64,000 bases of DNA from Halalkalicoccus jeotgali B3. GTDB taxonomy: Archaea > Halobacteriota > Halobacteria > Halobacteriales > Halalkalicoccaceae. The position numbers and the translations under genes are program-made. Shown in pieces: positions 1 through 64,000 of this stretch; the stretch's first letter is position 1, and each line of letters opens with the position of its first letter. Below the pieces are notes generated by a model. That model ran no database searches and was not told the DNA's origin. It saw nothing but the letters and a program-made list of their open reading frames with translations. The stretch covers positions 620,001-684,000 of the forward strand of contig NC_014297.1 in NCBI RefSeq assembly GCF_000196895.1, given 5' to 3'.

Positions 1-1
1 G

Positions 2-1156
2 TTAGAAATCCTCCCCAAGGGCCTGTGGGTCGACGTCGAAGCCCTCCTCAAAGGTGGATTTAGGGATCTTGCCGTGGATCCCTTTGTTGATGTCGACGAC
101 CTGTGAGACGTTGAAATCAACGGCGAGGCTACAGTAGCGATAGGCCTCCGTGGGGGACATTCCTTTCTGGTGGACCAGCACGGAGATCGCCTCCTCAATC
201 GCCTGCTCCATCGCGTCGTCGAGGTCCTCGTTGATTCCCATGATGTAGACGTCGTCGTCGGTCTCCGCGACGGGCCAGTCCATCTGGGCGGCGTCCTTGT
301 GGACGGTGAACTTCAGCGTCCCCGTAAGCGACGTTTCGAGCGCCGTGAGATCTACCTCGCCGTTTCCTTGGAGTGCATGGCCATCGCCAGTGAAGAACAG
401 GGCACCGGGGCGGAAGACCGGGAAATAGAGTGTCGTCCCGACACCCGTTCCCTGAATGTCGATATTACCGCCAAACGGTCCCGGAGGTACGGAGTTTACC
501 CGGCCGGTCGTCAGCGTCGGGCCGACAGCCATGATACCAAGGAACGGCTCCAGGGGTATCTCGATGCCCTCCGAGAGCAGTGCGACCCCCCGTTCCAGAT
601 CGAACTCGATTACCTTGCTATCGTTCCACGTAAACTCCGACGGCAATCCACCCTTCCCCTGCCGGAACGTGTTGGCGCCGTAGGGCACACGGAACTCGAG
701 GTCGAGCACTTCGACCTCCAGTACGTCGCCCGGTTCGGCGTCCTCGATATAGACCGGCCCGGTAACCACGTGCGGGCCGGCACCGTCGTGTGGCACTTCG
801 TCGTGAACCCTGACCTGGTCCTTCAAGATCTCCGACTCCGGAATACCGTTGTTCGTAAAGAACTCCTCAGGACCGGGCTGGTCCTCTAGAATGCCCTCGT
901 GCGAAATGGTCTCGATCTCGACCGTCGATCCGGATGGAACCGTCTCAACTGGTTCTTTCGTCGGGTCAATCGCTCCCCAGACCACGTTCTCCGGCGTCGA
1001 TTCGACGCGGTACGATTCGTCTGCCGATCCACTTTCGCTTGAATCCGCCGATTCGTCGTGTTCTCCCTCGTGTGAGAACGCAACTCCCGTGCCAAGGCTC
1101 GCAATTCCTACCGATCCGATTGACTTCATCAGCAATCTCCGATCCATTGTAGACAT
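2..1156 (-). CDS. Exported acetamidase/formamidase family protein
   Basis: About 384 residues with the FmdA/AmdA fold, whose members hydrolyse short amides to ammonia and the acid. Family features seen: the early HDEVPHDGAGPHVVTGPVYIE region, the GDVLEVEVLD strand, PFGGNIDI followed by TLYFPV, and GALFFTGDGHALQGNGEV, which matches the conserved metal/active-site segment (GD.HA.QG.GE). The N-terminus carries a twin-arginine type signal (MDRRLLMKSIG, then a hydrophobic stretch) and an acidic Ser/Glu linker, so the enzyme is probably exported, which is unusual for cytoplasmic formamidases. A longer reading frame begins at 1192, but a TATA-like stretch at about 1177-1185 lies inside it, favouring a leaderless start at 1156 (or 1147). 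Family is confident; substrate is not determined. Confidence 0.85.
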   Translation of the reverse strand: MSTMDRRLLMKSIGSVGIASLGTGVAFSHEGEHDESADSSESGSADESYRVESTPENVVWGAIDPTKEPVETVPSGSTVEIETISHEGILEDQPGPEEFFTNNGIPESEILKDQVRVHDEVPHDGAGPHVVTGPVYIEDAEPGDVLEVEVLDLEFRVPYGANTFRQGKGGLPSEFTWNDSKVIEFDLERGVALLSEGIEIPLEPFLGIMAVGPTLTTGRVNSVPPGPFGGNIDIQGTGVGTTLYFPVFRPGALFFTGDGHALQGNGEVDLTALETSLTGTLKFTVHKDAAQMDWPVAETDDDVYIMGINEDLDDAMEQAIEEAISVLVHQKGMSPTEAYRYCSLAVDFNVSQVVDINKGIHGKIPKSTFEEGFDVDPQALGEDF

Positions 1157-1414
1157 ATAGGCCTCAAACGATTTGTAAATAAACTTCCGCATAGAGACAA
1201 CAATTGCGAATATGGTGGGGAAATATTCGTACTATTGAGGCACCTTCGAACGAATGACTGCCATAGTCTCGGTTTAAATCCACACTTTCAACACGAATTT
1301 ACTCCAATCCCCTGTACGCAGTTTCTTTTCCTGTTGCACAACTGAACAGCCAGCGGTTTCTGAGTATGAGGCGGGAACGCCGGCGCTTCGACTCGCAATC
1401 TTTGACCGATCGTA

Positions 1415-1531
1415 TCAAGCATTCTCGTTCTCCGAGCTGTACACGCTACGAGCGCCTTCGATAACCGTCGATGCGGGCAGTAGGACGTCCTTGATAGAGT
1501 AAGTAAATCCGGCCCAGCTATTACGGTCCAT
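1415..1531 (-). other. Short coding-like fragment, unknown
   Basis: A 38-codon minus-strand frame starting MDRNSWAGFTYS and ending in SSENENA has amino-acid use like a real protein tail. It stays open a few codons upstream (CKYWS). I recognise no family. It may be a remnant or chance; the rest of 1200-1549 shows nothing I can support. Confidence 0.2.
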
Positions 1532-1549
1532 CGACCAATACTTGCATAG

Positions 1550-1798
1550 ATGAGGCCCGATCCGATCGCGATCACCCGTTTCGGGGCGTTGGGACAGATC
1601 GGGACGATCGCTCTCGCAGTGATATTCTGGTCTCTCGGACTGACTGGTGGGGTCTACGCGACGTGTATCGCGTATCTCGTCGTCACGATAGCGGGTATCG
1701 TCGGCATAGCCAGAACCGAGTCGACTATCGTCGGTCCCCTCGTGTACCCGTTCGTCCTCCCGGGTCTCGTCCCGCTCTACTACTTCGCGACTCGCTGA
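1550..1798 (+). CDS. Small hydrophobic membrane protein
   Basis: An 82-residue protein with about three closely spaced hydrophobic segments (around residues 15-33, 36-52 and 62-80), few charges, and short loops (ARTES, YFATR at the end). No enzyme motif is visible. It ends 38 nt before the convergent epimerase gene. It reads like a conserved small integral membrane protein, but function and start are uncertain; no clear promoter precedes it. Confidence 0.5.
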   Translation: MRPDPIAITRFGALGQIGTIALAVIFWSLGLTGGVYATCIAYLVVTIAGIVGIARTESTIVGPLVYPFVLPGLVPLYYFATR

Positions 1799-1836
1799 GC
1801 GATCCCGCGGCCGGCCGGTTCGTGGTCCGTTCTCTC

Positions 1837-2772
1837 TTACTCGTCCATTTCGTCGGCGAGTTCACGGGCCGTTTTTCGCACCGCCCGGTCGCTCTCGAGG
1901 GAGACGTCCCATCCCAGTCCCGTGAGTTTCTCGATCGAGAGGCGCATCTTAGGCACGTCGCCGGTCCAGCCGCGCTCACCACCCGTGTACTCGTAGTCGG
2001 GATCCAGCCCGAGTTCGTCGCTGACGATGTCGGCGATCCGATTGACCGAGGTCGTCGTCCGCGTACCGAGGTTGAACGTGTTGACCGGGCGCTCGGTGTG
2101 CTCGATGACGTGTTCCATCGCGTCCAGACAGTCCTCGATGTACATGTAGGACTTCTCCTGGCGGCCGTTACCGAGGATCGTCAGCGTCTCGGGGTTCGCC
2201 CGAAGTTTCTCAACGAAGTCGGGGATCACCGCCCCTCGGAGGTGCGGGCCGACGATGTTCGCGAACCGAAAGGTCCACACTCGCATTCCGTGGGTGTGGG
2301 CGTACGTCGAGAGCAGGCTCTCGTCGGCGATCTTGCTCGCCGCGTAGACGCTGATCGGTTCAAGGGGGGCATAGTCCTCGGGTGTGGGACGCGGGGCCTC
2401 CCCGTAGACCGTCGAGGAGGAGGTGAAAGCGATCTCGGAGACGTCGGCGGCGTCCATCGCCTCGAGGACGTTGTACGTCATCGCGGAGTTGTCCTCGAAC
2501 TGCCCGCGTGGGTTCTCATCGTTGACCGATTTGCGTGCGGCGAGGTGGAACACGCCGTCGATATCGCTATCGATCGCCTCGCTTGCGACGTCGCTGTCGG
2601 TGAGGTCGCCCTCGATCAGTTCCGCCCCGTCGGGAACAGTTGAGGGGTCGCTGTTGGCGAAGTTGTCGACGACGACGACGTCGTTTCCGGCGTCGAGGAG
2701 TCGCTCGGTCAGGTGGGTACCGATGAACCCGGCACCACCCGTTACGAGGAGACGACTCTCGGTCACGTCCAT
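1837..2772 (-). CDS. NAD-dependent sugar epimerase/dehydratase (GalE-like)
   Basis: A 311-residue extended short-chain dehydrogenase. The Rossmann motif TGGAGFIGTHL is at residues 11-21, followed by an acidic DNFANSD coenzyme loop that favours NAD. The catalytic Ser-Ser-Ser and YAASK (Tyr/Lys) pairs follow TSSSTVYGE. The family would act on nucleoside-diphosphate sugars, typically UDP-glucose/UDP-galactose or N-acetyl forms, in cell-surface glycan or glycoprotein synthesis. An adjacent methyltransferase gene on the same strand lies 82 nt upstream. Length matches archaeal GalE-type enzymes; the exact sugar cannot be read from the sequence. Confidence 0.88.
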   Translation of the reverse strand: MDVTESRLLVTGGAGFIGTHLTERLLDAGNDVVVVDNFANSDPSTVPDGAELIEGDLTDSDVASEAIDSDIDGVFHLAARKSVNDENPRGQFEDNSAMTYNVLEAMDAADVSEIAFTSSSTVYGEAPRPTPEDYAPLEPISVYAASKIADESLLSTYAHTHGMRVWTFRFANIVGPHLRGAVIPDFVEKLRANPETLTILGNGRQEKSYMYIEDCLDAMEHVIEHTERPVNTFNLGTRTTTSVNRIADIVSDELGLDPDYEYTGGERGWTGDVPKMRLSIEKLTGLGWDVSLESDRAVRKTARELADEMDE

Positions 2773-2854
2773 ACCCGCCTATCTCACATTCGTCGTATTG
2801 ATGTTTCGGTCGATGGGAGGTCCTGGAATGCCTCTCGTCCCGTACTGAACGGCG

Positions 2855-3472
2855 CTACGGCGCTCGAAACACCCGGATAGTGTCCCGCGACGTCGGCTCG
2901 CGGATCAGCTGGGCGAGCCCCGCCGTCGAGAAGACCCGCTTCCAGTCGCGGTGATAGAGCGGGAACTCGTCGTCGACGTAGCTGACGGGCGTCTCCTCGC
3001 GACCGCGTGTCGGACCGTTGCCCTCGTTTTCGGCCGTCACGAGCAGATCGCTCGTGATGCGGGCGAACTCCTCGAAAACCCACTCGTCATCGGGATGGAC
3101 GTGCTGGAGGGTCTCGACCGAGTAGACGACGTCGAACGCGTCGTCGTCGAACTCCGGGACGAGCTCCTCGATGGCACCGGTATGGAAGGTTCCTCCCTCC
3201 GAGAGTCGCGGGTAGTGCTCGGCCATCACCGAGAACGCCTCGTCGTTGATATCGATTCCGGTGAGGTTCCCGAAGCCGTGCTCGTGCAGGTGGGCCAGAT
3301 GGCGGCCCGAGCCACACCCGACCTCGAGGATCGCGGCCGAATCGTCGACGTAGTGGGTGAGCACGTCGACGAGCGTCTCGCTGACTTCGTTGGGGCCGAT
3401 CCGGGCGTAGTACGCCGGCGAGAACTTCCCGGAGCGTTCGGCCCAGTCCTGACGGACGTCGTCCGGGCGCAT
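2855..3472 (-). CDS. Class I SAM-dependent methyltransferase
   Basis: A 205-residue soluble protein with the class I methyltransferase core: motif I ILEVGCGSGRH at about residues 48-58, an acidic GIDIND at the end of strand 2, and FDVVYSVETLQHV as motif IV/post-I. It lacks extra domains, so the acceptor (sugar, lipid or small molecule) is unknown. It lies 82 nt upstream of the sugar epimerase on the same strand, which makes a glycan-related role possible but not shown. Confidence 0.85.
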   Translation of the reverse strand: MRPDDVRQDWAERSGKFSPAYYARIGPNEVSETLVDVLTHYVDDSAAILEVGCGSGRHLAHLHEHGFGNLTGIDINDEAFSVMAEHYPRLSEGGTFHTGAIEELVPEFDDDAFDVVYSVETLQHVHPDDEWVFEEFARITSDLLVTAENEGNGPTRGREETPVSYVDDEFPLYHRDWKRVFSTAGLAQLIREPTSRDTIRVFRAP

Positions 3473-3586
3473 ACCTCGCTACACGTGCGTGGGCAGTATA
3501 TACTGTGCGAAACGGCGACCGGTCCTGCGATTCGCCCGACGGAAGACACCCGTCGTCGATCCCTGCTCTGATACGGATCCGAATGT

Positions 3587-3665
3587 TCGAATTCGAGCCT
3601 ATAATATAGATGATCGTTCGAAAGATACGAGATAACTAGGATAATCAAATGGAATACTGAGTATT
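3587..3665. promoter_or_regulatory. Palindromes upstream of the DUF7344-like gene
   Basis: A perfect 10-bp palindrome TCGAATTCGA lies at 3587-3596 and an inverted repeat AATACT-G-AGTATT at 3653-3665, in an AT-rich stretch between the divergent methyltransferase and DUF7344-like genes. The second sits just upstream of the TATA element at 3677, where archaeal activators often bind. No factor is known. Confidence 0.3.
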
Positions 3666-3676
3666 ATAGACCAAAG

Positions 3677-3686
3677 TACTATATAG
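3677..3686 (+). promoter_or_regulatory. TATA element for the gene at 3711
   Basis: TACTATATAG starts 34 nt before ATG 3711, so transcription should begin at or very near the start codon (leaderless mRNA). The paralogous gene at 46944 has TACTATGTGG at the same 34-nt distance. This excludes the alternative start at 3699. Confidence 0.6.
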
Positions 3687-3710
3687 AGGGGTGGTGTAGT
3701 GTGGTATAAC

Positions 3711-4115
3711 ATGTCTCAATCCAATACCGGATGCGGGCGGATCGTTTCGGGACACGTTCCCAAACGAGCCAACCGCCGTCGCTGGTACGTTCTACGATAC
3801 CTCGGCGCCTGTACGTATCCCGCTTCCGTCGGCGAACTCGGGGATCACGTCGCCCCGCGGGTCGGTGCCGACTCGGAAACCGTCGCGGAGGCGCTCCGGG
3901 AACGGGACCTCTCCACGCTGGCCGACTGTAGTGCCATCGAGTACGACGCCGACTCCGGGCTGGCGTGTCTCTCCGACCGTTACGACTCGTACGGGGAGTG
4001 TGCCCGCCGCGCGCTCACCGCTGGTGTCGTCTCCCATCATCAACCGCCGCGTCTCGATTGGCTCCCGATCGAAGAACCCGACCTCGGCGACGTCGCACTA
4101 TCGGGCGTCCGGTAG
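3711..4115 (+). CDS. DUF7344-like winged-helix protein, copy 1
   Basis: A 134-residue haloarchaeal protein. Residues about 20-80 look like the small winged-helix (DUF7344-type) fold: RWYVLRYLGAC, VGELGDHVAPR, then ALRERDLSTLADCSAIEYDADSG as helix-wing. The C-terminal CARRALTAGVVSHHQPPR motif is also found in the second copy at 46944-47342; the two align without gaps at the N-terminus and share about half their residues. Likely a DNA-binding or partner-binding regulator. Start chosen from the TATA distance and the alignment of both copies. Confidence 0.7.
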   Translation: MSQSNTGCGRIVSGHVPKRANRRRWYVLRYLGACTYPASVGELGDHVAPRVGADSETVAEALRERDLSTLADCSAIEYDADSGLACLSDRYDSYGECARRALTAGVVSHHQPPRLDWLPIEEPDLGDVALSGVR

Positions 4116-4195
4116 GAAAACTGATCGCCGAACCCGAACCCAATCCGTGTTCATCTCCTCCGGACGCCGCGAGTGGGGACTGGCCGACCATCGTC

Positions 4196-5692
4196 TCAGT
4201 CGTTGCTCACCGCCTCCCCACTGGTGTCTCCGATACCGATCCCCGAACCGGTGAGGTCGCTCTCGCGCCACGTCCCGCGCTTGAACCAGCAGTAGGCGAC
4301 CAGTCCGCCGATGGCGTTCGAGATCGGAAACGATATCCAGAGGCCGAGCGCCCCGAACGTCCCCGCGGCGATCCACGCGACCGGCAGGCGAACGACCCCA
4401 AGCGTCAGGATCGAGATGGCCGCGGCGACCAGCGTATCGCCCGCGCCCCGGAACCCCCCGGTGTAAGCGCGCATCACGCCGATGAAGCCGAACGACAGCG
4501 CCGCGACGCGCAGGAACGTCGCGCTGTGTTCGATCACCGCCGGGTCGTTAGTGAAGATCGCGGCCACTGGCCGTGCGGCGATCATGATGAGCAGTCCGAG
4601 GACTGTCAGGATCGCGAGCATCGAGCGGGCCCCAAAGTGGTTCGTCTCGGCGGCCCGATCCTGCCTGCCGGCGCCGATGTTCTGGCCGGTCATCGTCTCG
4701 ATCCCCTGGGAGACCGCAAGCGCCGGCAGGAAGATGACCGAGAAGATCCGCGTGCCGATCCCGTAGGCAGCGACGACCGACTCGGGAAACGCCGCGATGA
4801 CGAACAACAGCAGGTTGATCGACAGCGCGCGGGCGGTCCCCTCGATCGAGGCAGGCACGCCGATATCGATCACCTTTCGAGCGAACGAGAGGTCGGGCGC
4901 CATCTGGCGCAGTCTGATCCGGACCCCGCGATCGCCCCGCAGCATGATCGCGAGGCCGACGGCGAAGGCAAGCGCCCGCGAGAACACCGTCGCGACGGCC
5001 GCCCCCTCGATGCCCGAGCCGGCGAACCCACTCAGTCCGAACAGCCACGCTTCGAGCCCGCCAAGACCCAGCCACGCGAACAGCGGGTTGTTCTCGAAGC
5101 CGAAGATCAACAGCGGGTCGAGCACGATGTTGATGAGGACCGAGCCGGCCATCACGTACATCGGCGTGATCGTATCCCCGTAGCCCCGCATCAGCGACAT
5201 GAAGACGGCAAAGCCGAAGACGAACAGCAGGCCGACGGCGTACACCCGCATGTACTCGACGACCAGCGGCGCGATGTCGGGGCTCACACCAAGCAGCACC
5301 AACGCCTCGTCGACGAAGACGGAGCCGACCACCCCCAGCACGACCGAGGCGATGGCTGCGTAGGCGACCGTCTGGGAGGCGGCGTACGCCGCCTCCCGCT
5401 CTCGCCCGGCACCGGTGTACTGGGCCACGAGGACGCTCCCGGCCACCGAGAGCCCGAGCGCAAGCGAGATCATCAGAAACACCATCGGGAACGCGAAGCT
5501 GATCGCGGCCAGTGCGCTCGTGCTGTGCTGGCCGAGCCAGAACGTGTCCGCGAGGTTGTAGGCGGTCTGAAACAGGTTCATCACGACGATCGGCAACGAG
5601 AGGTAAAACAGCGGCTTGCCGATCCCGCCCGAGGTCAGATCGAACTCGTCGGAACTCTTGAACAGGGCATTGATGGCTCGCCGAACGCCCAT
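4196..5692 (-). CDS. MATE family multidrug efflux protein
   Basis: About 498 residues and 12 predicted membrane segments in two similar halves, the usual MATE size. The opening DLTSGGIGKPLFYLSLPIV and TAYNLADTFWLGQ are typical of prokaryotic MATE (DinF/NorM-like) proteins, which exchange Na+ or H+ for cationic drugs or metabolites. The likely start is the ATG at 5692, which overlaps the stop of a small upstream frame as TGATG. It is divergent from a TetR repressor with a palindrome between them, so drug-inducible expression is the simplest reading. Two in-frame GTG codons lie just upstream (5698, 5695). Confidence 0.9.
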   Translation of the reverse strand: MGVRRAINALFKSSDEFDLTSGGIGKPLFYLSLPIVVMNLFQTAYNLADTFWLGQHSTSALAAISFAFPMVFLMISLALGLSVAGSVLVAQYTGAGREREAAYAASQTVAYAAIASVVLGVVGSVFVDEALVLLGVSPDIAPLVVEYMRVYAVGLLFVFGFAVFMSLMRGYGDTITPMYVMAGSVLINIVLDPLLIFGFENNPLFAWLGLGGLEAWLFGLSGFAGSGIEGAAVATVFSRALAFAVGLAIMLRGDRGVRIRLRQMAPDLSFARKVIDIGVPASIEGTARALSINLLLFVIAAFPESVVAAYGIGTRIFSVIFLPALAVSQGIETMTGQNIGAGRQDRAAETNHFGARSMLAILTVLGLLIMIAARPVAAIFTNDPAVIEHSATFLRVAALSFGFIGVMRAYTGGFRGAGDTLVAAAISILTLGVVRLPVAWIAAGTFGALGLWISFPISNAIGGLVAYCWFKRGTWRESDLTGSGIGIGDTSGEAVSND

Positions 5693-5919
5693 CACCACTC
5701 CACCCCGAGAGAGCCTGATCGGTCGGTATGTCGTTCGTGATCCCGCCCGCTCGCCTCCTCGCGTCCGCTCTCGTAGCTGTCCCCTCTCGACGGCGTCGGG
5801 CGCAGACCTCGCCTGCCCGCCCCGTTCCTTCTCGGACGATTCCGCTGCCCGCTCGCGTCGAGATCCCGGTAGAACACGGCCGCGATATCCGCCAGTCGTT
5901 CGTCGCTCGTCTCGGTCAT
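5692..5919 (-). CDS. Possible 75-residue leader cistron before MATE
   Basis: The frame begins MTETSDERLADIAAVFYRDL, which looks like normal acidic haloarchaeal protein, then becomes Arg-rich, which does not. It starts 9 nt from the palindromic operator and ends in TGATG, sharing one base with the MATE start, so it could couple translation. Alternatively the Arg-rich part shows that a frameshift broke a longer gene, or the frame is fortuitous. I recognise no domain. Confidence 0.3.
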   Translation of the reverse strand: MTETSDERLADIAAVFYRDLDASGQRNRPRRNGAGRRGLRPTPSRGDSYESGREEASGRDHERHTDRSGSLGVEW

Positions 5920-5927
5920 TGCTGTGC

Positions 5928-5946
5928 TTACTAACTAGTCAGTCAA
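5928..5946. promoter_or_regulatory. Probable TetR operator
   Basis: TTACTAACTAGTCAGTCAA is an imperfect palindrome centred on ACTAGT, with all but two of the nine base pairs matching. It lies between the divergent MATE-side frame (start 5919) and the TetR gene (start 6086). Its size and symmetry fit a TetR dimer. A second perfect palindrome, GGCTATAGCC, is at 5993-6002. Binding itself is inferred. Confidence 0.5.
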
Positions 5947-6085
5947 AAGCATTCTGATCGGGGTACTGTGACGCATACACGCGCGATATTGCGGCTATAG
6001 CCCGAATAAGACCTCGATAGTCGGGTGCCGCTATCTAACGAACGAGTCAAAACCGTTAACCGGGTTGCAGTCCATTCGTTCTCTA

Positions 6086-6685
6086 ATGGCCGACTCACCG
6101 GATCGATCCGACTCGGATCCCGACGAGGAGATCATGCGGGCGACCTATCGGGCGCTGCGCGAGCACGGCTACGCGGACCTCACGGTCAAACGGATCGCCG
6201 ACGAGTACGGCAAATCGACGGCCGCGATCCACTACCACTACGATACGAAGGACAACCTGCTGGCGGCGTTTCTGGACTACGTCCTCGGGCGGTTCAAGGA
6301 CAGCGTCCACGAGGTCGAGACTACCGACCCCGAACAACGACTGGAACTGCTGTTGGATCAACTGCTCGTCGAACTCGAGGACCACCGTGATCTGTTGATC
6401 GCGATGCTGGAGATGCGAAGTCAGGCCCCCTACAAGGAGACCTTCAGCGAGCGCTTCCAGCAGAACGACGAGTACGTCCGCTACCTCCTCGAGACGGTGA
6501 TCGCCCAGGGAATCGAGGCGGGCGCCTTCGCGGAGGTCGATCCCGACCACGTCGCCCGCGCGCTCATGACGATCGTCGACGGCGCACGCACCCGGGAGGT
6601 CGTCCTCGAGGGGGACGCGCTTGCTACGGCGAGACAGACCGCCGACGAGTACGTCACGGCCGTGTTGCTCGAGGACGAACCCTGA
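6086..6685 (+). CDS. TetR/AcrR family transcriptional regulator
   Basis: 199 residues. The N-terminal TetR helix-turn-helix covers about residues 12-60: IMRATYRALREHGYADLTVKRIADEYGKSTAAIHYHYDTKDNLL contains the typical A.IHYHY.tKd.Ll recognition helix end. The rest is the all-helical ligand-binding/dimer domain. It is divergent from the MATE gene and 55 nt upstream of the rifampin-phosphotransferase-like gene on the same strand, so it probably represses one or both. ATG 6086 fits the domain start better than the upstream alternative at 6065. Confidence 0.92.
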   Translation: MADSPDRSDSDPDEEIMRATYRALREHGYADLTVKRIADEYGKSTAAIHYHYDTKDNLLAAFLDYVLGRFKDSVHEVETTDPEQRLELLLDQLLVELEDHRDLLIAMLEMRSQAPYKETFSERFQQNDEYVRYLLETVIAQGIEAGAFAEVDPDHVARALMTIVDGARTREVVLEGDALATARQTADEYVTAVLLEDEP

Positions 6686-6740
6686 TCGCTCTCACCCACT
6701 GATTGATCCTCCCTCCGGACCACTAGTATCGGGAGATCGA

Positions 6741-9449
6741 ATGGACGAACAGCAGCACCTCGAAACGAACGGTCCGTACGTCGTCTCCCTCGACGACGCG
6801 GCGACGACCGACCCCACCCTCGTCGGGGGGAAGGGCGCGAACTTGGCCCGCCTCGTCGCCGCCGGAGTGGCGGTTCCCGACGGCTTTTGTGTGACGACGC
6901 CCGCGTACCACCATCTGGCGAGCGACGCGTCGGTTCGACGCGCCGTCCGTCGCCTCTCGGAGATCGACCCCGCCGATGGGGAGGCGATCGCGACCGCGGG
7001 CGCGACCCTTCGGGAGCGAATCGAAGGCCTCGCGGTTCCCGAGGAAGTCGAGGACGCCATCGAAGCCGGCCTCGCGGGGCTCGGAGGCGACCCCAAGGCG
7101 GGCTTTGCCGTCCGGTCGAGCGCGACGGCCGAGGACCTCCCGGCGGCCTCCTTTGCGGGCCAGCAAGAGACGTTCCTCAACGTCCGGGCGGCGGCGGTCG
7201 TCGATCGCGTTCGGGCCTGCATGGCGAGTCTGTTCACCGACCGCGCGATCGTCTACCGGGCGCGAAACGGCATCGATCACGAGGACGTCGCGCTCGCCGT
7301 CGTGGTCCAGCGGATGGTCGACCCCACGGTCTCGGGAGTCCTCTTTACCGCCGATCCGACCACGGGCAACCGCCGGATCACCGCTATCGAGGCCGGCGTC
7401 GGGATCGCCGACGCGTTCGTCTCGGGCGAGGCGACCCCCGACTCGGTCCGCGTCACGACCCGAACGGCCCGGATCCGCGAATACGAGGTCGGAAACCAAC
7501 AACTGGCGGTCAGATCGCTCCCTGAGGGCGGCACCGAGACGGTCGAACTGCCCGGCGGCCGGACGGCGCGCGCGCTGAGCGACGAGCAGGTGCGCACGCT
7601 GGTCGCTCTCGGCGCGCGGATCGAGGCGCTCTTTGGCGCCCCACAGGACGTCGAGTGGTGTCTCGCTGACGGGCGCTTCTGGGTGGTCCAGTCCCGGCCG
7701 ATCACCACCCTGTTTCCCGTTCCCTCGCCCGAACCCGACGACGACCGCCTCCACGTCTACTACAGCGTCGGCCACGCGCAGGCGTTCCCGGAGGCGATGC
7801 CCCCGCTCGTCAGGGACGTCTGGATGTCCTACACCGAGTCCGCTCTCGCGGCGTTCGGACTCGCCACGGAGGCCCCGCTGGGCGCCGAGGCCGGCGGCCG
7901 GGTGTACGTCGACATCACGCCGGTCCTGCGGATCGACGCGCTCCGAGACGACGTCCCGGAGCTTCTCTCGGAGGTGAGCGAGCCGATGGGCGCCGCCATC
8001 GAGGACCTCCTCGCACGTCGCGGCGACGAGTTTCGAACCGAGCGCTCGGCGCGGGACGTCCTCGGAGTTCTGTCCCCCCTCACCAACACGGCGTGGGCCG
8101 TCGTCCGGGGGCTCCCATTCGTCCGGGGGATGATGGGCGGGTTCGTCGGTGCGTTCGTCGGGACGCCGAACCCGCCGACGGACGAGGAGGCGCTCTGGAT
8201 CGAGTGGGGGAGGGAAGCCGCCGCACAGATCACCGGGCGCGAGACGCTCGTAGAGCGGGTGAAAGCACCGTTCGGCCTCTTCGAGACCGTCGACGCAGTC
8301 ACAACGTTCCCCCGAACCGGCCCGTTGTTTGCGGCCCTCGCGGTCGACGGGTGGCTCCGATGGCGATTCGCGGACGCGCCGGCGGACGTCAACGCCGTCG
8401 GGCGGGGGTTCCCGGACGAACTGGTGACCCGGATCAACTTCGGACTCGGCGATCTGGCGGACGTGGCGCGCGACCACCCCGAGGTCGCAGCCGCGCTCCG
8501 CGAGGGCGTCTCGCTCGAGGAAATCGGGTCGGTGGCGGGTGGGGACGTCTTCCGTGAGGCGTTCGAGGCCTATCTCGAGGAGTTCGGCCACCGCGCGACC
8601 GGCGAACTCGACCTCAGCAGGCCCCGGTGGCGCGAGGACCCGTCGTGGCTGCTGGCGACCGTTCGCGCGAACCTCGAACACGCCGGGAAAGGCACGCACC
8701 GCGAGCACGTCGCGCGGATGGAACGCGAGGCGCTCGCGGCGGCCGCGCGGCTCGAACGGCGGGCGGATCGCGGCCCGCTCGGCCCGATCCGGCGGCGAGC
8801 AGTCCGGCGGCTGATCCGCACGTATCGCGGGTACATCCAGACGCGGGAGTACCCCAAGCAGGGGTCAGCATACCTGTTCGCCGCGTGGCGCGAGGTGCTG
8901 TGTGAGGCCGGCGAGCACCTCGTCGCCGACGCACGGCTGGACGACGTTGACGACGTCTGGTTCCTGCGAAAGGACGAACTGTTCGCGGCGCTTGCGGGCG
9001 AGGCGATCACCGTCGATATCGCCGCGAGACGCGACGAGTTCGACCGACACGCGGCAATGACCGCGCCGCCGGTGCTGACAAGCGAGGGCGAAGCGCCGAC
9101 TCCGGCGGTCGGTCGGGAGGACCTGCCGGCGGGGGTACTCGTCGGGACTGGCGTCTCCGGCGGCGTCGTCGAGGGCGTGGCACGCGTCGTTCGTGACCCG
9201 ACCCGCGAGACGATCGAACGGGGGGAAATCCTCGTCGCGCCGTCGTCGGATCCCGGCTGGACGCCGCTGTTCTTGAACGCGGCCGGGATGGTCGTAGAGG
9301 TCGGGGGCCGGATGAGCCACGGCGCGCTCGTCGCCCGCGAGTACGGGCTGCCGGCGGTGGTCTCGGTGCCGGACGCGACCCGCCGTATCGAGACCGGACA
9401 GCGGGTTCGCGTCGACGGGACCGACGGGACCGTCGAGATCCTCGAGTGA
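6741..9449 (+). CDS. Rifampin phosphotransferase-like PEP-utilizing enzyme
   Basis: 902 residues. The N-terminal PEP/pyruvate-binding ATP-grasp domain (about 15-340) has GGKGANLARL near its start, VRSSATAEDLPAASFAGQQETFL and VVQSRPITTL. The middle (about 350-790) opens with YYSVGHAQAFPEAMPPL, as in the substrate domain of rifampin phosphotransferases. The last 100 residues are the mobile swivelling domain with GGRMSHGALVAREYGLPAV; His about 860 would carry the phosphate. There is no C-terminal TIM barrel, so this is not PEP synthase or pyruvate-phosphate dikinase. The family transfers the beta-phosphate of ATP to an antibiotic hydroxyl. Archaeal RNA polymerase is rifampin-insensitive, so the natural substrate is probably another compound. 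Confidence 0.82.
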   Translation: MDEQQHLETNGPYVVSLDDAATTDPTLVGGKGANLARLVAAGVAVPDGFCVTTPAYHHLASDASVRRAVRRLSEIDPADGEAIATAGATLRERIEGLAVPEEVEDAIEAGLAGLGGDPKAGFAVRSSATAEDLPAASFAGQQETFLNVRAAAVVDRVRACMASLFTDRAIVYRARNGIDHEDVALAVVVQRMVDPTVSGVLFTADPTTGNRRITAIEAGVGIADAFVSGEATPDSVRVTTRTARIREYEVGNQQLAVRSLPEGGTETVELPGGRTARALSDEQVRTLVALGARIEALFGAPQDVEWCLADGRFWVVQSRPITTLFPVPSPEPDDDRLHVYYSVGHAQAFPEAMPPLVRDVWMSYTESALAAFGLATEAPLGAEAGGRVYVDITPVLRIDALRDDVPELLSEVSEPMGAAIEDLLARRGDEFRTERSARDVLGVLSPLTNTAWAVVRGLPFVRGMMGGFVGAFVGTPNPPTDEEALWIEWGREAAAQITGRETLVERVKAPFGLFETVDAVTTFPRTGPLFAALAVDGWLRWRFADAPADVNAVGRGFPDELVTRINFGLGDLADVARDHPEVAAALREGVSLEEIGSVAGGDVFREAFEAYLEEFGHRATGELDLSRPRWREDPSWLLATVRANLEHAGKGTHREHVARMEREALAAAARLERRADRGPLGPIRRRAVRRLIRTYRGYIQTREYPKQGSAYLFAAWREVLCEAGEHLVADARLDDVDDVWFLRKDELFAALAGEAITVDIAARRDEFDRHAAMTAPPVLTSEGEAPTPAVGREDLPAGVLVGTGVSGGVVEGVARVVRDPTRETIERGEILVAPSSDPGWTPLFLNAAGMVVEVGGRMSHGALVAREYGLPAVVSVPDATRRIETGQRVRVDGTDGTVEILE

Positions 9450-9684
9450 CCCGGCCCGCGAACTCCGTAGCTGCTGGTTCCAGTCGGTACATCCGCCCCG
9501 CCTACACCGGCCCCAAAAGGAGTACGACACACGACCGTGCCGCCGGGAGGTCCTGCACGCTCGGATCGCTCGTCGACGGGACGACTGTGGGTCTCATCCT
9601 CGCCCGGCCGCCGAGTCCTCGTAAACGGACTCCCCGTGCTCAGGTCGAGGCGACGGGCGGTACACCCACTGCCGCAGTCCGCGA

Positions 9685-10161
9685 TCAGTCGATCGAAACG
9701 ACTTCGACGTCGAACTCGAGGGTCTCGCCGGCCAATTCGTGGTTGAAGTCGATCCGCACGACGTCCTCGCCGACGTCGATGACCTCACCGATCTGTCCGT
9801 TTTCCGTCTGGATCTGCATCCCTTCCTCGGCGGCCTGCCCGTCGAGTTGGCGCTCGAACTCGTCGCGGTCGTGTTCGATGACCTGCCCGTCGCGTCGCTC
9901 GCCGTAGCCCTTCTCGGGGGGGACGGTGATGGTCTCGGTGTCGCCCTCCTCCAGTCCCATGAGTCCCTCCTCGAATCCTTCGATGAGCTGTCCGGCACCG
10001 AGTTCGACCGACAGCGGGTCGTATTCGCGGCCGGGCTGGGTCTCTGCTAGTCCCGAGTCCGCCGCGACCTGCTCGCGGGACGTATCGAAGACGGTCCCCT
10101 CCTCGTCGGCCAGTCGTCCGGTGTACTCGATCGTTGCCTGATCGCCAGGTTCGATTCCCAT
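9685..10161 (-). CDS. SlyD-type FKBP peptidyl-prolyl isomerase
   Basis: 158 residues. It starts MGIEPGDQATIEYTGRL, the first FKBP strand, continues with LIEGFEEGLMGLEEGDTETI (FKBP core helix) and EKGYGERRDG, then the chaperone insert-in-flap region and NHELAGETLEFDVEVVSID, the closing SlyD signature. The family catalyses proline cis/trans isomerisation and acts as a chaperone in the cytoplasm. It has no signal peptide. A longer frame from 10209 exists, but ATG 10161 matches the family start. Unlike bacterial SlyD it lacks a His/Cys-rich metal tail. Confidence 0.92.
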   Translation of the reverse strand: MGIEPGDQATIEYTGRLADEEGTVFDTSREQVAADSGLAETQPGREYDPLSVELGAGQLIEGFEEGLMGLEEGDTETITVPPEKGYGERRDGQVIEHDRDEFERQLDGQAAEEGMQIQTENGQIGEVIDVGEDVVRIDFNHELAGETLEFDVEVVSID

Positions 10162-10338
10162 GGGAGCGCTATCGTCTCTAGGGGGAAAAACCCCGTATCT
10201 CGTCCGCACTCGTTCGGATCGTTGTCACCTGCATCACCCGCCCATCCCGACCCCGAGTACCGCCGGTCGCTACGGACCGTTGCCCTCGTGGCAGAACGGA
10301 AGGCGTATTCGGGTCGTAGCGGTATGGAGGTCGTACTG

Positions 10339-11550
10339 ATGTCCGGAGATCGCATAGCGTCGGTCCGGCGGGAAGCGAGCGGGCTCTGGGCGGGTGGAAC
10401 GGGCAAACTGCTGATCGTGATCGCCTGCGGATGGGGGCTGTTGAACGGCACGCGGATGATCTATCCGGTGTTACTTCCGTATCTCAGTGCCGAGTTCGAT
10501 CTCACGCTCACCACCGCCGGCCTGCTGGTGACGCTCATCTGGCTCGGGTATGCGATCGGACAGGTGCCAAGCGGCGTCCTCGCCGACCGCCGCGGCGAGC
10601 GAGCGGTTCTGACTGCGGGCGTCGCGATCGTCGCGGTCAGTCTCGTCCTGGTCGTCTTCGCACCCTCCGCGTTCGCGTTGTTCGTCGCCACCGGATTCGT
10701 CGGGCTTGGACTGTCCCTCTATCCGGTCGCCCGGATCACCGTCCTCTCGGATATGTACCCCGACCGAATCGGACGGGCCCTCGGCGTGACGATGGCGATG
10801 GGCGATATCGGACAGACGGTCCTCCCGCCGGTGGCGGCCGCGATCGCGGCCGCGGTCGCGTGGCAGGCCGGTCTGGGGTTCATCGTTCCCCCCTTGCTGG
10901 CGGTCGTCCTCGCGCTGTGGGTGACGCTTCCTGCAGGGACCACTACCCCGGGAGATGAATCCGTTGACGACGGCCCCAACGGGATCGGTGAGGCCCTCGC
11001 GACGTTGCGCCATCCTACCCTCCTTACCATGGGGATTATCCTGTTTTTGTATATCGGCACGCTTCAGACGTTCTCGGCGTTCTATCCGATCTACCTGACC
11101 GACCAGAAGGGACTCTCATCGACGGCGGCGAGCGTGCTGTTCGGCCTGTTTTTCGCCATCGGCGTCGTCGCCAAGCCACTGGCCGGAACGGCCTACGACC
11201 GGATCGGGATCCGCCGATCGCTGCCGATCGTGCTCGCGGGCGCCGTCGTGGGGTTCGCAATCCTTCCTCTCGTCGAGCGACTGGTCTCGCTCGTCGCCGT
11301 CACCGTACTCATCAGTACAATGCTCGGATCGGGGGCGATCACGCAGTCGTATCTCTCGGATACGATCCCCGCGGAGATCCAGGGAACCGGTCTGGGGCTG
11401 ATCCGATCGAGCGCCGCGATGCTGGGGGCAACGGGGCCGGTGCTCTTTGGCGCCGTGGCCGACCGCGGGTACTTCAACGAGGCCTATTTCGTGCTGGCGG
11501 CCCTCGTCGGGGCGATCACCCTCCTCACGCTTCGCCTTCCCCGCGAGTGA
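10339..11550 (+). CDS. Major facilitator superfamily transporter
   Basis: 403 residues and about 12 membrane helices, with the MFS motif A variant GVLADRRGER in the loop after helix 2 and the repeated motif AYDRIGIRR between helices 8 and 9. The central loop is short and acidic. It resembles the bacterial nitrate/drug-type MFS group, but the substrate cannot be read from the sequence. GGAGG at 10326-10330 is a Shine-Dalgarno sequence 8 nt before ATG 10339, preferred over ATG 10324. Confidence 0.85.
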   Translation: MSGDRIASVRREASGLWAGGTGKLLIVIACGWGLLNGTRMIYPVLLPYLSAEFDLTLTTAGLLVTLIWLGYAIGQVPSGVLADRRGERAVLTAGVAIVAVSLVLVVFAPSAFALFVATGFVGLGLSLYPVARITVLSDMYPDRIGRALGVTMAMGDIGQTVLPPVAAAIAAAVAWQAGLGFIVPPLLAVVLALWVTLPAGTTTPGDESVDDGPNGIGEALATLRHPTLLTMGIILFLYIGTLQTFSAFYPIYLTDQKGLSSTAASVLFGLFFAIGVVAKPLAGTAYDRIGIRRSLPIVLAGAVVGFAILPLVERLVSLVAVTVLISTMLGSGAITQSYLSDTIPAEIQGTGLGLIRSSAAMLGATGPVLFGAVADRGYFNEAYFVLAALVGAITLLTLRLPRE

Positions 11551-11607
11551 GGAACGAGCCTCCTCGAGACGGCGTTCGTTGACCGACGTGCCGTTCGTCC
11601 GTTGGAC

Positions 11608-12261
11608 TCAGACGTCGATTCGCTCGAATCGTCCCTCCCCGACCTGCCTGTGACTTTCGGCCAGTGCCGAGGACAGCACCGTCCGTTCGGCCTTCCGGAG
11701 GTGCTCGTGGAGCGTCGCACGGCTGATTCCCAGTTTCTCGGCGAGTTTCTCGTTCGTTATCCCCCGCGGCCAATCATAGTACCCGCGTGCGAGCGCTTGT
11801 GCGGCGACCTCGTGTTGTCGTTCGGTCAGGGGCGGCTCGACACCAGGAGTAAACTCCTCGAGTTTGCCGAGTGTAACTGTACCAAACGTCCCCAAATCCT
11901 CGATGATGTTTCTGAGGTCCTCGCGGCGAAATACGAGAACCGTGTACTCTCGTTGACGACCCGAGACGGTGTTCGAGCGCCGGAGCGTGCCGTGGTTCCG
12001 GTAGATCGCCGAGTACGCCCCACAGGACGGCTTCGTCACGAGCAGGTTCTCCTCGTCCAGTCGCGTGACGTGTTCGACGTGTTCGGCGGCTTCGAGTTCC
12101 GATTGGAAACCGTCCGTGTGCTCGCCCGACCGGAGGACGAACGTCACGACGCCGTTTTGGATCTCCTCGATCTCGATCGGGATCGGCGCGTCGACGCCCG
12201 CCGTGAGCCGTCGGAGAATGCAGTTTCTGTGCTGTGTGAAGTGAACCGTCGCAGTGAACAT
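11608..12261 (-). CDS. Bat-type (HTH_10) transcriptional regulator
   Basis: 217 residues. The C-terminal LTERQHEVAAQALARGYYDWPRGITNEKLAEKLGISRATLHEHLRKAER is the bacterio-opsin-activator helix-turn-helix (HTH_10), with the typical GYYD(W/V)PR turn. The N-terminal 150 residues are the family sensing region with no recognised cofactor motif. It is divergent from the hyuA operon across 154 nt, suggesting that it controls that catabolic module and senses its substrate. Control is inferred from position. Confidence 0.88.
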   Translation of the reverse strand: MFTATVHFTQHRNCILRRLTAGVDAPIPIEIEEIQNGVVTFVLRSGEHTDGFQSELEAAEHVEHVTRLDEENLLVTKPSCGAYSAIYRNHGTLRRSNTVSGRQREYTVLVFRREDLRNIIEDLGTFGTVTLGKLEEFTPGVEPPLTERQHEVAAQALARGYYDWPRGITNEKLAEKLGISRATLHEHLRKAERTVLSSALAESHRQVGEGRFERIDV

Positions 12262-12341
12262 CCCGGATCTCGTGTGTCAACGGAACCCACGGTGAAAAGC
12301 GTATCCGACCGATCCCCGACCAGTCGCTTGCCGGCTGCATC

Positions 12342-12366
12342 TATATAAAGAGCCAACAGCTGTTGG
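12342..12366 (+). promoter_or_regulatory. hyuA promoter with perfect 14-bp palindrome
   Basis: TATATAAA at 12342-12349 is a good archaeal TATA box for the hyuA operon (ATG 12416, leader about 45 nt). Immediately downstream, CCAACAGCTGTTGG at 12353-12366 is a perfect 14-bp palindrome lying between TATA and the expected start of transcription, where a bound repressor would block polymerase. The divergent regulator is the obvious candidate partner. Confidence 0.55.
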
Positions 12367-12415
12367 GGGAATTCTTACTCCCCGACGTGCCATCCGACAT
12401 AGTGTACGATATCAC

Positions 12416-14479
12416 ATGACACACAATCTCGGTGTCGACGTCGGTGGGACGTTCACGGACGTGATCATCTTCGACGAGACGACGCACGAACTCACGATAG
12501 ACAAGGTGCTCTCGACGCCCGCGAATCCCGCGGAGGGAGTGATACACGGCATCGAGGAGGCAACAGCCAAGGCTGACACCACGGTGGCGGATCTGAAGCT
12601 CCTGTTTCACGGTACGACCGTCGTAACGAACATGCTCTTAGAGGAGGCGGGCTCGCGGGTCGGGCTCGTTACGACGGCGGGCCACGAGGACGTTCTACAC
12701 CTAGCGCGGGCGTGGACGCCCGGCCCGCTGTACGGCTGGATGAGCATGGAGAAACCGGCCCCGCTCGCCGATCTGGTGGACACACGAGGAGTCGGCGGCC
12801 GGATCTCCTCGCCCGCAGGAGAAGAGATCGAGCCGCTCGACGAGACCGCAGTCAGGGAGGCGGTTCGGGAACTCGAGGCGGCCGGCGTCGAGTCGATAAC
12901 CGTCGCACTGTTGAACGCCTATCTGAATCCCGCACACGAACAGCGAGTACGGGAGATCGTCGCCGAGGAGGCCCCGGAGCTTCCCGTGTCGATCTCTTCG
13001 GAAATCGTCCCCGAATACGGCGAGTACGAGCGAACCCTCACGACGGTCATCAACGACTACGCGCGGCCGACAGTGATCAGCTATCTCGACGATCTCGACG
13101 AGTCGCTCTCGGCGGCCGGCTCGGAAGCGACGATGAACGTCGTGCGCTCGGACGGCGGGCTCATGAGCTCCGGGGCTGCAAAGGAGCGTCCCGTCGAACT
13201 CGCGCTCTCTGGGCCGAGCGGCGGCGTCGTCGGGGCGGCGACCATCGCCTCGGCGAAGGGCGTTCCCGACGTTCTGACCCTCGATATGGGTGGGACCTCG
13301 ACGGACGTCTCGCTCGTCGAGGACGGCACCGCCGAGACGACACGCCAGACGAAGGTCGGCTATCGGGAGTTCAAATCCCGGTCAGTCGACGTCAATACTG
13401 TGGGCGCCGGCGGCGGTTCCATTGCTCGCGTCCAGTTGAACGGATCGCTGCAGGTCGGCCCCGAGAGCGCCGGTGCCGACCCCGGACCGGCGTGTTACGG
13501 CCAGGGCGGCGAGGAACCGACCGTCACGGACGCGAACGTCGTCTTAGGGCGGATTCCACCCTCGGTTCAGCTCGGCGGTCGGATGGAGCTGGATAGAGAG
13601 GCCGCCCGCGATGCGGTCGCGACGATCGCCGACGAGCGAGGGAGTACCGTCGAGGAGGCCGCCCAAGCGATCCTCGATATCGTCAACGAGAACATGCACG
13701 GTGCGCTCCGGGTCGTCTCGGTCGAACGCGGCTACGACCCACGCGAGTTCGGGCTCGTCGCCTTCGGGGGCGCCGGCCCGATGCACGCCAACGCGCTGGC
13801 CGACGTGATGGACACGTATCCGCTACTTATCCCGCCGGGTCCAGGGGTTATGTCCGCCTTCGGGTTTCTCACCTCCGACATCCAAAACGAGTTCGCAGAG
13901 ACGTACCTCGAAACTGACGAGGACGTCGACGGGGCGGACGTCGCCGAGGAGTTCCGCGCGCTCGAAGCCGAGGCGACGTCGTGGCTTGCTTCCGAAGGCG
14001 TCGACGAAGCCGACCACGCCTTCGAGTACGCCGCCGACTGCCGGTACTTCCGCCAGGACATCCAGATGTCGATTCCGGTCTCCCCCGAGAACCTTCAGCG
14101 CGAGTCCGGGCTCGCGGAGATCAAGGACGACTTCGAAGCCCGTCACGACCGCCAGTTCGGCTTCTCGCTCGATGCGCCACTCGAAATCGCGAACCTACGC
14201 GTGATCGGCAAAGGCCGGCTGCAGGGGGTCACGATCGAGGACCAGCCACTCGGTGACGCCGATCCGAGCGATGCCGAACTCGCCATCGAGGAAGTGTACT
14301 TCGACGGTGAGCACTACGACACGGCGATCTACGACAGAACCGAACTCCGGCCGGGTAACGCTATCGACGGGCCAGCCATCGTCACGGACGCCGACTCGAC
14401 GGTCGTCGTTCAGCCCGACCACGACGCGACCATCGACCGCTATGGTAACATCGAGATCAACCGAGGTGAAAACAGATGA
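12416..14479 (+). CDS. hyuA: Hydantoinase/oxoprolinase A subunit (HyuA)
   Basis: 687 residues. GVDVGGTFTDVI at residues 6-17 is the ATP-binding phosphate loop of the hydantoinase/5-oxoprolinase/acetone-carboxylase superfamily. LFHGTTVVTNMLLE and the second-half LDMGGTSTDVSLV, VGAGGGSIA and AFGGAGPMHANALAD motifs complete the ASKHA-like fold. The family couples ATP hydrolysis to opening of cyclic imides or lactams, or to carboxylation of ketones, together with a B subunit. The hyuB start overlaps the hyuA stop by 4 nt. Downstream amidase-type and lyase-type genes favour ring opening over carboxylation, but the substrate is unproven. Confidence 0.92.
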   Translation: MTHNLGVDVGGTFTDVIIFDETTHELTIDKVLSTPANPAEGVIHGIEEATAKADTTVADLKLLFHGTTVVTNMLLEEAGSRVGLVTTAGHEDVLHLARAWTPGPLYGWMSMEKPAPLADLVDTRGVGGRISSPAGEEIEPLDETAVREAVRELEAAGVESITVALLNAYLNPAHEQRVREIVAEEAPELPVSISSEIVPEYGEYERTLTTVINDYARPTVISYLDDLDESLSAAGSEATMNVVRSDGGLMSSGAAKERPVELALSGPSGGVVGAATIASAKGVPDVLTLDMGGTSTDVSLVEDGTAETTRQTKVGYREFKSRSVDVNTVGAGGGSIARVQLNGSLQVGPESAGADPGPACYGQGGEEPTVTDANVVLGRIPPSVQLGGRMELDREAARDAVATIADERGSTVEEAAQAILDIVNENMHGALRVVSVERGYDPREFGLVAFGGAGPMHANALADVMDTYPLLIPPGPGVMSAFGFLTSDIQNEFAETYLETDEDVDGADVAEEFRALEAEATSWLASEGVDEADHAFEYAADCRYFRQDIQMSIPVSPENLQRESGLAEIKDDFEARHDRQFGFSLDAPLEIANLRVIGKGRLQGVTIEDQPLGDADPSDAELAIEEVYFDGEHYDTAIYDRTELRPGNAIDGPAIVTDADSTVVVQPDHDATIDRYGNIEINRGENR

Positions 14480-16326
14480 GTGAGACGCCCGACTTCGTCG
14501 GCGAACACGACGTCGACCGAACGACGCTCGATATCATCGAGAGCACGCTCTCGAACACCCGCTACGAGATGGATCGCGTGGTCGAAACGACGGCCATCAG
14601 TCCAGTCATCCGCGAACAGTCCGACCAGTTCCCGCTGATCGCCGACGCGAAGGGGCGAATGGTCATAGGCCAGTTCGGTTCGGCCATCGACACCATCCTC
14701 GCGAACTCGGCGTTCGAGCGCGAGGACCTCGCCGATGGCGACGTGATCGCGACCAACGATCCGTACATGTGTGCCGGTGCGGTCTCGCACACGCCGGACA
14801 TGCTGCTGTTGCGACCGATCTTCTACGAGGGCGATCTCGTGGGCTTTTCGAGCCAGTGGGGCAACCTGATGGACGTCGGCGGGAAGACGCCCGGCAGCAT
14901 GCCCGTTCAGGCGCGGACGATCTTCGAGGAGGGGGTGCGACTGCCGCCTGTAAAACTCTACAAGGGCGGCGAGATCGACGACGAACTGCTCGAAAGCTTC
15001 GCACACAACACCCGCCTGCCCGAACACGCCGAGGCCGACATCAAGGCGCTGGCGGCGGGGACGAAAGCTGCAGAAACCCGCATCCACGAGCTCTGTGATC
15101 GCTTCGGGAAGGAGACGTACGTCGAGGCCTGCGACGCCATCCTCGACCGCACCCGCGACGGAATGATAAACCTCATTCACGAGTTCGTCCCCGAGGGCGA
15201 GCGCTACACCTTCGAGGACTACGTCGACGACGACGGGATGGGCAACGGGCCCATCAAACTCCACCTCGAGATCTACCGGGAGGGCGAGACCGTCTACCTC
15301 GACTGGACGGGCACTGACGAGCAGGTCCCGGGGACGGTGAACTTCCTGTTGAACGAGAAGATGTTCAAGATGTTTACGGGAGTGTTCCTCATCATGGCCT
15401 TCGACCCGCTGCTCACCTTCAACGACGGCTACTACGACCTCTTCGAGGTGACACTGCCCGAAGGATCCGTGGTCCAGCCGGAGTTCCCGGCCGCACTGGG
15501 CAATCGCCTCCCGCTGATGGCCCGGCAGTTCGACGTCCTGCAGGCGACGTTCTCGAAGCTCATCGAGGGCTTCTCGGTCGCGGGCAGCTACGGCACCTCG
15601 CCGAACCTCGTCTACGCCGGGACGGACTCGGAGGGCAACGACTTCCAGATGCTCGAGATCCTCTACGGTGGGATCCCCGCTCGGCCGGGCGGCGACGGCC
15701 TCGATGGACACTCGTGGTGGCCAATGTTCCGAACAGTACCTGCCGAATACCAGGAGGCGTACTACCCCCTGAGCATCGACGAGTACAGCACCCGCACTGA
15801 CACCGGTGGTCCCGGCGAGTTCCGCGGCGGGCACGGCATCACGAAGGTCTACACCTTCGAGGAGCCGGGTGCGATCACCTTCCAGGACGATCGGGCCCAC
15901 ACCTACCCGTGGGGCGTCGACGGCGGTAGCCACGCCGAAACGAGCGAGAAGACACTGGTGCGGACCGACGGGACCGAAGAGGAGTTACCGTCAAAAGTCG
16001 AAAACGTCGCCGTCGCGGCGGGTGATAAACTCGTCTTCAGTACCGCCGGCGGCGGTGGGCTCGGCGATCCACTTGAACGCGATCCCACGGTCGTCGCACG
16101 CGAGGTCCGTCGGGGGCTCATCTCGGAATCCGCTGCCCGCACCGAGTACGGGGTCGTCCTCGACGAGGGGAGCGTCGACGACGTAGCCACCGAGGATCGA
16201 CGCGGAGAGCTCGACGGGACCCGCGACGAGCCACCGGCGTTCGATTACGGTCCACTACCGGACGACGAGACCCTCGAAGCACGCATCGCCGCCGAACGAC
16301 GCGAGTTCGCCGAGCGTCACGATTGA
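14476..16326 (+). CDS. hyuB: Hydantoinase/oxoprolinase B subunit (HyuB)
   Basis: 616 residues. Family features: the N-terminal STLSNTRYEMDRVVETTAISPVIREQSDQ helix, GDVIATNDPYMCAGAVSHTPDM with the conserved ND(P)Y/H metal-type ligands, FSSQWGNLMDVGGKTPGS, the C-terminal GGPGEFRGGHG and the STAGGGGLGDP motif. It is the metal-binding catalytic partner of HyuA and starts inside its final codons (ATGA overlap). Its length is slightly above the usual 520-600 residues because of an acidic tail. Substrate is not predictable. Confidence 0.92.
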   Translation: MSETPDFVGEHDVDRTTLDIIESTLSNTRYEMDRVVETTAISPVIREQSDQFPLIADAKGRMVIGQFGSAIDTILANSAFEREDLADGDVIATNDPYMCAGAVSHTPDMLLLRPIFYEGDLVGFSSQWGNLMDVGGKTPGSMPVQARTIFEEGVRLPPVKLYKGGEIDDELLESFAHNTRLPEHAEADIKALAAGTKAAETRIHELCDRFGKETYVEACDAILDRTRDGMINLIHEFVPEGERYTFEDYVDDDGMGNGPIKLHLEIYREGETVYLDWTGTDEQVPGTVNFLLNEKMFKMFTGVFLIMAFDPLLTFNDGYYDLFEVTLPEGSVVQPEFPAALGNRLPLMARQFDVLQATFSKLIEGFSVAGSYGTSPNLVYAGTDSEGNDFQMLEILYGGIPARPGGDGLDGHSWWPMFRTVPAEYQEAYYPLSIDEYSTRTDTGGPGEFRGGHGITKVYTFEEPGAITFQDDRAHTYPWGVDGGSHAETSEKTLVRTDGTEEELPSKVENVAVAAGDKLVFSTAGGGGLGDPLERDPTVVAREVRRGLISESAARTEYGVVLDEGSVDDVATEDRRGELDGTRDEPPAFDYGPLPDDETLEARIAAERREFAERHD

Positions 16327-16341
16327 CCGTCGACACCGATC

Positions 16342-16977
16342 ATGGACTGGCCACACGACATCGACACCGAATACGACGAGGCGGATTTCGGCGCGAGCGT
16401 CGGCCTCGGCGACCGGCCCGCGCTGCTCGTTATCGACCTGATCAACGCCTTCACCGATCCGACCACTCGCCTCGGCGCGGACGTAACCGACGTCCTCGAA
16501 CAGACGGAACGGTTGCTCACGACCTTTCGTGAACACGACCTGCCGCGTTATTTCACGACCGTCGCGTTCGAGGACTCCTATGGTGACGCCGGGCGGTTCA
16601 TCGAGAAGGTGCCCGCCCTGAAGGAGCTCCGTCTCGGCACCGAGGCGGTCGAAGTCGACGAGCGAATCGCACCCGTCGACGACGAACGAGTCATCCTGAA
16701 GAAGTACGCCAGTGCCTTCTTCGGAACCGATCTGGCAACGGAGCTGACGACCGACCGCGTGGACACGCTCGTCCTCGCCGGCGTCACGACGAGCGGCTGT
16801 GTCCGTGCGACCGCGGTCGATAGCCTGCAACACGGCTACCGGACGATCGTCCCCGCCGACGCGGTCGGCGACCGCGCCGACGGCCCACATCGGGCGAACC
16901 TCTTCGACATCGACGCGAAGTACGGTGACGTCGTTACGACCGATGCCGTACTCAACCACCTCTCACATGACGTATAA
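16342..16977 (+). CDS. Isochorismatase-like cysteine hydrolase (amidase type)
   Basis: 211 residues with the complete cysteine-hydrolase triad: Asp32 in LLVIDLINAFTD, Lys in VILKKYASAFFGT (about 120-121) and Cys153 in LAGVTTSGCVRATA, next to the typical cis-peptide. This subfamily contains N-carbamoylsarcosine amidase, maleamate and nicotinamide amidases. It is 15 nt downstream of hyuB and clearly part of the operon. After ATP-dependent ring opening by HyuAB, an N-carbamoyl or amide product would be hydrolysed here, releasing ammonia. The match to a ring-opening product is inference. Confidence 0.88.
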   Translation: MDWPHDIDTEYDEADFGASVGLGDRPALLVIDLINAFTDPTTRLGADVTDVLEQTERLLTTFREHDLPRYFTTVAFEDSYGDAGRFIEKVPALKELRLGTEAVEVDERIAPVDDERVILKKYASAFFGTDLATELTTDRVDTLVLAGVTTSGCVRATAVDSLQHGYRTIVPADAVGDRADGPHRANLFDIDAKYGDVVTTDAVLNHLSHDV

Positions 16978-17040
16978 CGACACCCACGACGACCGACTCG
17001 AACCGACAGCTACCTCCGTGTGTCCCTCGCGAGGCCAGCC

Positions 17041-17979
17041 ATGACCACCACCGGTGGAGCGCTCCGCGAGCGTCTCGCGAGTGACGAGATCCTCGCCTGT
17101 CCCGGCGTTCACGATCCGCTGACGGCCGCCGTCGCCGACCACGTCGGCTTCGACGCTATCTACATGACCGGCTACGGCACCTCCCTGTCGAAGACCGGCT
17201 ACCCCGATGCTGGCTTCATTACGATGCCCGAGATGATCGAGAACGCCGCGAACATCCAGGAACGGATCGACGTCCCGCTGATCGCCGACGCCGATAACGG
17301 CTACGGCAACGCGACGAACGTCGTTCGGACGGTCCGCGAGTACATCAAAGCCGGCGTCGGTGCTATCCACATCGAGGACCAGACGTTCCCGAAACGCTGC
17401 GGGCACACGAAAGGCCGGCAGGTCATCCCACGAGCGGAGGCGGTCGGCAAGATCGAAGCCGCGGCCGCCGTCCGCGACGAGCGCGACCCCGAGTTCGTGC
17501 TGATCGCCCGGACCGACGCCCGCGGAACCGGCGACGGCTCGCTAGAGGAGGCGATCGGCCGCGCGAACGACTTCCTTGATGCGGGCGCGGACGTCGCCTT
17601 TGTCGAGGGCCCCACCGACGAAGCGGAACTCGAACGCATCGGACAGGAGGTCGAGGGGCCGCTCGTCTACAACTTCGTCGGCGATCTGGGCTCCTCGCCG
17701 TACGTCGACCTGTCCGCGCTCGAACGATGGAGCTTCGATCTGGTGGTGTTTCCCGTCGCCTCGACGCTCTCGGCGATCGCACACGTCCACGAGGACCTCT
17801 CGACATTCGCCGACGATCCAGTCGCGGCCATGCGGGACATCGACGACGCGTTCAACGCTCAACCCGTCGGGAGCCTCCACGACTTCTCGGGCTTTCCCGA
17901 GGTCGTCGAGTGGGAGCGACTGTTCCTCTCCGACGCCGAGCAGGACAAGTACGACGGCTCGCTCGGCGACGACCTCTGA
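17041..17979 (+). CDS. Isocitrate lyase/PEP mutase superfamily lyase
   Basis: 312 residues, a TIM-barrel with the superfamily's essential motifs: IADADNGYGN (Mg-binding Asp pair, about 82-91), EDQTFPKRCGH with the catalytic Cys120, and ARTDARG. The KRCGH form fits lyases acting on 2-methylisocitrate, dimethylmalate or oxaloacetate rather than PEP mutases. It lies 63 nt after the cysteine hydrolase, presumably in the same transcript, and would cleave a C-C bond in a di- or tricarboxylate produced by the upstream steps. ATG 17041 is preferred over 17020. Confidence 0.85.
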   Translation: MTTTGGALRERLASDEILACPGVHDPLTAAVADHVGFDAIYMTGYGTSLSKTGYPDAGFITMPEMIENAANIQERIDVPLIADADNGYGNATNVVRTVREYIKAGVGAIHIEDQTFPKRCGHTKGRQVIPRAEAVGKIEAAAAVRDERDPEFVLIARTDARGTGDGSLEEAIGRANDFLDAGADVAFVEGPTDEAELERIGQEVEGPLVYNFVGDLGSSPYVDLSALERWSFDLVVFPVASTLSAIAHVHEDLSTFADDPVAAMRDIDDAFNAQPVGSLHDFSGFPEVVEWERLFLSDAEQDKYDGSLGDDL

Positions 17980-18009
17980 GCCGGGGCCCGTGTGCGATTG
18001 AGCCTCGGC

Positions 18010-19386
18010 TCAGGCCCGGGCGATGCTCGGCGCTTCGCCGAGTCCGCCGAGCGCGAGCGCGGCGGTCGAGTCGGACTCCTCGGGTTGGAGTTCGACGGTC
18101 GTCCCGTCGTCCTCAGGGATATCGATCTCGCCAAGCGAGGCCGGCTCGTACCCTTCGGCCGCGATCTGCGTGTCGTAGCGACACGTCGTCGGTGAGAGGG
18201 TTTCGGCCTCGAGTTCGCCGCTCGCGTTCGACTCCCCGGTGATGTACGCGTCACCGCTCGAATACCACAGATCACACATCCCGCTGATCTCGGCGCCCTC
18301 GATCGGCTCGCCGGTCCCGGCGTCGAGGACGGTGTAGGTGATCGAATCGCCCTGCTGGAGGGTGATCGTCCTGTCCTCAGCGACGCCGATCGACAGCATC
18401 GGATCGACGTACTCCTCCTGTTCGGCACTGATCTCGTACATGTCTTCGAGGACGGTGAACTCGACCGTCCCGTCGGTGGCCTCGCGCGTCGTGGTCGCGC
18501 CGTCCGAGAGGCGCTCGATCGTTACCGGCCCCTCAGCCTCGACGGTCAGCGTGTACGTCTCGGGGTCATCGCTTTCGTTCCCCTCACTGCTGTTTCCGTC
18601 GCTTTCGTTCTCGTCGGGAGTGTTCTCGTCACTGGTGTTCCCATCCTCAGCAGTCCCTTCGTCGTCCTCGCTCTCATTGGCGGGTGGTTCCTCGGGCGAT
18701 GACTCATCACCGTTATCCGCCCCATCATCGGATCCACTCGACTCGTCTCCGGTCTCGTCGGTATTGTCGTCCGCTCCGTCGTCGGCGTTATCCGAGGACC
18801 CGTCCCCGGCGTCGTCAGCGTCGTCCGCGGAGCCGCTGTCGGTGTCTTCGGATCCTTCGGTTGCGTCTTCACTGTCCGACCCTTCACTGTCCGACGCGTC
18901 GGTTCCGCTCGAGTCGGACGCCGGGTCGTCGTTCGAGCCGGCGCTCGCGGACGACGCCGACGCCGATGCCGATGACGCCGAGTCGTCGCTCGACTGTGTC
19001 GCCACCGTCGAATCGTCGTTCGACGAGGTGGACTGATCCACCGACTCGCTCGACTCGGAGTCCGTGTCCCCGACGCTCGTCTCCGAGTCCGAATCCGCGT
19101 TCGGGTCCCCGTCGTCGCTTCCGGCGTCGTCCCCGCCGTCAGTTCCGCCGCTGTCGCTTTCCTCGGCGTTCGTCTCCTCTCCGGACGCGTTCGTGGCGTT
19201 CGTCCCGTCCGAGGAGTCGCCGCCGTCCTGTTCGTCATCGATGTCGCCACTGCCCGCGTTGGCGACGTCTGGGTCCTCGGCTGGCGAGCCGGTTCCCCAA
19301 CCGGCACACCCGGACAGAGCGACCGCGAAACAGAGCAGTAAAAGTACCACAAGTCGCCGTCGGGAAGGTCGTAGTTCTGGTGTCAT
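18010..19386 (-). CDS. Surface lipoprotein with acidic stalk and carboxypeptidase-like repeat domains
   Basis: 458 residues. The N-terminal SRRRLVVLLLLCFAVALSGC is a lipoprotein signal with an LSGC lipobox. Residues about 30-250 are low-complexity Ser/Asp/Glu/Gly/Asn, a highly acidic flexible stalk. The last 200 residues hold two Ig-like/PEGA-type beta domains (TLTVEAEGPVTIERLSDGA, and YTVLDAGTGEPIEGAEIS, the carboxypeptidase-regulatory start), with cysteines in SGMCDLW and TTCRYD that may form a disulfide. It is probably anchored on the outer face. The start is placed at the signal peptide; no enzyme motif is visible. Confidence 0.75.
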   Translation of the reverse strand: MTPELRPSRRRLVVLLLLCFAVALSGCAGWGTGSPAEDPDVANAGSGDIDDEQDGGDSSDGTNATNASGEETNAEESDSGGTDGGDDAGSDDGDPNADSDSETSVGDTDSESSESVDQSTSSNDDSTVATQSSDDSASSASASASSASAGSNDDPASDSSGTDASDSEGSDSEDATEGSEDTDSGSADDADDAGDGSSDNADDGADDNTDETGDESSGSDDGADNGDESSPEEPPANESEDDEGTAEDGNTSDENTPDENESDGNSSEGNESDDPETYTLTVEAEGPVTIERLSDGATTTREATDGTVEFTVLEDMYEISAEQEEYVDPMLSIGVAEDRTITLQQGDSITYTVLDAGTGEPIEGAEISGMCDLWYSSGDAYITGESNASGELEAETLSPTTCRYDTQIAAEGYEPASLGEIDIPEDDGTTVELQPEESDSTAALALGGLGEAPSIARA

Positions 19387-19493
19387 GTGCGTTGGTTCGT
19401 CGCGTCGGCTCCGCGGTGAACCCCGATCGTCGGTTCGCCACCGCGAGCGCGTCCGTCGACTATTTTCACCGTGTTTAACGGTTATCCGTATCA

Positions 19494-19511
19494 ATAATAC
19501 GGGTGTATTAT
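19494..19511. promoter_or_regulatory. Inverted repeat in lipoprotein promoter region
   Basis: ATAATAC-GGGT-GTATTAT is a perfect 7-bp inverted repeat about 110 nt upstream of the lipoprotein start on the minus strand. It contains TATAATA-like sequence on that strand, so it may be a combined promoter/operator. No ligand or factor is known. Confidence 0.35.
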
Positions 19512-19697
19512 AAATGCTACCATCAGGTCGTTCTCGGTCCGCGTTCCGGTGGACGCTCGTGGCTCCCGTATGCGCCCGGACCGGTACGGTCGCTCGGAGG
19601 TATTCGACCGGATTCGTCCCGTTCGTATCAAAAGACTTCAACCGCCGTCTCGAAATCGGCGTGCTACGACTGTCCGTCGGTCATCGAAATACGGCCA

Positions 19698-20888
19698 CTA
19701 TCCCTGCGACTCGAGCGACCTGAGGGCAGCCCGAAGCGCCCGGCGGCGCTCCTCGCTGAGCAGCGGTTTGCCGTCCATCGGGTCGTCGAGGTTGACCGGC
19801 GCGCCGACTCCCGATTCGTGGGTCTCGCTGACGCCGTATTGGTTGTCCGAGGCGTACCAGCCCGACCAGGTGCCCGACCCGAGGTTGATCTGTCGGTAGG
19901 GGACCGGCTGGTAGCTCGTGTTCGCGGGGTTCTCGAAGCCCGGCTCGATATCGTGGAGGAACCGGTTGTTCTCCGTGACGTACTCGTCGTCGGGATAGCC
20001 CCGGAACGCGATCGCCTGGCAGTTGTTGTCCTTGATGCTGTGGGTGAAGGCGAACGTACACCGGCGAACCTCGACGCGCCCGCCCGCGGTGAGGTCGTCG
20101 CCGCCGCCGTTCTCGGCAAGACAGTGCATGTCGACGGCGCGGCTGTAGGTCGTCGGCCCGAACAGACAGTCTTCGAGCGTGTACCCGCAGGTCGGGTAGC
20201 CAAAACCGTTGACCGAGTGGCGCGTCGCGTTGAAGTAGCTCAGCTCGATGGTCGGGTGCCCGTTGATCACGTCGATGACGTAGCCCGCACCCACCATCAT
20301 ACAGTCGTGGCCGTAGATGTGGTGGATGTGCGGCGAGACGACCGTCGAGGAGGCGCCGATGGAGATGGCCTGGTTTGGCCAGCCGTAGATCTCGCAGTTG
20401 TCGACCTCGGCGTCGTCGGTGAGGATCCGGATGCCGCGAGCGTATCGGCCCTCACGCTTGCGCCGGCGCTCGCTTACTTGCCGCTGTCGAACGGGAGGTA
20501 GCCGGATACTCACCGCTATCGTAGTAGTCGTGGTACGGACCGCGGTACCTGATCCCGGAGATGCGCGAGCCGCCACGCATAGTGATCACATCCCGATCCG
20601 AGGAGCCGTTACCCCATGCGGGACTGTCCTTCCCGTGGTCGGTGGCGTACAACAGCGCACCCGCCGAGCCATCGACATCGCAATCTGAGACGATGGTCTG
20701 ATCCGAGCAGGGTCGGAGATCCCGATCTCGCTGGCCGACGACCCGAGGGCGTCGAAGAACGCCTCACGGCTCTCGACGATCACGTCGGCGTCGTCAAGGC
20801 CGACGTCAGCGCGATGACCGACGCCGCCGCCGATCCCGCGTCCCTCGATGCATTTAAGAACTCGTTCGTTGGTGAAGTACGGTGTCAT
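19698..20888 (-). pseudogene. Frameshifted right-handed beta-helix protein
   Basis: One protein is spread over three frame segments. Segment 1 (20888 to about 20700) begins MTPYFTNERVLKCIEGRG and ends near FFDALGSSASEIG. Segment 2 (about 20700 to 20480, a different frame) reads QTIVSDCDVDGS, YATDHGKDSPAWGNG and MRGGSRISGIRYRGPYHDYYDSGEYP. Segment 3 (about 20470 to 19698, back in the first frame) has RGIRILTDDAEVDNCEIYGWPN and several DNCEI/HIHHIYGHD beta-helix rungs. The shifts compensate each other, and part of the first junction seems deleted. The intact family is probably an exported or phage-like polysaccharide-binding beta-helix. A recent pseudogene or assembly error are both possible. 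Confidence 0.7.
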
Positions 20889-21517
20889 CGTTCAGAAGTG
20901 GGCGTCTTCGTATGCGGCCATGTTTAGATCGAAGTAGTATACCACAAGCGGTTGTCGCTGAAATCGAGGTTACCTCCACAGTGAAGTGTCAGTCCGTCGC
21001 CAATCTGGCTCTCTCAGCCCGACCACACCGTACGGCGCAGAGGGAAGCTTCCGTCGCGCGTGGTTCTCGCTCATGCCCAGTCCAACAAGCACGTGCGGGT
21101 TTAACTATACGGAGTTGTCGACCTGTGAGAGCCCGGCGACCATCAACAGGAGCTTGATCTATGTGATGTCCGGTAGACCCTGCTGCCGATGGCCCGTCTT
21201 TCCAGAAGGATCGTCCGCCGCCGTTTCCAGCCATCGACGCATAAACGACCGCCCCCGAAAGCCGCGTGTGCCACTCCATTTGGTTCCGCTGACGGGCGGT
21301 CATATCGCAGAAGAGTTCTTTCGCTATCGTATTCGATATCGCAGTAGCTCACCCGACGAACTAGCGGTGTGCTTACCACTCGAGTCGGAAAGCAGTACGA
21401 CCGTTTCGCTCGAACCTGCGCCCGATTGAACACAACGTCCGGGACGACGATTGGTTTTCCCGAACTGTCATCCCGCTCAGTACACGCCGTCGATTCAACT
21501 AGCTATAACGAACCTAT
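20889..21517. other. Gene-poor intergenic stretch
   Basis: No frame with convincing haloarchaeal protein composition is visible on either strand; the open frames are Arg/Ser/Cys-rich. It lies between two disrupted genes, which suggests a decaying region, but no terminal inverted repeats or transposase remnant could be recognised. Confidence 0.4.
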
Positions 21518-21547
21518 ATGCGTCTGACAGTTCCTGACGCAGAGGCC

Positions 21548-22128
21548 ATGCAGGCACAGAGCGCACGCTCCTCGTCGGGATCGGAGCGATAGTGGCGGGT
21601 ATCGCTACGGGTAGTAACGCACTGGCAGACGAGCATTCGGACGGTGCGGACGGCAACTCCACAGACGGGAATACCGGCAGTGGGGACGCCGGGATCGATC
21701 TCCCGCGGGAGTACCACGTACACCTACAGGACGAGGCCGAATCATAGGACGTCCGGACCGAAGCGTCCGGAGAGGCACGCTTTCACGTCGACGCCGACGG
21801 GACGGAAGCCACCTACGAGGTGACGATCGCGGACATCTGCAACGTCACGCAGGCGCATATCCATTTGGGATCCGAGGGCGAGGACGGTCCCGTCGTCGCC
21901 TGGCTCTATCCAGAAGGAGGAATGGAGCCGGAACGCATCGGCGGTCGGTTCTCGGGCATCCTCACCGAGGACTCTATCACGGCCGAGGACCTTGTCGGGG
22001 AGTGGGAGGTCGCCGACTTCGAGGATGTGGTCGGGACCTTCGAACAGGTGGGTGCGTACGTCAACGTCCACACGGAACAGTATCCGGACGGCGAGATTCG
22101 CGGTCAGATCCTGCCGCCCCACGAGTAA
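21548..22128 (+). pseudogene. Broken CHRD domain protein
   Basis: From 21820 the frame reads a CHRD C-terminal half: DICNVTQAHIHLGSEGEDGPVVAWLYP, then GAYVNVHTEQYPDGEIRGQI, both diagnostic. The same frame extends upstream through a stop (TAG, 21745-21747) to EYHVHLQDEAES and a signal-like ERTLLVGIGAIVAGIATGSNALA. The only upstream ATG codons (21518, 21548) are in another frame, so the gene has a 5' frameshift plus an in-frame nonsense codon. CHRD domains are small extracellular beta domains often found in exported haloarchaeal proteins. A GTG-started 102-residue product from 21820 is still possible. Confidence 0.7.
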
Positions 22129-22308
22129 ACGCACAGAGTCGGGCCGTCCCGAATGGGGTGCCGTTTCCGACGGTTCGACTCGCTCGGCCGATCGGATATG
22201 AGCCTTCCGACGGTCGAATCACGTCCGAATGGCTACGACTATGCCGTGGGACACCGAAGATGGGAGAATGGACCGAGACAATCGTTCCCACTGTAGGGGG
22301 ATCGCACC

Positions 22309-23052
22309 GTGAGCGAGATCTCGTTTACCTTCCTCGGGTCGGGCGACCCGCTCGGGAGCGGCGGCCGATTACAGACCTGTTTTCACGTCGCCGCGCCCTC
22401 CGGTCGATTTCTCATCGATTGCGGGGCGACGTCCATGGCGGCGATGAAACGGGAGGGCGTCGATCGCAACGCCATCGAGGCGATCTTCATCACGCACCTC
22501 CACGGGGATCACATCGGCGGGCTCCCGTATTTCGTCCTCGACGCGCAACTGATCGCCGAACGGACGGAACCGCTGGTCATCGCCGGGCCGCCGGGGCTCG
22601 AAGAGCGCCTTCGGGCCGCGATGGACGTCTCGTTTCCGGGCCTCTCGGGGGTCAAGCAACGCTTCGAGCTCCAGATCGTCGAACTGGAGGCAGACCGGAA
22701 GACCGCCATCGGGCCCGTCGACGTGACCCCCACCGAAGTCGTCCACGCCTGTGGCGCCCCGCCGTACGCGCTTCGACTCGACATCGACGGGAAGACGCTC
22801 GCGTACTCCGGGGACACGGAGTGGACCGACGCGCTCTTCGAGGTCGCACGCGGCGCGGATCTGTTCGTCTGTGAGTCCTATTTCTACGAGAAGGCAGTTC
22901 CGAACCACCTGAACTACCGGACGCTATCATCCCACCGAGACGAACTCGACTGCGAGCGACTGGTGATTACCCACATGGGCGAGGACATGCTCTCGCGGCT
23001 TCCCGACCTCGACGTCGAGTACGCACGGGACGGCAAGCGGATCTCGATCTGA
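22309..23052 (+). CDS. MBL-fold metallohydrolase (RNase Z-like)
   Basis: 247 residues with the metallo-beta-lactamase core: FLGSGDP near the N-terminus, ITHLHGDHIGGLP (metal-binding HxHxDH), the SGDTEW strand and a late VITHMG histidine. The arrangement (GSGxP start, GDT and terminal THMG) resembles the RNase Z/arylsulfatase-like branch, but RNase Z proteins are usually about 300 residues with a flexible exosite arm that is not evident here. Substrate is uncertain. It uses a GTG start at 22309. Confidence 0.85.
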   Translation: MSEISFTFLGSGDPLGSGGRLQTCFHVAAPSGRFLIDCGATSMAAMKREGVDRNAIEAIFITHLHGDHIGGLPYFVLDAQLIAERTEPLVIAGPPGLEERLRAAMDVSFPGLSGVKQRFELQIVELEADRKTAIGPVDVTPTEVVHACGAPPYALRLDIDGKTLAYSGDTEWTDALFEVARGADLFVCESYFYEKAVPNHLNYRTLSSHRDELDCERLVITHMGEDMLSRLPDLDVEYARDGKRISI

Positions 23053-23110
23053 GTCCGTCCTCGACTCGCCCGGTCGACCGTCGGCGTCCGCTCGCGATCG
23101 GAAACGAGGG

Positions 23111-23118
23111 TATTATAC
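23111..23118 (+). promoter_or_regulatory. TATA element for thiB
   Basis: TATTATAC ends 25 nt before the ATG at 23143, so the importer operon is probably transcribed as a leaderless mRNA from this promoter. No riboswitch-like structure precedes it. Confidence 0.55.
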
Positions 23119-23142
23119 ATCACTCGGTGTGACCACTGGGTA

Positions 23143-24210
23143 ATGAAACGACGAACGTTCCTCGGATCGGGGGCGGCCGTGACGGCCTGCCTCGCCGGTT
23201 GCTCGGCGAACCCGGTAGACAGCGACGAGAGCGACGACGGGACGCTTGCCGTTGCGACCTACGGATCGTTCGTCGACGCCCCGAGCGACAGCCCGGGCGC
23301 GTGGATCAAAGAGGAGTTCGATGCACGCCACGACGCTACACTCGAATGGCACACGCCCGATCAGGGCATCAACTACTACATCGAACGCCACAATTCCGAC
23401 GTCGAAATCGAACCGGATCTCTATCTCGGATTCGGTCCCCACGAACTCGTGCGCGTCGATCGGAACACGGACGGTGAGCTGTTCGGCCAGTGGGACGAGA
23501 GTCGCTTCGAGCACCTCGCTGACGTCGACGAGCAGTTCTATTTCGATCCGCAGGACCGGACCATCCCGGTCGACAGCAGTTACTGTGCGCTCGTCTACGA
23601 CGGCCGAACTGTCCCCGAACCCGAAACCCTCGAGGACCTCCTCGACCCGGCCTACGAGGGACGAATCGCGCTCGCGAACCCTCAGGGAGCGACGACGGGG
23701 CTGCTCTTTTTGCTCTGGACGATCGACGAGTTCGGAGAGGAGGGGTACCTCGAGTACTGGCAGGGGCTGCTCGAGAACGACGTCCGGATCCTCGACTCGT
23801 GGGCCGACGTCTATACGCAGTTCGAGGAGGGCGAGGCCCCCGTGATCGTCTCGTACTCGAACGACCGGGTGTACGCAAAACGGGCCGGCAGCGACCTCGA
23901 GAAACACCGTGTGGCGATGCCAAACGGCGAGGCCTACGCGAGCATCGAGGGGATGGCCCGCTTTGCCGAGGGAACGAACGACGGGCCGGCCCACCAGTTC
24001 GCCGATTTCGTCCTCTCGCCGGAGGTCCAGGCGGTAATCGCCGAGCGAAACGTCACCGGGCCCGTCAACACCGAGGCGACACCGCCAGAGGTCTACCGGG
24101 AGTTCGCAAGAGAACCCGACGAACCGGTTTTCTTCGGGTACGACGCGCTCGCGGAGGGTCTGCCGGGCTGGATCGAGGACTGGAGCGACGCCGTTGCCGG
24201 TGGCCGATAG
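23143..24210 (+). CDS. thiB: Thiamine-type ABC transporter substrate-binding lipoprotein
   Basis: 355 residues. The N-terminal MKRRTFLGSGAAVTACLAGC combines a twin-arginine motif and an LAGC lipobox, so it is an exported lipid-anchored binding protein. The mature part is a type II periplasmic-binding fold related to TbpA/ThiB: VATYGSF start, FGPHELVRVDRN, PVDSSYCALVYD and VIVSYSNDRVY. It is followed by permease and ATPase genes, completing an importer. The family handles thiamine, its phosphates or related cations; thiamine is the best fit but other small organic ligands are possible. Confidence 0.78.
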   Translation: MKRRTFLGSGAAVTACLAGCSANPVDSDESDDGTLAVATYGSFVDAPSDSPGAWIKEEFDARHDATLEWHTPDQGINYYIERHNSDVEIEPDLYLGFGPHELVRVDRNTDGELFGQWDESRFEHLADVDEQFYFDPQDRTIPVDSSYCALVYDGRTVPEPETLEDLLDPAYEGRIALANPQGATTGLLFLLWTIDEFGEEGYLEYWQGLLENDVRILDSWADVYTQFEEGEAPVIVSYSNDRVYAKRAGSDLEKHRVAMPNGEAYASIEGMARFAEGTNDGPAHQFADFVLSPEVQAVIAERNVTGPVNTEATPPEVYREFAREPDEPVFFGYDALAEGLPGWIEDWSDAVAGGR

Positions 24211-24223
24211 CCCCCGATCTGGG

Positions 24224-26074
24224 ATGGACGCAAGCACCACGTCGACCGCGGGCGACGACGCCGCCGAAAGCGACGCGCCCGAACCCACCGACTGCGGGCG
24301 CGTACGCCGTGCTCGCGACGCCCTCGAGCGACGAACCATCGCACTCCTCGCGGTCGGGACGACGCTGGTGCTCGCCCTCCTGTTCTATTACCCGGTCACG
24401 ACCGTCTTCGTCGAGTCGCTCCTCGTCGAGGGGCGGCTCACGCTTTCGGCGTTCGGGGCCCTGCTCCGTGATCCGTTCTACTTCGGCGATCTCGCCCGCC
24501 TGTTCGCGGGCGATTCACCGTTCGTGGTCGGTCGGGCGCTCCTCTCGGGCGAGCGGCGACTCGGGATCGTCGGTTTTACGGCCTTTCAGGCGGCCCTCTC
24601 GACGCTTGCGAGCCTCGCGCTCGGCCTCCCCGCGGCGTACGTCCTCGCGCGCTACGAGTTCCGTGGGCGGCGAACGCTTCGGTCGCTGACGATCCTGCCG
24701 TTCGTGCTCCCCTCGATCATGGTCGCGATCGGCTTCGTCGCCACGTTCGGCCGGAACGGCACGCTCAACGCCGTCCTCGGGACGATCGGGCTCGGGCCCG
24801 TCGATCTGTTGTTCACCCTGGAGGCGGTCGTGATCGCCCACGCCTTCTATAACGCGCCACTCGTCGCCCGGGTGACCACCGCCGCCTGGGAGTCGGTCGA
24901 CGCCCGGACCGTCGAGACCGCACGCAGCCTCGGGGCGAGCCCGATTCGGGCCTTCCGGGACGTGATCGCCCCGCAGCTCTATCCTGCGGTGGTGATGGGG
25001 GCCGCGCTGACGTTCGTCTTTACCTTCGGGACCTTCCCGATCATCTTGGCGCTCGGCGGGTTCGAACTCGCGACCGTCGAGGTGTTCGTCTACCAGCTCG
25101 TCGGGGACCTGAACTACACCGAGGCCGCGGCGCTGGCGATCGTCGAACTCGCGATCTCGCTCGGCGTCCTCTACGCGTATCTGCGCTACGAGGCCCGCCA
25201 CACCGTCCGTTCGCAGGGGGTTCGCCCGCTCGCCCGAGCGCCCCTCGTCCCGAGCGAGCGTTCGGTACGGGCGCTCCTCGCACGCTTCGGGATCGGCGCT
25301 TACGCACTGGTCGCGCTGGTCGTGTTCGTCGCCCCGATCGCGAGCATGCTCTATACTAGCGTCGCCGGTCCGGACGGGCTGACCCTCGACCATTATCGGT
25401 TTCTCCTCGACCGACAGGCGACCGGGGCGGCGTTTCAGGTCCGGCCGTGGGACGCGATCCGCAACTCGCTGGTGTTCGCCCTCGGCGCGCTCGCGCTTTC
25501 GGTCCCGATGGGCGTGGTGATCTCGGTGCTGACGACCCGGCGATATCGCGGCCGGAAGCTGGTCGATACCGTCGCGATGGCGCCGCTTGCGGTCTCGGGG
25601 GTGATCGTCGGGATCGGGCTACTCCGGGGACCGGTCTTCGGCGTCGAGATCGCCGGGTGGCGACTCTCCGTCGGCGGGGCGCTCGCGATCGTCGCCGCCC
25701 ACGCCGTCTCCTGCTATCCCTTCGTCGTCCGCACCGTCTCCCCGGGGTTCGAGTCGCTGGACGGGCGGTTCGTCGAGTCCGCCCGGGCGCTCGGTGCCTC
25801 CCGGGTGCGCGCCCTGCTCGACATCGAACTCCCGCTTGTCCGACCGGGAGTGATCGCGGGCGCGGCGTTCGCGACGGCGATCTCGATCGGGGAGTTCTCC
25901 TCGACGGTCGTGCTCGCGACGGGGACCGATCAGTACACGATGCCGGTCGCGATCGAGCAGTTCATCGGCCGGCGGCTCGGACCTGCGACCGCGATGGGCG
26001 TCGTCCTGCTTTTGGTCTCGAGTGCCAGTTTCGTGATCATCGACCGTCTCGGGGGTGAGACCGATGGCCTCTGA
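24224..26074 (+). CDS. thiP: ABC transporter permease, two fused halves
   Basis: About 616 residues and 12 membrane segments, a duplicated ThiP/FbpB-type permease. Each half has an EAA-like loop: ESVDARTVETARSLGASPIRAFRDV in the first and ESLDGRFVESARALGASRVRALLDI in the second, the contacts for the ATPase. The start at 24224 leaves a 13-nt gap after the binding protein; a GTG at 24194 would overlap it by 17 nt. It imports the ligand delivered by the lipoprotein across the cytoplasmic membrane. Confidence 0.85.
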   Translation: MDASTTSTAGDDAAESDAPEPTDCGRVRRARDALERRTIALLAVGTTLVLALLFYYPVTTVFVESLLVEGRLTLSAFGALLRDPFYFGDLARLFAGDSPFVVGRALLSGERRLGIVGFTAFQAALSTLASLALGLPAAYVLARYEFRGRRTLRSLTILPFVLPSIMVAIGFVATFGRNGTLNAVLGTIGLGPVDLLFTLEAVVIAHAFYNAPLVARVTTAAWESVDARTVETARSLGASPIRAFRDVIAPQLYPAVVMGAALTFVFTFGTFPIILALGGFELATVEVFVYQLVGDLNYTEAAALAIVELAISLGVLYAYLRYEARHTVRSQGVRPLARAPLVPSERSVRALLARFGIGAYALVALVVFVAPIASMLYTSVAGPDGLTLDHYRFLLDRQATGAAFQVRPWDAIRNSLVFALGALALSVPMGVVISVLTTRRYRGRKLVDTVAMAPLAVSGVIVGIGLLRGPVFGVEIAGWRLSVGGALAIVAAHAVSCYPFVVRTVSPGFESLDGRFVESARALGASRVRALLDIELPLVRPGVIAGAAFATAISIGEFSSTVVLATGTDQYTMPVAIEQFIGRRLGPATAMGVVLLLVSSASFVIIDRLGGETDGL

Positions 26075-27149
26075 GCCGACCAACCCGGTCGCGCTCTCGC
26101 TTTCGGACGTGACGGTCCGCTACGGGGAGACGACCGCCGTCGAGGGGCTCTCGCTCGGGGTTCGGGAGGGGGAGTTTTTCACCCTCGTCGGCCCCTCGGG
26201 CTGCGGGAAGACGACGCCCCTCCGGCTGATCGCCGGCTTCGAGTCGCCGACGGCGGGGTCGGTCGCCATCGGCGGAACACGCGTCGCGGAGGTCCCCCCG
26301 GAGGAGCGAAACGTCGGCGTCGTCTTCCAGAACTACGCGCTGTTTCCCCACATGAGCGTCGCCCAAAACGTCGGCTACGGGCTCCGCTTTGCGGACCCGC
26401 CCGGCGGCGTCTCCCGCGAAAAGCGCGTCGCCGACCTCTTAGACCTCGTCGATCTCGCGGACGCCGGCGAGCGCTCGCCCGAGGAGCTCTCGGGTGGCCA
26501 ACAACAGCGCGTCGCCATCGCGCGGGCGCTCGCGCCCGGCCCCGACGTCCTCCTGCTCGATGAGCCCATGAGCGCGCTCGACGCCCGGCTGCGCGAACGG
26601 CTGCGCGGGCAGGTCCGGTCGATCCAGCGCGAACTCGACATCACGACGGTGTACGTCACCCACGACCAGGAGGAGGCGCTTGCGATCTCGGACCGCGTCG
26701 CCGTCATGCGTGCGGGCCGGGTCGAGCAGATCGACCCCCCGCGAACGGTCTACGACGCCCCCCGAACGCGGTTCGTCGCCGAGTTCGTCGGCGATAACAA
26801 CGTCCTCACCGGGACGGTCGTCGAGCCGTCCGCGGACCGTTCCCCGGAGCCCCTTCCCGTCCGAGTCGGCGAGGAGACGCTCGCGATCGCGGCCGACGCC
26901 ATCGAGTGTGACCGCGGCGATCGCGTGACCTTCTGCGTGCGCCCCGAGGACCTCCTCCCGGGGGCCGAAACCAACCGGCTCGAAGCGACGGTCGAGAGCG
27001 CGGAGTTCCTCGGTTCGAGCACTCGAACCCGTCTGCGCTGGCAAGGCCGGGAGCTGATCGCCCGAAGCGAGGCCCGACCGGGCGATCGGCTTCGCATTGG
27101 GTTCTCCCCCGAGGACGCCCACGTGGTCTCTCTCGACGCCGACGGGTGA
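26064..27149 (+). CDS. thiQ: ABC transporter ATP-binding protein
   Basis: 361 residues. Walker A is GPSGCGKTTPLRL, the signature LSGGQQQRVAIARAL, Walker B VLLLDEPMSALD and the H-loop VTHDQEEAL. The C-terminal 120 residues form a TOBE/MOI-like regulatory domain (FCVRPEDLLPG, LRWQGRELIAR). This is the PotA/FbpC/ThiQ branch. It starts 11 nt before the permease stop, completing the operon. A Pro after GKTT, where Leu or Thr is usual, is worth noting. Convergent with the sugar dehydrogenase 9 nt away. Confidence 0.88.
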   Translation: MASEPTNPVALSLSDVTVRYGETTAVEGLSLGVREGEFFTLVGPSGCGKTTPLRLIAGFESPTAGSVAIGGTRVAEVPPEERNVGVVFQNYALFPHMSVAQNVGYGLRFADPPGGVSREKRVADLLDLVDLADAGERSPEELSGGQQQRVAIARALAPGPDVLLLDEPMSALDARLRERLRGQVRSIQRELDITTVYVTHDQEEALAISDRVAVMRAGRVEQIDPPRTVYDAPRTRFVAEFVGDNNVLTGTVVEPSADRSPEPLPVRVGEETLAIAADAIECDRGDRVTFCVRPEDLLPGAETNRLEATVESAEFLGSSTRTRLRWQGRELIARSEARPGDRLRIGFSPEDAHVVSLDADG

Positions 27150-27158
27150 GCCTGCGTC

Positions 27159-28229
27159 CTACAGTTCGACGACGTCGCCGCCCTCGGCGGCCTCGTGGAT
27201 CGCCCGGATGATGCGCATGTCCTCGAGCCCGTGGCGCCCGTCGGGGCGGATGTCCTCTCCGGTCAGGACCCGATCGGCGAAGTAGTCGAACTCCTCACGC
27301 ATCTCCTCTTCGGCGTCGAAGGTCTCGTGGTCGACCTGCACCTGCAGGTCGTTTCGCGAGAGCCGGAGGGTCACCTCCCCGTGGAACGCCGGCTGGAGTT
27401 CGATCTGGCCCTCCGTGCCGGTGATCTTCAACTCGGTGTCCGTGTAAGCGCGCTGGCTCGCGGTCGTGACCATCTTCACGTCGTCTTCGAGGACGAGCAG
27501 GGCAGAGGAGCGCTCGTCGGGGACGTCCCCGAAAGCCTCGTGGTGGGAACTCATCTCCGAGCGGACGGCGACGGGATCCCGATCGAGCAGGTAGCGGGCG
27601 GTGTTGATCGAGTAGATGCCCAGATCCATCACCGAGGTACCGTACCCCGACAGGTCAGGGTCGAGACGCCACTGATCGTGATCGGGGATCATCTCCAGTA
27701 GTCGCTGGCTGTTGTGGCCGTGGACCGACACCGGCTCGCCGAGAAAGCCCTCAGAGATCAGTTCCTTCGCGCGCTGGACGGCGGGCTCGGTGTGCATCCG
27801 GTAGGCGATCATCAGGGGGACGTCGGCGTCCTCACACGTCTCGACCATCCGCTCGGCGCGCTCGACGGTGCTTTCCATGGGTTTCTCACAGAGGATCGCC
27901 TTGTCCAGCCCGGCGGCCGTCTCGACGTACTCCAGATGATAGGCATTGGGCGTCCCGACGTAGACGGCGTCGTACGTCTCATGTTTCGCGCCGTCGTGGA
28001 ACTCCTCGTAGCTGATGCCGTGGACCACGCCGTTGTCCTCGGCGAGTCGCTCTGCCTTCTCGGTCGAACTGCTCACGAACGTTGTCACCTCCCCGAGGTC
28101 GGAGGACTCGATTGCCGGCAGGGCGACGTCGATCGTCCACCAGCCGAGCCCGATCAGGGCGTATCTCACCGTCCCCTCGGTCGTCGTCTGCCACTCGCGG
28201 TCCTCGTAGGAGTCGATCCAGTCGAGCAT
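27159..28229 (-). CDS. gfo6: Gfo/Idh/MocA oxidoreductase, Gfo6/XacA type
   Basis: 356 residues. The N-terminal VRYALIGLGWWTIDVALPAI Rossmann entry with GLGWW, FVSSSTEKAERLAEDNG, EKPMES (catalytic Lys) and the middle YGTSVMDLGIYSINTARYLL match the haloarchaeal glucose-fructose-oxidoreductase-like group that includes D-xylose 1-dehydrogenase XacA. That enzyme starts the oxidative pentose pathway with NADP. None of the other xylose-pathway genes is nearby, so a related sugar substrate is equally possible. The start at 28229 is the first ATG giving the family N-terminus. Confidence 0.8.
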   Translation of the reverse strand: MLDWIDSYEDREWQTTTEGTVRYALIGLGWWTIDVALPAIESSDLGEVTTFVSSSTEKAERLAEDNGVVHGISYEEFHDGAKHETYDAVYVGTPNAYHLEYVETAAGLDKAILCEKPMESTVERAERMVETCEDADVPLMIAYRMHTEPAVQRAKELISEGFLGEPVSVHGHNSQRLLEMIPDHDQWRLDPDLSGYGTSVMDLGIYSINTARYLLDRDPVAVRSEMSSHHEAFGDVPDERSSALLVLEDDVKMVTTASQRAYTDTELKITGTEGQIELQPAFHGEVTLRLSRNDLQVQVDHETFDAEEEMREEFDYFADRVLTGEDIRPDGRHGLEDMRIIRAIHEAAEGGDVVEL

Positions 28230-28351
28230 TGGTCGTACTACCGGCCGTGGGAGTAAAACGCTCGGGTCTTCGGACGGATTGGCACCCGCCCGCGGGCCGA
28301 CGGTTCCGAGGATCTCGATTCTCGCGGGAACGAACCGGTTCGTCTCCCCGT

Positions 28352-29611
28352 TCAGACGCCGAGGATCGCCCGCGCCAACCCGAGGAAGATGAAAAACCCG
28401 AGCACGTCCGTCGCGGTCGTGATGAAGATCGTCGCGGAGGTCGCCGGGTCGACCTCGAGGCGATCGAGCACCAGCGGGATGACCGTCCCGAAGAACCCGG
28501 CGATCACGAGGTTCAACACCATCGAGGTGCCCAGAACGAGGCCCAACAGCGGGCTCTGATTGAACACTGTCGCGATCGCCGCGACCAGCACACCGGTGAT
28601 CGCCCCGTTGGCCCCGCCGGCGAGGATCTCGTTGAGGACCGCCCGCCCGCCGGTCGACAGCGAGACCTGCTCCAGGGCGAGTCCGCGTACCGTTACGGCC
28701 ATCGACTGCGTTCCCGCGTTGCCGCCCATTCCGGCCACGACCGGCATGTAGACGGCAAGCAGCGTGAACGCGGCGATCGTTTCCTCGAACAGCCCGACGA
28801 CGGCCGCGGCCAGAAACGCCGTCCCGAGGTTGACGATGAGCCATTTGTACCGATTGCGGACCTTCGAGAGCGCGCCATCGAGGACGCTTTCCTCCTCGAC
28901 GACGCCCGTAAACTCGTAGAGGGTCCTGTTCGCCTCCTCCTCGACGATCCGGAGGACGTCCTCGGCGTCGATAACCCCGATGACCGTCTCCCCATCGTCC
29001 TCCTGATCGAGGACCGCCACCGTGCTCTCGGGGTTCGCACGGAAGACTTCGAGGACGTCCTCCCGGTCGTCGTCGAACCCGGCGGTCGGCGTCTCCTGGA
29101 CGTAGTCGGTGATGGCCTCCGAATCGCCGGTGTCCATCGCGAGCGCCTGGCCGGGCAACTCGCCGATCAGTCGCCCGTTTTCGGTCACGAGGATCGTCGG
29201 GAACCGATCCGTCCGGTCCTCGTAGCGACGGACCCGTCGGGTCACGTCCGCGAAACTGCTGTGGCTGTCGACCGTGACGTAGTCGATATGCATGATCCCC
29301 GCCGCGCTCTCGGGGTCGAACTCGAGGAGAAACTCGATGTTTCGGCGCCGATCCTCGTCGAGGCGGCGGAGGATCGCCTCCCGAGGCCTCTCGTCGGTCA
29401 GCGCGAGGACGTCGGTCGCCTCGTCCGGATCGAGGCGACGGACGAACCGGTGGAGCTGCTGGCGACTCAGGTCCGCGACGATGTCCGCTTGGGTCGGATG
29501 GGACAACTGGAAGAACACCTCCCGTTGGCGCGACCACGGGAGGGTCCGAAACCGCTCTCCCGGCGACGGTGCCGTCGATAATGCCAGTTGAACCTCGGCT
29601 GTATCCGCCAT
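28352..29611 (-). CDS. mgtE: MgtE magnesium channel
   Basis: 419 residues. The order is an MgtE N-domain of short helical repeats (about 15-110), two CBS domains (about 115-245, e.g. GRLIGELPGQALAMDT and GVIDAEDVLRIV), and a C-terminal five-helix pore containing PVVAGMGGNAGTQS, the conserved Mg selectivity motif, and ATDVLGFFIFL. The family is a gated Mg2+ channel. It lies about 100 nt beyond ureF on the same strand; nickel or cobalt transport is sometimes proposed for this family, so a link with urease metal supply is possible but not indicated. Confidence 0.92.
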   Translation of the reverse strand: MADTAEVQLALSTAPSPGERFRTLPWSRQREVFFQLSHPTQADIVADLSRQQLHRFVRRLDPDEATDVLALTDERPREAILRRLDEDRRRNIEFLLEFDPESAAGIMHIDYVTVDSHSSFADVTRRVRRYEDRTDRFPTILVTENGRLIGELPGQALAMDTGDSEAITDYVQETPTAGFDDDREDVLEVFRANPESTVAVLDQEDDGETVIGVIDAEDVLRIVEEEANRTLYEFTGVVEEESVLDGALSKVRNRYKWLIVNLGTAFLAAAVVGLFEETIAAFTLLAVYMPVVAGMGGNAGTQSMAVTVRGLALEQVSLSTGGRAVLNEILAGGANGAITGVLVAAIATVFNQSPLLGLVLGTSMVLNLVIAGFFGTVIPLVLDRLEVDPATSATIFITTATDVLGFFIFLGLARAILGV

Positions 29612-29707
29612 GATCTGACCCGTTATCACGACGAGTAAGAAGGTGCTACGATCCCGGCGTGACGGGAGCACCATCGCGGGCCCGCCCGATCAGCGCCGCG
29701 TCGGCGC

Positions 29708-30397
29708 TCAACTGACGAACAGCCGACGGTCGGCCCGTTCGTGGCACATTCCCTGTACGTCGATCAGCGGCGTACACGAGCGAAGCGCCTCCAGACCCCG
29801 GCCCGCCGCCTCGCGCTCGACATCCTCGATGACCGGAAAGAGGCCATGGAGGACGCGCTGAACCTCGCTGTGGCCCAGCCGGAGGAGGCGCTGGGCCGCC
29901 CCCAACAGGCCGGTGACGAAGGCGTACCCACAGACGAGTCGGGCTTCACGCTCGGAGAGCCCTTTTCTCGCGGTCACGACGCCGAGTGCGGTCGGAAAGT
30001 GACCGCGAACCGAGTCCCCGACTTGGGCCGCGTACTCGTCGACGAACGCGCGTTCCCCGGCGACGACGTCAAGCAACCGTTTGCCCGACGTCAGCGAACT
30101 CTCGCGGAACTCGCGTGCGAGCAGCGTCGCGTGCAGTCGATCGTCAATCCGTGCGAGGCGCTCTCGGTCCCCCTCGCGGGCCGCTCGGTGGGCCACAGAG
30201 AGCGCGACCATGTCACAGGGACCGACCTGCCCGCGAAGGTAGTCCGCCAGCAGCCCCCGCAGATCGTCGGCGTCCGCGACCCGGTCCTCCTCGACGAACG
30301 TTTCGAGGCCGTACGAGAGGGTATAGGAGCCAACCGGCAGAAACGAGTCGGCGAGCCTGAGCGCCGAAAGTAGGCCGCCGTCGTCCGTCCCGCCCAT
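29708..30397 (-). CDS. ureF: Urease accessory protein UreF
   Basis: 229 residues, all-helical. LRLADSFLPVGSYTLSYGLETFVEE at residues 11-35 is the family start (usual form FPxGxFxxSxGLE), and the C-terminal LRLGHSEVQRVLHGLFPVIED is typical. UreF acts with UreD and UreG as the GTPase-regulating complex that delivers nickel to apo-urease. It is the last gene of the ure operon and overlaps ureE by one base. Confidence 0.93.
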   Translation of the reverse strand: MGGTDDGGLLSALRLADSFLPVGSYTLSYGLETFVEEDRVADADDLRGLLADYLRGQVGPCDMVALSVAHRAAREGDRERLARIDDRLHATLLAREFRESSLTSGKRLLDVVAGERAFVDEYAAQVGDSVRGHFPTALGVVTARKGLSEREARLVCGYAFVTGLLGAAQRLLRLGHSEVQRVLHGLFPVIEDVEREAAGRGLEALRSCTPLIDVQGMCHERADRRLFVS

Positions 30398-30912
30398 CAG
30401 TGCTCACCGTGGGGATGGCCGTGCGCGTGGTCGTGGTCTGCCGTCGCGTCGTCGAACAGCGCCGGGTCGACCGCCTCGGTCCCGATCGTCGCGCCCTCGG
30501 ACAGCTCCTCGCGGAGGGTTCGCTCCATCAGCCGGCGCTCGCCGACGATCGGGACCAGCAGTTCGTCGCCGCGGACCGCGAGTTCCCAGTGTTGGTTGCC
30601 CATGTGGTGACCCAGTTCGAGCGCCTCCTTCCAGTTCATCTCGGGGACCGAGACCACGAGCACCTCCCGACGCTCGAACTCGACGACGACCATTCGCTCG
30701 TCGTCCGCGACGAGGACGTCCCCCGGCGAGAGCTCGTGATCCCCGAGGACGATCCCCAGTTCGGTGCCGTCTTCGAGTTCGGTCTTGAACCGCGAGCGGT
30801 TCCGCTCGCGCTCGTCGACGGTGATCCGTTCGAGGGTTCCTCGCTCCTCGTGGTGCTCTCGTTTCCCGGCCAGTTCCTCGACGGTGCCGAGTGTCTCGCG
30901 GACGACGATCAC
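30397..30912 (-). CDS. ureE: Urease accessory metallochaperone UreE
   Basis: 171 residues. The N-terminal peptide-binding half (KTELEDGTELGIVLG...LSPGDVLVADDE) and the metal-binding half with HHMGNQHWELAV are standard UreE features; the GNQH histidine is the dimer-interface nickel ligand. The C-terminus ends in HDHAHGHPHGEH, a His-rich tail for extra nickel storage. It hands nickel to UreG. Overlaps ureD by 4 nt upstream and ureF by one base downstream. Confidence 0.94.
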   Translation of the reverse strand: MIVVRETLGTVEELAGKREHHEERGTLERITVDERERNRSRFKTELEDGTELGIVLGDHELSPGDVLVADDERMVVVEFERREVLVVSVPEMNWKEALELGHHMGNQHWELAVRGDELLVPIVGERRLMERTLREELSEGATIGTEAVDPALFDDATADHDHAHGHPHGEH

Positions 30913-31799
30913 GGCCGGCCCTCCGGGATCCGTGCTCCTAGATGCGACTCCCGGATGGCGGCCCAGGCCTCCCGGAGTGCGTCGGTCACCGGGGCTCGGC
31001 GCTCACCGAGCGCGCGGACGATCACGCCTCGGTCGCCGGGAGCGAGGCTCACACCCGCGTGGGCCTCGCTGTCGAGTCGGTCGTGGATCCGGTCCGTTAT
31101 CGCATCGGGGTCCTCGACCCCGAGTGCGTAGAGGGTCCCCACCACTGCGAACTCGCCGAGGACGCCCGGCGACTGGGGCGAGCGCTCGTCGGGTGCGAGA
31201 TCGAGCGCGTCGTACACGAGCGGCGTTCCGTCCGGCGCATCGACGCACAGTCTGGAGCGATAGCGGTCGTACGCGAAGCACTCACCGCGCGCCAAGCGAC
31301 CGGGGACGACGACGTCCGAGAACAGGAGCGTTCCGCCCTCGTGAAGCGTCACGTCGGCCGTCTGCAGACACCGGGTCCCCTCGTGGAGGATCACCGGCTC
31401 GGGCAGGTACTCGAGGTACGCCCCCTCCTCGACTTCGAGGTCGACCGCGAGTCGGGCGTAGTTCCGGGTCATCGACTGGACTTTCGTCGCACTCTGGGCG
31501 GTGACGTGGGCCTTTGTACCCTGTTTCGCGACGACCTCGGTCCGATGGCGATCCCCCTGTGCGACCCCGCCGGTCGGCGTCTGGATACAGCGGGTGAGAA
31601 GCCCCGGAACGGGGTCGTGATACAACCCGCGGGTGAGGTGGAAGGGCACCTCGACGTACTCGTGGACCGCTCGCGTCACGCCCTCGGTATCGGGCGCGAG
31701 CGTGAGTTCGAGGCGGCCGTCCTTGCCGGGCGAACCGGCCGGGGTCGGAAGCTCCTCGGCGGCATATCCCTCGAAGGCGGCGGGCACCGACCGGGTCAT
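30909..31799 (-). CDS. ureD: Urease accessory protein UreD
   Basis: 296 residues. GLYHDPVPGLLTRCIQTPTGGVAQGD and TAQSATKVQSM are the family's conserved early region, and YLPEPVILHEGTRCLQTADVTLHEG the middle. UreD is the scaffold binding apo-urease and UreF/UreG during nickel insertion. The start at ATG 31799 shares its base with the ureG stop. Part of an uninterrupted coupled gene string. Confidence 0.93.
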   Translation of the reverse strand: MTRSVPAAFEGYAAEELPTPAGSPGKDGRLELTLAPDTEGVTRAVHEYVEVPFHLTRGLYHDPVPGLLTRCIQTPTGGVAQGDRHRTEVVAKQGTKAHVTAQSATKVQSMTRNYARLAVDLEVEEGAYLEYLPEPVILHEGTRCLQTADVTLHEGGTLLFSDVVVPGRLARGECFAYDRYRSRLCVDAPDGTPLVYDALDLAPDERSPQSPGVLGEFAVVGTLYALGVEDPDAITDRIHDRLDSEAHAGVSLAPGDRGVIVRALGERRAPVTDALREAWAAIRESHLGARIPEGRP

Positions 31800-32425
31800 C
31801 AAAAGAGCACCCGCTGTTCGATGTCCGCCACCACCTCGTCGATCCCGTCGCCGGTCTTGCAGTTCGTAAACAGCGAGGGTCCCTCGCGCACGTCGGCGGC
31901 GTCGGTCCGCATCACGTCCAGATCCGCCCCGACGTGTTCTGCGAGGTCGGTCTTGTTGATCACGAGCAGGTCGGCCTCGACGACGCCCGGGCCACGTTTC
32001 CGGGGGATATCGTCTCCCTCTGCCGTCGAGATGACGAAGGCGTAGTAATCGGCGAGCTCGGGGTTGAACGTCGCCGCGAGGTTGTCCCCGCCGCTTTCCA
32101 GCACCACGAGATCGAGGTCGGGATACGCTTCGAGGAACGAGTCGATCGCCGCGAGGTTCATCGAGGGGTCCTCCCTGATCCCGGTGTGTGGACACGCGCC
32201 GGTCTCGACGCCGACGACGAGATCCTCGGGGAGGTCGTCCGCAAAGGCCCGTTTGAACTGCTCTGCGTCCTCCTGGGTGAGGATGTCGTTTGCGATCACA
32301 CCGATCTCCAGACCCGCCTCGCGGAGTCGGGGAACGAGCCGTTTGATCAGCGCCGTCTTCCCCGAGCCGACGGGGCCGCCGATTCCCACAGTGGGTACGT
32401 CCCGGTGGGTCGGTCCGCTGCTCAT
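31799..32425 (-). CDS. ureG: Urease accessory GTPase UreG
   Basis: 208 residues. P-loop [12 protein letters not shown] (about 16-27), the dimer nickel-binding [13 protein letters not shown] motif with its Cys-Pro-His, [15 protein letters not shown] and [10 protein letters not shown] (GTP base recognition). GTP-driven dimerisation releases nickel to urease. It overlaps ureA by 4 nt and ureD by 1 nt. Length and motifs are canonical. Confidence 0.95.
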
Positions 32426-32745
32426 TCGTCCTCACCTCCTTCGAGCCGAATGGGGTCGTGGACGGTCACGAGCTTCGTCCCGTCGGGGAAGACGGGCTCG
32501 ACTTGCACCATGTCGATCATCGACGGGACGCCCTCCATGACGTCCTCACGGGTGAGCAACTGGGTCGCCTCCGAGCGCAATTCGGCGACGCGTTTGCCCT
32601 CGCGGGCGCCCTCACAGACCCAGTCGGCGATGTAAGCGACGGATTCGGGGTGGTTGAGCGGCACGCCGCGGTCCTTGCGACGGCGTGCCATCTGTGCGAC
32701 GTTGAACAGCGTGAGGCGTTCTTCTTCTTTGGGTGTTAGGTTCAT
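32422..32745 (-). CDS. ureA: Urease gamma subunit UreA
   Basis: 107 residues. [39 protein letters not shown] is the family N-terminus, followed by [29 protein letters not shown] at the end. It is the smallest of the three structural subunits and packs on UreC. Here it is a separate polypeptide, placed after ureC rather than before ureB, the usual haloarchaeal order (B-C-A). The 3' end overlaps ureG by 4 nt. Confidence 0.95.
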
Positions 32746-32768
32746 GATAGGGTGAGTGGGTGGTGGCG

Positions 32769-34478
32769 TTAGAGCAGGTAGCGCTGGGTCAGGGGCAGTT
32801 CCTCGGCGGGCTCGGCGGTCACCGGCTCGCCGCCGATGAACACCTCGAAGGTCTCCGAATCGACCTCGAGATCGTCGGGACAGTACGTGTTGTGCACCAT
32901 GTCCTCCTTCGAGAGTGGGCGGGTGTCTTCTACTGGAACGACCTCCGACTGGAGGCCGTATTCGTCGCCGACGCCGGCCTCGGCGGCCGCACCGCTGACG
33001 AACGTCATGCTGGTGGCGTGACGGGCCGTTCCCTCCGCACCGAACCAGGGGCGCTGGCGTTTGGGCTCGCAGGTCATCAGCGAGCCGTTGGCCTCGCCCA
33101 TGTTCGCCGAGGCGGGATACCCACCTTTCAGAACCCATTCGGGTTTGATCCCGAAGAACGCGGGCTTCCAGAGCGCGACGTCTGCGAGCTTGCCGGGTTC
33201 GAGCGATCCCACATGGGAGCTGATCCCCGCCGTGATCGCGGGATTGATGGTGTATTTGGCGATATACCGGAGGATACGGGCGTTGTCGTTGTCGCTTCCC
33301 TCGTCGGCGGACAGGGGCCCGCGCTGGCGCTTCATCTTATCGGCAGTCTGCCAGGTGCGAGAGATCAGCTCGGCCTGGCGACCCATCGCCATCGAGTCGG
33401 TCGCCATCATGCTGATCGCGCCGCGATCGTGCAAGACGTCCTCGGCGCCGAGCGTCTCCGCGCGGATGCGCGACTCGGCGAAGGCGACGTCCTCGGGGAC
33501 GTCCGGGTTGAGGTGATGACAGACCATCACCATATCGAGGTGCTCGTCGAACGTGTTGGTGGTAAACGGCATCGAGGGGTTCGTCGAGGAGGGCAGCATG
33601 TGGGGATGGCCCACGAGCTCGAGGACGTCCGGCGCGTGGCCCCCGCCGGCGCCCTCGATGTGGAAGGTGTGGATCGTCCGCCCGTCGATTGCGTCGAAGG
33701 TTTCCTCGACGAAGCCCGACTCGTTGAGAGTGTCGGTGTGAAGACAGACCTGCACGTCGGTCTCCTCGGCGACCGAGAGGCAGGTATCGATCGCGGCGGG
33801 GGTCGCTCCCCAATCCTCGTGAACCTTCATTCCGCAGGCGCCGGCCTCGACCTGCTCTCTGAGGGGCTCGGGCCGACTCGAGGATCCCTTCCCGTAGACG
33901 CCGACGTTGACGGGCCACTCGTCGGCGGCCCGCAACAGCATCTCGATGTTTCGAGGGCCGGGGGTCGCGGTGGTCGCCCCGCCGCCGAAGCCCCCGCCCA
34001 TCATCGTCGTGATCCCGCTTGCGATGGCGTGGTCAGCGAGTTGCGGCGTGTTGAAGTGGACGTGGACGTCGATCCCGCCGGGGGTGGCGATCAGGCCCTC
34101 GCCGGGGATCGCGTCGGTGCTCGGGCCGACGATCAGCTCCTCGTCGACGCCGTCCATCGTCTCGGGGTTGCCCGCGGAGCCGAGGCCGACGGTACGTCCG
34201 TCCTTGATCCCCAGATCGCCCTTCTCGATGCCCAGTACGGGGTCGATCACGGTGACGTTGGTCAGCACCCAGTCGAGGGCGCCCTCGGCGCTCGTGACGC
34301 CCGAGGTCATCCCCATGCCGTCCCGCAGGGTCTTTCCGCCGCCGAAGACGCTCTCGTCACCCTTCGCCGTGTGATCGCGCTCGACCTCGGCGATCAGGTC
34401 GGTGTCCGCGAGTCGCAGGCGGTCGCCCTCCGTGGGCCCGTACAGCCGGGCGTACCGGTCGCGGTCGATCTCCCGCAT
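32769..34478 (-). CDS. ureC: Urease alpha (catalytic) subunit UreC
   Basis: 569 residues, normal length. Active-site elements seen: HVHFNTPQ (nickel His pair, near residue 137), [12 protein letters not shown] containing the Lys that is carbamylated to bridge both nickels, HTDTLNESG and [15 protein letters not shown] (nickel His ligands), the mobile-flap [22 protein letters not shown] His, and [13 protein letters not shown] with the metal Asp. All catalytic residues appear intact, so the urease should be active. It shares one base with ureB and lies 23 nt before ureA. Confidence 0.97.
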
Positions 34479-34843
34479 CAGTCCGCCCCGCCGAAGCCGC
34501 TCTCGCGGGCACGTTCGAGTGCGCCCGCTTGTTCCACATCGAGATCACCGTCGACGAGCCCGTGCATCCCGTAGATCACTCGATCCCCGCCGATCGCCAC
34601 CAGATCGACTTCCTGGCGGTCGCCCGGCTCGAACCGGGTCGCGGTGCCCGCAGGAACGTCTAGGCGCATTCCATAGCTCGCCTCCCGATCGAACGCCAGT
34701 GCGGGGTTGACCTCGAAGAAGTGAACGTGCGAGCCGACCTGCACGGGCCGATCGCCCGTGTTCTCGACGGCGACGTTCGCCGTCTCACGACCCTCGTTGA
34801 TCCGAACCGTCCCGTCGGCCGGCAGTAACTCGCCCGGGTTCAT
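34478..34843 (-). CDS. ureB: Urease beta subunit UreB
   Basis: 121 residues. It opens [20 protein letters not shown] and contains [18 protein letters not shown] and [18 protein letters not shown], the family core. It forms the beta layer of the (ABC)3 urease trimer. It is the first structural gene of the operon, with GGAGGGG 4 nt before its ATG. Its ATG also overlaps the stop of an upstream mini-ORF. Confidence 0.95.
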
Positions 34844-34866
34844 CTTCCCCTCCGTCGTTCGGTCAT
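34840..34866 (-). CDS. Eight-codon mini-ORF coupled to ureB
   Basis: ATG at 34866 opens MTERRRGR and stops at TGA (34842-34840), whose bases overlap the ureB ATG as ATGA. A TATA-like GTATATCC, read GGATATAC on the minus strand at 34890-34897, lies 24 nt upstream, so the transcript could begin at this ATG. An AAGGAG precedes it too. The arrangement suggests a leader peptide that couples or attenuates ureB translation; a chance reading frame is the alternative. Confidence 0.35.
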
Positions 34867-35260
34867 GTCCACTCCTTTTCGGAGGTCCGGTATATCCGTT
34901 GCCGTCGAAGAAATATTTGTCCAGTCTACTCCGAAGAACTAACTGATATCGACTATATTGGATCGAATATATGACGTACGTTCGGATAAAGAACTCCCGG
35001 ATAGCCCGTCGTGGACGTTCGTCTACCGGTGATGATCGTTCCGTACCGGGTCCGATTCGAAGACCGGTTTTCCGACCCGGAGAACGACCGCTTCTGGACG
35101 AACATCTGGTTAATTTCCGAACATTAGGGGTGCATTATACAATATAGCCGAGTTAATGAACGGAAAGGGGATCGTAGGGAACCTTTTTGTAGATGGATCG
35201 GAACCGACTGACGTCAACAACGAATGGACGGACAACCACTAGTAAGAGATTTTAGATCAA
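34867..35260. promoter_or_regulatory. Divergent urease/urea importer control region
   Basis: About 390 nt, AT-rich compared with the genes. It holds the minus-strand TATA (34890-34897) for ure and a plus-strand TATA-like ATTATACAAT at 35134-35143 for urtA, giving a leader of about 95 nt. The stretch 34911-34975 has several AT-rich dyads (AAATATTT, CTATATTGGATCGAATATATG). A shared nitrogen-responsive regulator would be expected here, but none can be identified from the sequence. Confidence 0.55.
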
Positions 35261-36526
35261 ATGACGACGAGTAATCCGCTCTCAACTGGTCGTTCGTCGA
35301 CCCGTCGAGCCTTTCTCGCGGCGGGAGCGGCGGGGATCGCCGCGACGGCGGGCTGCACTGGCAGCGCCGAGCCGAGCGAGGACGTCGTCAGGATCGGAGT
35401 ATTGGAGGACCGATCGGGGGGATTCGCGCTCAACGGCACCTCGAAGTGGCAGACGAGCGTGTTGGCGATCGAGGAGCTAAACGAGTCGGGCGGTATCCTC
35501 GGCAAGGAGATCGAGCTGTTCGATCCCGACCCGCAGTCGGACAACCAGCGCTATCAGGAGCTGACTCGACGGCTGATCCAGCGCGAGAAGGTCGACGCGC
35601 TGTGGGCGGGCTATTCGAGTGCCGCCCGCGAGACGATCCGGCCGCTGATCAATCAGTACGAGCAGCTGTATTTTTACACCACCCAGTACGAGGGCGGCGT
35701 GTGTGACAGTACGATCTTCCCGGTGGGCGCGACCGCCCGTCAGCAACTCGGTGCGGTCGTCCCTCATCTGATCGAGGAGTACGGCCCACGGATCTACACC
35801 ATCGCCGCCGATTACAACTTCGGGCAGATCTCCGGGGACTGGGTGCGGATCCTCGCCGAGGAGAACGGTGGGGAAGTGATCGGCGAGGAGTTCATCCCGC
35901 TGGACGTCTCGCAGTTCGGCTCGACGATAAACAGGATCCAGGAGGCGGACCCGGACTTCGTGATGTCGATGCTGGTCGGCCAGAACCACACCTCGTTTTA
36001 CAACCAGCGCGCCTCCGCCGGACTCGACATACCGATTGGGAGTTCGACGACGATGGCCCAGGGCTACGAGCATCGTCGGCTGAACCCGCCCGCACTCGCT
36101 GATATGTATGTTGGGGTCAACTACATGGAGGAGGTCGACACCGAGGCCAGCAACGCGTTCGTCGAGCGCTTTTACGACCGGTGGCCCGACGCGCCCTACC
36201 TCAACCAGGAGGCCCAGAACAACTACTTCTCGATCCACATGTACGCCGAGGCCGCAGAACGCGCCGGGACGACCGATCAGGAGGCGGTGATCGAGGAATT
36301 AGAAAAGGGCGTCGAGATTGAGGCCCCGGAAGGCACGATCGAACTCGACGGCGACACCCACCACATGAACCACCACATGCGAATCGGGCATGCCGACTCG
36401 AATCACGACCTGAGCTTCGGCAACGAGCAGTACATCGGCGCGGGCTTCCTCCAGGAAGTGGGCTGTTCGCTGCCCGACGACCCCGAGACGACCCAGTACC
36501 TCCCCGCGGAGGTCTACGACCTATGA
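35261..36526 (+). CDS. urtA: Urea ABC transporter substrate-binding protein
   Basis: 421 residues. TRRAFLAAGAAGIAATAGC is a Tat signal with a lipobox-like Cys, so the protein is exported and lipid-anchored. The mature part is a type I periplasmic fold of the UrtA/FmdD group: RIGVLEDRSGGFALNG, YEGGVCDSTIFPVGA, TIAADYNFGQISGDWV and the end EVYDL. FmdD proteins bind short amides, but the urease operon next door makes urea the likely ligand. First gene of urtABCDE. Confidence 0.92.
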   Translation: MTTSNPLSTGRSSTRRAFLAAGAAGIAATAGCTGSAEPSEDVVRIGVLEDRSGGFALNGTSKWQTSVLAIEELNESGGILGKEIELFDPDPQSDNQRYQELTRRLIQREKVDALWAGYSSAARETIRPLINQYEQLYFYTTQYEGGVCDSTIFPVGATARQQLGAVVPHLIEEYGPRIYTIAADYNFGQISGDWVRILAEENGGEVIGEEFIPLDVSQFGSTINRIQEADPDFVMSMLVGQNHTSFYNQRASAGLDIPIGSSTTMAQGYEHRRLNPPALADMYVGVNYMEEVDTEASNAFVERFYDRWPDAPYLNQEAQNNYFSIHMYAEAAERAGTTDQEAVIEELEKGVEIEAPEGTIELDGDTHHMNHHMRIGHADSNHDLSFGNEQYIGAGFLQEVGCSLPDDPETTQYLPAEVYDL

Positions 36527-37410
36527 TATACGACACGCTCAACCTGTTGTTCCAGTTCCTGGATAGCTTCGCCTTCATCGTGCTCGCGACCGTCGGCTTG
36601 GCGGTCATCTTCGGCATGATGGGCATCATCAACCTCGCACACGGCGAGTTCATCCTCGTCGGGGCCTATGGGACGACCCTCTCGTATGGGGCGGGCCTCC
36701 CGCTCGCACTAGCGATGGGCGTCGGCGTCCTCGCGACCACCGTCTTCGGGCTCGTCCTCGAACGAACGGTGATGAGACGGCTCTATCACCGGCCGCTGGA
36801 CTCGATGGTCGCCACGTGGGGCCTGAGCCTCCTCTCGATCCAGCTCGCACGGATCGTCTTCGGCAACACGCTGTCCCAAGTCGGGACGCCGCTGGGAAGC
36901 ATCTCATATGGAGCGTTCTCGTACTCGGCCTACCGGGTCGCCCTCGCGGGCATCGCCGTCGCGGTCCTCGGTGGACTGTACTGGCTGTTCATGTACACCG
37001 AGTTCGGAACACAAGCCCGCGCGACGATGGAGGACGAACCCACGGCACGGAGCATGGGCATCGATACCGACCGGATCTATCTCGGAACCTTCGGCCTGGG
37101 CTCGGCGCTCGCCGGACTGACGGGGGCGCTGTACGCCCCGACGATCACGATGACGCCCGAACTCGGCGCGTCCTTTCTCGTCGAGGCGTTCGTCACCGTC
37201 GTCGTCGGCGGTTCCTCGGTGCTCGTGGGCACCTCGCTTGCAGGTGGTTTCCTCGGAGTGGTGAACGCCACCTTCACCAACCTCGCAGGCACGTTCATCG
37301 GCCAAGTCGCGATGCTGCTCGCGGCGATCCTCGCGATCCGCCTGCTCCCGGAGGGTATCACCGGCCTGATCGACTCGTGGCGTGCGAAGCGCGCGGAGGG
37401 CGGCCAATGA
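36523..37410 (+). CDS. urtB: Urea ABC transporter permease UrtB
   Basis: 295 residues and about eight membrane helices, LivH-type permease. GMMGIINLAHGEFILVGAYG near residue 40 and the cytoplasmic contact loop ARATMEDEPTARSMGIDTDRIY are family landmarks. It begins 4 nt before the urtA stop and overlaps urtC by 4 nt. It forms half of the membrane channel with UrtC. Confidence 0.93.
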   Translation: MIYDTLNLLFQFLDSFAFIVLATVGLAVIFGMMGIINLAHGEFILVGAYGTTLSYGAGLPLALAMGVGVLATTVFGLVLERTVMRRLYHRPLDSMVATWGLSLLSIQLARIVFGNTLSQVGTPLGSISYGAFSYSAYRVALAGIAVAVLGGLYWLFMYTEFGTQARATMEDEPTARSMGIDTDRIYLGTFGLGSALAGLTGALYAPTITMTPELGASFLVEAFVTVVVGGSSVLVGTSLAGGFLGVVNATFTNLAGTFIGQVAMLLAAILAIRLLPEGITGLIDSWRAKRAEGGQ

Positions 37411-38456
37411 GTCTCAGAACTGTCCTCGACGGCCCCAACACCCGCGGGACCTCCGACCGATTCTGGGCGGGCTTCGGGCTCGCGGTGTTCGCGCTTCTTG
37501 GCTACCCGCTGGTGGCCTCGACGTACGCGGTCGCCAACGCCGCGCTGTTTCTCCTCTATGCGATTCTCGGCCTCAGCCTCTGTGTGATTTGGGGCTACTG
37601 CGGGATCCTCAGCTTCGGGCAGGTCGCCTTCTTCGGAATCGGGGGCTACACCTTCGGGATCGTCGGGATCAACCTCACGGGCGGGATCGGCCCGACGCTC
37701 GGCCTGCTCGCGGGTATCGGGGTCGCGACGCTGTTTGCGTTCGTGCTGGGTTATTTTATGTTCTACGGCGGGGTTCGGGACGTCTACGTGACGATCATGA
37801 CGCTGGTCGTCGCGCTCGTGATCCACACGTTTATGGGCCAGACCGCCGGCAGCGAGTGGGCGATCGGCGAGGCCGCACTGGGCGGGTTCGACGGGATGAC
37901 GAACATCCCCAACCTCGCGGTCGGCGGGGTCGAACTGATCGACACGGCCTTCTATTACGTGGTGCTTCTCGCGCTCCTCGGGACGTACCTCGGGCTGCGC
38001 GCGCTGGTCAACAGCGACTTCGGCCGGGCGATGGTCGCGGTCCGCGAGGACGAAGAGCGGACCGAACTGCTCGGCTACGATACGAAACGGATTAAACTGC
38101 TCGTGTTCACGCTCGGCGGCACGCTCGCGGGCCTCTCGGGCGTGCTGTACGCCTCCTGGGGCAACTACATGAACCCCGCCGTCTTCGGCATCACCTTCGC
38201 CGCCCTGCCGGTGGTGTGGGTCAGCGTCGGCGGCCGGGACTCGCTGCTGGGCGCGATCGGCGCGACCTACGCCGTCGAGTGGTTCTCCCAGCAGCTCTCG
38301 ATCACCGGCAACGAGTACGCGCTGGTGGTCGTCGGCGGGCTGTTGCTGGTGACGATCCTCTGGCTGCCCGAGGGCGTCGCACCTGCCGTGGCCGACTGGC
38401 TCGGCGAGCGAACGAACCGTCCGGCCGCCCGCGGCCGCGAGGAGGTGGCCGACTGA
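37407..38456 (+). CDS. urtC: Urea ABC transporter permease UrtC
   Basis: 349 residues, LivM-type permease. LSLCVIWGYCGILSFGQVAFFGIGGYTFG and the contact loop MVAVREDEERTELLGYDTKRIKL match UrtC, including the short GSEWAIGEAALGGFDGMTNIP extracellular insert. It partners UrtB. Overlaps urtB by 4 nt; its stop shares one base with the urtD start. Confidence 0.93.
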   Translation: MSLRTVLDGPNTRGTSDRFWAGFGLAVFALLGYPLVASTYAVANAALFLLYAILGLSLCVIWGYCGILSFGQVAFFGIGGYTFGIVGINLTGGIGPTLGLLAGIGVATLFAFVLGYFMFYGGVRDVYVTIMTLVVALVIHTFMGQTAGSEWAIGEAALGGFDGMTNIPNLAVGGVELIDTAFYYVVLLALLGTYLGLRALVNSDFGRAMVAVREDEERTELLGYDTKRIKLLVFTLGGTLAGLSGVLYASWGNYMNPAVFGITFAALPVVWVSVGGRDSLLGAIGATYAVEWFSQQLSITGNEYALVVVGGLLLVTILWLPEGVAPAVADWLGERTNRPAARGREEVAD

Positions 38457-39187
38457 TGGCCGCCGGACCCGAACCCCTGCTCGCGACCGACGGGCTCCGA
38501 AAGGAGTTCGGCGGACTCACGGCGACCGACGACGTTTCGCTCACCGTCTCGCCCGGCGAGCGGCGGTGTCTGATCGGACCCAACGGCGCGGGCAAGTCGA
38601 CGCTGCTGTCGTTGCTCACCGGCCAACTCGACCCGACGGCGGGTTCGATCCGTTTTGCCGGCGAGGAGATCGATGGGCTCGCGCCCCACGAGCGGGTCGA
38701 TCGGGGGTTGAGTGTGAAGTTCCAGGTACCGAGCGTCTACGGGGCGTTCAGCACCCGCGAGAACCTCCGGCTCGCCCTCCAGCGTCGACGGTCGGGAGAC
38801 GGTCTCGAGGAAGCGATCGACGAGTCGCTGGCCCGGTTCGATCTCGTCGAGGAAGCCGAGATGGACGCCAGCGCACTCTCCCACGGGCAGAAACAGCGCC
38901 TCGAGATCGCCATCGCCAGTGCGCTCGACCCCTCGCTCCTGTTGCTCGACGAACCGGTCGCGGGCCTCTCGGTCGAGGAGACCGACCGGATCGTCGAGCT
39001 GTTGATCGACCTCAACGAATCGCGGGGAATCGCCCTGCTCGTGATCGAACACGACATGGCGTTCGTGCGCGCGCTCGCCGAGCGCGTGACGGTCCTCCAC
39101 CAGGGGGCGATCCTCACCGAGGGCGAGATGGAATCGGTCGCGAACGATCCGACGGTCCGGGAGGTCTATCTCGGGGAGGAGGTCTGA
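38456..39187 (+). CDS. urtD: Urea ABC transporter ATPase UrtD
   Basis: 243 residues. Walker A GPNGAGKSTLL, signature LSHGQKQRLEIAIA (the LSHGQKQ form typical of UrtD), Walker B LLLLDEPVAGL and H-loop VIEHDMAFV. One of the two LivG/LivF-like ATPases energising urea import. It begins at 38456, sharing one base with the urtC stop. Confidence 0.93.
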   Translation: MAAGPEPLLATDGLRKEFGGLTATDDVSLTVSPGERRCLIGPNGAGKSTLLSLLTGQLDPTAGSIRFAGEEIDGLAPHERVDRGLSVKFQVPSVYGAFSTRENLRLALQRRRSGDGLEEAIDESLARFDLVEEAEMDASALSHGQKQRLEIAIASALDPSLLLLDEPVAGLSVEETDRIVELLIDLNESRGIALLVIEHDMAFVRALAERVTVLHQGAILTEGEMESVANDPTVREVYLGEEV

Positions 39188-39192
39188 TCGCG

Positions 39193-39879
39193 ATGCTCGC
39201 GATCGAGGACGTACACGCCTCCTACGACTCGACGCCCGTCCTCCGCGGGGTCGATCTCACGGTCGGCGAGGGCGAGGTCGTCGGCGTCGTCGGGAAGAAC
39301 GGCGCGGGAAAGACCACGCTGATGAAGACTGTCATCGGACTCCTCGAACCCGACTCCGGGACGATCCGCTTCGGCGACCGGGACGTGACGGACGACCCTG
39401 CCGACGCCCGCGCCCGCGGCGGGATGGGCTATATCCCCCAGGGCCGGGACGTCTTTCCCTCCCTGACCGTTGCGGAGAACCTGCGGATGGGCGAGTCGAT
39501 CAACGGGGACGGCGAGCCGCGTTATGACGCGGTCTACGACTACTTCCCGATCCTCGGAGAGCGCCGGGAGCAGAAAGCCGGGACGATGAGCGGCGGCCAA
39601 CAGCAGATGCTCGCGGTCGGCCGGGCGCTCGTAGGCGACCCCGACCTCCTCCTATTGGACGAACCCTCGGAGGGTGTCCAGCCCTCGATCGTTACGGAGA
39701 TGAGCGGGACGATCGGGCGGATCAGCGACGAACTGGGCACCACCGTGCTGTTCGTCGAGCAGAACCTCTCGGTGATCGACGCGCTCGCACAGCGGTGTTA
39801 CGTCATGGAGAAAGGCCGCGTCGTCGAGGAGCTGTCGGCCGTCGAACGCGAGACGATCGCCTCGCACCTCGCGGTGTAA
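39193..39879 (+). CDS. urtE: Urea ABC transporter ATPase UrtE
   Basis: 228 residues. Walker A GKNGAGKTTLM, YIPQGRDVFPSLTVAENL, signature MSGGQQQMLAVGRAL and Walker B LLLLDEPSEGVQPSIV; the EG(V/I)QPSI run after Walker B separates UrtE from LivF. Start at ATG 39193 leaves a 5-nt gap after urtD. Completes the importer. Its last 77 bp are overlapped by an antisense cupin-like frame. Confidence 0.93.
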   Translation: MLAIEDVHASYDSTPVLRGVDLTVGEGEVVGVVGKNGAGKTTLMKTVIGLLEPDSGTIRFGDRDVTDDPADARARGGMGYIPQGRDVFPSLTVAENLRMGESINGDGEPRYDAVYDYFPILGERREQKAGTMSGGQQQMLAVGRALVGDPDLLLLDEPSEGVQPSIVTEMSGTIGRISDELGTTVLFVEQNLSVIDALAQRCYVMEKGRVVEELSAVERETIASHLAV

Positions 39880-40102
39880 CACCTCCCGTAAAGCGCGAGT
39901 AGAGCCCGGGGAACTCGCGTTGGTAGGTCGTTCCCTCGAACCGGTCCTCTCGAAAGGGCCAGAACGCCAACAGGGTCGCCGTTTCTCCGTCGAGCGCCCG
40001 CACGAGGTGTGGTGATTTCTGGGGGGTCACCAGCGTGTCGTACGGTTCGAGTTCGACTCGCTCGTCGTCGACGAGGAAGTCGAGACGCCCCTCGATGAGC
40101 AT
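39803..40102 (-). CDS. Truncated cupin-like protein
   Basis: MLIEGRLDFLVDDERVELEPYDTLVTPQKSPHLVRALDGETATLLAFWPF is a clear cupin barrel segment (strands C to F). The same frame upstream reads SHTPIPYEQTN but meets a stop without a start codon, so the first cupin strands, including most metal ligands, appear lost. The C-terminal 25 residues run antisense into urtE and are Arg-rich. It may be a remnant, or a short cupin with uncertain ends. Confidence 0.45.
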   Translation of the reverse strand: MLIEGRLDFLVDDERVELEPYDTLVTPQKSPHLVRALDGETATLLAFWPFREDRFEGTTYQREFPGLYSRFTGGVTPRGARRSSRVRRPTAPRRRGLSP

Positions 40103-40173
40103 GTTCGTCTGCTCGTACGGAATGGGTGTGTGGCTCGCCCACCGGTCGGAACCGGTCGAGTCGATCTACGTCA

Positions 40174-40182
40174 CTTATATAC
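40174..40182 (+). promoter_or_regulatory. TATA element for the DUF3100 gene
   Basis: CTTATATAC is centred about 29 nt before ATG 40208, implying a leaderless transcript and deciding that start over the longer frame from 40130. The same AT block read on the other strand (GTATATAAG) could serve the cupin-like gene. Confidence 0.55.
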
Positions 40183-40207
40183 GGCCGAATCGATCCGGAG
40201 AGTGACG

Positions 40208-41110
40208 ATGAGTGAGGAATCCGAAAACAGTCGCTGGGATCCGATCCGGCTCACGGGCCGGTGGGGGATCCACGCACGGACACATCTGACGGTGCTGGCG
40301 ATCGTGATCGTCGCGGAACTGATCGGGACGATCGAGTATCCGGTGGGACCTGGGACGCTCGTCTTGCTCCCGATGCTGTATGCGGTCGTCATCGGTATCG
40401 CGGTGAGCTATCGCGTGCTCGGACAGTACAGCGGACGGCTCAAGCGGATCGTCTCGCGGGAGGTCAGCGTGATCAGCTCCCCGCTATTGATCGTCGCCCT
40501 CATGCCGCTCGGAGTCAAGTACGGGACGCTGGTCGGCCCCTCCTTTGATGCGTTGATCGACGCTGGCCCGGCCTTTCTCCTCCAGGAACTCGGGAACCTC
40601 GGGACGATCTTCATCGCGCTTCCGATCGCGCTCTTGCTCGGGCTGAAACGCGAGGCGATCGGGAGTGCAGTCAGTATCGCCCGCGAGCCCACCCTCGGGA
40701 TCGTCACGGACAAGTACGGGATCGAATCGCCCGAAGGACGGGGCGTGCTGGGGACCTATCTCACCGGAACGGTCCTCGGGACGATCTTCTTCGGCCTGCT
40801 CGGCGGGTTCGCGACGGCCACCGGTCTGCACCCGCTCGCGCTCGCGATGGCGTGTGGGATGGGTAGTGCCAGCATGATGACCGCCTGTTCGGCGTCGCTT
40901 GCAGAGGCCGTTCCGGGGACGGCGGTAACGAGCGATCAGATCCTCTCGTTTGCGGCGACGAGCAACCTCCTGACCGGGGTGACAGGGCTCTACGTCGTGC
41001 TGTTCGTCGGCTTGCCCCTGATCAACGCGCTCTACGGCCTCCTCGCGCCGCGGCTGGTCGACGGGGCCGATACCGCAGCGGGGACCGGCTCCGACGGAGG
41101 TGAGGAGTGA
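40208..41110 (+). CDS. DUF3100 membrane protein
   Basis: 300 residues and about nine membrane segments. It matches the uncharacterised DUF3100 family: GTIEYPVGPGTLVLLPMLYAVVIG, LKREAIGSAVSIAREPTLGIVTDKYGIESPEGRGVLGTYLTG and LAMACGMGSASMMTACSASL, with a Gly-rich helix and short polar motifs typical of a transport path. It ends one base into the start of a four-helix membrane protein, which strongly suggests a two-subunit membrane complex. Function is unknown; a small-molecule exporter is a guess. Confidence 0.75.
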   Translation: MSEESENSRWDPIRLTGRWGIHARTHLTVLAIVIVAELIGTIEYPVGPGTLVLLPMLYAVVIGIAVSYRVLGQYSGRLKRIVSREVSVISSPLLIVALMPLGVKYGTLVGPSFDALIDAGPAFLLQELGNLGTIFIALPIALLLGLKREAIGSAVSIAREPTLGIVTDKYGIESPEGRGVLGTYLTGTVLGTIFFGLLGGFATATGLHPLALAMACGMGSASMMTACSASLAEAVPGTAVTSDQILSFAATSNLLTGVTGLYVVLFVGLPLINALYGLLAPRLVDGADTAAGTGSDGGEE

Positions 41111-41574
41111 TGGCCCTCTCGGAGCGGGAGTTCGGCTTCGATTCGCTGGCCATGCTGATCGTCGTTGGCGTACTCACGCTCGCGGCCAACTACGTCGGCT
41201 ACGGTATCTCGCCGCTCGCGGCTGCGCCGGGGATGGGACTGGTCGTCGCGATCGGGTTCGTCTCGTTGCTCTTGGGCCGCTACCTGCCCCTCGAACTGCC
41301 GTCGTTCGCGTACGCGATGGTGATCGCCTTCCTGCTGGCACTGCCGTTCTCGCCCGTTCAAGGGTTCGTCCTCGACCTCACCGACCGGATAGAGTTCCTC
41401 GCCACGACGACGCCGATCCTCGCCTACGCGGGTCTCTCGATCGGACTGCAGGTCCGGCGGATGCGAGAGATCAGCTGGAAGCTAGTCGTCGTCGCCGTGT
41501 TCGTCTTCTTCGGGACGTTCTTCGGGTCCGCGCTCGTCGCCCAGTTCGTCCTGTCGTGGCAAGGAATCATCTGA
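41110..41574 (+). CDS. Four-helix membrane partner of DUF3100
   Basis: 154 residues, MALSEREFGFDSLAMLI at the start, with four or five hydrophobic helices and a RRMREISWK cytoplasmic loop before the last. The ATG at 41110 shares a base with the DUF3100 stop, so the two are translated together. Its composition resembles the N-terminal half of LysO/DUF340-type exporters, but I cannot assign it with confidence. Confidence 0.6.
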   Translation: MALSEREFGFDSLAMLIVVGVLTLAANYVGYGISPLAAAPGMGLVVAIGFVSLLLGRYLPLELPSFAYAMVIAFLLALPFSPVQGFVLDLTDRIEFLATTTPILAYAGLSIGLQVRRMREISWKLVVVAVFVFFGTFFGSALVAQFVLSWQGII

Positions 41575-41692
41575 TCCGTTCGGTCGGCGATCGCCGAGGG
41601 GCGTTCGATCGCGACCCCGGTCCGTCACGACGCCGTCTCGGTGGTCCGTCGGCCGACAGGATTAGGGGCGACCGACCCGTATTCGGCCGACC

Positions 41693-42073
41693 GTGGCGAC
41701 AGACGCTCCCGAGAATACGGGGACCGACCGAACGCACCTCCCCTGCCCGTCGTGTGGTGATCTCCATCCCGTCCAGTCGGAGGCGCCCATCGAGTGGCGC
41801 TGTCCGTCCTGTCGGATCCTCCTGAAACAGACCGACAAACGCACGGGGCTCGTCCAGTTCGCCGACCGGGACAGCCGGACGCGACACATCGACGTCCCGG
41901 ACCGCTGTCGGTACTGCGGACACGAGAAGGTCACGTCCTGGACCCAAGAAGACGAGACGTGGGTCCGCCACCGATGCCAGGAGTGCCGACGCGAATGGAC
42001 GGACAACACCGGTCGGGTGGCCGCCTTCTTCGACTGGGGGGCGAACTACCTCCGGACGCGGGGCTGGCTCTGA
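41693..42073 (+). CDS. Double zinc-ribbon protein
   Basis: 126 residues with four CxxC pairs: CPSC (about 18-21), CPSC (about 37-40), CRYC (about 72-75) and CQEC (about 95-98), forming two zinc ribbons. The second resembles the RPB9/TFS C-ribbon (WTQEDETWVRHRCQECRREWTDN), the TFIIS-like fold used by transcription and RNA-processing proteins. It has a GTG start. Haloarchaeal homologues are uncharacterised; a role in RNA polymerase or RNA binding is plausible. Confidence 0.6.
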   Translation: MATDAPENTGTDRTHLPCPSCGDLHPVQSEAPIEWRCPSCRILLKQTDKRTGLVQFADRDSRTRHIDVPDRCRYCGHEKVTSWTQEDETWVRHRCQECRREWTDNTGRVAAFFDWGANYLRTRGWL

Positions 42074-42084
42074 GCGGGTGGCGA

Positions 42085-43317
42085 TCAGCCACGCGCGGGC
42101 CCCGGGGAGGGGGCGTTTTCCCTCCCGCCCGCAAGCGTCTCGTCCAGCCAATCGTAGACGACGCTCGTCGCGAGCCGGAGGTTGCCGACCTGGCAGTGTT
42201 CCCCCGCGCCCTCCTCGGTTTTGAACACCCGGGCGGTCGTCGGGGCCCGCAACTCTTCGAGGAACTCCTCGGCCAACCCGAGGGGGACGAAGTGGTCGTC
42301 CTCGCCCGCGAGCACGAGCATCGGACAGTCGATCCGACCCGCGACCCCCGACAGCGAATACCGACGCAGGGTCCGTTGTAGTTCGGCCGCCGACTCGACG
42401 CCGAAGACCCACCTGGAGTTCTCCATCAGCCAGCGCGCCTCGACGCTGAACCGTTCCCCGGCCGTCGCCAGCGCGTTGACGGTCACGTCGGGGACCCGTT
42501 CGAGCAGGGGCGCGAGCCGGGGGTGCTCGTAGGCCGACGCCCGCCACAGGTCGTGCATGTGGTCGAACGCGACGCAGGCGGCGATCCGTCCGTCGTACGC
42601 CGCCGCCCGCGGCGCGTAATAGCCTCCGAAACTGACCCCGATCACGCCGATCCGATCCGGATCGACCGACCCGTAGGGCGAAAGCGCGTCGATTACCGGC
42701 CCGACGACGCGTTCCCAGTCCGGACGGGCCGTCAGTTCGCGCTGGCGCAACGGCGCACCCTGTCCCGGGCCGTCGAAGAGCAAGACGGTGTAGCCCCGTG
42801 CGAGCGCCTCGGGCACCCCACAGAGGAAGTACAGCTCCTCGGCGAGCGAATCGAAGCCCCCCAGACAGATCACTGTCGGACCCGGGCCGCTCCGTTCGGG
42901 CGGTTCGAAGAGATACCCCGGAAGGGTGGTGTCCTCGTAGGGGAGATCGACCCGGCGTGGTGGAGCATCGAGCAGCGCCACACCGGCCCGGAACGTCTCA
43001 CGGCACCGTTCGTAGGTCGGACGCCGGCGGGGATCGCGTGCGGACAGGAAGAACTCGGCGGTTCGGTAGTAGTTGTGTGCGCGCAGGTAGGCGAACCGGG
43101 CCGTCCGGTGGCGCGAAGCCGCCGCCGCCTCGTCGGCCGCCCGTTCGGTTCGTTCAGCCGTCTCGCGCCACTCGGCGTGCCAGGACGCCGTCTCGCCCTC
43201 CTCGATCCGCTCGACCGTCGTCAGTACCTCGCCCGGTTCGGCACCGCCGAAGGTGGTATAGGCCATCGTCCGGAGCGTCTGATAGTCGAAGATCCGAGTC
43301 GAGAAGTGGACGCGCAT
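42085..43317 (-). CDS. Alpha/beta hydrolase (FrsA/dienelactone type)
   Basis: 410 residues. The nucleophile Ser is in IGVISFGGYYAP-like GVSFGGYYA, the acid in LAGEDDHFV and the His in GAGEHCQVG. The N-terminal about 140 residues are helical (AYLRAHNYYRTAEFFLSARDP), the cap of the FrsA/2,6-dihydroxypseudooxynicotine-hydrolase-like group, and the core starts at TVICLGGFDS. These enzymes hydrolyse esters or C-C bonds in beta-diketones. The substrate here is unknown. It converges with the zinc-ribbon gene 11 nt away. Confidence 0.82.
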   Translation of the reverse strand: MRVHFSTRIFDYQTLRTMAYTTFGGAEPGEVLTTVERIEEGETASWHAEWRETAERTERAADEAAAASRHRTARFAYLRAHNYYRTAEFFLSARDPRRRPTYERCRETFRAGVALLDAPPRRVDLPYEDTTLPGYLFEPPERSGPGPTVICLGGFDSLAEELYFLCGVPEALARGYTVLLFDGPGQGAPLRQRELTARPDWERVVGPVIDALSPYGSVDPDRIGVIGVSFGGYYAPRAAAYDGRIAACVAFDHMHDLWRASAYEHPRLAPLLERVPDVTVNALATAGERFSVEARWLMENSRWVFGVESAAELQRTLRRYSLSGVAGRIDCPMLVLAGEDDHFVPLGLAEEFLEELRAPTTARVFKTEEGAGEHCQVGNLRLATSVVYDWLDETLAGGRENAPSPGPARG

Positions 43318-43397
43318 GGCATATCCATTCCTCGCCTGACGATACCTGTTGTGGCTCCGGGGACCTCGGACGGCTCCGCAGCGACACAGGACTCCCT

Positions 43398-44444
43398 TCA
43401 GGAGCCGTCTCCCGCCCGACGTGGGGTGAGCCCGACGCCCTCGGCCAGCAGTTCGTGGGAGCGCAGCGCGTCGTCGTGGTCGGAGATGACGTGCTGGATC
43501 ATCACCTCATCGACGCCGACGCGATCCGTGAGTTGCTCCAACAGCCCTGCGATCGTCTCGGGGCTCCCCGAGATCGCCCGTGGCCACTCGTCGTCGTCGA
43601 GCGTCGCGGGCGTCGGGTCGGGCACGCCGCCGAGTTCCCCGATCGCCTCCTCGACGGAAGGCGTGGTGCCGACGATCCCGCGTTGCATCCGCTGATACGA
43701 CGCCTCGGCCACGGCCCGCAGCCGCGCCGCTTCCTCGTCGGTCTCCGCACAGACCGCGTTCACCGCGAGTATCCCCTCGGGCTCGTCCGTGCTGCCGGCC
43801 AGTTCCGACGCCCGGAACCCTTCGCGGTACTGCTCGAAGGCATGAACGGCGAACTGGGGTCGGATGAACGCCGCGAAACAGTAGCGCAACCCGAGTTCGC
43901 CCGCGATGGCCGCACTCGACGGGCTCGATCCGAGTGCCCACGGGATCGCCGGGCCCTCCCCCGAGCGGGGGATCGCCAGATCGCTGTAGGGGTGACCCTC
44001 GGGGTAGTCGTCGTAGAGGTGATTGACGACGGCCTCGATCTTCTCGCGGTGGTCGCCGTCGGGGTCCTGCACGTGTCGGTCGGTCCCGAGCGCGCGGTCC
44101 GACGCCGGCGAGCCGTTCGCGCGCCCGAGTCCCGCGTCGATCCGTCCCGGCGCGAGCCCGTCGAGCGCGCCGAACAGCTCCGCGACCTTGAACGGGCTGT
44201 AGTGATTGAGCAACACCGCACCCGACCCCAGTCGAATCGAGTCGGTCTCGCCGGCGAGACGTCCGAGCAACACCTCGGGGCTCGTTCCGGCGAGGGTATC
44301 GGCCATCGCGTGGTGTTCGGCCACCCAGAAGCGAGAGTAACCCAGGCGCTCGGCTTGGCGTGCGGCCTCGACGGTGTTTGCGTACGCGTCGGCCGCGGTC
44401 CCGTCGTCCGGGACCGGCGAAAGGTCGACCGCAGAGAGTTCCAT
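43398..44444 (-). CDS. LLM-class flavin-dependent oxidoreductase
   Basis: 348 residues, bacterial-luciferase-like TIM barrel: ARQAERLGYSRFWVAEHHAM near residue 35, PEVLLGRLAGETDSIRLGSGAVLLNHYSPFKVAE, and ALGSSPSSAAIAGELGL, motifs of the MsnO8/F420-or-FMN group. It lacks the pair of subunits needed for light emission. Likely an oxidase or monooxygenase using FMNH2 or F420H2. The start at 44444 gives the family N-terminus MELSAVDLSP. Confidence 0.82.
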   Translation of the reverse strand: MELSAVDLSPVPDDGTAADAYANTVEAARQAERLGYSRFWVAEHHAMADTLAGTSPEVLLGRLAGETDSIRLGSGAVLLNHYSPFKVAELFGALDGLAPGRIDAGLGRANGSPASDRALGTDRHVQDPDGDHREKIEAVVNHLYDDYPEGHPYSDLAIPRSGEGPAIPWALGSSPSSAAIAGELGLRYCFAAFIRPQFAVHAFEQYREGFRASELAGSTDEPEGILAVNAVCAETDEEAARLRAVAEASYQRMQRGIVGTTPSVEEAIGELGGVPDPTPATLDDDEWPRAISGSPETIAGLLEQLTDRVGVDEVMIQHVISDHDDALRSHELLAEGVGLTPRRAGDGS

Positions 44445-44539
44445 GGCCGGCACTCGCGGAGTCGGCGATATAACGGTTCGGCTACCAGCAGTCTCTCCCC
44501 GTTCTGGCGATTTCGGGGATCGCGCGACACGCTCGCTAT

Positions 44540-44677
44540 CTACTCTTCGCGCTCCCAGTACGGCGGCACCCAGATATCGTCTTCGACCATCGCCTCGATG
44601 CGTGCTTGGGTGACCTCCTCTTCGTAGGTCTCGTGATCGACCGGCTGGTCGTCCAGCCAGAGGTTCGGCGGGTACAA
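44540..44677 (-). CDS. Possible 45-residue protein (TTG start)
   Basis: A minus-strand frame reads LYPPNLWLDDQPVDHETYEEEV and ends VPPYWEREE, acidic and Trp/Pro-rich like a genuine haloarchaeal peptide. Upstream it stays open for a few Arg-rich codons (TRRGDRE) and then stops, with no ATG or GTG; only TTG 44677 or an internal ATG is available. It precedes the LLM gene by about 95 nt on the same strand. It may be a short leader gene or a remnant. Confidence 0.35.
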   Translation of the reverse strand: MYPPNLWLDDQPVDHETYEEEVTQARIEAMVEDDIWVPPYWEREE

Positions 44678-44764
44678 TTCGCGGTCGCCTCGACGGGTTC
44701 GGATGCGTGCAGGGCGTCAACACGGACCGGAAGGGATTTGTCCCGCGACGCTCGCCTACGAGCA

Positions 44765-45823
44765 ATGACCTACGAGATCGCGCTCATCCCGGGCGACGGG
44801 ATCGGCCCCGAGGTCGTCGACCGATCGCTGCCGGTCGTCGAGGCGGCGGCGGACGCCCACGGCGTCTCGCTCGAAACCACCCGCTACGACTGGGGATCCG
44901 ACCGGTATCTCGCCGAGGGCGCGATGATGCCCGACGACGGCCTCGACCGACTCCGGGGGTACGACGCGATCTTTCTCGGCGCGGTGGGCCACCCCGAAGT
45001 CCCCGACCACGTGACCCTCCGTGGGCTCCGTCTGGAGATCACGAAGGGGTTCAAACAGCACGTCTGTAAGCGGCCGTCCTACCTCTTCGAGGGCGTCACC
45101 GGTCCGCTGCGGGACTACGGGGCCGGCGAGATCGACTTCGTCGTCTACAGACAGAACACCGAGGGCGAGTACGCCGACATCGGCGGTCGGGAGTACCGCG
45201 GTCACGACAACGAGGTCGCCTTTCAGGGTGCGATGTTCACCCGCGAGGGCACCGAGACGATCGTCCGGGCGGCCTTCGAGGCCGCAAGCGAGCGCGAGGG
45301 CAAGCTGACGAACGTCACGAAGTCGAACGCGCAGGCCTACGGGATGGTCTTCTGGGACGACGTCCTCAGGGAGATCGCAGGGGAGTACCCCGACGTCGAG
45401 GTCGAGCGCCTGCTCGTGGACGCCGCTTCGATGGACTTCGTCCGCCGGCCCGACGAGTTCGACGTGCTCGTCGCCTCGAACCTCTTCGGGGACATCCTCA
45501 CCGATCTCGGGGCCGGTATCTCGGGCAGCATGGGGCTTGCCCCCTCCTCGAACATCGACCCGACTCAGACCCATCCCTCGATGTTCGAACCGGTCCATGG
45601 AAGCGCCTTCGACATCACCGGCGAGGGCGTCGCGAACCCGATCGGCACCGTCCTCTCGTGGGAACTACTCTGGGCACACCTCGGCGAGGACGCGCTCGCC
45701 CGCGAGCTGCGGGCGGCCGTGCGGGCCCAGCTCGCCGACCCCGACGCCCCACGCACCCCCGACATCGGCGGCGAGTCCGGAAGCGAGGCCGTCGCGAACG
45801 ATCTCCGGACTCGGCTCGGGTGA
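44765..45823 (+). CDS. D-malate/tartrate-type dehydrogenase (isopropylmalate DH family)
   Basis: 352 residues. The beta-decarboxylating dehydrogenase signature NLFGDILTDLGAGISGSMGLAPSSNI and PSMFEPVHGSAFDITGEGVANPIGT, plus RQNTEGEYADIGGRE (substrate loop). The loop and PSMFEPVHGSAFDI fit the tartrate/D-malate branch (DmlA/TtuC) better than LeuB, and no other leucine gene is nearby. It oxidises and decarboxylates a 2-hydroxy acid using NAD and a divalent cation. The LeuB alternative cannot be excluded without a tree. Confidence 0.78.
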   Translation: MTYEIALIPGDGIGPEVVDRSLPVVEAAADAHGVSLETTRYDWGSDRYLAEGAMMPDDGLDRLRGYDAIFLGAVGHPEVPDHVTLRGLRLEITKGFKQHVCKRPSYLFEGVTGPLRDYGAGEIDFVVYRQNTEGEYADIGGREYRGHDNEVAFQGAMFTREGTETIVRAAFEAASEREGKLTNVTKSNAQAYGMVFWDDVLREIAGEYPDVEVERLLVDAASMDFVRRPDEFDVLVASNLFGDILTDLGAGISGSMGLAPSSNIDPTQTHPSMFEPVHGSAFDITGEGVANPIGTVLSWELLWAHLGEDALARELRAAVRAQLADPDAPRTPDIGGESGSEAVANDLRTRLG

Positions 45824-45946
45824 GACACCGGTGCGGGACCGTTCCGGCCGCCGAGCTCTCCGCCGGGAGAACGCTCGTCGGAGTCGGCGTGGCGGCGATC
45901 GTCGACGTCCCTTACACGTTTTATCGCTCGCCCGCTACGGAGGAGC

Positions 45947-46819
45947 ATGAACCACGAGGACACCCGAACGGTGTTGCTGACGGGTGCGACGAGCGGCATC
46001 GGCGCCATCGCCGCCCGGAAACTGGCGGCGACCGGCGCGACGGTCGCGGCCGTCGGCCGCGACGCCGATCGGGGACGGCGCCTCGCCGAGGACGCGACCG
46101 CTGAGAACCCCGGTACGGTCCGGTTCCACCGGGCTGACTTCGCGACTCAGGATGCGGTTCGGCGGCTGGCAGCGGACGTCGAAGCCGAGTACGACCGCCT
46201 CGACGTCCTCGCGCACAACGCCGGGCTCTCGACGCGCGAGCGGACGATCACCGACGACGGTGCCGAGTTGACCCTCGCGGTCAATCACCTCGCGCCGTAC
46301 CTGCTCACGCATGAGCTCCTCGGCTCGCTTCGTGACGCCGCGCCCGCACGCGTCCTCGTCACCGCATCCGGGGTCCACACTCGCGGAACCCTGGCGTTCG
46401 ACGATCTCCGGCTCGAACGCGAGTACAGCGCGCTCGCGGCCTACGCCCGCTCGAAACTGGCAAACGTCGCCTTCACGATCGAACTCGCCGACCGTCTCGA
46501 TGGCGACGGGTCCGTCGTCGCGAACTGCTTCCATCCGGGGTTCATCCCGTCGACGGACCTGTTTCGGGACGCCGCGCCCCGGACGCGCCTGTTCGTTCGC
46601 CTCGCCGCGGCCGTCCCCGGGATCGGCACGACCGCCGAGGCGGGCGCGGACCGTCTCGTCGAGCTGGCCACGGCCCCGGAGTACGGCTCTCGCTCCGGTC
46701 TCTACGTCGGTGACGACGGTCCACGGGACCCCGCGCCGGCGGCGACCGATCCCGAGTTGCGCGAGGAACTCTGGCGGGTCAGCGCCGACCTCGTCGGCGT
46801 CGATCCCGACTGGCCGTGA
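45947..46819 (+). CDS. Short-chain dehydrogenase (retinol-dehydrogenase-like)
   Basis: 290 residues. TGATSGIGAIAARKL cofactor motif (about 10-24), HNAGLS, NHLAPYLLTHELL, the catalytic Ser in LVTASGVH and YARSK (Tyr/Lys). The NHLA and YARSK variants occur in the retinol dehydrogenase/WWOX-like SDR group. The DADRGRR loop favours NADP. An Ala/Arg-rich C-terminus is normal length. Substrate unknown. Confidence 0.82.
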   Translation: MNHEDTRTVLLTGATSGIGAIAARKLAATGATVAAVGRDADRGRRLAEDATAENPGTVRFHRADFATQDAVRRLAADVEAEYDRLDVLAHNAGLSTRERTITDDGAELTLAVNHLAPYLLTHELLGSLRDAAPARVLVTASGVHTRGTLAFDDLRLEREYSALAAYARSKLANVAFTIELADRLDGDGSVVANCFHPGFIPSTDLFRDAAPRTRLFVRLAAAVPGIGTTAEAGADRLVELATAPEYGSRSGLYVGDDGPRDPAPAATDPELREELWRVSADLVGVDPDWP

Positions 46820-46871
46820 GCGCTCGGACCTCCCCGTCGCTGGTCCACCTCGCCCCCTCTTCCCGATAGTG

Positions 46872-46905
46872 ACCGCCTAACGTCCGCTACCGCGGATTAG
46901 GCGGT
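46872..46905. promoter_or_regulatory. Perfect 9-bp inverted repeat upstream of the DUF7344-like copy 2
   Basis: ACCGCCTAA (46872-46880) and TTAGGCGGT (46897-46905) are a perfect inverted repeat separated by 16 nt. It ends 4 nt before the TATA-like TACTATGTGG. It could be an operator for the downstream gene or a stem-loop terminator of the SDR gene. Confidence 0.45.
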
Positions 46906-46909
46906 GAGA

Positions 46910-46919
46910 TACTATGTGG
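46910..46919 (+). promoter_or_regulatory. TATA-like element for the gene at 46944
   Basis: TACTATGTGG starts 34 nt before ATG 46944, the same spacing as TACTATATAG before the paralogue at 3711. This favours 46944 over the in-frame ATG at 46914, which lies within the element. Confidence 0.5.
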
Positions 46920-46943
46920 CGTGCGAGGGTCGGACGATACAGG

Positions 46944-47342
46944 ATGTCACGTACCGAGTCGGACTACGCGAGGATGATCTCGCGACGCGTCCCCCGGGAG
47001 GCGAACCGCTATCGCTGGCAACTGCTGCGCTACGTCGCCGATCGGCCACACGCATCGACCGAGACGGTCGCCGCGTACCTCGCCCCCCGTGTCGGTGAGG
47101 AGCCCGCGGCCGTCGAGGAGGCGATCAGAACGCGGGATCTGCCGGCGTTGGCCGACTGTGATGCGATCGAGTACGAGCCCGATTCGGGGCGAGTCCGCCT
47201 CTCGGCGGCCTCGATCGCCGACTGTGCCCGTCGGGCACTCGCCGCCGGGGTCGTCTCGCATCACCGGCCGCCGCGCTTCGAGCGACTGCCGCACGGCGTG
47301 GTCGACTCGACGATCGCTCCTCCCGACTCGCCCCGACGGTAG
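46944..47342 (+). CDS. DUF7344-like winged-helix protein, copy 2
   Basis: 132 residues. It aligns without gaps at the N-terminus with the protein at 3711: RMISRRVPREANRYRWQLL, YLAPRVG, IRTRDLPALADCDAIEYEPDSG and the shared C-terminal CARRALAAGVVSHHRPPR. Same likely role, a small winged-helix regulator or partner protein. The conserved CARRAL-AGVVSHH tail is unusual for this group and suggests a shared partner. It converges with the aminotransferase 9 nt away. Confidence 0.7.
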   Translation: MSRTESDYARMISRRVPREANRYRWQLLRYVADRPHASTETVAAYLAPRVGEEPAAVEEAIRTRDLPALADCDAIEYEPDSGRVRLSAASIADCARRALAAGVVSHHRPPRFERLPHGVVDSTIAPPDSPRR

Positions 47343-47351
47343 CCGTAGGCG

Positions 47352-48554
47352 CTATCGGTCCCGACGAGCGAGCGCGCTCGCCGTCGCGCCGGCACCGGCC
47401 TCGAGGTCGACCTCCGCACCCTCCTCGGCCAGCACCGCTCCGAACGCCGAGACGAACTGCGAGACGTTCGCCGGGCGCGCCGAGTGACCCATACAGCCCA
47501 CACGGAAGATCTCCCCGTCGAGCGCGCCCAGCCCGCCGACGATCTCGATACCGTGCTCGGTGAGCAGGCGGTCGATGACCTGCCCGTCCTCGACGCCGTC
47601 GGGCACGCGAACGGGATTGAGTGTCGGCAGCCAGTACTCCTCGGGCGTGTTCAGCCCGACACCCATCGCCTCGACGCCATCGGTGAGCGCGCCCGCAACG
47701 TGTTCGTGGCGCTCCCACGTCGCTTCGAGGCCCTCCTCGGCGAGGAGTCGCAGGGCCTCGCGCAGCGCGTACAGCGTCGAAACCGGGGCGGTGTGGTGGT
47801 AGTTTCGTTCCTCACCCCAGTACTCCCAGACCCCCTCGAGGTCGAGATACCACGACCGTGCGGGCTCCTCGCGGGCGTGGACCTTCTCTACCGCGCGGTC
47901 GTTGAAGGTGATCGGGCTGGCACCCGGCGGCGCCGAGAGACACTTCTGGGAGCCCGAGTAGACGACGTCGACGTCCCACTCGTCGGTGCGGAACTCCACG
48001 CCCCCGAGCGAGGCGACCGTGTCGGCGACGACGTAGGCATCGTTCTCGTGGGCGATCTCGGTCAGTTCCGACACCCGCGTCTGGCGCACGCCCGTCGAGG
48101 TCTCACCGTGGACGAACCCGAAGACGGTCGGGGAGTGCTCCTCGAAGGCCGCCTCGACGTCCGCGGGGTCGAGGGGCTCGCCCCACGGCGCGCTCACCGT
48201 GTGGACCTCGCCGCCGGCGCGTTCTGCCATCTCGCCCATTCGCGCGCCGAAGTAGCCGTTGTCGGGCACCAGTACGGTCTCGTCGGGTTCGACCAGGTTG
48301 CCGAAGGCGGTCTCCATCGCGGCCGAACCCGTCCCGCTGACCGCGAGCGTGTGTTCGTTGTCGGTCTGAAACAGGTATCGAAGCCCTTCCTGGATGTCGT
48401 CCATGATCTCGACGCAGTAGTCGTCGAGATAGCCGACCAGCGGCGTCGCCATCGAGCGCAACACTCGGGGATGAACGTCGCTGGGCCCGGGGCCCATGAG
48501 CGTCCGATCCGGTGGAAGGAGCTCCGCGAACGCGGGTGAATCGTCCATGTCCAT
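47352..48554 (-). CDS. Alanine-glyoxylate/serine-pyruvate aminotransferase family
   Basis: 400 residues, fold-type I PLP enzyme. GPGPSDVHPRVL at the N-terminus, VSGTGSAAMETAFGNL, VDTVASLGGVEFRTDEWDVDVVYSGSQKCLSAPPG with the PLP Lys in SQK, and GGLGALDGEIFRVGCMGHSA near the end. It transaminates glyoxylate or pyruvate with alanine or serine; some haloarchaeal members also act on ureidoglycine. The ATG at 48554 is followed by another at 48548. No glyoxylate-pathway gene is adjacent. Confidence 0.85.
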   Translation of the reverse strand: MDMDDSPAFAELLPPDRTLMGPGPSDVHPRVLRSMATPLVGYLDDYCVEIMDDIQEGLRYLFQTDNEHTLAVSGTGSAAMETAFGNLVEPDETVLVPDNGYFGARMGEMAERAGGEVHTVSAPWGEPLDPADVEAAFEEHSPTVFGFVHGETSTGVRQTRVSELTEIAHENDAYVVADTVASLGGVEFRTDEWDVDVVYSGSQKCLSAPPGASPITFNDRAVEKVHAREEPARSWYLDLEGVWEYWGEERNYHHTAPVSTLYALREALRLLAEEGLEATWERHEHVAGALTDGVEAMGVGLNTPEEYWLPTLNPVRVPDGVEDGQVIDRLLTEHGIEIVGGLGALDGEIFRVGCMGHSARPANVSQFVSAFGAVLAEEGAEVDLEAGAGATASALARRDR

Positions 48555-48802
48555 TACTCCCCGTAGCGAACCAAAAAAGGCCCGTTCCGCCCGCCCGATT
48601 TGATCGGCCGTATCGGCCCACAGAACCCACGATAGGGCGCTTGTGGCCCCGCTCGCCGCGGTCCTAATATTGCTAGTATATCTCTATCGCGATTATTCAA
48701 TATATAGAACGAACTTATATTCGAATAAAGCCACCGTCGAACGCACGCGGAGACGGCGTCCCCGGTATGGGTTCCCCCCGCCAACACCGCCATCCAGAAC
48801 CG
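48555..48802. promoter_or_regulatory. AT-rich divergent intergenic region
   Basis: Between the aminotransferase (minus) and the short gene at 48803. Notably AT-rich from 48660 to 48730 with several TATA-like runs (TATATCTC, CAATATATAG, TTATATTCG) in both orientations. I cannot assign one to a gene with confidence. Confidence 0.4.
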
Positions 48803-48997
48803 ATGGACATCACGACACTCGCGAGCGAACTGAGTTCCGAGGACCCGACGCTCCCCCCAGCGGAGGCCCGGTTCGTCGAAGCCGTCGAGGACGCACGAGC
48901 GGCCCTTGAGGACGGCGAGATCGATCGCGAGGAGTATCACGCGCGGGTCGCCGCGGCCAGCGAGCGGTATCGCCGCGGGCCCGATCCCGATCCCTGA
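48803..48997 (+). CDS. Small SHOCT-like protein
   Basis: 64 residues, MDITTLASELSSED at the start. ARAALEDGEIDREEYHARVAAASERYR is a SHOCT-type short helix hairpin (L..G.I..EEY). SHOCT domains are usually at the ends of larger proteins and bind partners; here it is nearly the whole protein. An upstream in-frame ATG at 48767 adds 12 basic residues and is less likely. Confidence 0.5.
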   Translation: MDITTLASELSSEDPTLPPAEARFVEAVEDARAALEDGEIDREEYHARVAAASERYRRGPDPDP

Positions 48998-49174
48998 GAT
49001 CGCACGATTCGGCTGCCTCGATTAATCCGGTCCATCGGGCGTGATTACCTCGTTTGCGTACCCTATTCGATCGCCCGCCGGGTCGAGCGTTCGGCATCGA
49101 AACCGGCCGTATGCGGGACCCGTCACGTTCGCCCCGACGCCAACGTTGAGGTGGCTCGTGCCCTTGGTCGCGCT

Positions 49175-49975
49175 ATGGGCTCGCTTAACCCCGACTTCAC
49201 GGACGAAACGGTGGTCGTCACTGGTGGCAGTTCCGGCATCGGTCGTGCGATCGCCATCGCGTTCGGCGATGCCGGTGCGACAGTGCTCAACGCGGATCTC
49301 GATCCCGAACCGAAGGATACGGGTCTCGAAACGCCGACTCACGAGGTGATCCGCAATGCGGACGGAACCGCCGCCTACGTTGAGTGTGACGTCGCTGATC
49401 CCGAGCAATTGGACGTCGTCATCGAGGCCGCCCGCGAACTTGACGACGACGATCTCGCCCCCGGCGTCGACGTGATGGTCAACAACGCGGGGCTGTACAC
49501 GAAACGGCGGTTCAGGGACGTTTCCCCCGAGGAGTTCGACCGCGTCAACGCGGTCAACGCCCGCGGGGCGTTCTTCGGCACACAGAAGGCCGCAAACGAC
49601 ATGATCGAACGCGACGATCCGGGGGTGATCGTCAACACGACCTCCGACACGCAGGGTCGCGCGACGTGGGATCACTCCCACTACGCCGCCAGCAAGGGCG
49701 CGATTCGCATGCTCACGCGCAGCGCCGCGCTCGAACTCGCCGGCGACGGGGTCCGGGTCAACGCCGTCGCCCCCGGCCCGATCGCCACCGAGATCCGGGA
49801 GGGCTGGGCCGAGGAAGCCCGGAAGATGGAGCCGACCGGCGAGACACCCGATCTGCCGCGATACGCGGGCAAGCCGGCGGACCTCCCCGGTGCGTACCTC
49901 TATCTCGCGAGCGACGACGCCTCGTACGTCACCGGCGAAACGATCTGGGTCGACGGGGGCGGTCACGTCTGTTGA
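49175..49975 (+). CDS. Short-chain dehydrogenase (FabG/glucose DH-like)
   Basis: 266 residues, classical SDR: VTGGSSGIGRAIAIAFGD cofactor loop (about 13-30), NNAGLY, NTTSDT catalytic Ser region, YAASKGAI (Tyr/Lys) and a C-terminal YVTGETIWVDGGGHV typical of FabG-like enzymes. The LDPEP loop favours NAD. Substrate cannot be set. ATG 49175 is preferred over GTG 49151. Confidence 0.85.
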   Translation: MGSLNPDFTDETVVVTGGSSGIGRAIAIAFGDAGATVLNADLDPEPKDTGLETPTHEVIRNADGTAAYVECDVADPEQLDVVIEAARELDDDDLAPGVDVMVNNAGLYTKRRFRDVSPEEFDRVNAVNARGAFFGTQKAANDMIERDDPGVIVNTTSDTQGRATWDHSHYAASKGAIRMLTRSAALELAGDGVRVNAVAPGPIATEIREGWAEEARKMEPTGETPDLPRYAGKPADLPGAYLYLASDDASYVTGETIWVDGGGHVC

Positions 49976-50061
49976 ACCCCTCCTCGAGACCGCGAGGAGG
50001 AATACTATTTATCGGTCGAACTGAGATGTAACGAACGGGCTGGACACGGCCCGAAACACCC

Positions 50062-50727
50062 ATGAAACTCGATGAATTCCGCACGGCGAACGCGCCCGTA
50101 GAGGGCGACGAGACGTTCCAACTCGAAAACAGCAAGCTGCTCGACGTCGCGCTCGACGGAAGCGTGATGGCCAGGGCCGGCTCGATGATCGCCTACACCG
50201 GCGATATCTCGTTTTCGGGCAAGGCCTCCGCCGAGGGAGGGATCACCGGCTTCCTGAAGGGCGCGGCGCTCGGCGAGGGCACACCGGTCATGGAGGCGAC
50301 CGGGAACGGGCACGTCTATCTCGCCGATCAGGGCAAACGGGTCCAAGTGATCGATCTCGCGGCCGATGAGGAGCTCTCGGTCAACGGCAACGACGTCCTC
50401 GCGTTCGAGTCGGACGTGGACTACGAGGTCCGTACCATCGATAGCATCGCCGGCTCGTCGGCGGGCGGGCTGACGAACGTCTTTCTGAGCGGGCCCGGGA
50501 CCGTCGCGATCACGACCTACGGCGACCCACTGGTGTTGACACCGCCGGTTCGGACCGATCCCGACGCCACGGTCGCTTGGAGCGGAACCGCCCCCGGCGG
50601 GAACGTCAACCGGAGCCTCTCGGATCTGGTGGGCCAATCCTCCGACGAGACCTACCAGCTCGATTTCACCGGCTCCGAGGGGTTCGTCATCGTCCAGCCC
50701 TTCGAGGAGGGCCACACTCGACAGTAG
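50062..50727 (+). CDS. AIM24 family protein (TIGR00266-like)
   Basis: 221 residues, all-beta. LLDVALDGSVMARAGSMIAYTGDISF and EGGITGFLKGAALGEGTPVMEATGNGHVYLAD are the AIM24 core, followed by ADEELSVNGNDVLAFE. The family is widespread in archaea and bacteria, of unknown biochemical role; yeast Aim24 is mitochondrial. It has no signal peptide. It is followed 57 nt later by a DedA gene on the same strand. Confidence 0.88.
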   Translation: MKLDEFRTANAPVEGDETFQLENSKLLDVALDGSVMARAGSMIAYTGDISFSGKASAEGGITGFLKGAALGEGTPVMEATGNGHVYLADQGKRVQVIDLAADEELSVNGNDVLAFESDVDYEVRTIDSIAGSSAGGLTNVFLSGPGTVAITTYGDPLVLTPPVRTDPDATVAWSGTAPGGNVNRSLSDLVGQSSDETYQLDFTGSEGFVIVQPFEEGHTRQ

Positions 50728-50783
50728 CCCCGTTGGGCCGGCCAACCGAAACCGGAACGGTCCATCGGGGCCAACAGCGGGTA

Positions 50784-51422
50784 ATGGCCGAGGGACTGAC
50801 GGGCGTCGGGCTGGATCTGGTCGTCCAGTACGGCTATCTCGCACTGTTCGTGTTCATGTTTCTCGAGACGTCGATGCTGTTTCCGCTCCTCCCCAGCGAG
50901 GTCACCGTCCCCTTCGCGGCGGCGGTTCTCGTCACCGGACCGACCTCCTTCGGACTGTTCGTGCTCGCCGCAACGGCCGGAGCGACGCTCGGCAGCGTCG
51001 TCGCCTACTACCTCTTCGCTGGGACCGGCGACCGCGCGCTTGCGCGCTACCGCGACCGGGTCCGGATCTCGGAGGCCGACCTCGAACGCGGCCGGCGGTG
51101 GTTCCGTCGCTGGGGCGAGGGCACGGTGTTCTGGGGGCGACTGTTCCCGGTGGCGCGCTCGATCATCTCGATCCCGGCGGGGCTGGCCGCGATGGATCTC
51201 CGGCGCTTTACGGCCTATTCGGCCGGTGGATCGGCCTGTTTCGCGGCGGGCGTCGCGGGGCTCGTCTACCGCCTCGACGTCTCGCACGGCCCGGTCGCCT
51301 TCCTCGCTGGCCGTCTCGGCGCGTTGCCCGAGTACGCTGTGGCGAACCCGCTTATCGTGGTCGGTTTCTCGATCGTGACTGGACTGGTCGTTCTGCTTGC
51401 CGTTGCTGTCGTTGGCGACTGA
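50784..51422 (+). CDS. DedA/SNARE-associated family membrane protein
   Basis: 212 residues with four to five membrane segments. ETSMLFPLLPSEVTVPFAA at the N-terminal re-entrant loop, GSVVAYYLFAGTGDRA and FWGRLFPVARSIISIPAGLAAM (with the conserved Arg pair) are DedA signatures. DedA proteins are lipid scramblase/flippase relatives acting in membrane homeostasis. Normal length; the downstream 51423-51675 has nothing I can support. Confidence 0.9.
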   Translation: MAEGLTGVGLDLVVQYGYLALFVFMFLETSMLFPLLPSEVTVPFAAAVLVTGPTSFGLFVLAATAGATLGSVVAYYLFAGTGDRALARYRDRVRISEADLERGRRWFRRWGEGTVFWGRLFPVARSIISIPAGLAAMDLRRFTAYSAGGSACFAAGVAGLVYRLDVSHGPVAFLAGRLGALPEYAVANPLIVVGFSIVTGLVVLLAVAVVGD

Positions 51423-51675
51423 GATGGTGACAGAGTGCGCATAGCGGTCGTCCAGCATTCTCCGAGGATCCGATGGGATGAGAAAAGACGAAACTGGGAT
51501 CGAGGCGGAGGATCTCGGCCTCGGGCGTCCCTCGCTGCCTTGGTGACAACGATGGGCCTTTCGGATGAATCGGCGACAGCGTTCTCCCCTCTTGGTGTTT
51601 CGCTGGCCGGATCGGCTGAGCCAGAGCGATTGTGGGCAACCGACCAGCTGTCATATCTCGGATCGCCCGCTAACG

Positions 51676-52239
51676 TCAGGGGATCGTCGCGGTCGCAGCT
51701 TCCCAAGGTGTGGTGAGCACCAGACACCGACCCGACGCTGATTCATCGAGGGTGATCCGCGGATCCGGATAGAGGCTCTCGAACCAGTCTTCCGCCTGCT
51801 TGAGTTCTTGTCGATCGGTTACTATCTCGGAGACGGTTTCGAGGACCGATGATCCCTGTGGGTGAAGCGCCAACCACGACTCTAACTCGACATCCAAGAC
51901 TGTCTTCGAGAACTCGTGATAGTCGTAGTAGGCCGTATACAGCCTGATGAACACCGCTCGTTTCTCCTCGATACAGTCCGCTGATTGAGCGAGTTCGTCC
52001 GATAGCTCTTCATCGTTGCCAGCATCGGTTTCCGAGACGAATCGTTGCTGTAGGCGCAATCGCTCGTACTGGAGGCGTGTCGTCTCGAGTTCGAATACGA
52101 CTTGTTGAGCGAGCAGCTGTGCCAGTCGAAACCGGTCGGTTACGGCACGATCAGTCGATCTATACCTCTCTCGTGGACACGTCTCAACAAGGCGATCGAT
52201 CCATGTCCCCTTCTCGGCTTCTCGTGCCGCCAACAGCAT
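51676..52239 (-). CDS. Hypothetical haloarchaeal helical protein
   Basis: 187 residues, acidic, mostly helical (RFRLAQLLAQQVVFELETTRLQYERLRLQQRF, EKRAVFIRLYTAYYDYHEF). No motif known to me, no signal or membrane segment. The convergent DedA gene is 253 nt away. A DNA-binding or sensory helper role is possible but unsupported. Confidence 0.55.
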   Translation of the reverse strand: MLLAAREAEKGTWIDRLVETCPRERYRSTDRAVTDRFRLAQLLAQQVVFELETTRLQYERLRLQQRFVSETDAGNDEELSDELAQSADCIEEKRAVFIRLYTAYYDYHEFSKTVLDVELESWLALHPQGSSVLETVSEIVTDRQELKQAEDWFESLYPDPRITLDESASGRCLVLTTPWEAATATIP

Positions 52240-52423
52240 CTGCAGTCGTTTCTCGGCACCTATATCTTCGAGTATCTCGTCCGGTTGGATCGACAGTTCC
52301 CTAGCCGTTCGGTCCCTTTATTACGTAATCCACTACGTGCAGATGGATTGTTATTACGAAAACGGCCGATAGATCGACTAGCAGGTTCTATTTATTGGTC
52401 TATAATTAATAATAGTTATCTAT
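52240..52423. promoter_or_regulatory. AT-rich divergent promoter region
   Basis: Between the hypothetical gene (minus) and the PQQ-like gene (plus). The 52310-52420 part is unusually AT-rich for this genome and includes CTATAATTAA (52400-52409) and TTCTATTTATTGG, either of which could be the TATA for the plus-strand gene. Confidence 0.45.
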
Positions 52424-53776
52424 ATGCCAACCGTTATAGCACGCACAATGGGCAGTACATCTATCCAGCGTATCAGTGAACTGAATCCGTCACGACGTGA
52501 TTTCCTATGGGCCACCGCTACCCTCGCTGGCGCCAGCTTCTTCGCCTCGACGCGGGCGACGGCGCGATCTGGGACCGAAAGCGTACCAGGATTCTATCGC
52601 AGGGCGTCCGGAAGCGAGATGTGGCCCCAACAGCGCTACAGCGGGGCCCATACCGGCTATCATCCGACCGCTCGTGGGCCACGAACCGGTCTGGAAGAAC
52701 AGTGGCGCTTCGACGACCGTCCGACGGTCGATCCCGTTGTTAGCGACGGCATCGTCTACGTGGTCGGCGAGTCGTCCGGATCGGACGGCTATCACGACGT
52801 CCTCCACGCGCTAGACGCGATCGATGGCGGCGTCCAGTGGTCGATCGACCTCGAGGAACGACCGGAGACCCTCGCGATCGACGAACGGCGGATCTACGCG
52901 GGCGGGGACTCGATCCGTGCTTACTCGCGTGCGGACGGCAGCCTAGAGTGGATCCTCCCGATCGAGACCAACACCTCCTCCGAGGAGGGCGGCCTCGCCC
53001 TGGTCGGACGACACCTCTACACCACGGGCGAAGAGACGGTCTACGGCATCGATGCGGCCTCCGGTACCGTCGACTGGCAACGAACGCTCGGGGGACGACT
53101 CACACCGCCCGCCGCGAAGGGGCGATGTGTGTACGTCGGACGGGTCGCGGGCGATCGCGGCCTGGATCGCACCGTCTTCGCCCTCGGCGCTCGGACGGGG
53201 CGTGTCCGGTGGAGCCACGACCTCGTTCCGCCCAGCGCTTCGGAGGCGAACCTCGTCGGTCCGCCGGTTGTCGCCGACGGACGTATCTACCTGCGGACGA
53301 CCGCCGGCGGCGAGGAGGACGTCCTCCGGGCCCCGATCTTCGGGCTGGTCTCGCTCGATAGAGCGACCGGCGGCGACGAGCGGACTATCTCCAGTACCTA
53401 CGCCGGGTTCGACCTCCACCCGATCGCCGCGGGTGGCGGCCGGATCTACACGACGGCGGTCGATTTCACCTCCGTCTCCGGCCTCGCCGTCCGTGATTCC
53501 AATGGAACCGGCGGCTGGACGATCTACGGGGACGACGGGGGCGTCCACGTCTCGACGGCGCCGACGGTCGCGGACGGCGTGCTCTACGTCGGGAGCGATG
53601 CGAGCAGGTTCGGCATCGAGACCGACGGGCTCTACGCGATCGACGCGGCGACGGGAGCGGTCCTAGCGACGCTCGATCTGGCGGTGACTTCGGCCCCGGT
53701 CGTCGCCGACGGAACGGTCTACGTGCGCTCGGAAGAAGGTCTGCACGCGATCGGGGAGCCGACCACCGCAGTGTGA
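52424..53776 (+). CDS. Exported PQQ-like beta-propeller protein
   Basis: 450 residues. SRRDFLWATATLAGASFFAST is a twin-arginine signal after an unusually long 27-residue N-region. The rest is a beta-propeller built from PQQ repeats: HALDAIDGGVQWSIDL, YGIDAASGTVDWQRTL, FALGARTGRVRWSHDL, YAIDAATGAVLATLDL. Propellers of this type act as binding or scaffold modules, and no quinoprotein catalytic residues are evident. An internal ATG at 52448 also gives a good Tat signal. Confidence 0.78.
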   Translation: MPTVIARTMGSTSIQRISELNPSRRDFLWATATLAGASFFASTRATARSGTESVPGFYRRASGSEMWPQQRYSGAHTGYHPTARGPRTGLEEQWRFDDRPTVDPVVSDGIVYVVGESSGSDGYHDVLHALDAIDGGVQWSIDLEERPETLAIDERRIYAGGDSIRAYSRADGSLEWILPIETNTSSEEGGLALVGRHLYTTGEETVYGIDAASGTVDWQRTLGGRLTPPAAKGRCVYVGRVAGDRGLDRTVFALGARTGRVRWSHDLVPPSASEANLVGPPVVADGRIYLRTTAGGEEDVLRAPIFGLVSLDRATGGDERTISSTYAGFDLHPIAAGGGRIYTTAVDFTSVSGLAVRDSNGTGGWTIYGDDGGVHVSTAPTVADGVLYVGSDASRFGIETDGLYAIDAATGAVLATLDLAVTSAPVVADGTVYVRSEEGLHAIGEPTTAV

Positions 53777-53818
53777 TCGGAGTTTCCGCTACTCCGATAT
53801 CGCCCGCCTCTACCGTAT

Positions 53819-54465
53819 TCAGTTGAGATGTCGTTTCAGCCACGAGCCGAGCTCGAGCTCTCGCTTCGACATGATGACGGTGTTTTCGGCCCGTTCACCG
53901 ATCCGTCGAGGCGTCTCTCCGAGCACGAGGCGTTCGAACAGGTTCGACCGGCTTGCCCCGAGTATCGTCAGGTCGTGGTCCTCGCTCTCGGCCACGATCG
54001 TCTCCGTGACGTCGTCGCCCTCCAGCAGCGTCGTGTTCGTTCCGCCGGACTCCGTGTGGTCGAGCGCCTCCGCGAGCAACGCCTCGCCCGTTTCTCTGTC
54101 TTCGGGGTCGTCGGGATCGGCCACGTAGACGAACTCGATGTCGGCTTCGGTGGTGCGCGCGATCGCGCGGGCCGTCTCGGCGGCGAGTTCCGCGTGTGGG
54201 CCCCCCCGCAGTCGGCAGCAGGATCGATTCGACCTCGCCGTTCGAGTCCTTGCCGACCCGCTCGACGAAGACGTCACACGGAGCCTCGGTCAGCACGTCA
54301 TCGACGGTCGACCCGACGACGACATCGCGCCGGCGCGACGGCTGGCCGCCCCATCCCATGAGGACGGCCTCGCTGTCGCGGCTCTCGACCGCGTTCAAGA
54401 TGGTGTTCTCGGGCTCGCGGCCGATGCGGATCGCCCCGTCGGTCGTCGGGGGACGGTCGACTCCC
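53819..54465 (-). pseudogene. Frameshifted tandem UspA fragment (transporter tail)
   Basis: Two halves in different frames: an upstream part PPTTDGAIRIGREPENTILNAVESRDSEAVLMGWGG ... ILLPTAGGP, then GGPHAELAAETARAIARTTEADIEFVYVADP ... TILGASRSNLFERLVLGETPRRIG. They are joined by a run of seven G (54201-54207 on the plus strand as C); removing one G restores GGPHAELA. The VLMGWGG and LGASRS motifs are UspA-like, and the whole resembles the tail of haloarchaeal amino-acid permease-UspA fusions. No permease part remains; the 5' end abuts the MFS stop. Confidence 0.65.
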
Positions 54466-55692
54466 CTACCGCGTTCGGCGCGGCACCGAGCGTCGAGTCG
54501 TCGCCCGAAACGCACCGACACAGACGAGGCCGGCGAACGCGCCGGCCGCGAGCGTCGGAAAGGCGACCGCGTAGCCCCCGGCGTCGAGCGCCCACCCGAA
54601 GACGACCGGGGAGACGACCGTGGTGCTAAAGCCGATAAACGACTGGATCGACAGCGCCGTCCCGATGCGCTCGGGCGCGACGACCTCCGTCACCGTCGTC
54701 GAGGTCGGCGCGCTGTCCATCGTGATGACGACCCCGTAGACGAGTACGACCGCCACCAGCAGGCCGATCGGGAGCCCCCCCAGTAGTCCGAGGAGGGCGC
54801 TGATCAGCCCGCTGGCTGTCAACCCGATCCCGATCACGCGCATCCGACCCAACCGGTCGCTGAGCGCCCCGCCGACGAGGTTGCCGGGCCCGCCGAGTGC
54901 GACGGCCACACCGACGAGTGTGCCGGCGACCAGTCCGGGCGAGTCCGTCATTGCGATCGCCGGGACGGTGAGCAGGAAGGCCGGGAGCCAGTTTCGCATC
55001 CCGAACAGCTCCCAGTTGTGCCACGAGTAGATCCCGACGGCCGCGAGATACGCGCGGTTTCGCAACACGGCCAGATCGAACCCGCCCTCGGCCCGGTCGG
55101 CTCCGGGGGCGTCCCGACCCAGCCCCAGTACCAGGGGCCCGACACAGAGCGCGCCGACGCTCGTGGCGGCGACCGCGATCCGCCAGTCGAACGCGGCCGC
55201 GATGGTGCCCGCAAGCAGAAAGGAGAGCCCGCTACCGGCCGAGAACGTGCCGACGTAGACCCCCATCGCGGTCCCGCGCTCGGCCTCGGGGTACCACTCG
55301 GCAACGAAACGCATCCCGGGGACGTAGACTCCGGCCATGCCGATCCCGGCAAGAAATCGGAGGCCCGTGCCGGCGAGAAACCCCGAGGCGAGAAGCGCGA
55401 ACAGCAGGCTCGCCCCGCCCGTGACCGTCGCGCCGACGCCGATCACCCCTCGCGGCGTACGGCGGTCGACGACCATCCCGACGGGAACGATCGCGAGGAG
55501 ATATCCCGCCTGGAAGGCGGCGAAGACGATCCCCGCACGCGTCCCCGAAAGCCCCCAGTCGGCGACGATCGCGGGCAGGACCGCCGAGTAGTTGAACCAG
55601 ACGAGGACGGACAGAAAGAGCGAACAGCTCACGACCGCCAGCATCCGGGTGCGCGCCCGTTCGAACACGTCCGCGTCTCGCCTGGCGTCCAC
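54466..55692 (-). CDS. Major facilitator superfamily transporter
   Basis: 408 residues, about 12 helices. Motif A variant VGMVVDRRTPRGVIG after helix 2 and ALSDRLGRMRVIG after helix 8 are clear; LVWFNYSAVLPAIVADWGLSGTRAGIVF is the first helix pair. It resembles the drug/acid efflux or anion:cation symporter families; substrate unassigned. The Arg-rich end RATTRRSVPRRTR lies next to the UspA remnant. Confidence 0.85.
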   Translation of the reverse strand: MDARRDADVFERARTRMLAVVSCSLFLSVLVWFNYSAVLPAIVADWGLSGTRAGIVFAAFQAGYLLAIVPVGMVVDRRTPRGVIGVGATVTGGASLLFALLASGFLAGTGLRFLAGIGMAGVYVPGMRFVAEWYPEAERGTAMGVYVGTFSAGSGLSFLLAGTIAAAFDWRIAVAATSVGALCVGPLVLGLGRDAPGADRAEGGFDLAVLRNRAYLAAVGIYSWHNWELFGMRNWLPAFLLTVPAIAMTDSPGLVAGTLVGVAVALGGPGNLVGGALSDRLGRMRVIGIGLTASGLISALLGLLGGLPIGLLVAVVLVYGVVITMDSAPTSTTVTEVVAPERIGTALSIQSFIGFSTTVVSPVVFGWALDAGGYAVAFPTLAAGAFAGLVCVGAFRATTRRSVPRRTR

Positions 55693-55726
55693 TAATCTCT
55701 ACGTGATCCGGCGATCCAGCGACCCG

Positions 55727-57487
55727 TCAGTCAGTCCGGACGCGATAGACGCGGGCCTCCCAAGGACGAAGCGACCCCTCTAGTACCGCCGGGACCGCCG
55801 ACTCGTCCTCGAGCGCGTAGTTCGCGAGTAGCCGTTCGAGCGTCGTGTCGGCATCGAGAACGCCGCTCGGGAGAGCCACCGGCGTCGGGTCGTCGTCGAA
55901 GTTGAGGAGGACGAGCAGGCGCTCCTCGTCATGGGTCCGGGTGTAGGCCCATAGCGACTCGTGGTCGGGGGTGAGCTGGTCGTACTCGCCGTAGATCAGG
56001 GCCTCTCGCATCTCCCCGGAGCGAAGCGCGATCAGTTCGCGGTAGTAATGCCAGACGGAGTCGGGGTCGGCCCGGGCGCGCTCGGCGTTGACCTCGTCCT
56101 TATCGGGGTTGACCGGGATCCAGGGCTCGCCGTCGGTGAACCCGGCGTGCTCGCCGTCGGTCCACTGGACGGGCGTGCGACCGTTGTCCCGGCTCGCACC
56201 GGCGACGGCTTCCCGGACCGCCTCGAAGGACTCGACCTCGCCGCGCTCGATCGCGCGCTCGACGGGGTTGCGGGTCGCGACGTCCGCGAACTCCGAGAGT
56301 TCGCGCCACGGGTAGTTGGTCATGCCCAGTTCCTCGCCCTGGTAGACGAAGGGGGTCCCCCGCAGGGTATGCAACAGCGTTCCGAGCAGTGTGGCCGACT
56401 CCTCGCGGTAGGCCTCGCTGCCGAAGCGAGAGACCTGCCGGGGATGGTCGTGGTTCGAGAGGAACTGGGCGGTCCAGCCACCCTCCGCGACGAACCCGTC
56501 CCAGCGATCGAGCACCGCCTTCAGCTCCGGGAGAGTCCACTCGCCGGGTTCGTAGATCGGCCCCTGCTGGTCGATGCTGACGTGCTCGAAGTGCGTCAGC
56601 ATCGAGAGCCCGTCCCGGCCGGGATCGAGATACGCGCGGGCGTCCGCCTCGGGGACCGACGGCGTCCCCACCTCGCCGACGGTCAGCAGGTCCCGGTCGA
56701 ACACCCTGTCGTTCATCTCCGTGAGGTACTCGTGAGCCTGTGGCGTGTTGCCGGCGTACTTCATCGTGCCGTTCAGCGGCTCCTCGAGGTCGGTCGGCAG
56801 TCCCTCCGTCTTCCCGATATGGGCGATGGCGTCGAGACGAAAGCCGTCGATACCCTTCTCGAGCCACCACTCCATCATCTCGTAGACCGACTCGCGGAGC
56901 GCCTCGTTTCGCCAGTTCAGATCCGGTTGCTTGCGGTCGAAGAGGTGGAGGTACCACTCCTCGCGCCCCTCGTCGTAGGCCCACGCAGGCCCGCCGAAGA
57001 GCGATCGCCAGCCGTTTGGCGGGGCCTCGCCCGCCGGTCCGTCCGCACTCTCCCACTCGACGCTGTCGGCGTCGACCCCCTCGTGCCACCAGTAGTACTT
57101 CTCGTACTCGGGGTCGCCGGCCTTCGAGCGGACGAACCACTCGTGCTCGTCGGACGTGTGGTTGGCAACCAGGTCCATGATCAGCCGGATGTCCCGGGCG
57201 TGCAGTTCCTCTACCAACCGCTCCCAGTCGGCCATCGTCCCGAACGCGGGGTGGATCGCCCGGTAATCGGAGACGTCGTAGCCGTTGTCGGCCATCGGCG
57301 AGGCGTAGACGGGCGTGAGCCAGACCACGTCGATCCCCAGTTCATCGAGATAATCGACCCGCTCGATGATCCCGGGGATGTCGCCGATCCCGTCGCCGTC
57401 GGTGTCGTTGAAACTCTTGGGGTAGATCTGGTAGACGACCGCCTCCTTCCACCAGCGCCGCTCGACGTCAGGGTCCGCGTCGCTCAT
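55727..57487 (-). CDS. GH13 alpha-glucosidase (oligo-1,6-glucosidase type)
   Basis: 586 residues, GH13 family. VYQIYPKSFNDTDGDGIGDIPGII at the N-terminus, GIDGFRLDAIAHIGK (Asp nucleophile), VGEVGTPS (Glu acid/base), FLSNHDHPRQVSRFG (second Asp) and QGEELGMTNYPW. The fold and domain length match alpha-glucosidase/oligo-1,6-glucosidase (subfamily 17/31-like). No signal peptide, so it is cytoplasmic and acts on imported oligosaccharides. No sugar transporter is adjacent. Confidence 0.92.
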   Translation of the reverse strand: MSDADPDVERRWWKEAVVYQIYPKSFNDTDGDGIGDIPGIIERVDYLDELGIDVVWLTPVYASPMADNGYDVSDYRAIHPAFGTMADWERLVEELHARDIRLIMDLVANHTSDEHEWFVRSKAGDPEYEKYYWWHEGVDADSVEWESADGPAGEAPPNGWRSLFGGPAWAYDEGREEWYLHLFDRKQPDLNWRNEALRESVYEMMEWWLEKGIDGFRLDAIAHIGKTEGLPTDLEEPLNGTMKYAGNTPQAHEYLTEMNDRVFDRDLLTVGEVGTPSVPEADARAYLDPGRDGLSMLTHFEHVSIDQQGPIYEPGEWTLPELKAVLDRWDGFVAEGGWTAQFLSNHDHPRQVSRFGSEAYREESATLLGTLLHTLRGTPFVYQGEELGMTNYPWRELSEFADVATRNPVERAIERGEVESFEAVREAVAGASRDNGRTPVQWTDGEHAGFTDGEPWIPVNPDKDEVNAERARADPDSVWHYYRELIALRSGEMREALIYGEYDQLTPDHESLWAYTRTHDEERLLVLLNFDDDPTPVALPSGVLDADTTLERLLANYALEDESAVPAVLEGSLRPWEARVYRVRTD

Positions 57488-57546
57488 TCGTGTGAGACGG
57501 CGACCGGTCGAGAAAAGAATCCCGGTTCGTGGCGTCCGAGCCCGCG

Positions 57547-59361
57547 CTACCAGCCGAACAGTCGCTCGAACAGCGAGCGTCCCGACGGCCGCTCGGCGAG
57601 CAACACCGACTGCTCGACGTCGTGGAGCACCTCGAAGTGCAACGACCCCCGTACGAGCCGCGAGAGCAGTCCACGCTCGCTCGCGCCGATCAACACCAGC
57701 GTCCGCGTCGCGGCCTCGCGTTCGATCGCGTCCTCGATGTCGCCCGACTCGTCGATCAGGACCTCGGCGTCGTCGAGGTCACGTTCCGCGGCCCACTCGG
57801 CGAGAAAGCGCTCGCCGGCCTCGCGTTCCTCGGGCCCGTCGACGACGTGCAACAGCGAGATCTCCGCGCCGACGGCCGAGCGAAGCGTCCGGGCGACTTC
57901 GGCGCTCAGATCGGAATCGGGTCCGCCCGCGGTCGGCAACAGGACCCGCGAGGTGTCGAGCCCGCGGTTCTTGAACACGAGGAAATCACAGGGCAAGTGG
58001 CGCGTCAGTTCGCTGATCGGGCGCTCGGCCCGCGCTGCACCCCACAGTTCGTTCTTGCCCCACTCCATGACCACGAGGTTTGCCTTATCGCGCTTTGCGA
58101 TCCCGAAGATCTCCTCGAACGAGCGCGGCGAGACGACCGTCGAGGTCTCACACTCGACGTCGTACTGTTCGATCGTCTCGCGGACCCCCTCCAGCAGACG
58201 GTCGGATTCGGCGACGATCCGTTGGCGCTGGTCGGCGCCGTGTTCCCGCGAGATCTGGTCGGGCGTCTGGACGATGTGGACGACGTGGATCGTCGCTGAG
58301 TCCTTGCGGCTGGCGAGCATGCTCGCCAGATCCACGAGTTGGGACTCGGTGCGCGGGTTCGCGATCGGGACCAGCACCCGATAGGAGTCGGGTTCGTCCG
58401 AGACGATCGACTCGGCGGTGTCGATTACCGGGACGTACGAGCGCCCGGCCAGCCCGCCGAGCGCCCACTCCCGGATCGACAACTGGCGATCGGCTCCCTC
58501 GAGTCGGACGGCTTCGAGGCGGCGCTCGCTGGTCTGGAAGTAGTTGACGACCGTCACGAGGACGATCCCGCCGACGGTGTTGCCAAGAAGTACCGGACCG
58601 ACGAAGTCGGTCATGCCGACGAGCGGGTTCAGATCGGTCACAAAGACCATGTAGATCATCTCGGTGAAGGATGTCACGACGTGAAACAGGTCGCCAAGCG
58701 GGATCGCGAGGAAGGCCATATAGACGACCACGAGCCGGGAGATCGTATCGCGGGAGGCATAGACGATCCAGACGACGCCCGCGACGATCAGGCCGGCGAA
58801 GACGGCCTTGAAAAACAGGTCCGAGCGCGGGGTCGCAAGCCCGTGTTCGGCGTGGTGGATCGCCGCCGCCGCCGCCGCCGGCGAGAAGACCCCGCCCCAC
58901 GCGAGTGCCGCCGCCCCGATCGCCCCGCCCGCGAAGTTACCCACGAGGACGATCGTCCAGTGGCGCAACAGCGTCGGAATGCTCGTCAGGCGTTCGAGGG
59001 TCAACGCGACCGGCGGGAGGGTGTTTTCGGTGTAGAGTTGATAGCCGCCGATGATGATGTAAATGAACCCGAGCGGGTACAACAGGGCGCTCAGGATGGG
59101 GTGTCCGTTCGTCGAGGCCGTCAGAGAGGAATACAGCATGACGGTGATCGTGATCGCAAAGCCCGCCGCGAGCGCGCTGAAAAACAGCTCGCGGGTCCCC
59201 GAGGTAACCTCCTCGTCGGCGGCGGCGACGATCCGCTGGAAGACCTCGTCCGCCGAGAACTGGTCCCGAACGACCGCCCCGGCGGCCGGAGCCCCGCTTC
59301 TGGATCGCTCGACCGCGTCTCGTACCTGTTCGGCTCCGTCGGAACGATCGGGGTCGGCCAT
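57547..59361 (-). CDS. Formate/nitrite transporter fused to two UspA domains
   Basis: 604 residues. Residues about 50-310 form an FNT-type channel with about six membrane segments: TRELFFSALAAGFAITITVMLYSSLT, VLVGNFAGGAIGAAALAWGG, SRLVVVYMAFLAIPLGDLFHVVTSFTEM and VLLGNTVGGIVLVTVVNYFQ. The C-terminal about 290 residues are two UspA domains (YRVLVPIANPRTES, VVMEWGKN; SRVLLPTAGGPDSDLS, LIGASERGLLSRL). UspA domains may sense nucleotides or stress to gate the channel. Start at ATG 59361 excludes a basic leader that reads from 59433. Confidence 0.88.
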   Translation of the reverse strand: MADPDRSDGAEQVRDAVERSRSGAPAAGAVVRDQFSADEVFQRIVAAADEEVTSGTRELFFSALAAGFAITITVMLYSSLTASTNGHPILSALLYPLGFIYIIIGGYQLYTENTLPPVALTLERLTSIPTLLRHWTIVLVGNFAGGAIGAAALAWGGVFSPAAAAAAIHHAEHGLATPRSDLFFKAVFAGLIVAGVVWIVYASRDTISRLVVVYMAFLAIPLGDLFHVVTSFTEMIYMVFVTDLNPLVGMTDFVGPVLLGNTVGGIVLVTVVNYFQTSERRLEAVRLEGADRQLSIREWALGGLAGRSYVPVIDTAESIVSDEPDSYRVLVPIANPRTESQLVDLASMLASRKDSATIHVVHIVQTPDQISREHGADQRQRIVAESDRLLEGVRETIEQYDVECETSTVVSPRSFEEIFGIAKRDKANLVVMEWGKNELWGAARAERPISELTRHLPCDFLVFKNRGLDTSRVLLPTAGGPDSDLSAEVARTLRSAVGAEISLLHVVDGPEEREAGERFLAEWAAERDLDDAEVLIDESGDIEDAIEREAATRTLVLIGASERGLLSRLVRGSLHFEVLHDVEQSVLLAERPSGRSLFERLFGW

Positions 59362-59528
59362 TACCGGTATCGAGTCAGCAAAGGGACTAAGGCGTTCGCT
59401 TTTGGTTTCTCCGTGGCGCGGACCCACCCCCATTGCGGGTCACCTCCTCGGTACTCAACGCCGGGTTCGGGGTACACGGCGTCGAGTACCGAGATCGCCA
59501 TCCGGTCCGATAGCACCCTCCTCGGACC

Positions 59529-60188
59529 TCACTTCTCGCCGTCGCGCCCGACGATCACGGTGTTTTCGACGAGGGTCTTGTGCCCGCGCCGGAGGCGCTC
59601 GGAGAGCGCCTGATGGGAGATGTCGAGTTCCTCGGCGAAATCCGACAGCGAGACGTCCCGTGGGACGTCGTAGTAGCCGTGTTCGTAGGCCGAGGCGATG
59701 GTCTCCTCTTGCTCGTCGGTGAGCCCGAACCGGCCCTGCTTTCCCTGATCGATGTTGTAGATGCGCTGGACGTCCATCGAGAGGTCCTCGTCCTCACAGA
59801 ACTCGTAGGTCCGCGAGAGCGCGTCCCGATCGGGAAAGAGGATCCGCAGGAACCAGCCGTCCTGTCTACCCTCCGCGGCCAGAACCGTTCCGTCCTCCTC
59901 GGTCAGGATGTGGACGAGCGCCTCCGTCGAGTCGATCCAGTTCATCCGGTAGAGTGACTCCTCGTCGGGTTCCGCGATTATCTCCACGTCCGAGACGCTC
60001 GGGTCCTCCTCGAGGGTCTCCCGGAGCGTTTCGGGGTCGGCTCCCGTCGCCCAGACGTACGGCATGACGTGATCGGGGTCGTGGGCGACGATCCGCTCGA
60101 TCTCGAAGTTCACCTCGTCGAGTGCGTCGAGCGTGTGACTGAGTGCGAACCCCTCTGTCGGAACGCGGATCTCGGCGATGGTAGCCAT
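59529..60188 (-). CDS. Bat-type (HTH_10) transcriptional regulator
   Basis: 219 residues. The C-terminal LTDEQEETIASAYEHGYYDVPRDVSLSDFAEELDISHQALSERLRRGHKTL is the HTH_10 domain with GYYDVPR. The N-terminal 150 residues are the usual sensor region with no PAS/GAF motif visible. It is oriented with the upstream zinc-finger-like gene and lies 167 nt from the FNT-UspA fusion on the same strand, so it may control it. Confidence 0.88.
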   Translation of the reverse strand: MATIAEIRVPTEGFALSHTLDALDEVNFEIERIVAHDPDHVMPYVWATGADPETLRETLEEDPSVSDVEIIAEPDEESLYRMNWIDSTEALVHILTEEDGTVLAAEGRQDGWFLRILFPDRDALSRTYEFCEDEDLSMDVQRIYNIDQGKQGRFGLTDEQEETIASAYEHGYYDVPRDVSLSDFAEELDISHQALSERLRRGHKTLVENTVIVGRDGEK

Positions 60189-60269
60189 GGGAATGCATAC
60201 TGTTCGGAGACGGATATAGGACTCGTCCTCGCTCAGTTCCGGGCCTGTGCGGATCGTCGGCGCTTCGAG

Positions 60270-60440
60270 CTACCGAAACCGGAGCTTCGAGGGATCGGTC
60301 AGCGAGACCGGCACCACGTCGACCCGCGTGACGTGGTGCCCGCACGCGATGTGGTGTTCGATCGCCCGTTTCGAAACCGGGTCAGGGCCGTCGTCGGTCC
60401 CACTGGTGGCCCACGTACAGTCAGTACACGTAAATTCCAC
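60270..60440 (-). CDS. Short zinc-finger-like protein (GTG start)
   Basis: A 56-residue frame with GTG start reads VEFTCTDCTWATSGTDD, continues through IEHHIACGHHVTRVD and ends KLRFR. The CTDC pair plus the HH-x2-C-x-HH cluster would make one zinc site. Composition is normal haloarchaeal protein, and it sits 81 nt upstream of the HTH_10 gene on the same strand. Small zinc-finger proteins of this size are abundant and often missed in haloarchaea. No family name is certain. Confidence 0.6.
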   Translation of the reverse strand: MEFTCTDCTWATSGTDDGPDPVSKRAIEHHIACGHHVTRVDVVPVSLTDPSKLRFR

Positions 60441-60551
60441 GGGTCCCACTCAATGTAGATAGTTGTGCGAGCATCATGAGCGCTTCACTTGCACACACTA
60501 CTCGTATTTACGTCGCCCGAGCCGACCCGTCGCCCCGGACCGGCGGATCGC

Positions 60552-61844
60552 TCACCAAGTCAGGCCCTCGTAGACGAGTCCCTCCCGGTGTTCGACGACG
60601 CGTCGCCCGTCGATTACCACCGGGGTGGCCATGTCCTCGAACTCGTCGTCGAGGGCGGCGAACTCGTCCCAGTCGGTCATCACGAGCGCGCCGTCGGCCC
60701 CCGAGAGCGCCGCCGCGGCGGAGGCGGCGTACTCGATGTCCGGGAAGTGCTCGCGCATCGTCTCGTGTGCGACGGGGTCGTAGGCGACGACCTCCGCGCC
60801 GCGCTCGGTCAGTCCCTCGATCGCGGGGATCGCCCGCGAGTTACGGACGTCGTCGGTACCGGGTTTGAAGGCGAGTCCCAGCACCGCGATCCGCGCGCCC
60901 GGGAGGTCTGCGTGCTCGGCCAGGAGCGCGAGCATCCGCTCCGGTTGGCGGTCGTTGACCGCCACGGTCGCATCGAGCAACTCGGGCTCGTAGCCGGCCT
61001 CGCGGGCCGCGGCCCGCAGCGCGTCGACGTCCTTCGGGAAACACGAGCCACCCCATCCCACCCCGGAGCGGAGGAACTGCTCGCCGATGCGGTCGTCGAG
61101 GCCGATGGCGTCGGCGACACGGTAGGCGTCGATCCCGAACTCCTTGCAGATGTTGCCCAGTTCGTTGATGAGGCTGATTTTCGTCGCGAGGAAGGCGTTG
61201 TTCGCGTACTTGATCATCTCGGCCTCCCGAACGGTGGCCTCGACGACCGCCGGTTCCGCGCGCTCGATCAGCGGGGCGAACACCTCGAAGAGTCGCTCGC
61301 GACCCCAGTCGTCGTCGGCGCCGAGCACCACTTTGTCGGGTTCGAGGAAGTCCGTCACCGCCGACCCCTCCCGGAGGAACTCGGGGTTCATCCCCACCCG
61401 GATGCGCTCGCCGACGGCCTCGCCGGCCCCGGCTTCGATCGCCGGGATCAGCGTCCCCTCGGTCGTGCTCGGGACGACCGTGCTCTTGACGACGACCAGA
61501 TGATCGCCCTCCTCGCCCGCGAGCGCCTCGCCGACCGAGCGCGCGCCGGCCTCGATGATCGAGGCGTCGATAGAGCCGTCCTCCCGGGAGGGCGTCGGGA
61601 GCGCGAGAAAGGTCGCCTCGCAGTCGCGGATCGCCCCGTAGTCGGTCGTCGCCCGGAGCCGGTCGCCGGCGTGGGCCTCGAGGAGGTCGTCGAGCCCGGG
61701 CTCGTGGATCGACGCCTCGCCCCTGTTGAGTCGCTCGACGATCCCTTCGTCGATGTCGATCGCCGTCACCCGGTGACCGAGGTCCGCGAAACAGGCGGCG
61801 ATCGTCGTTCCGACGTACCCGCTGCCGACGACTGCGATATTCAT
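60552..61844 (-). CDS. UDP-glucose/UDP-N-acetylmannosamine dehydrogenase family
   Basis: 430 residues. NAD-binding [20 protein letters not shown] at residues 5-24, [37 protein letters not shown], and [13 protein letters not shown] with the catalytic Cys. Two-step NAD-dependent oxidation of a UDP-sugar to its uronate. The layout matches UGD/AglM, which makes UDP-glucuronate for S-layer N-glycans in haloarchaea; the WecC branch is also possible. A GH26-like gene is upstream on the same strand, and a glycosyltransferase beyond it on the other strand, so this is likely a surface-glycan locus. Confidence 0.88.
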
Positions 61845-61930
61845 TGTGTTGGTTCTTTCCTTTGATTGTAATCAGTATTTGGATACCGCTATTCCTCTTC
61901 GATCGGCCAGTCCCGTTCGGGTGGCTGTCG

Positions 61931-63031
61931 TTATCGCCGACCCTCGAACTGCTGGTCGGTGAGCACCCGTGGAGCCTCGGGCTCGATCGCGTCGACCGCC
62001 TCCGTGACCGCGCTCCGATAGGCGGCGTAGGCCGGTCGGTCCTCGCCGTCGATTCGCACGGTCGTCGTTCCGCGCGCGCCGTCGAACACCGCCCAGTCGG
62101 TTTCCTTGTCGACATCGAACCAGTTGGCCATCCGGACGCCCGCGTCGGCGAAAAACTCGAACGCTCCGGCGATCCACTCGTCCTTCTGCTCGGAGTCGAA
62201 CCCATCCTCGATCGCCGAGGAGCTCCCGAATTCGGGGATCGAAAGCGGCGTGTCGTCGCCGGCGAGCGCCCGCAACCGATCGATCATCGGGTCGAACACC
62301 TCTCGGACCGATCGCCACGCCGACCACTCCCGGCTCGCTCCCCAGTTGTACCCGTCGATGCCGAGCCAGTCGACGTACGCGTCGCCGGGGTAATACTCCT
62401 CGACGGCATGGCCGCCGACATCCTCCGAGTTGGGCGACCAGATCCACCGGACGTGCGTCGGTTCCAGGGCGGTTTCATCCAGCCGATCGTGGAGCGTTCG
62501 CCACATCCGCACGTAATCCTCCGGGGTCGCATCGGGGTGGACGGTTGCCCACGGGTACCAGTCCCCGTTCATCTCGTGGGCGGGCCGGAAGTAAAACCGC
62601 CGCTCCTCGTTGCCGGCAAACACCCACGATTCGAGCAGGCTCATCCACTCCTCAAGCAGGTCGTCGTAGTGCCCCTCCTGAAACCGCCGTTCGAGCGGCA
62701 CGATCGCCTCGCTCTCGTCAGATACGAACGGCTCCCACGTGAGAAGCGGGACGTGCCCGCGCTCCCAGACGGCCGTCATCGCCCGCTCGACCCGCTCTCG
62801 CGTTCGCTCGTCGTCGAGGTCCGTGCCGGTAAACAGCGTCACGACCGACGGCCGACCCGTGAGCCACTCCTCGTGGCGGTCGAGCGTCCGGATCTGCTCT
62901 CGGAGTTCTCCCCCGCCGGGGAAGACCCCAACGAGCATCGTATGCTCCCCTCCGAGCCCCTGACAGCCCACGAGGCCACCGCTCGTGATCAGTCCCATCG
63001 TCCGAAGTGCGCGCCGCCGGGAGGTCAACAT
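61931..63031 (-). CDS. Exported GH26-like glycoside hydrolase lipoprotein
   Basis: 366 residues. SRRRALRTMGLITSGGLVGC is a Tat signal with a GLVGC lipobox. The catalytic domain matches GH26 (mannanase/related): RRFYFRPAHEMNGDWYPWATVHPDA with the acid/base Glu, WIWSPNSEDVGGH, and TPLSIPEFGSSS with the nucleophile Glu. Length is normal for single-domain GH26. It probably acts on extracellular polysaccharide. Substrate (mannan, beta-1,3/1,4-glucan) is not predictable. Confidence 0.82.
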   Translation of the reverse strand: MLTSRRRALRTMGLITSGGLVGCQGLGGEHTMLVGVFPGGGELREQIRTLDRHEEWLTGRPSVVTLFTGTDLDDERTRERVERAMTAVWERGHVPLLTWEPFVSDESEAIVPLERRFQEGHYDDLLEEWMSLLESWVFAGNEERRFYFRPAHEMNGDWYPWATVHPDATPEDYVRMWRTLHDRLDETALEPTHVRWIWSPNSEDVGGHAVEEYYPGDAYVDWLGIDGYNWGASREWSAWRSVREVFDPMIDRLRALAGDDTPLSIPEFGSSSAIEDGFDSEQKDEWIAGAFEFFADAGVRMANWFDVDKETDWAVFDGARGTTTVRIDGEDRPAYAAYRSAVTEAVDAIEPEAPRVLTDQQFEGRR

Positions 63032-63127
63032 CGGTGGCTGTCGTCCCCTCTAGAGGGGATCTCCATGCAAAAGGATGCCTGCTGACCCCTGAGGAACGAC
63101 GAACACCTACCTGAATGTTAGAATAAA

Positions 63128-63136
63128 TTTATATAC
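63128..63136 (+). promoter_or_regulatory. TATA element for the glycosyltransferase
   Basis: TTTATATAC is centred about 24 nt before ATG 63156, inside a stretch unusually AT-rich for this genome (63116-63157), consistent with a leaderless transcript. Confidence 0.55.
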
Positions 63137-63155
63137 AAAATAAAACCAACAATAA

Positions 63156-64000
63156 ATGGCAATGATCGATTTCTTCCTCGACTCTCCGGTCGTCGCTCTG
63201 CTCGTCATCTCCCTGTGGATCGCGCTGGCCTTGTACGGGCTTTCAGCGGTCTGGTGGCTCGTCGAGACGGTCATCCTCGCGCGCGGGTATGCTGTCGATC
63301 CCGACGAGGCCGAGTGGGGGTTCGACGAGATTCAGGTCCGGATTCTCACCGTTGACGCCGAATCCGTGGTCCAGGCGACCGTCAACGCCGTTCCCGAAGC
63401 GATCGACGACGTCCACGTGATCGCCGAAGCGCCGATCTCGATCGACGGGGCCGCCGTCCACGTCGTTCCCGACGACTTCGAGTGTGAGGCCACCAACAAA
63501 GGACGGGCCGTCGAGTGGGCGCGTCAGACGGTGCCCTGCAGCAAGGAGTACGTGCTATATCTGGACGAGGACACCGTCATGGCCGGCTTCTCGGGGCTTC
63601 CGGATGCGGACGTGATTCAGTTCACCGAGAAACCGATCTACACCGGCTCGCGGGTGGCGTATCTGTGTGAGGTGTTCCGCGTCGGCTACCAGTATGAGCA
63701 GTTCGGGTTCCATCGTCTACGATACCCGCTGTACGCCTGGGGTGGCGGCGTCGCGGTCCGTACGTCCCTCGAAGAACGGGTGACCTGGGACGTCTCGACG
63801 ATCACGGAGGACACGAACTTCATCTGACGTGCGGCCGACGCCGGGTCGATCTCCTTTGCCATGCTCGACTCGCGATTCAGGAACCAGGCGCCGCCGTCGA
63901 TTCGGGCGATGATCCGTCAGCGTCGGCGCTGGATCTCCGGGACGCTCGCCGACGGGGGGCTGTTGCCGCTCCACTATCGTCCGCTGTATCTCACCCGTAT
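63156..64000 (+). pseudogene. Glycosyltransferase family 2-like, interrupted by TGA
   Basis: The protein starts MAMIDFFLDSPVVALLVISLW, with an N-terminal membrane helix. The soluble part has VLYLDEDTVMAGF (metal-binding DED) and ITEDTNF, the acidic GT2 motif. At 63825-63827 a TGA stands exactly where TGG (Trp) would fit: translation past it in the same frame gives RAADAGSISFAMLDSRFRNQ and MIRQRRRWISGTLADGG, containing the QxxRW motif (QRRRW) required by processive GT2 enzymes. The rest leaves the window, so the gene is both interrupted and partial. It is probably a polysaccharide or glycolipid synthase inactivated by one base; a sequence error is the alternative. Confidence 0.75.

Follow-up and report, generated by a model that had tools for sequence, protein, structure and literature searches.

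Which compound might be degraded by a haloarchaeal operon that places a putative ring-opening enzyme pair next to a cysteine amidohydrolase and a carbon-carbon lyase? We addressed this question for a locus of Halalkalicoccus jeotgali B3 in the window, i.e. the whole stretch of 64,000 nt that was analysed. ORF calls, Pfam matches and catalytic motifs agree on a tight four-gene operon on the forward strand, HyuA-HyuB-CysH-LYA, with a divergent HTH_10 regulator, as a preliminary description of the locus had proposed. HyuA (12416-14479; Hydantoinase_A, Hydant_A_N and Hydant_A_C) is the ATP-binding ASKHA subunit. HyuB (14476-16326; Hydantoinase_B), the metal-site hydrolytic subunit, overlaps HyuA by 4 nt, and the other genes follow as closely as had been described. 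CysH (16342-16977; Isochorismatase), an amidohydrolase of the isochorismatase fold, begins after a 15-nt gap. LYA, a C-C lyase of the ICL/PEP-mutase superfamily (PEP_mutase and ICL), begins 42 nt later with a GTG start (17020-17979), or with an ATG start at 17038 (17038-17979). Compared with the L005 orthologues, each of the four ORFs shows purifying selection (dN 0.02-0.06, dS 0.29-0.56). A public record annotates these genes by family name only.

The divergent regulator (11608-12261, reverse strand, 217 aa) was identified by Pfam and by its orthologues. It had been called Bat-type; the HTH_10 part of this assignment holds (75.5 bits, above the Pfam cut-off), whereas the BAT-like N-terminal domain is sub-threshold (PF15915, 21.3 bits against a cut-off of 25.8). 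Divergent orthologues, 70-81% identical, accompany the LYA-type loci, and relatives of the regulator (43-60% identical) adjoin the module at most CoA-transferase-type loci.

Upstream of HyuA, we found the TATA box of the operon promoter, TATATAA (12342-12348, forward strand), whose position is strongly conserved across 21 LYA-type loci. The putative operator, a perfect 14-bp palindrome CCAACAGCTGTTGG (12353-12366, no strand assigned), is located between this box and the predicted transcription start near 12370. The preliminary description had noted this palindrome between the regulator and HyuA, and its conservation extends across the LYA-type loci: it is exact in 18 of 25 and present with at most two mismatches in 23 of 25, about 63 nt ahead of the HyuA start. 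With up to two mismatches allowed, CCAACAGCTGTTGG occurs once in the window, where 0.04 matches would be expected, and 8 of 9 relatives carry exactly one copy per genome. A second CCAACANNTGTTGG in the genome (C1:1740991) sits within an open coding frame and was not counted as an operator. In the conserved initiation-region block GGGAATTCTTACTCCCC (12367-12383, forward strand), the columns AA and CTTAC hardly vary among 21 loci. These sequence features support the view that the module is one conserved unit with a dedicated regulator and operator. We infer that the HTH_10 protein would bind the single palindrome between the TATA box and the start site; in the simplest mode, it would act as a repressor released by the substrate.

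We examined the catalytic residues of the ring-opening pair. The ASKHA motifs of HyuA, including the phosphate-site aspartates, are present (DVGGTFTD at residue 8, DMGGTSTD at 290 and GADPGP at 353); aspartates at this site are important in CapA (D11 and D295; PMC8453981). In HyuB, alignment to PDB structures revealed three retained metal ligands (D50, H105 and D108), but at the fourth position His is replaced by Asn130 (codon 14863-14865), leaving the Asp-His-Asp-His tetrad incomplete. The Asn is found in all 59 haloarchaeal module rows and in L061, whereas 21 of 22 bacterial rows have His, the residue reported as fully conserved. Since 7hk5 has Gln at the matching position, a variant residue at the fourth ligand position is tolerated in the family. 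The substitution could nevertheless alter activity, and a fixed His-to-Asn change at such a site gives work on ATP-dependent lactamases a specific point to address.

The order hydA-hydB without a gamma subunit is the pattern of a hydrolase according to the criterion of PMC5214803, and HyuAB is predicted to be an ATP-dependent pair of the hydantoinase/lactamase family that opens the ring of a cyclic amide. Acetone carboxylases and acetophenone carboxylases belong to the family too, and cannot be told apart from hydrolases by consensus residues alone (PMC5214803). HyuAB might carboxylate a carbonyl compound, with CysH detoxifying or salvaging an amide and LYA cleaving the carboxylated product, or act on some other non-imide substrate. 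Both the missing gamma subunit and the HMM scores, which are higher for caprolactamase than for acetophenone carboxylase, speak against carboxylation, and we consider this group of explanations very improbable.

The best PDB relatives of HyuA are 7hk5 (N-methylhydantoinase) and 6yra (caprolactamase), and the NCBIfam top scores are those of caprolactamase CapA (530 bits, HyuA) and CapB (214 bits, HyuB). These scores would fit the opening of a pyrrolidone or oxoproline derivative by HyuAB, with CysH hydrolysing a separate carboxamide group of that molecule at an earlier or later stage. However, the equivalog cut-offs of 1000 are not reached. Lactam opening would also produce an amine, which only a transaminase or oxidase could process further, and neither recurs in the listed loci; a lactam substrate is unlikely. 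The module resembles N-methylhydantoinase and CapAB in gene order, ATP motifs and three of four metal ligands, but differs in its clade-wide Asn and in its partners, an amidase and a malate-type lyase rather than an aminotransferase or carbamoylase.

LYA was aligned to PDB 3fa3, 3lye, 3eoo and 1zlp, and contains the catalytic motifs of 2,3-dimethylmalate and 2-methylisocitrate lyases (DxD, EDQ, KRCGH and RTD), as well as a YMTGxGT segment that fungal DML and OAH also have. The catalytic Cys claimed earlier is intact (Cys121 in KRCGH, 17398-17400, counted from the ATG at 17038). In the tree, LYA joins DML and OAH at a support of only 81, on long branches. Unlike the known lyases, it falls in a haloarchaeal clade of its own, whose GSSP loop carries an insertion, and has HyuAB and CysH as partners. 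A Ser in this loop was considered as a marker of oxaloacetate hydrolase and dropped, as orthologues vary between Ser and Thr. LYA relatives without HyuAB were found in clusters with TctA, MmgE/PrpD, LeuC or CoA-transferase genes, i.e. clusters of apparent di- and tricarboxylate catabolism. Four genomes carry an orphan LYA without HyuAB or CysH.

To determine the distribution of the module, we surveyed 391 haloarchaeal genomes, counting CysH orthologues at 74% identity or above. The gene set recurs, and the preliminary proposal thereby withstood its own check for co-occurrence in other genomes: CysH was found in 43 genomes, and LYA adjoins it in 21. In 20 of the remaining 22, a family-III CoA-transferase is present together with an isopropylmalate-synthase-like acyl-CoA lyase, so that 41 of 43 have one variant or the other; the two did not occur together at any locus examined. 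The HyuB tree requires at least three label changes to explain this exchange. In bacteria, the same trio is found with a CoA-transferase and an HMG-CoA-lyase-like protein (L031, L033, L034, L037, L061 and L062), with a CoA-transferase and a CitE/RipC-like protein (L078, L080 and L081), or with another ICL-type lyase (L059 and L065). In L061 and L059, genes of the LeuC/aconitase family stand beside the module. What the alternative lyases would have in common is that they cleave a malate-type acid, either free or as its CoA ester, and the use of unrelated last-step enzymes across lineages points to what the substrate looks like. The order proposed in the preliminary description, namely ring opening, ammonia release and then cleavage of the carbon skeleton, is strengthened because the lyases are interchangeable; its example of an N-carbamoylsarcosine-type substrate is not supported, as the evidence on CysH indicates.

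The CysH triad was reported to be intact, and alignment to PDB 26st, 4l07, 1nba and 3ot4 agrees: D32 (16435-16437), K120 (16699-16701) and C153 (16798-16800) are present, together with the conserved Arg (1nba R202). By name, the best PDB matches are N-carbamoylsarcosine amidohydrolase (26st, 1nba) for CysH and N-methylhydantoinase for HyuAB, which would suit a route that starts with the opening of an N-substituted hydantoin by HyuAB and continues with the decarbamoylation of N-carbamoylsarcosine, or of a related ureido acid, by CysH, while LYA serves a side branch. But the amino acid so formed could not be used by the lyase or CoA-transferase that nearly every module includes. CysH also lacks the 1nba-specific segments TAAGCVRHT and GVVQWN, whereas its segments TTSGCVRA and GPHxAxL recur in maleamate amidases. 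Separate haloarchaeal clusters (L105-L109), which combine an M20 hydrolase with a CysH paralogue, have the appearance of a hydantoin/ureide route, and no creatinine deaminase or sarcosine-utilising genes were recognised in the listed neighbourhoods, as annotated by ORF start and partial Pfam. A hydantoin or creatinine route is quite unlikely. In the tree, CysH is sister to the CysH of nicotinate-like clusters of Bacillus, including Neobacillus niacini (SH-aLRT 92), while the maleamate amidases 3ot4 and 4l07 fall elsewhere on long branches. A maleamate-type half-amide, the other substrate suggested earlier, is favoured for CysH.

We give an even chance to the reading that the operon is induced by its substrate and serves the catabolism of a five-membered cyclic imide, which would be of the maleimide or succinimide type and possibly alkyl- or hydroxy-substituted. 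HyuAB and ATP would open the imide ring to a half-amide, and CysH would remove the amide nitrogen as ammonia. The resulting dicarboxylate would be a (2-alkyl)malate directly, or would become one after hydration by an enzyme of the aconitase/isopropylmalate-isomerase type encoded elsewhere. LYA would then cut it to a 2-oxo acid (pyruvate if the alkyl group is methyl) and acetate or propionate, and in sister lineages the CoA-transferase and acyl-CoA lyase would make the same cut on the CoA ester. Since no hydratase gene was found within the haloarchaeal operons, hydration has to be postulated unless the imide already carries a hydroxyl. This gap counts against the reading, as do the four genomes with an orphan LYA and the chance that the isopropylmalate-synthase-like protein acts as a synthase. 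We know of no established ATP-dependent imidase. A more specific proposal is decidedly improbable: a so far undescribed ATP-dependent imidase pathway by which haloarchaea and scattered bacteria would mineralise alkylmaleimides through alkylmaleates and alkylmalates to pyruvate-type acids. Examples of such substrates are methylethylmaleimide and hematinic-acid imides, which remain when chlorophyll, bilins and heme are oxidised.

The proposed imide pathway follows the logic of HxnM/HxnN in fungal nicotinate degradation, where a cyclic imidase is followed by an amide hydrolase (PMC9304392): the imide ring is opened to give a hydroxy half-amide, which then loses ammonia and becomes a hydroxy diacid. 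The fungal enzymes, however, are unrelated, act on a six-membered glutarimide, and use neither ATP nor a lyase. Maleamate amidohydrolase NicF/Ami of nicotinate and nicotine degradation shares fold, triad and both segments with CysH, but CysH would receive its substrate from HyuAB rather than from a dioxygenase/deformylase route, and its product would go to a C-C lyase rather than to maleate isomerase. Itaconate-type degradation, with a CoA-transferase and the citramalyl-CoA lyase RipC/CitE, uses the same two-enzyme logic as the module's CoA-transferase variants (RipC/CitE relatives in L052 and L078), whereas the LYA variant in the window would cleave without CoA and adds an ammonia-releasing front end.

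The enzyme families are known, but their combination was not found described in the searched literature on imides, maleimides, ICL-family lyases and haloarchaeal hydantoinases, in line with the earlier remark that no haloarchaeal pathway with this set was known. If the imide reading is true, the last step of this catabolic module is exchangeable: the ring-opening/amidase core stays the same, and its partner is either a CoA-independent lyase or one of several unrelated lyases that depend on CoA. Genes now known by family name would gain a function class, and imides would join the possible nutrients of haloarchaea. With one regulator, one operator and one operon per genome, the inducible system would be compact and easily tested.

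The neighbouring MFS gene (10222-11550) was rejected as a module member, as it is not kept beside the module even within the same genus. MFS relatives also flank one distant LYA (L102).

The preliminary description had placed five genes here, and the ORF positions and Pfam families agree with that layout. The minus strand carries the HTH_10 regulator (11608-12261; HTH_10 above the Pfam cut-off, BAT domain below it). The plus strand carries the predicted ring-opening pair HyuA (12416-14479, ASKHA motifs present) and HyuB (14476-16326), the isochorismatase-fold cysteine hydrolase CysH (16342-16977, D32-K120-C153 present) and the ICL/PEP-mutase-family lyase LYA (17020 or 17038 to 17979, Cys121 present), all four above the Pfam cut-offs. 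Purifying selection acts on the module ORFs. Directly past the operon, the opposite strand (18010-19641) encodes a putative lipoprotein that is rich in Asp and Ser and carries a CarboxypepD_reg domain at its C-terminus.

A protein scan over 84,980 species genomes with CysH as query gave 26 haloarchaeal loci (73-93% identity), and 54 bacterial loci (46-57%) were kept; a simple script predicted the neighbouring genes, many of which were identified from N-terminal sequence only. Nearly all haloarchaeal loci keep HyuA-HyuB-CysH complete or close to complete, confirming the co-occurrence elsewhere expected in the preliminary description. The exceptions are L009, where HyuB is only partial, and L026, which is cut by a contig end. 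We also surveyed 391 haloarchaeal genomes, partly draft, at thresholds of CysH >=74% and LYA >=75%, and found CysH in 43 and LYA in 27, adjoining each other in 21. The six genomes with LYA but without a full CysH comprise four orphans (L095-L098) and two decayed remnants (L093, L094), in which an almost intact LYA adjoins a CysH fragment and HyuAB is lost. In Natronorubrum bangense (L148) the module is carried on an 828-kb plasmid, which is consistent with horizontal transfer.

All 22 survey loci with CysH but without LYA were retrieved. We found that 20 of them encode both a CoA-transferase of family III (PF02515) and a protein resembling isopropylmalate synthase and HMG-CoA lyase (PF00682), in nearly every case alongside a relative of the regulator; L113 and L131 have neither LYA nor this pair. 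The pair was absent from the 14 retrieved survey LYA-type loci and from the 11 LYA-type loci of the CysH scan. This exclusion has a nominal Fisher p = 3e-10, which assumes absence in three unfetched LYA-type loci and takes no account of common descent. In the HyuB tree, LYA-type loci are nested among CoA-transferase types, requiring at least 3 changes, with at least 1 forced by the starred branches alone; the trees were built by a quick method and have long branches, and several rows are one genome under two ids. Bacterial variants carry a CoA-transferase with an HMG-CoA-lyase-like protein (L031, L033, L034, L037, L061, L062) or a CitE/RipC-like protein (L078, L080, L081; also L052, whose short contig has no HyuAB). 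In L059 and L065 the lyase is instead another one of ICL type.

ICL-type lyases act on free acids, splitting 2-hydroxysuccinate (malate-type) skeletons, and relatives of CitE, isopropylmalate synthase and HMG-CoA lyase split 3-hydroxyacyl-CoA esters. A (2-alkyl)malate, with its CoA ester, meets both chemistries. Therefore, CysH most likely releases a dicarboxylate from a half-amide, and HyuAB would act on a five-membered imide. This reading is further supported by a LeuC-family hydratase after CysH in L061, an aconitase-family gene in the L059 cluster, the closest LYA relatives without HyuAB, whose clusters (with TctA, MmgE/PrpD, LeuC and CoA-transferase) are those of carboxylate catabolism, and the sister group of CysH. 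That group is the CysH of Bacillus clusters resembling nicotinate degradation, with a molybdopterin dehydrogenase, FAD monooxygenase, alpha/beta hydrolase and Amdase-family protein. These clusters include one from N. niacini, a species already known to degrade nicotinate (PMC4256190), and imide opening followed by amide hydrolysis has a fungal precedent (PMC9304392). In the window itself, all steps of the proposed route except the imide and hydration steps have a direct sequence witness.

Other relatives were also observed. In L100-L103, LYA relatives (50-65%) cluster with MmgE/PrpD and LeuC or CoA-transferase genes, with TctA in L100 and L101; the L103 relative has lost the catalytic Cys (KRNGD). 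L099 (7566-13835) holds a diverged run of luciferase-like monooxygenase, LYA (65%), HyuA and HyuB, with CysH (42%) nearby, and the monooxygenase set is a possible oxidative front end. Haloarchaeal CysH paralogues (46-50%; L105-L109) are found within large clusters that also encode HyuAB, an LLM-class oxidoreductase, an M20 hydrolase, SDRs and ABC transporters; these clusters look similar to the H. volcanii HVO_A0294-A0305 region.

Mutagenesis of CapB, the caprolactamase counterpart of HyuB, found all four metal ligands essential, and its His124 was reported to be invariant throughout the family of ATP-dependent lactamases and carboxylases (PMC8453981). Asn130 (14863-14865) occupies this position in 59/59 haloarchaeal module HyuB rows, and Asn is likewise found in L061, the closest bacterial relative. 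In contrast, His is present in 21/22 bacterial rows, three host-genome paralogues and five HyuB of other haloarchaeal clusters. The clade-wide Asn130 thus sets the module HyuB apart, by sequence, as a marked subfamily. The solved N-methylhydantoinase 7hk5 differs in having Gln there.

The palindrome CCAACAGCTGTTGG at 12353-12366, four bases past the TATA box, is a candidate operator. It ends just upstream of the start site predicted near 12370 from the usual archaeal spacing. Among 25 LYA-type loci (including L006 and L145, apparently one genome), it is exact in 18 and within 2 mismatches in 23, always about 63 nt upstream of the HyuA start; many CoA-transferase-type loci have degenerate forms at the same place. 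Whole-genome searches of nine relatives found one exact copy, at the module operon, in eight and a one-mismatch form there in the ninth. The host genome has a single occurrence, and the sole other CCAACANNTGTTGG falls inside a coding frame. The palindrome thus looks like a dedicated one-site operator, and its position suggests that the HTH_10 regulator binds it and represses. Besides the palindrome, LYA-type loci conserve two elements within 12367-12415: the block GGGAATTCTTACTCCCC and an ACGATA-CA motif directly upstream of the HyuA ATG.
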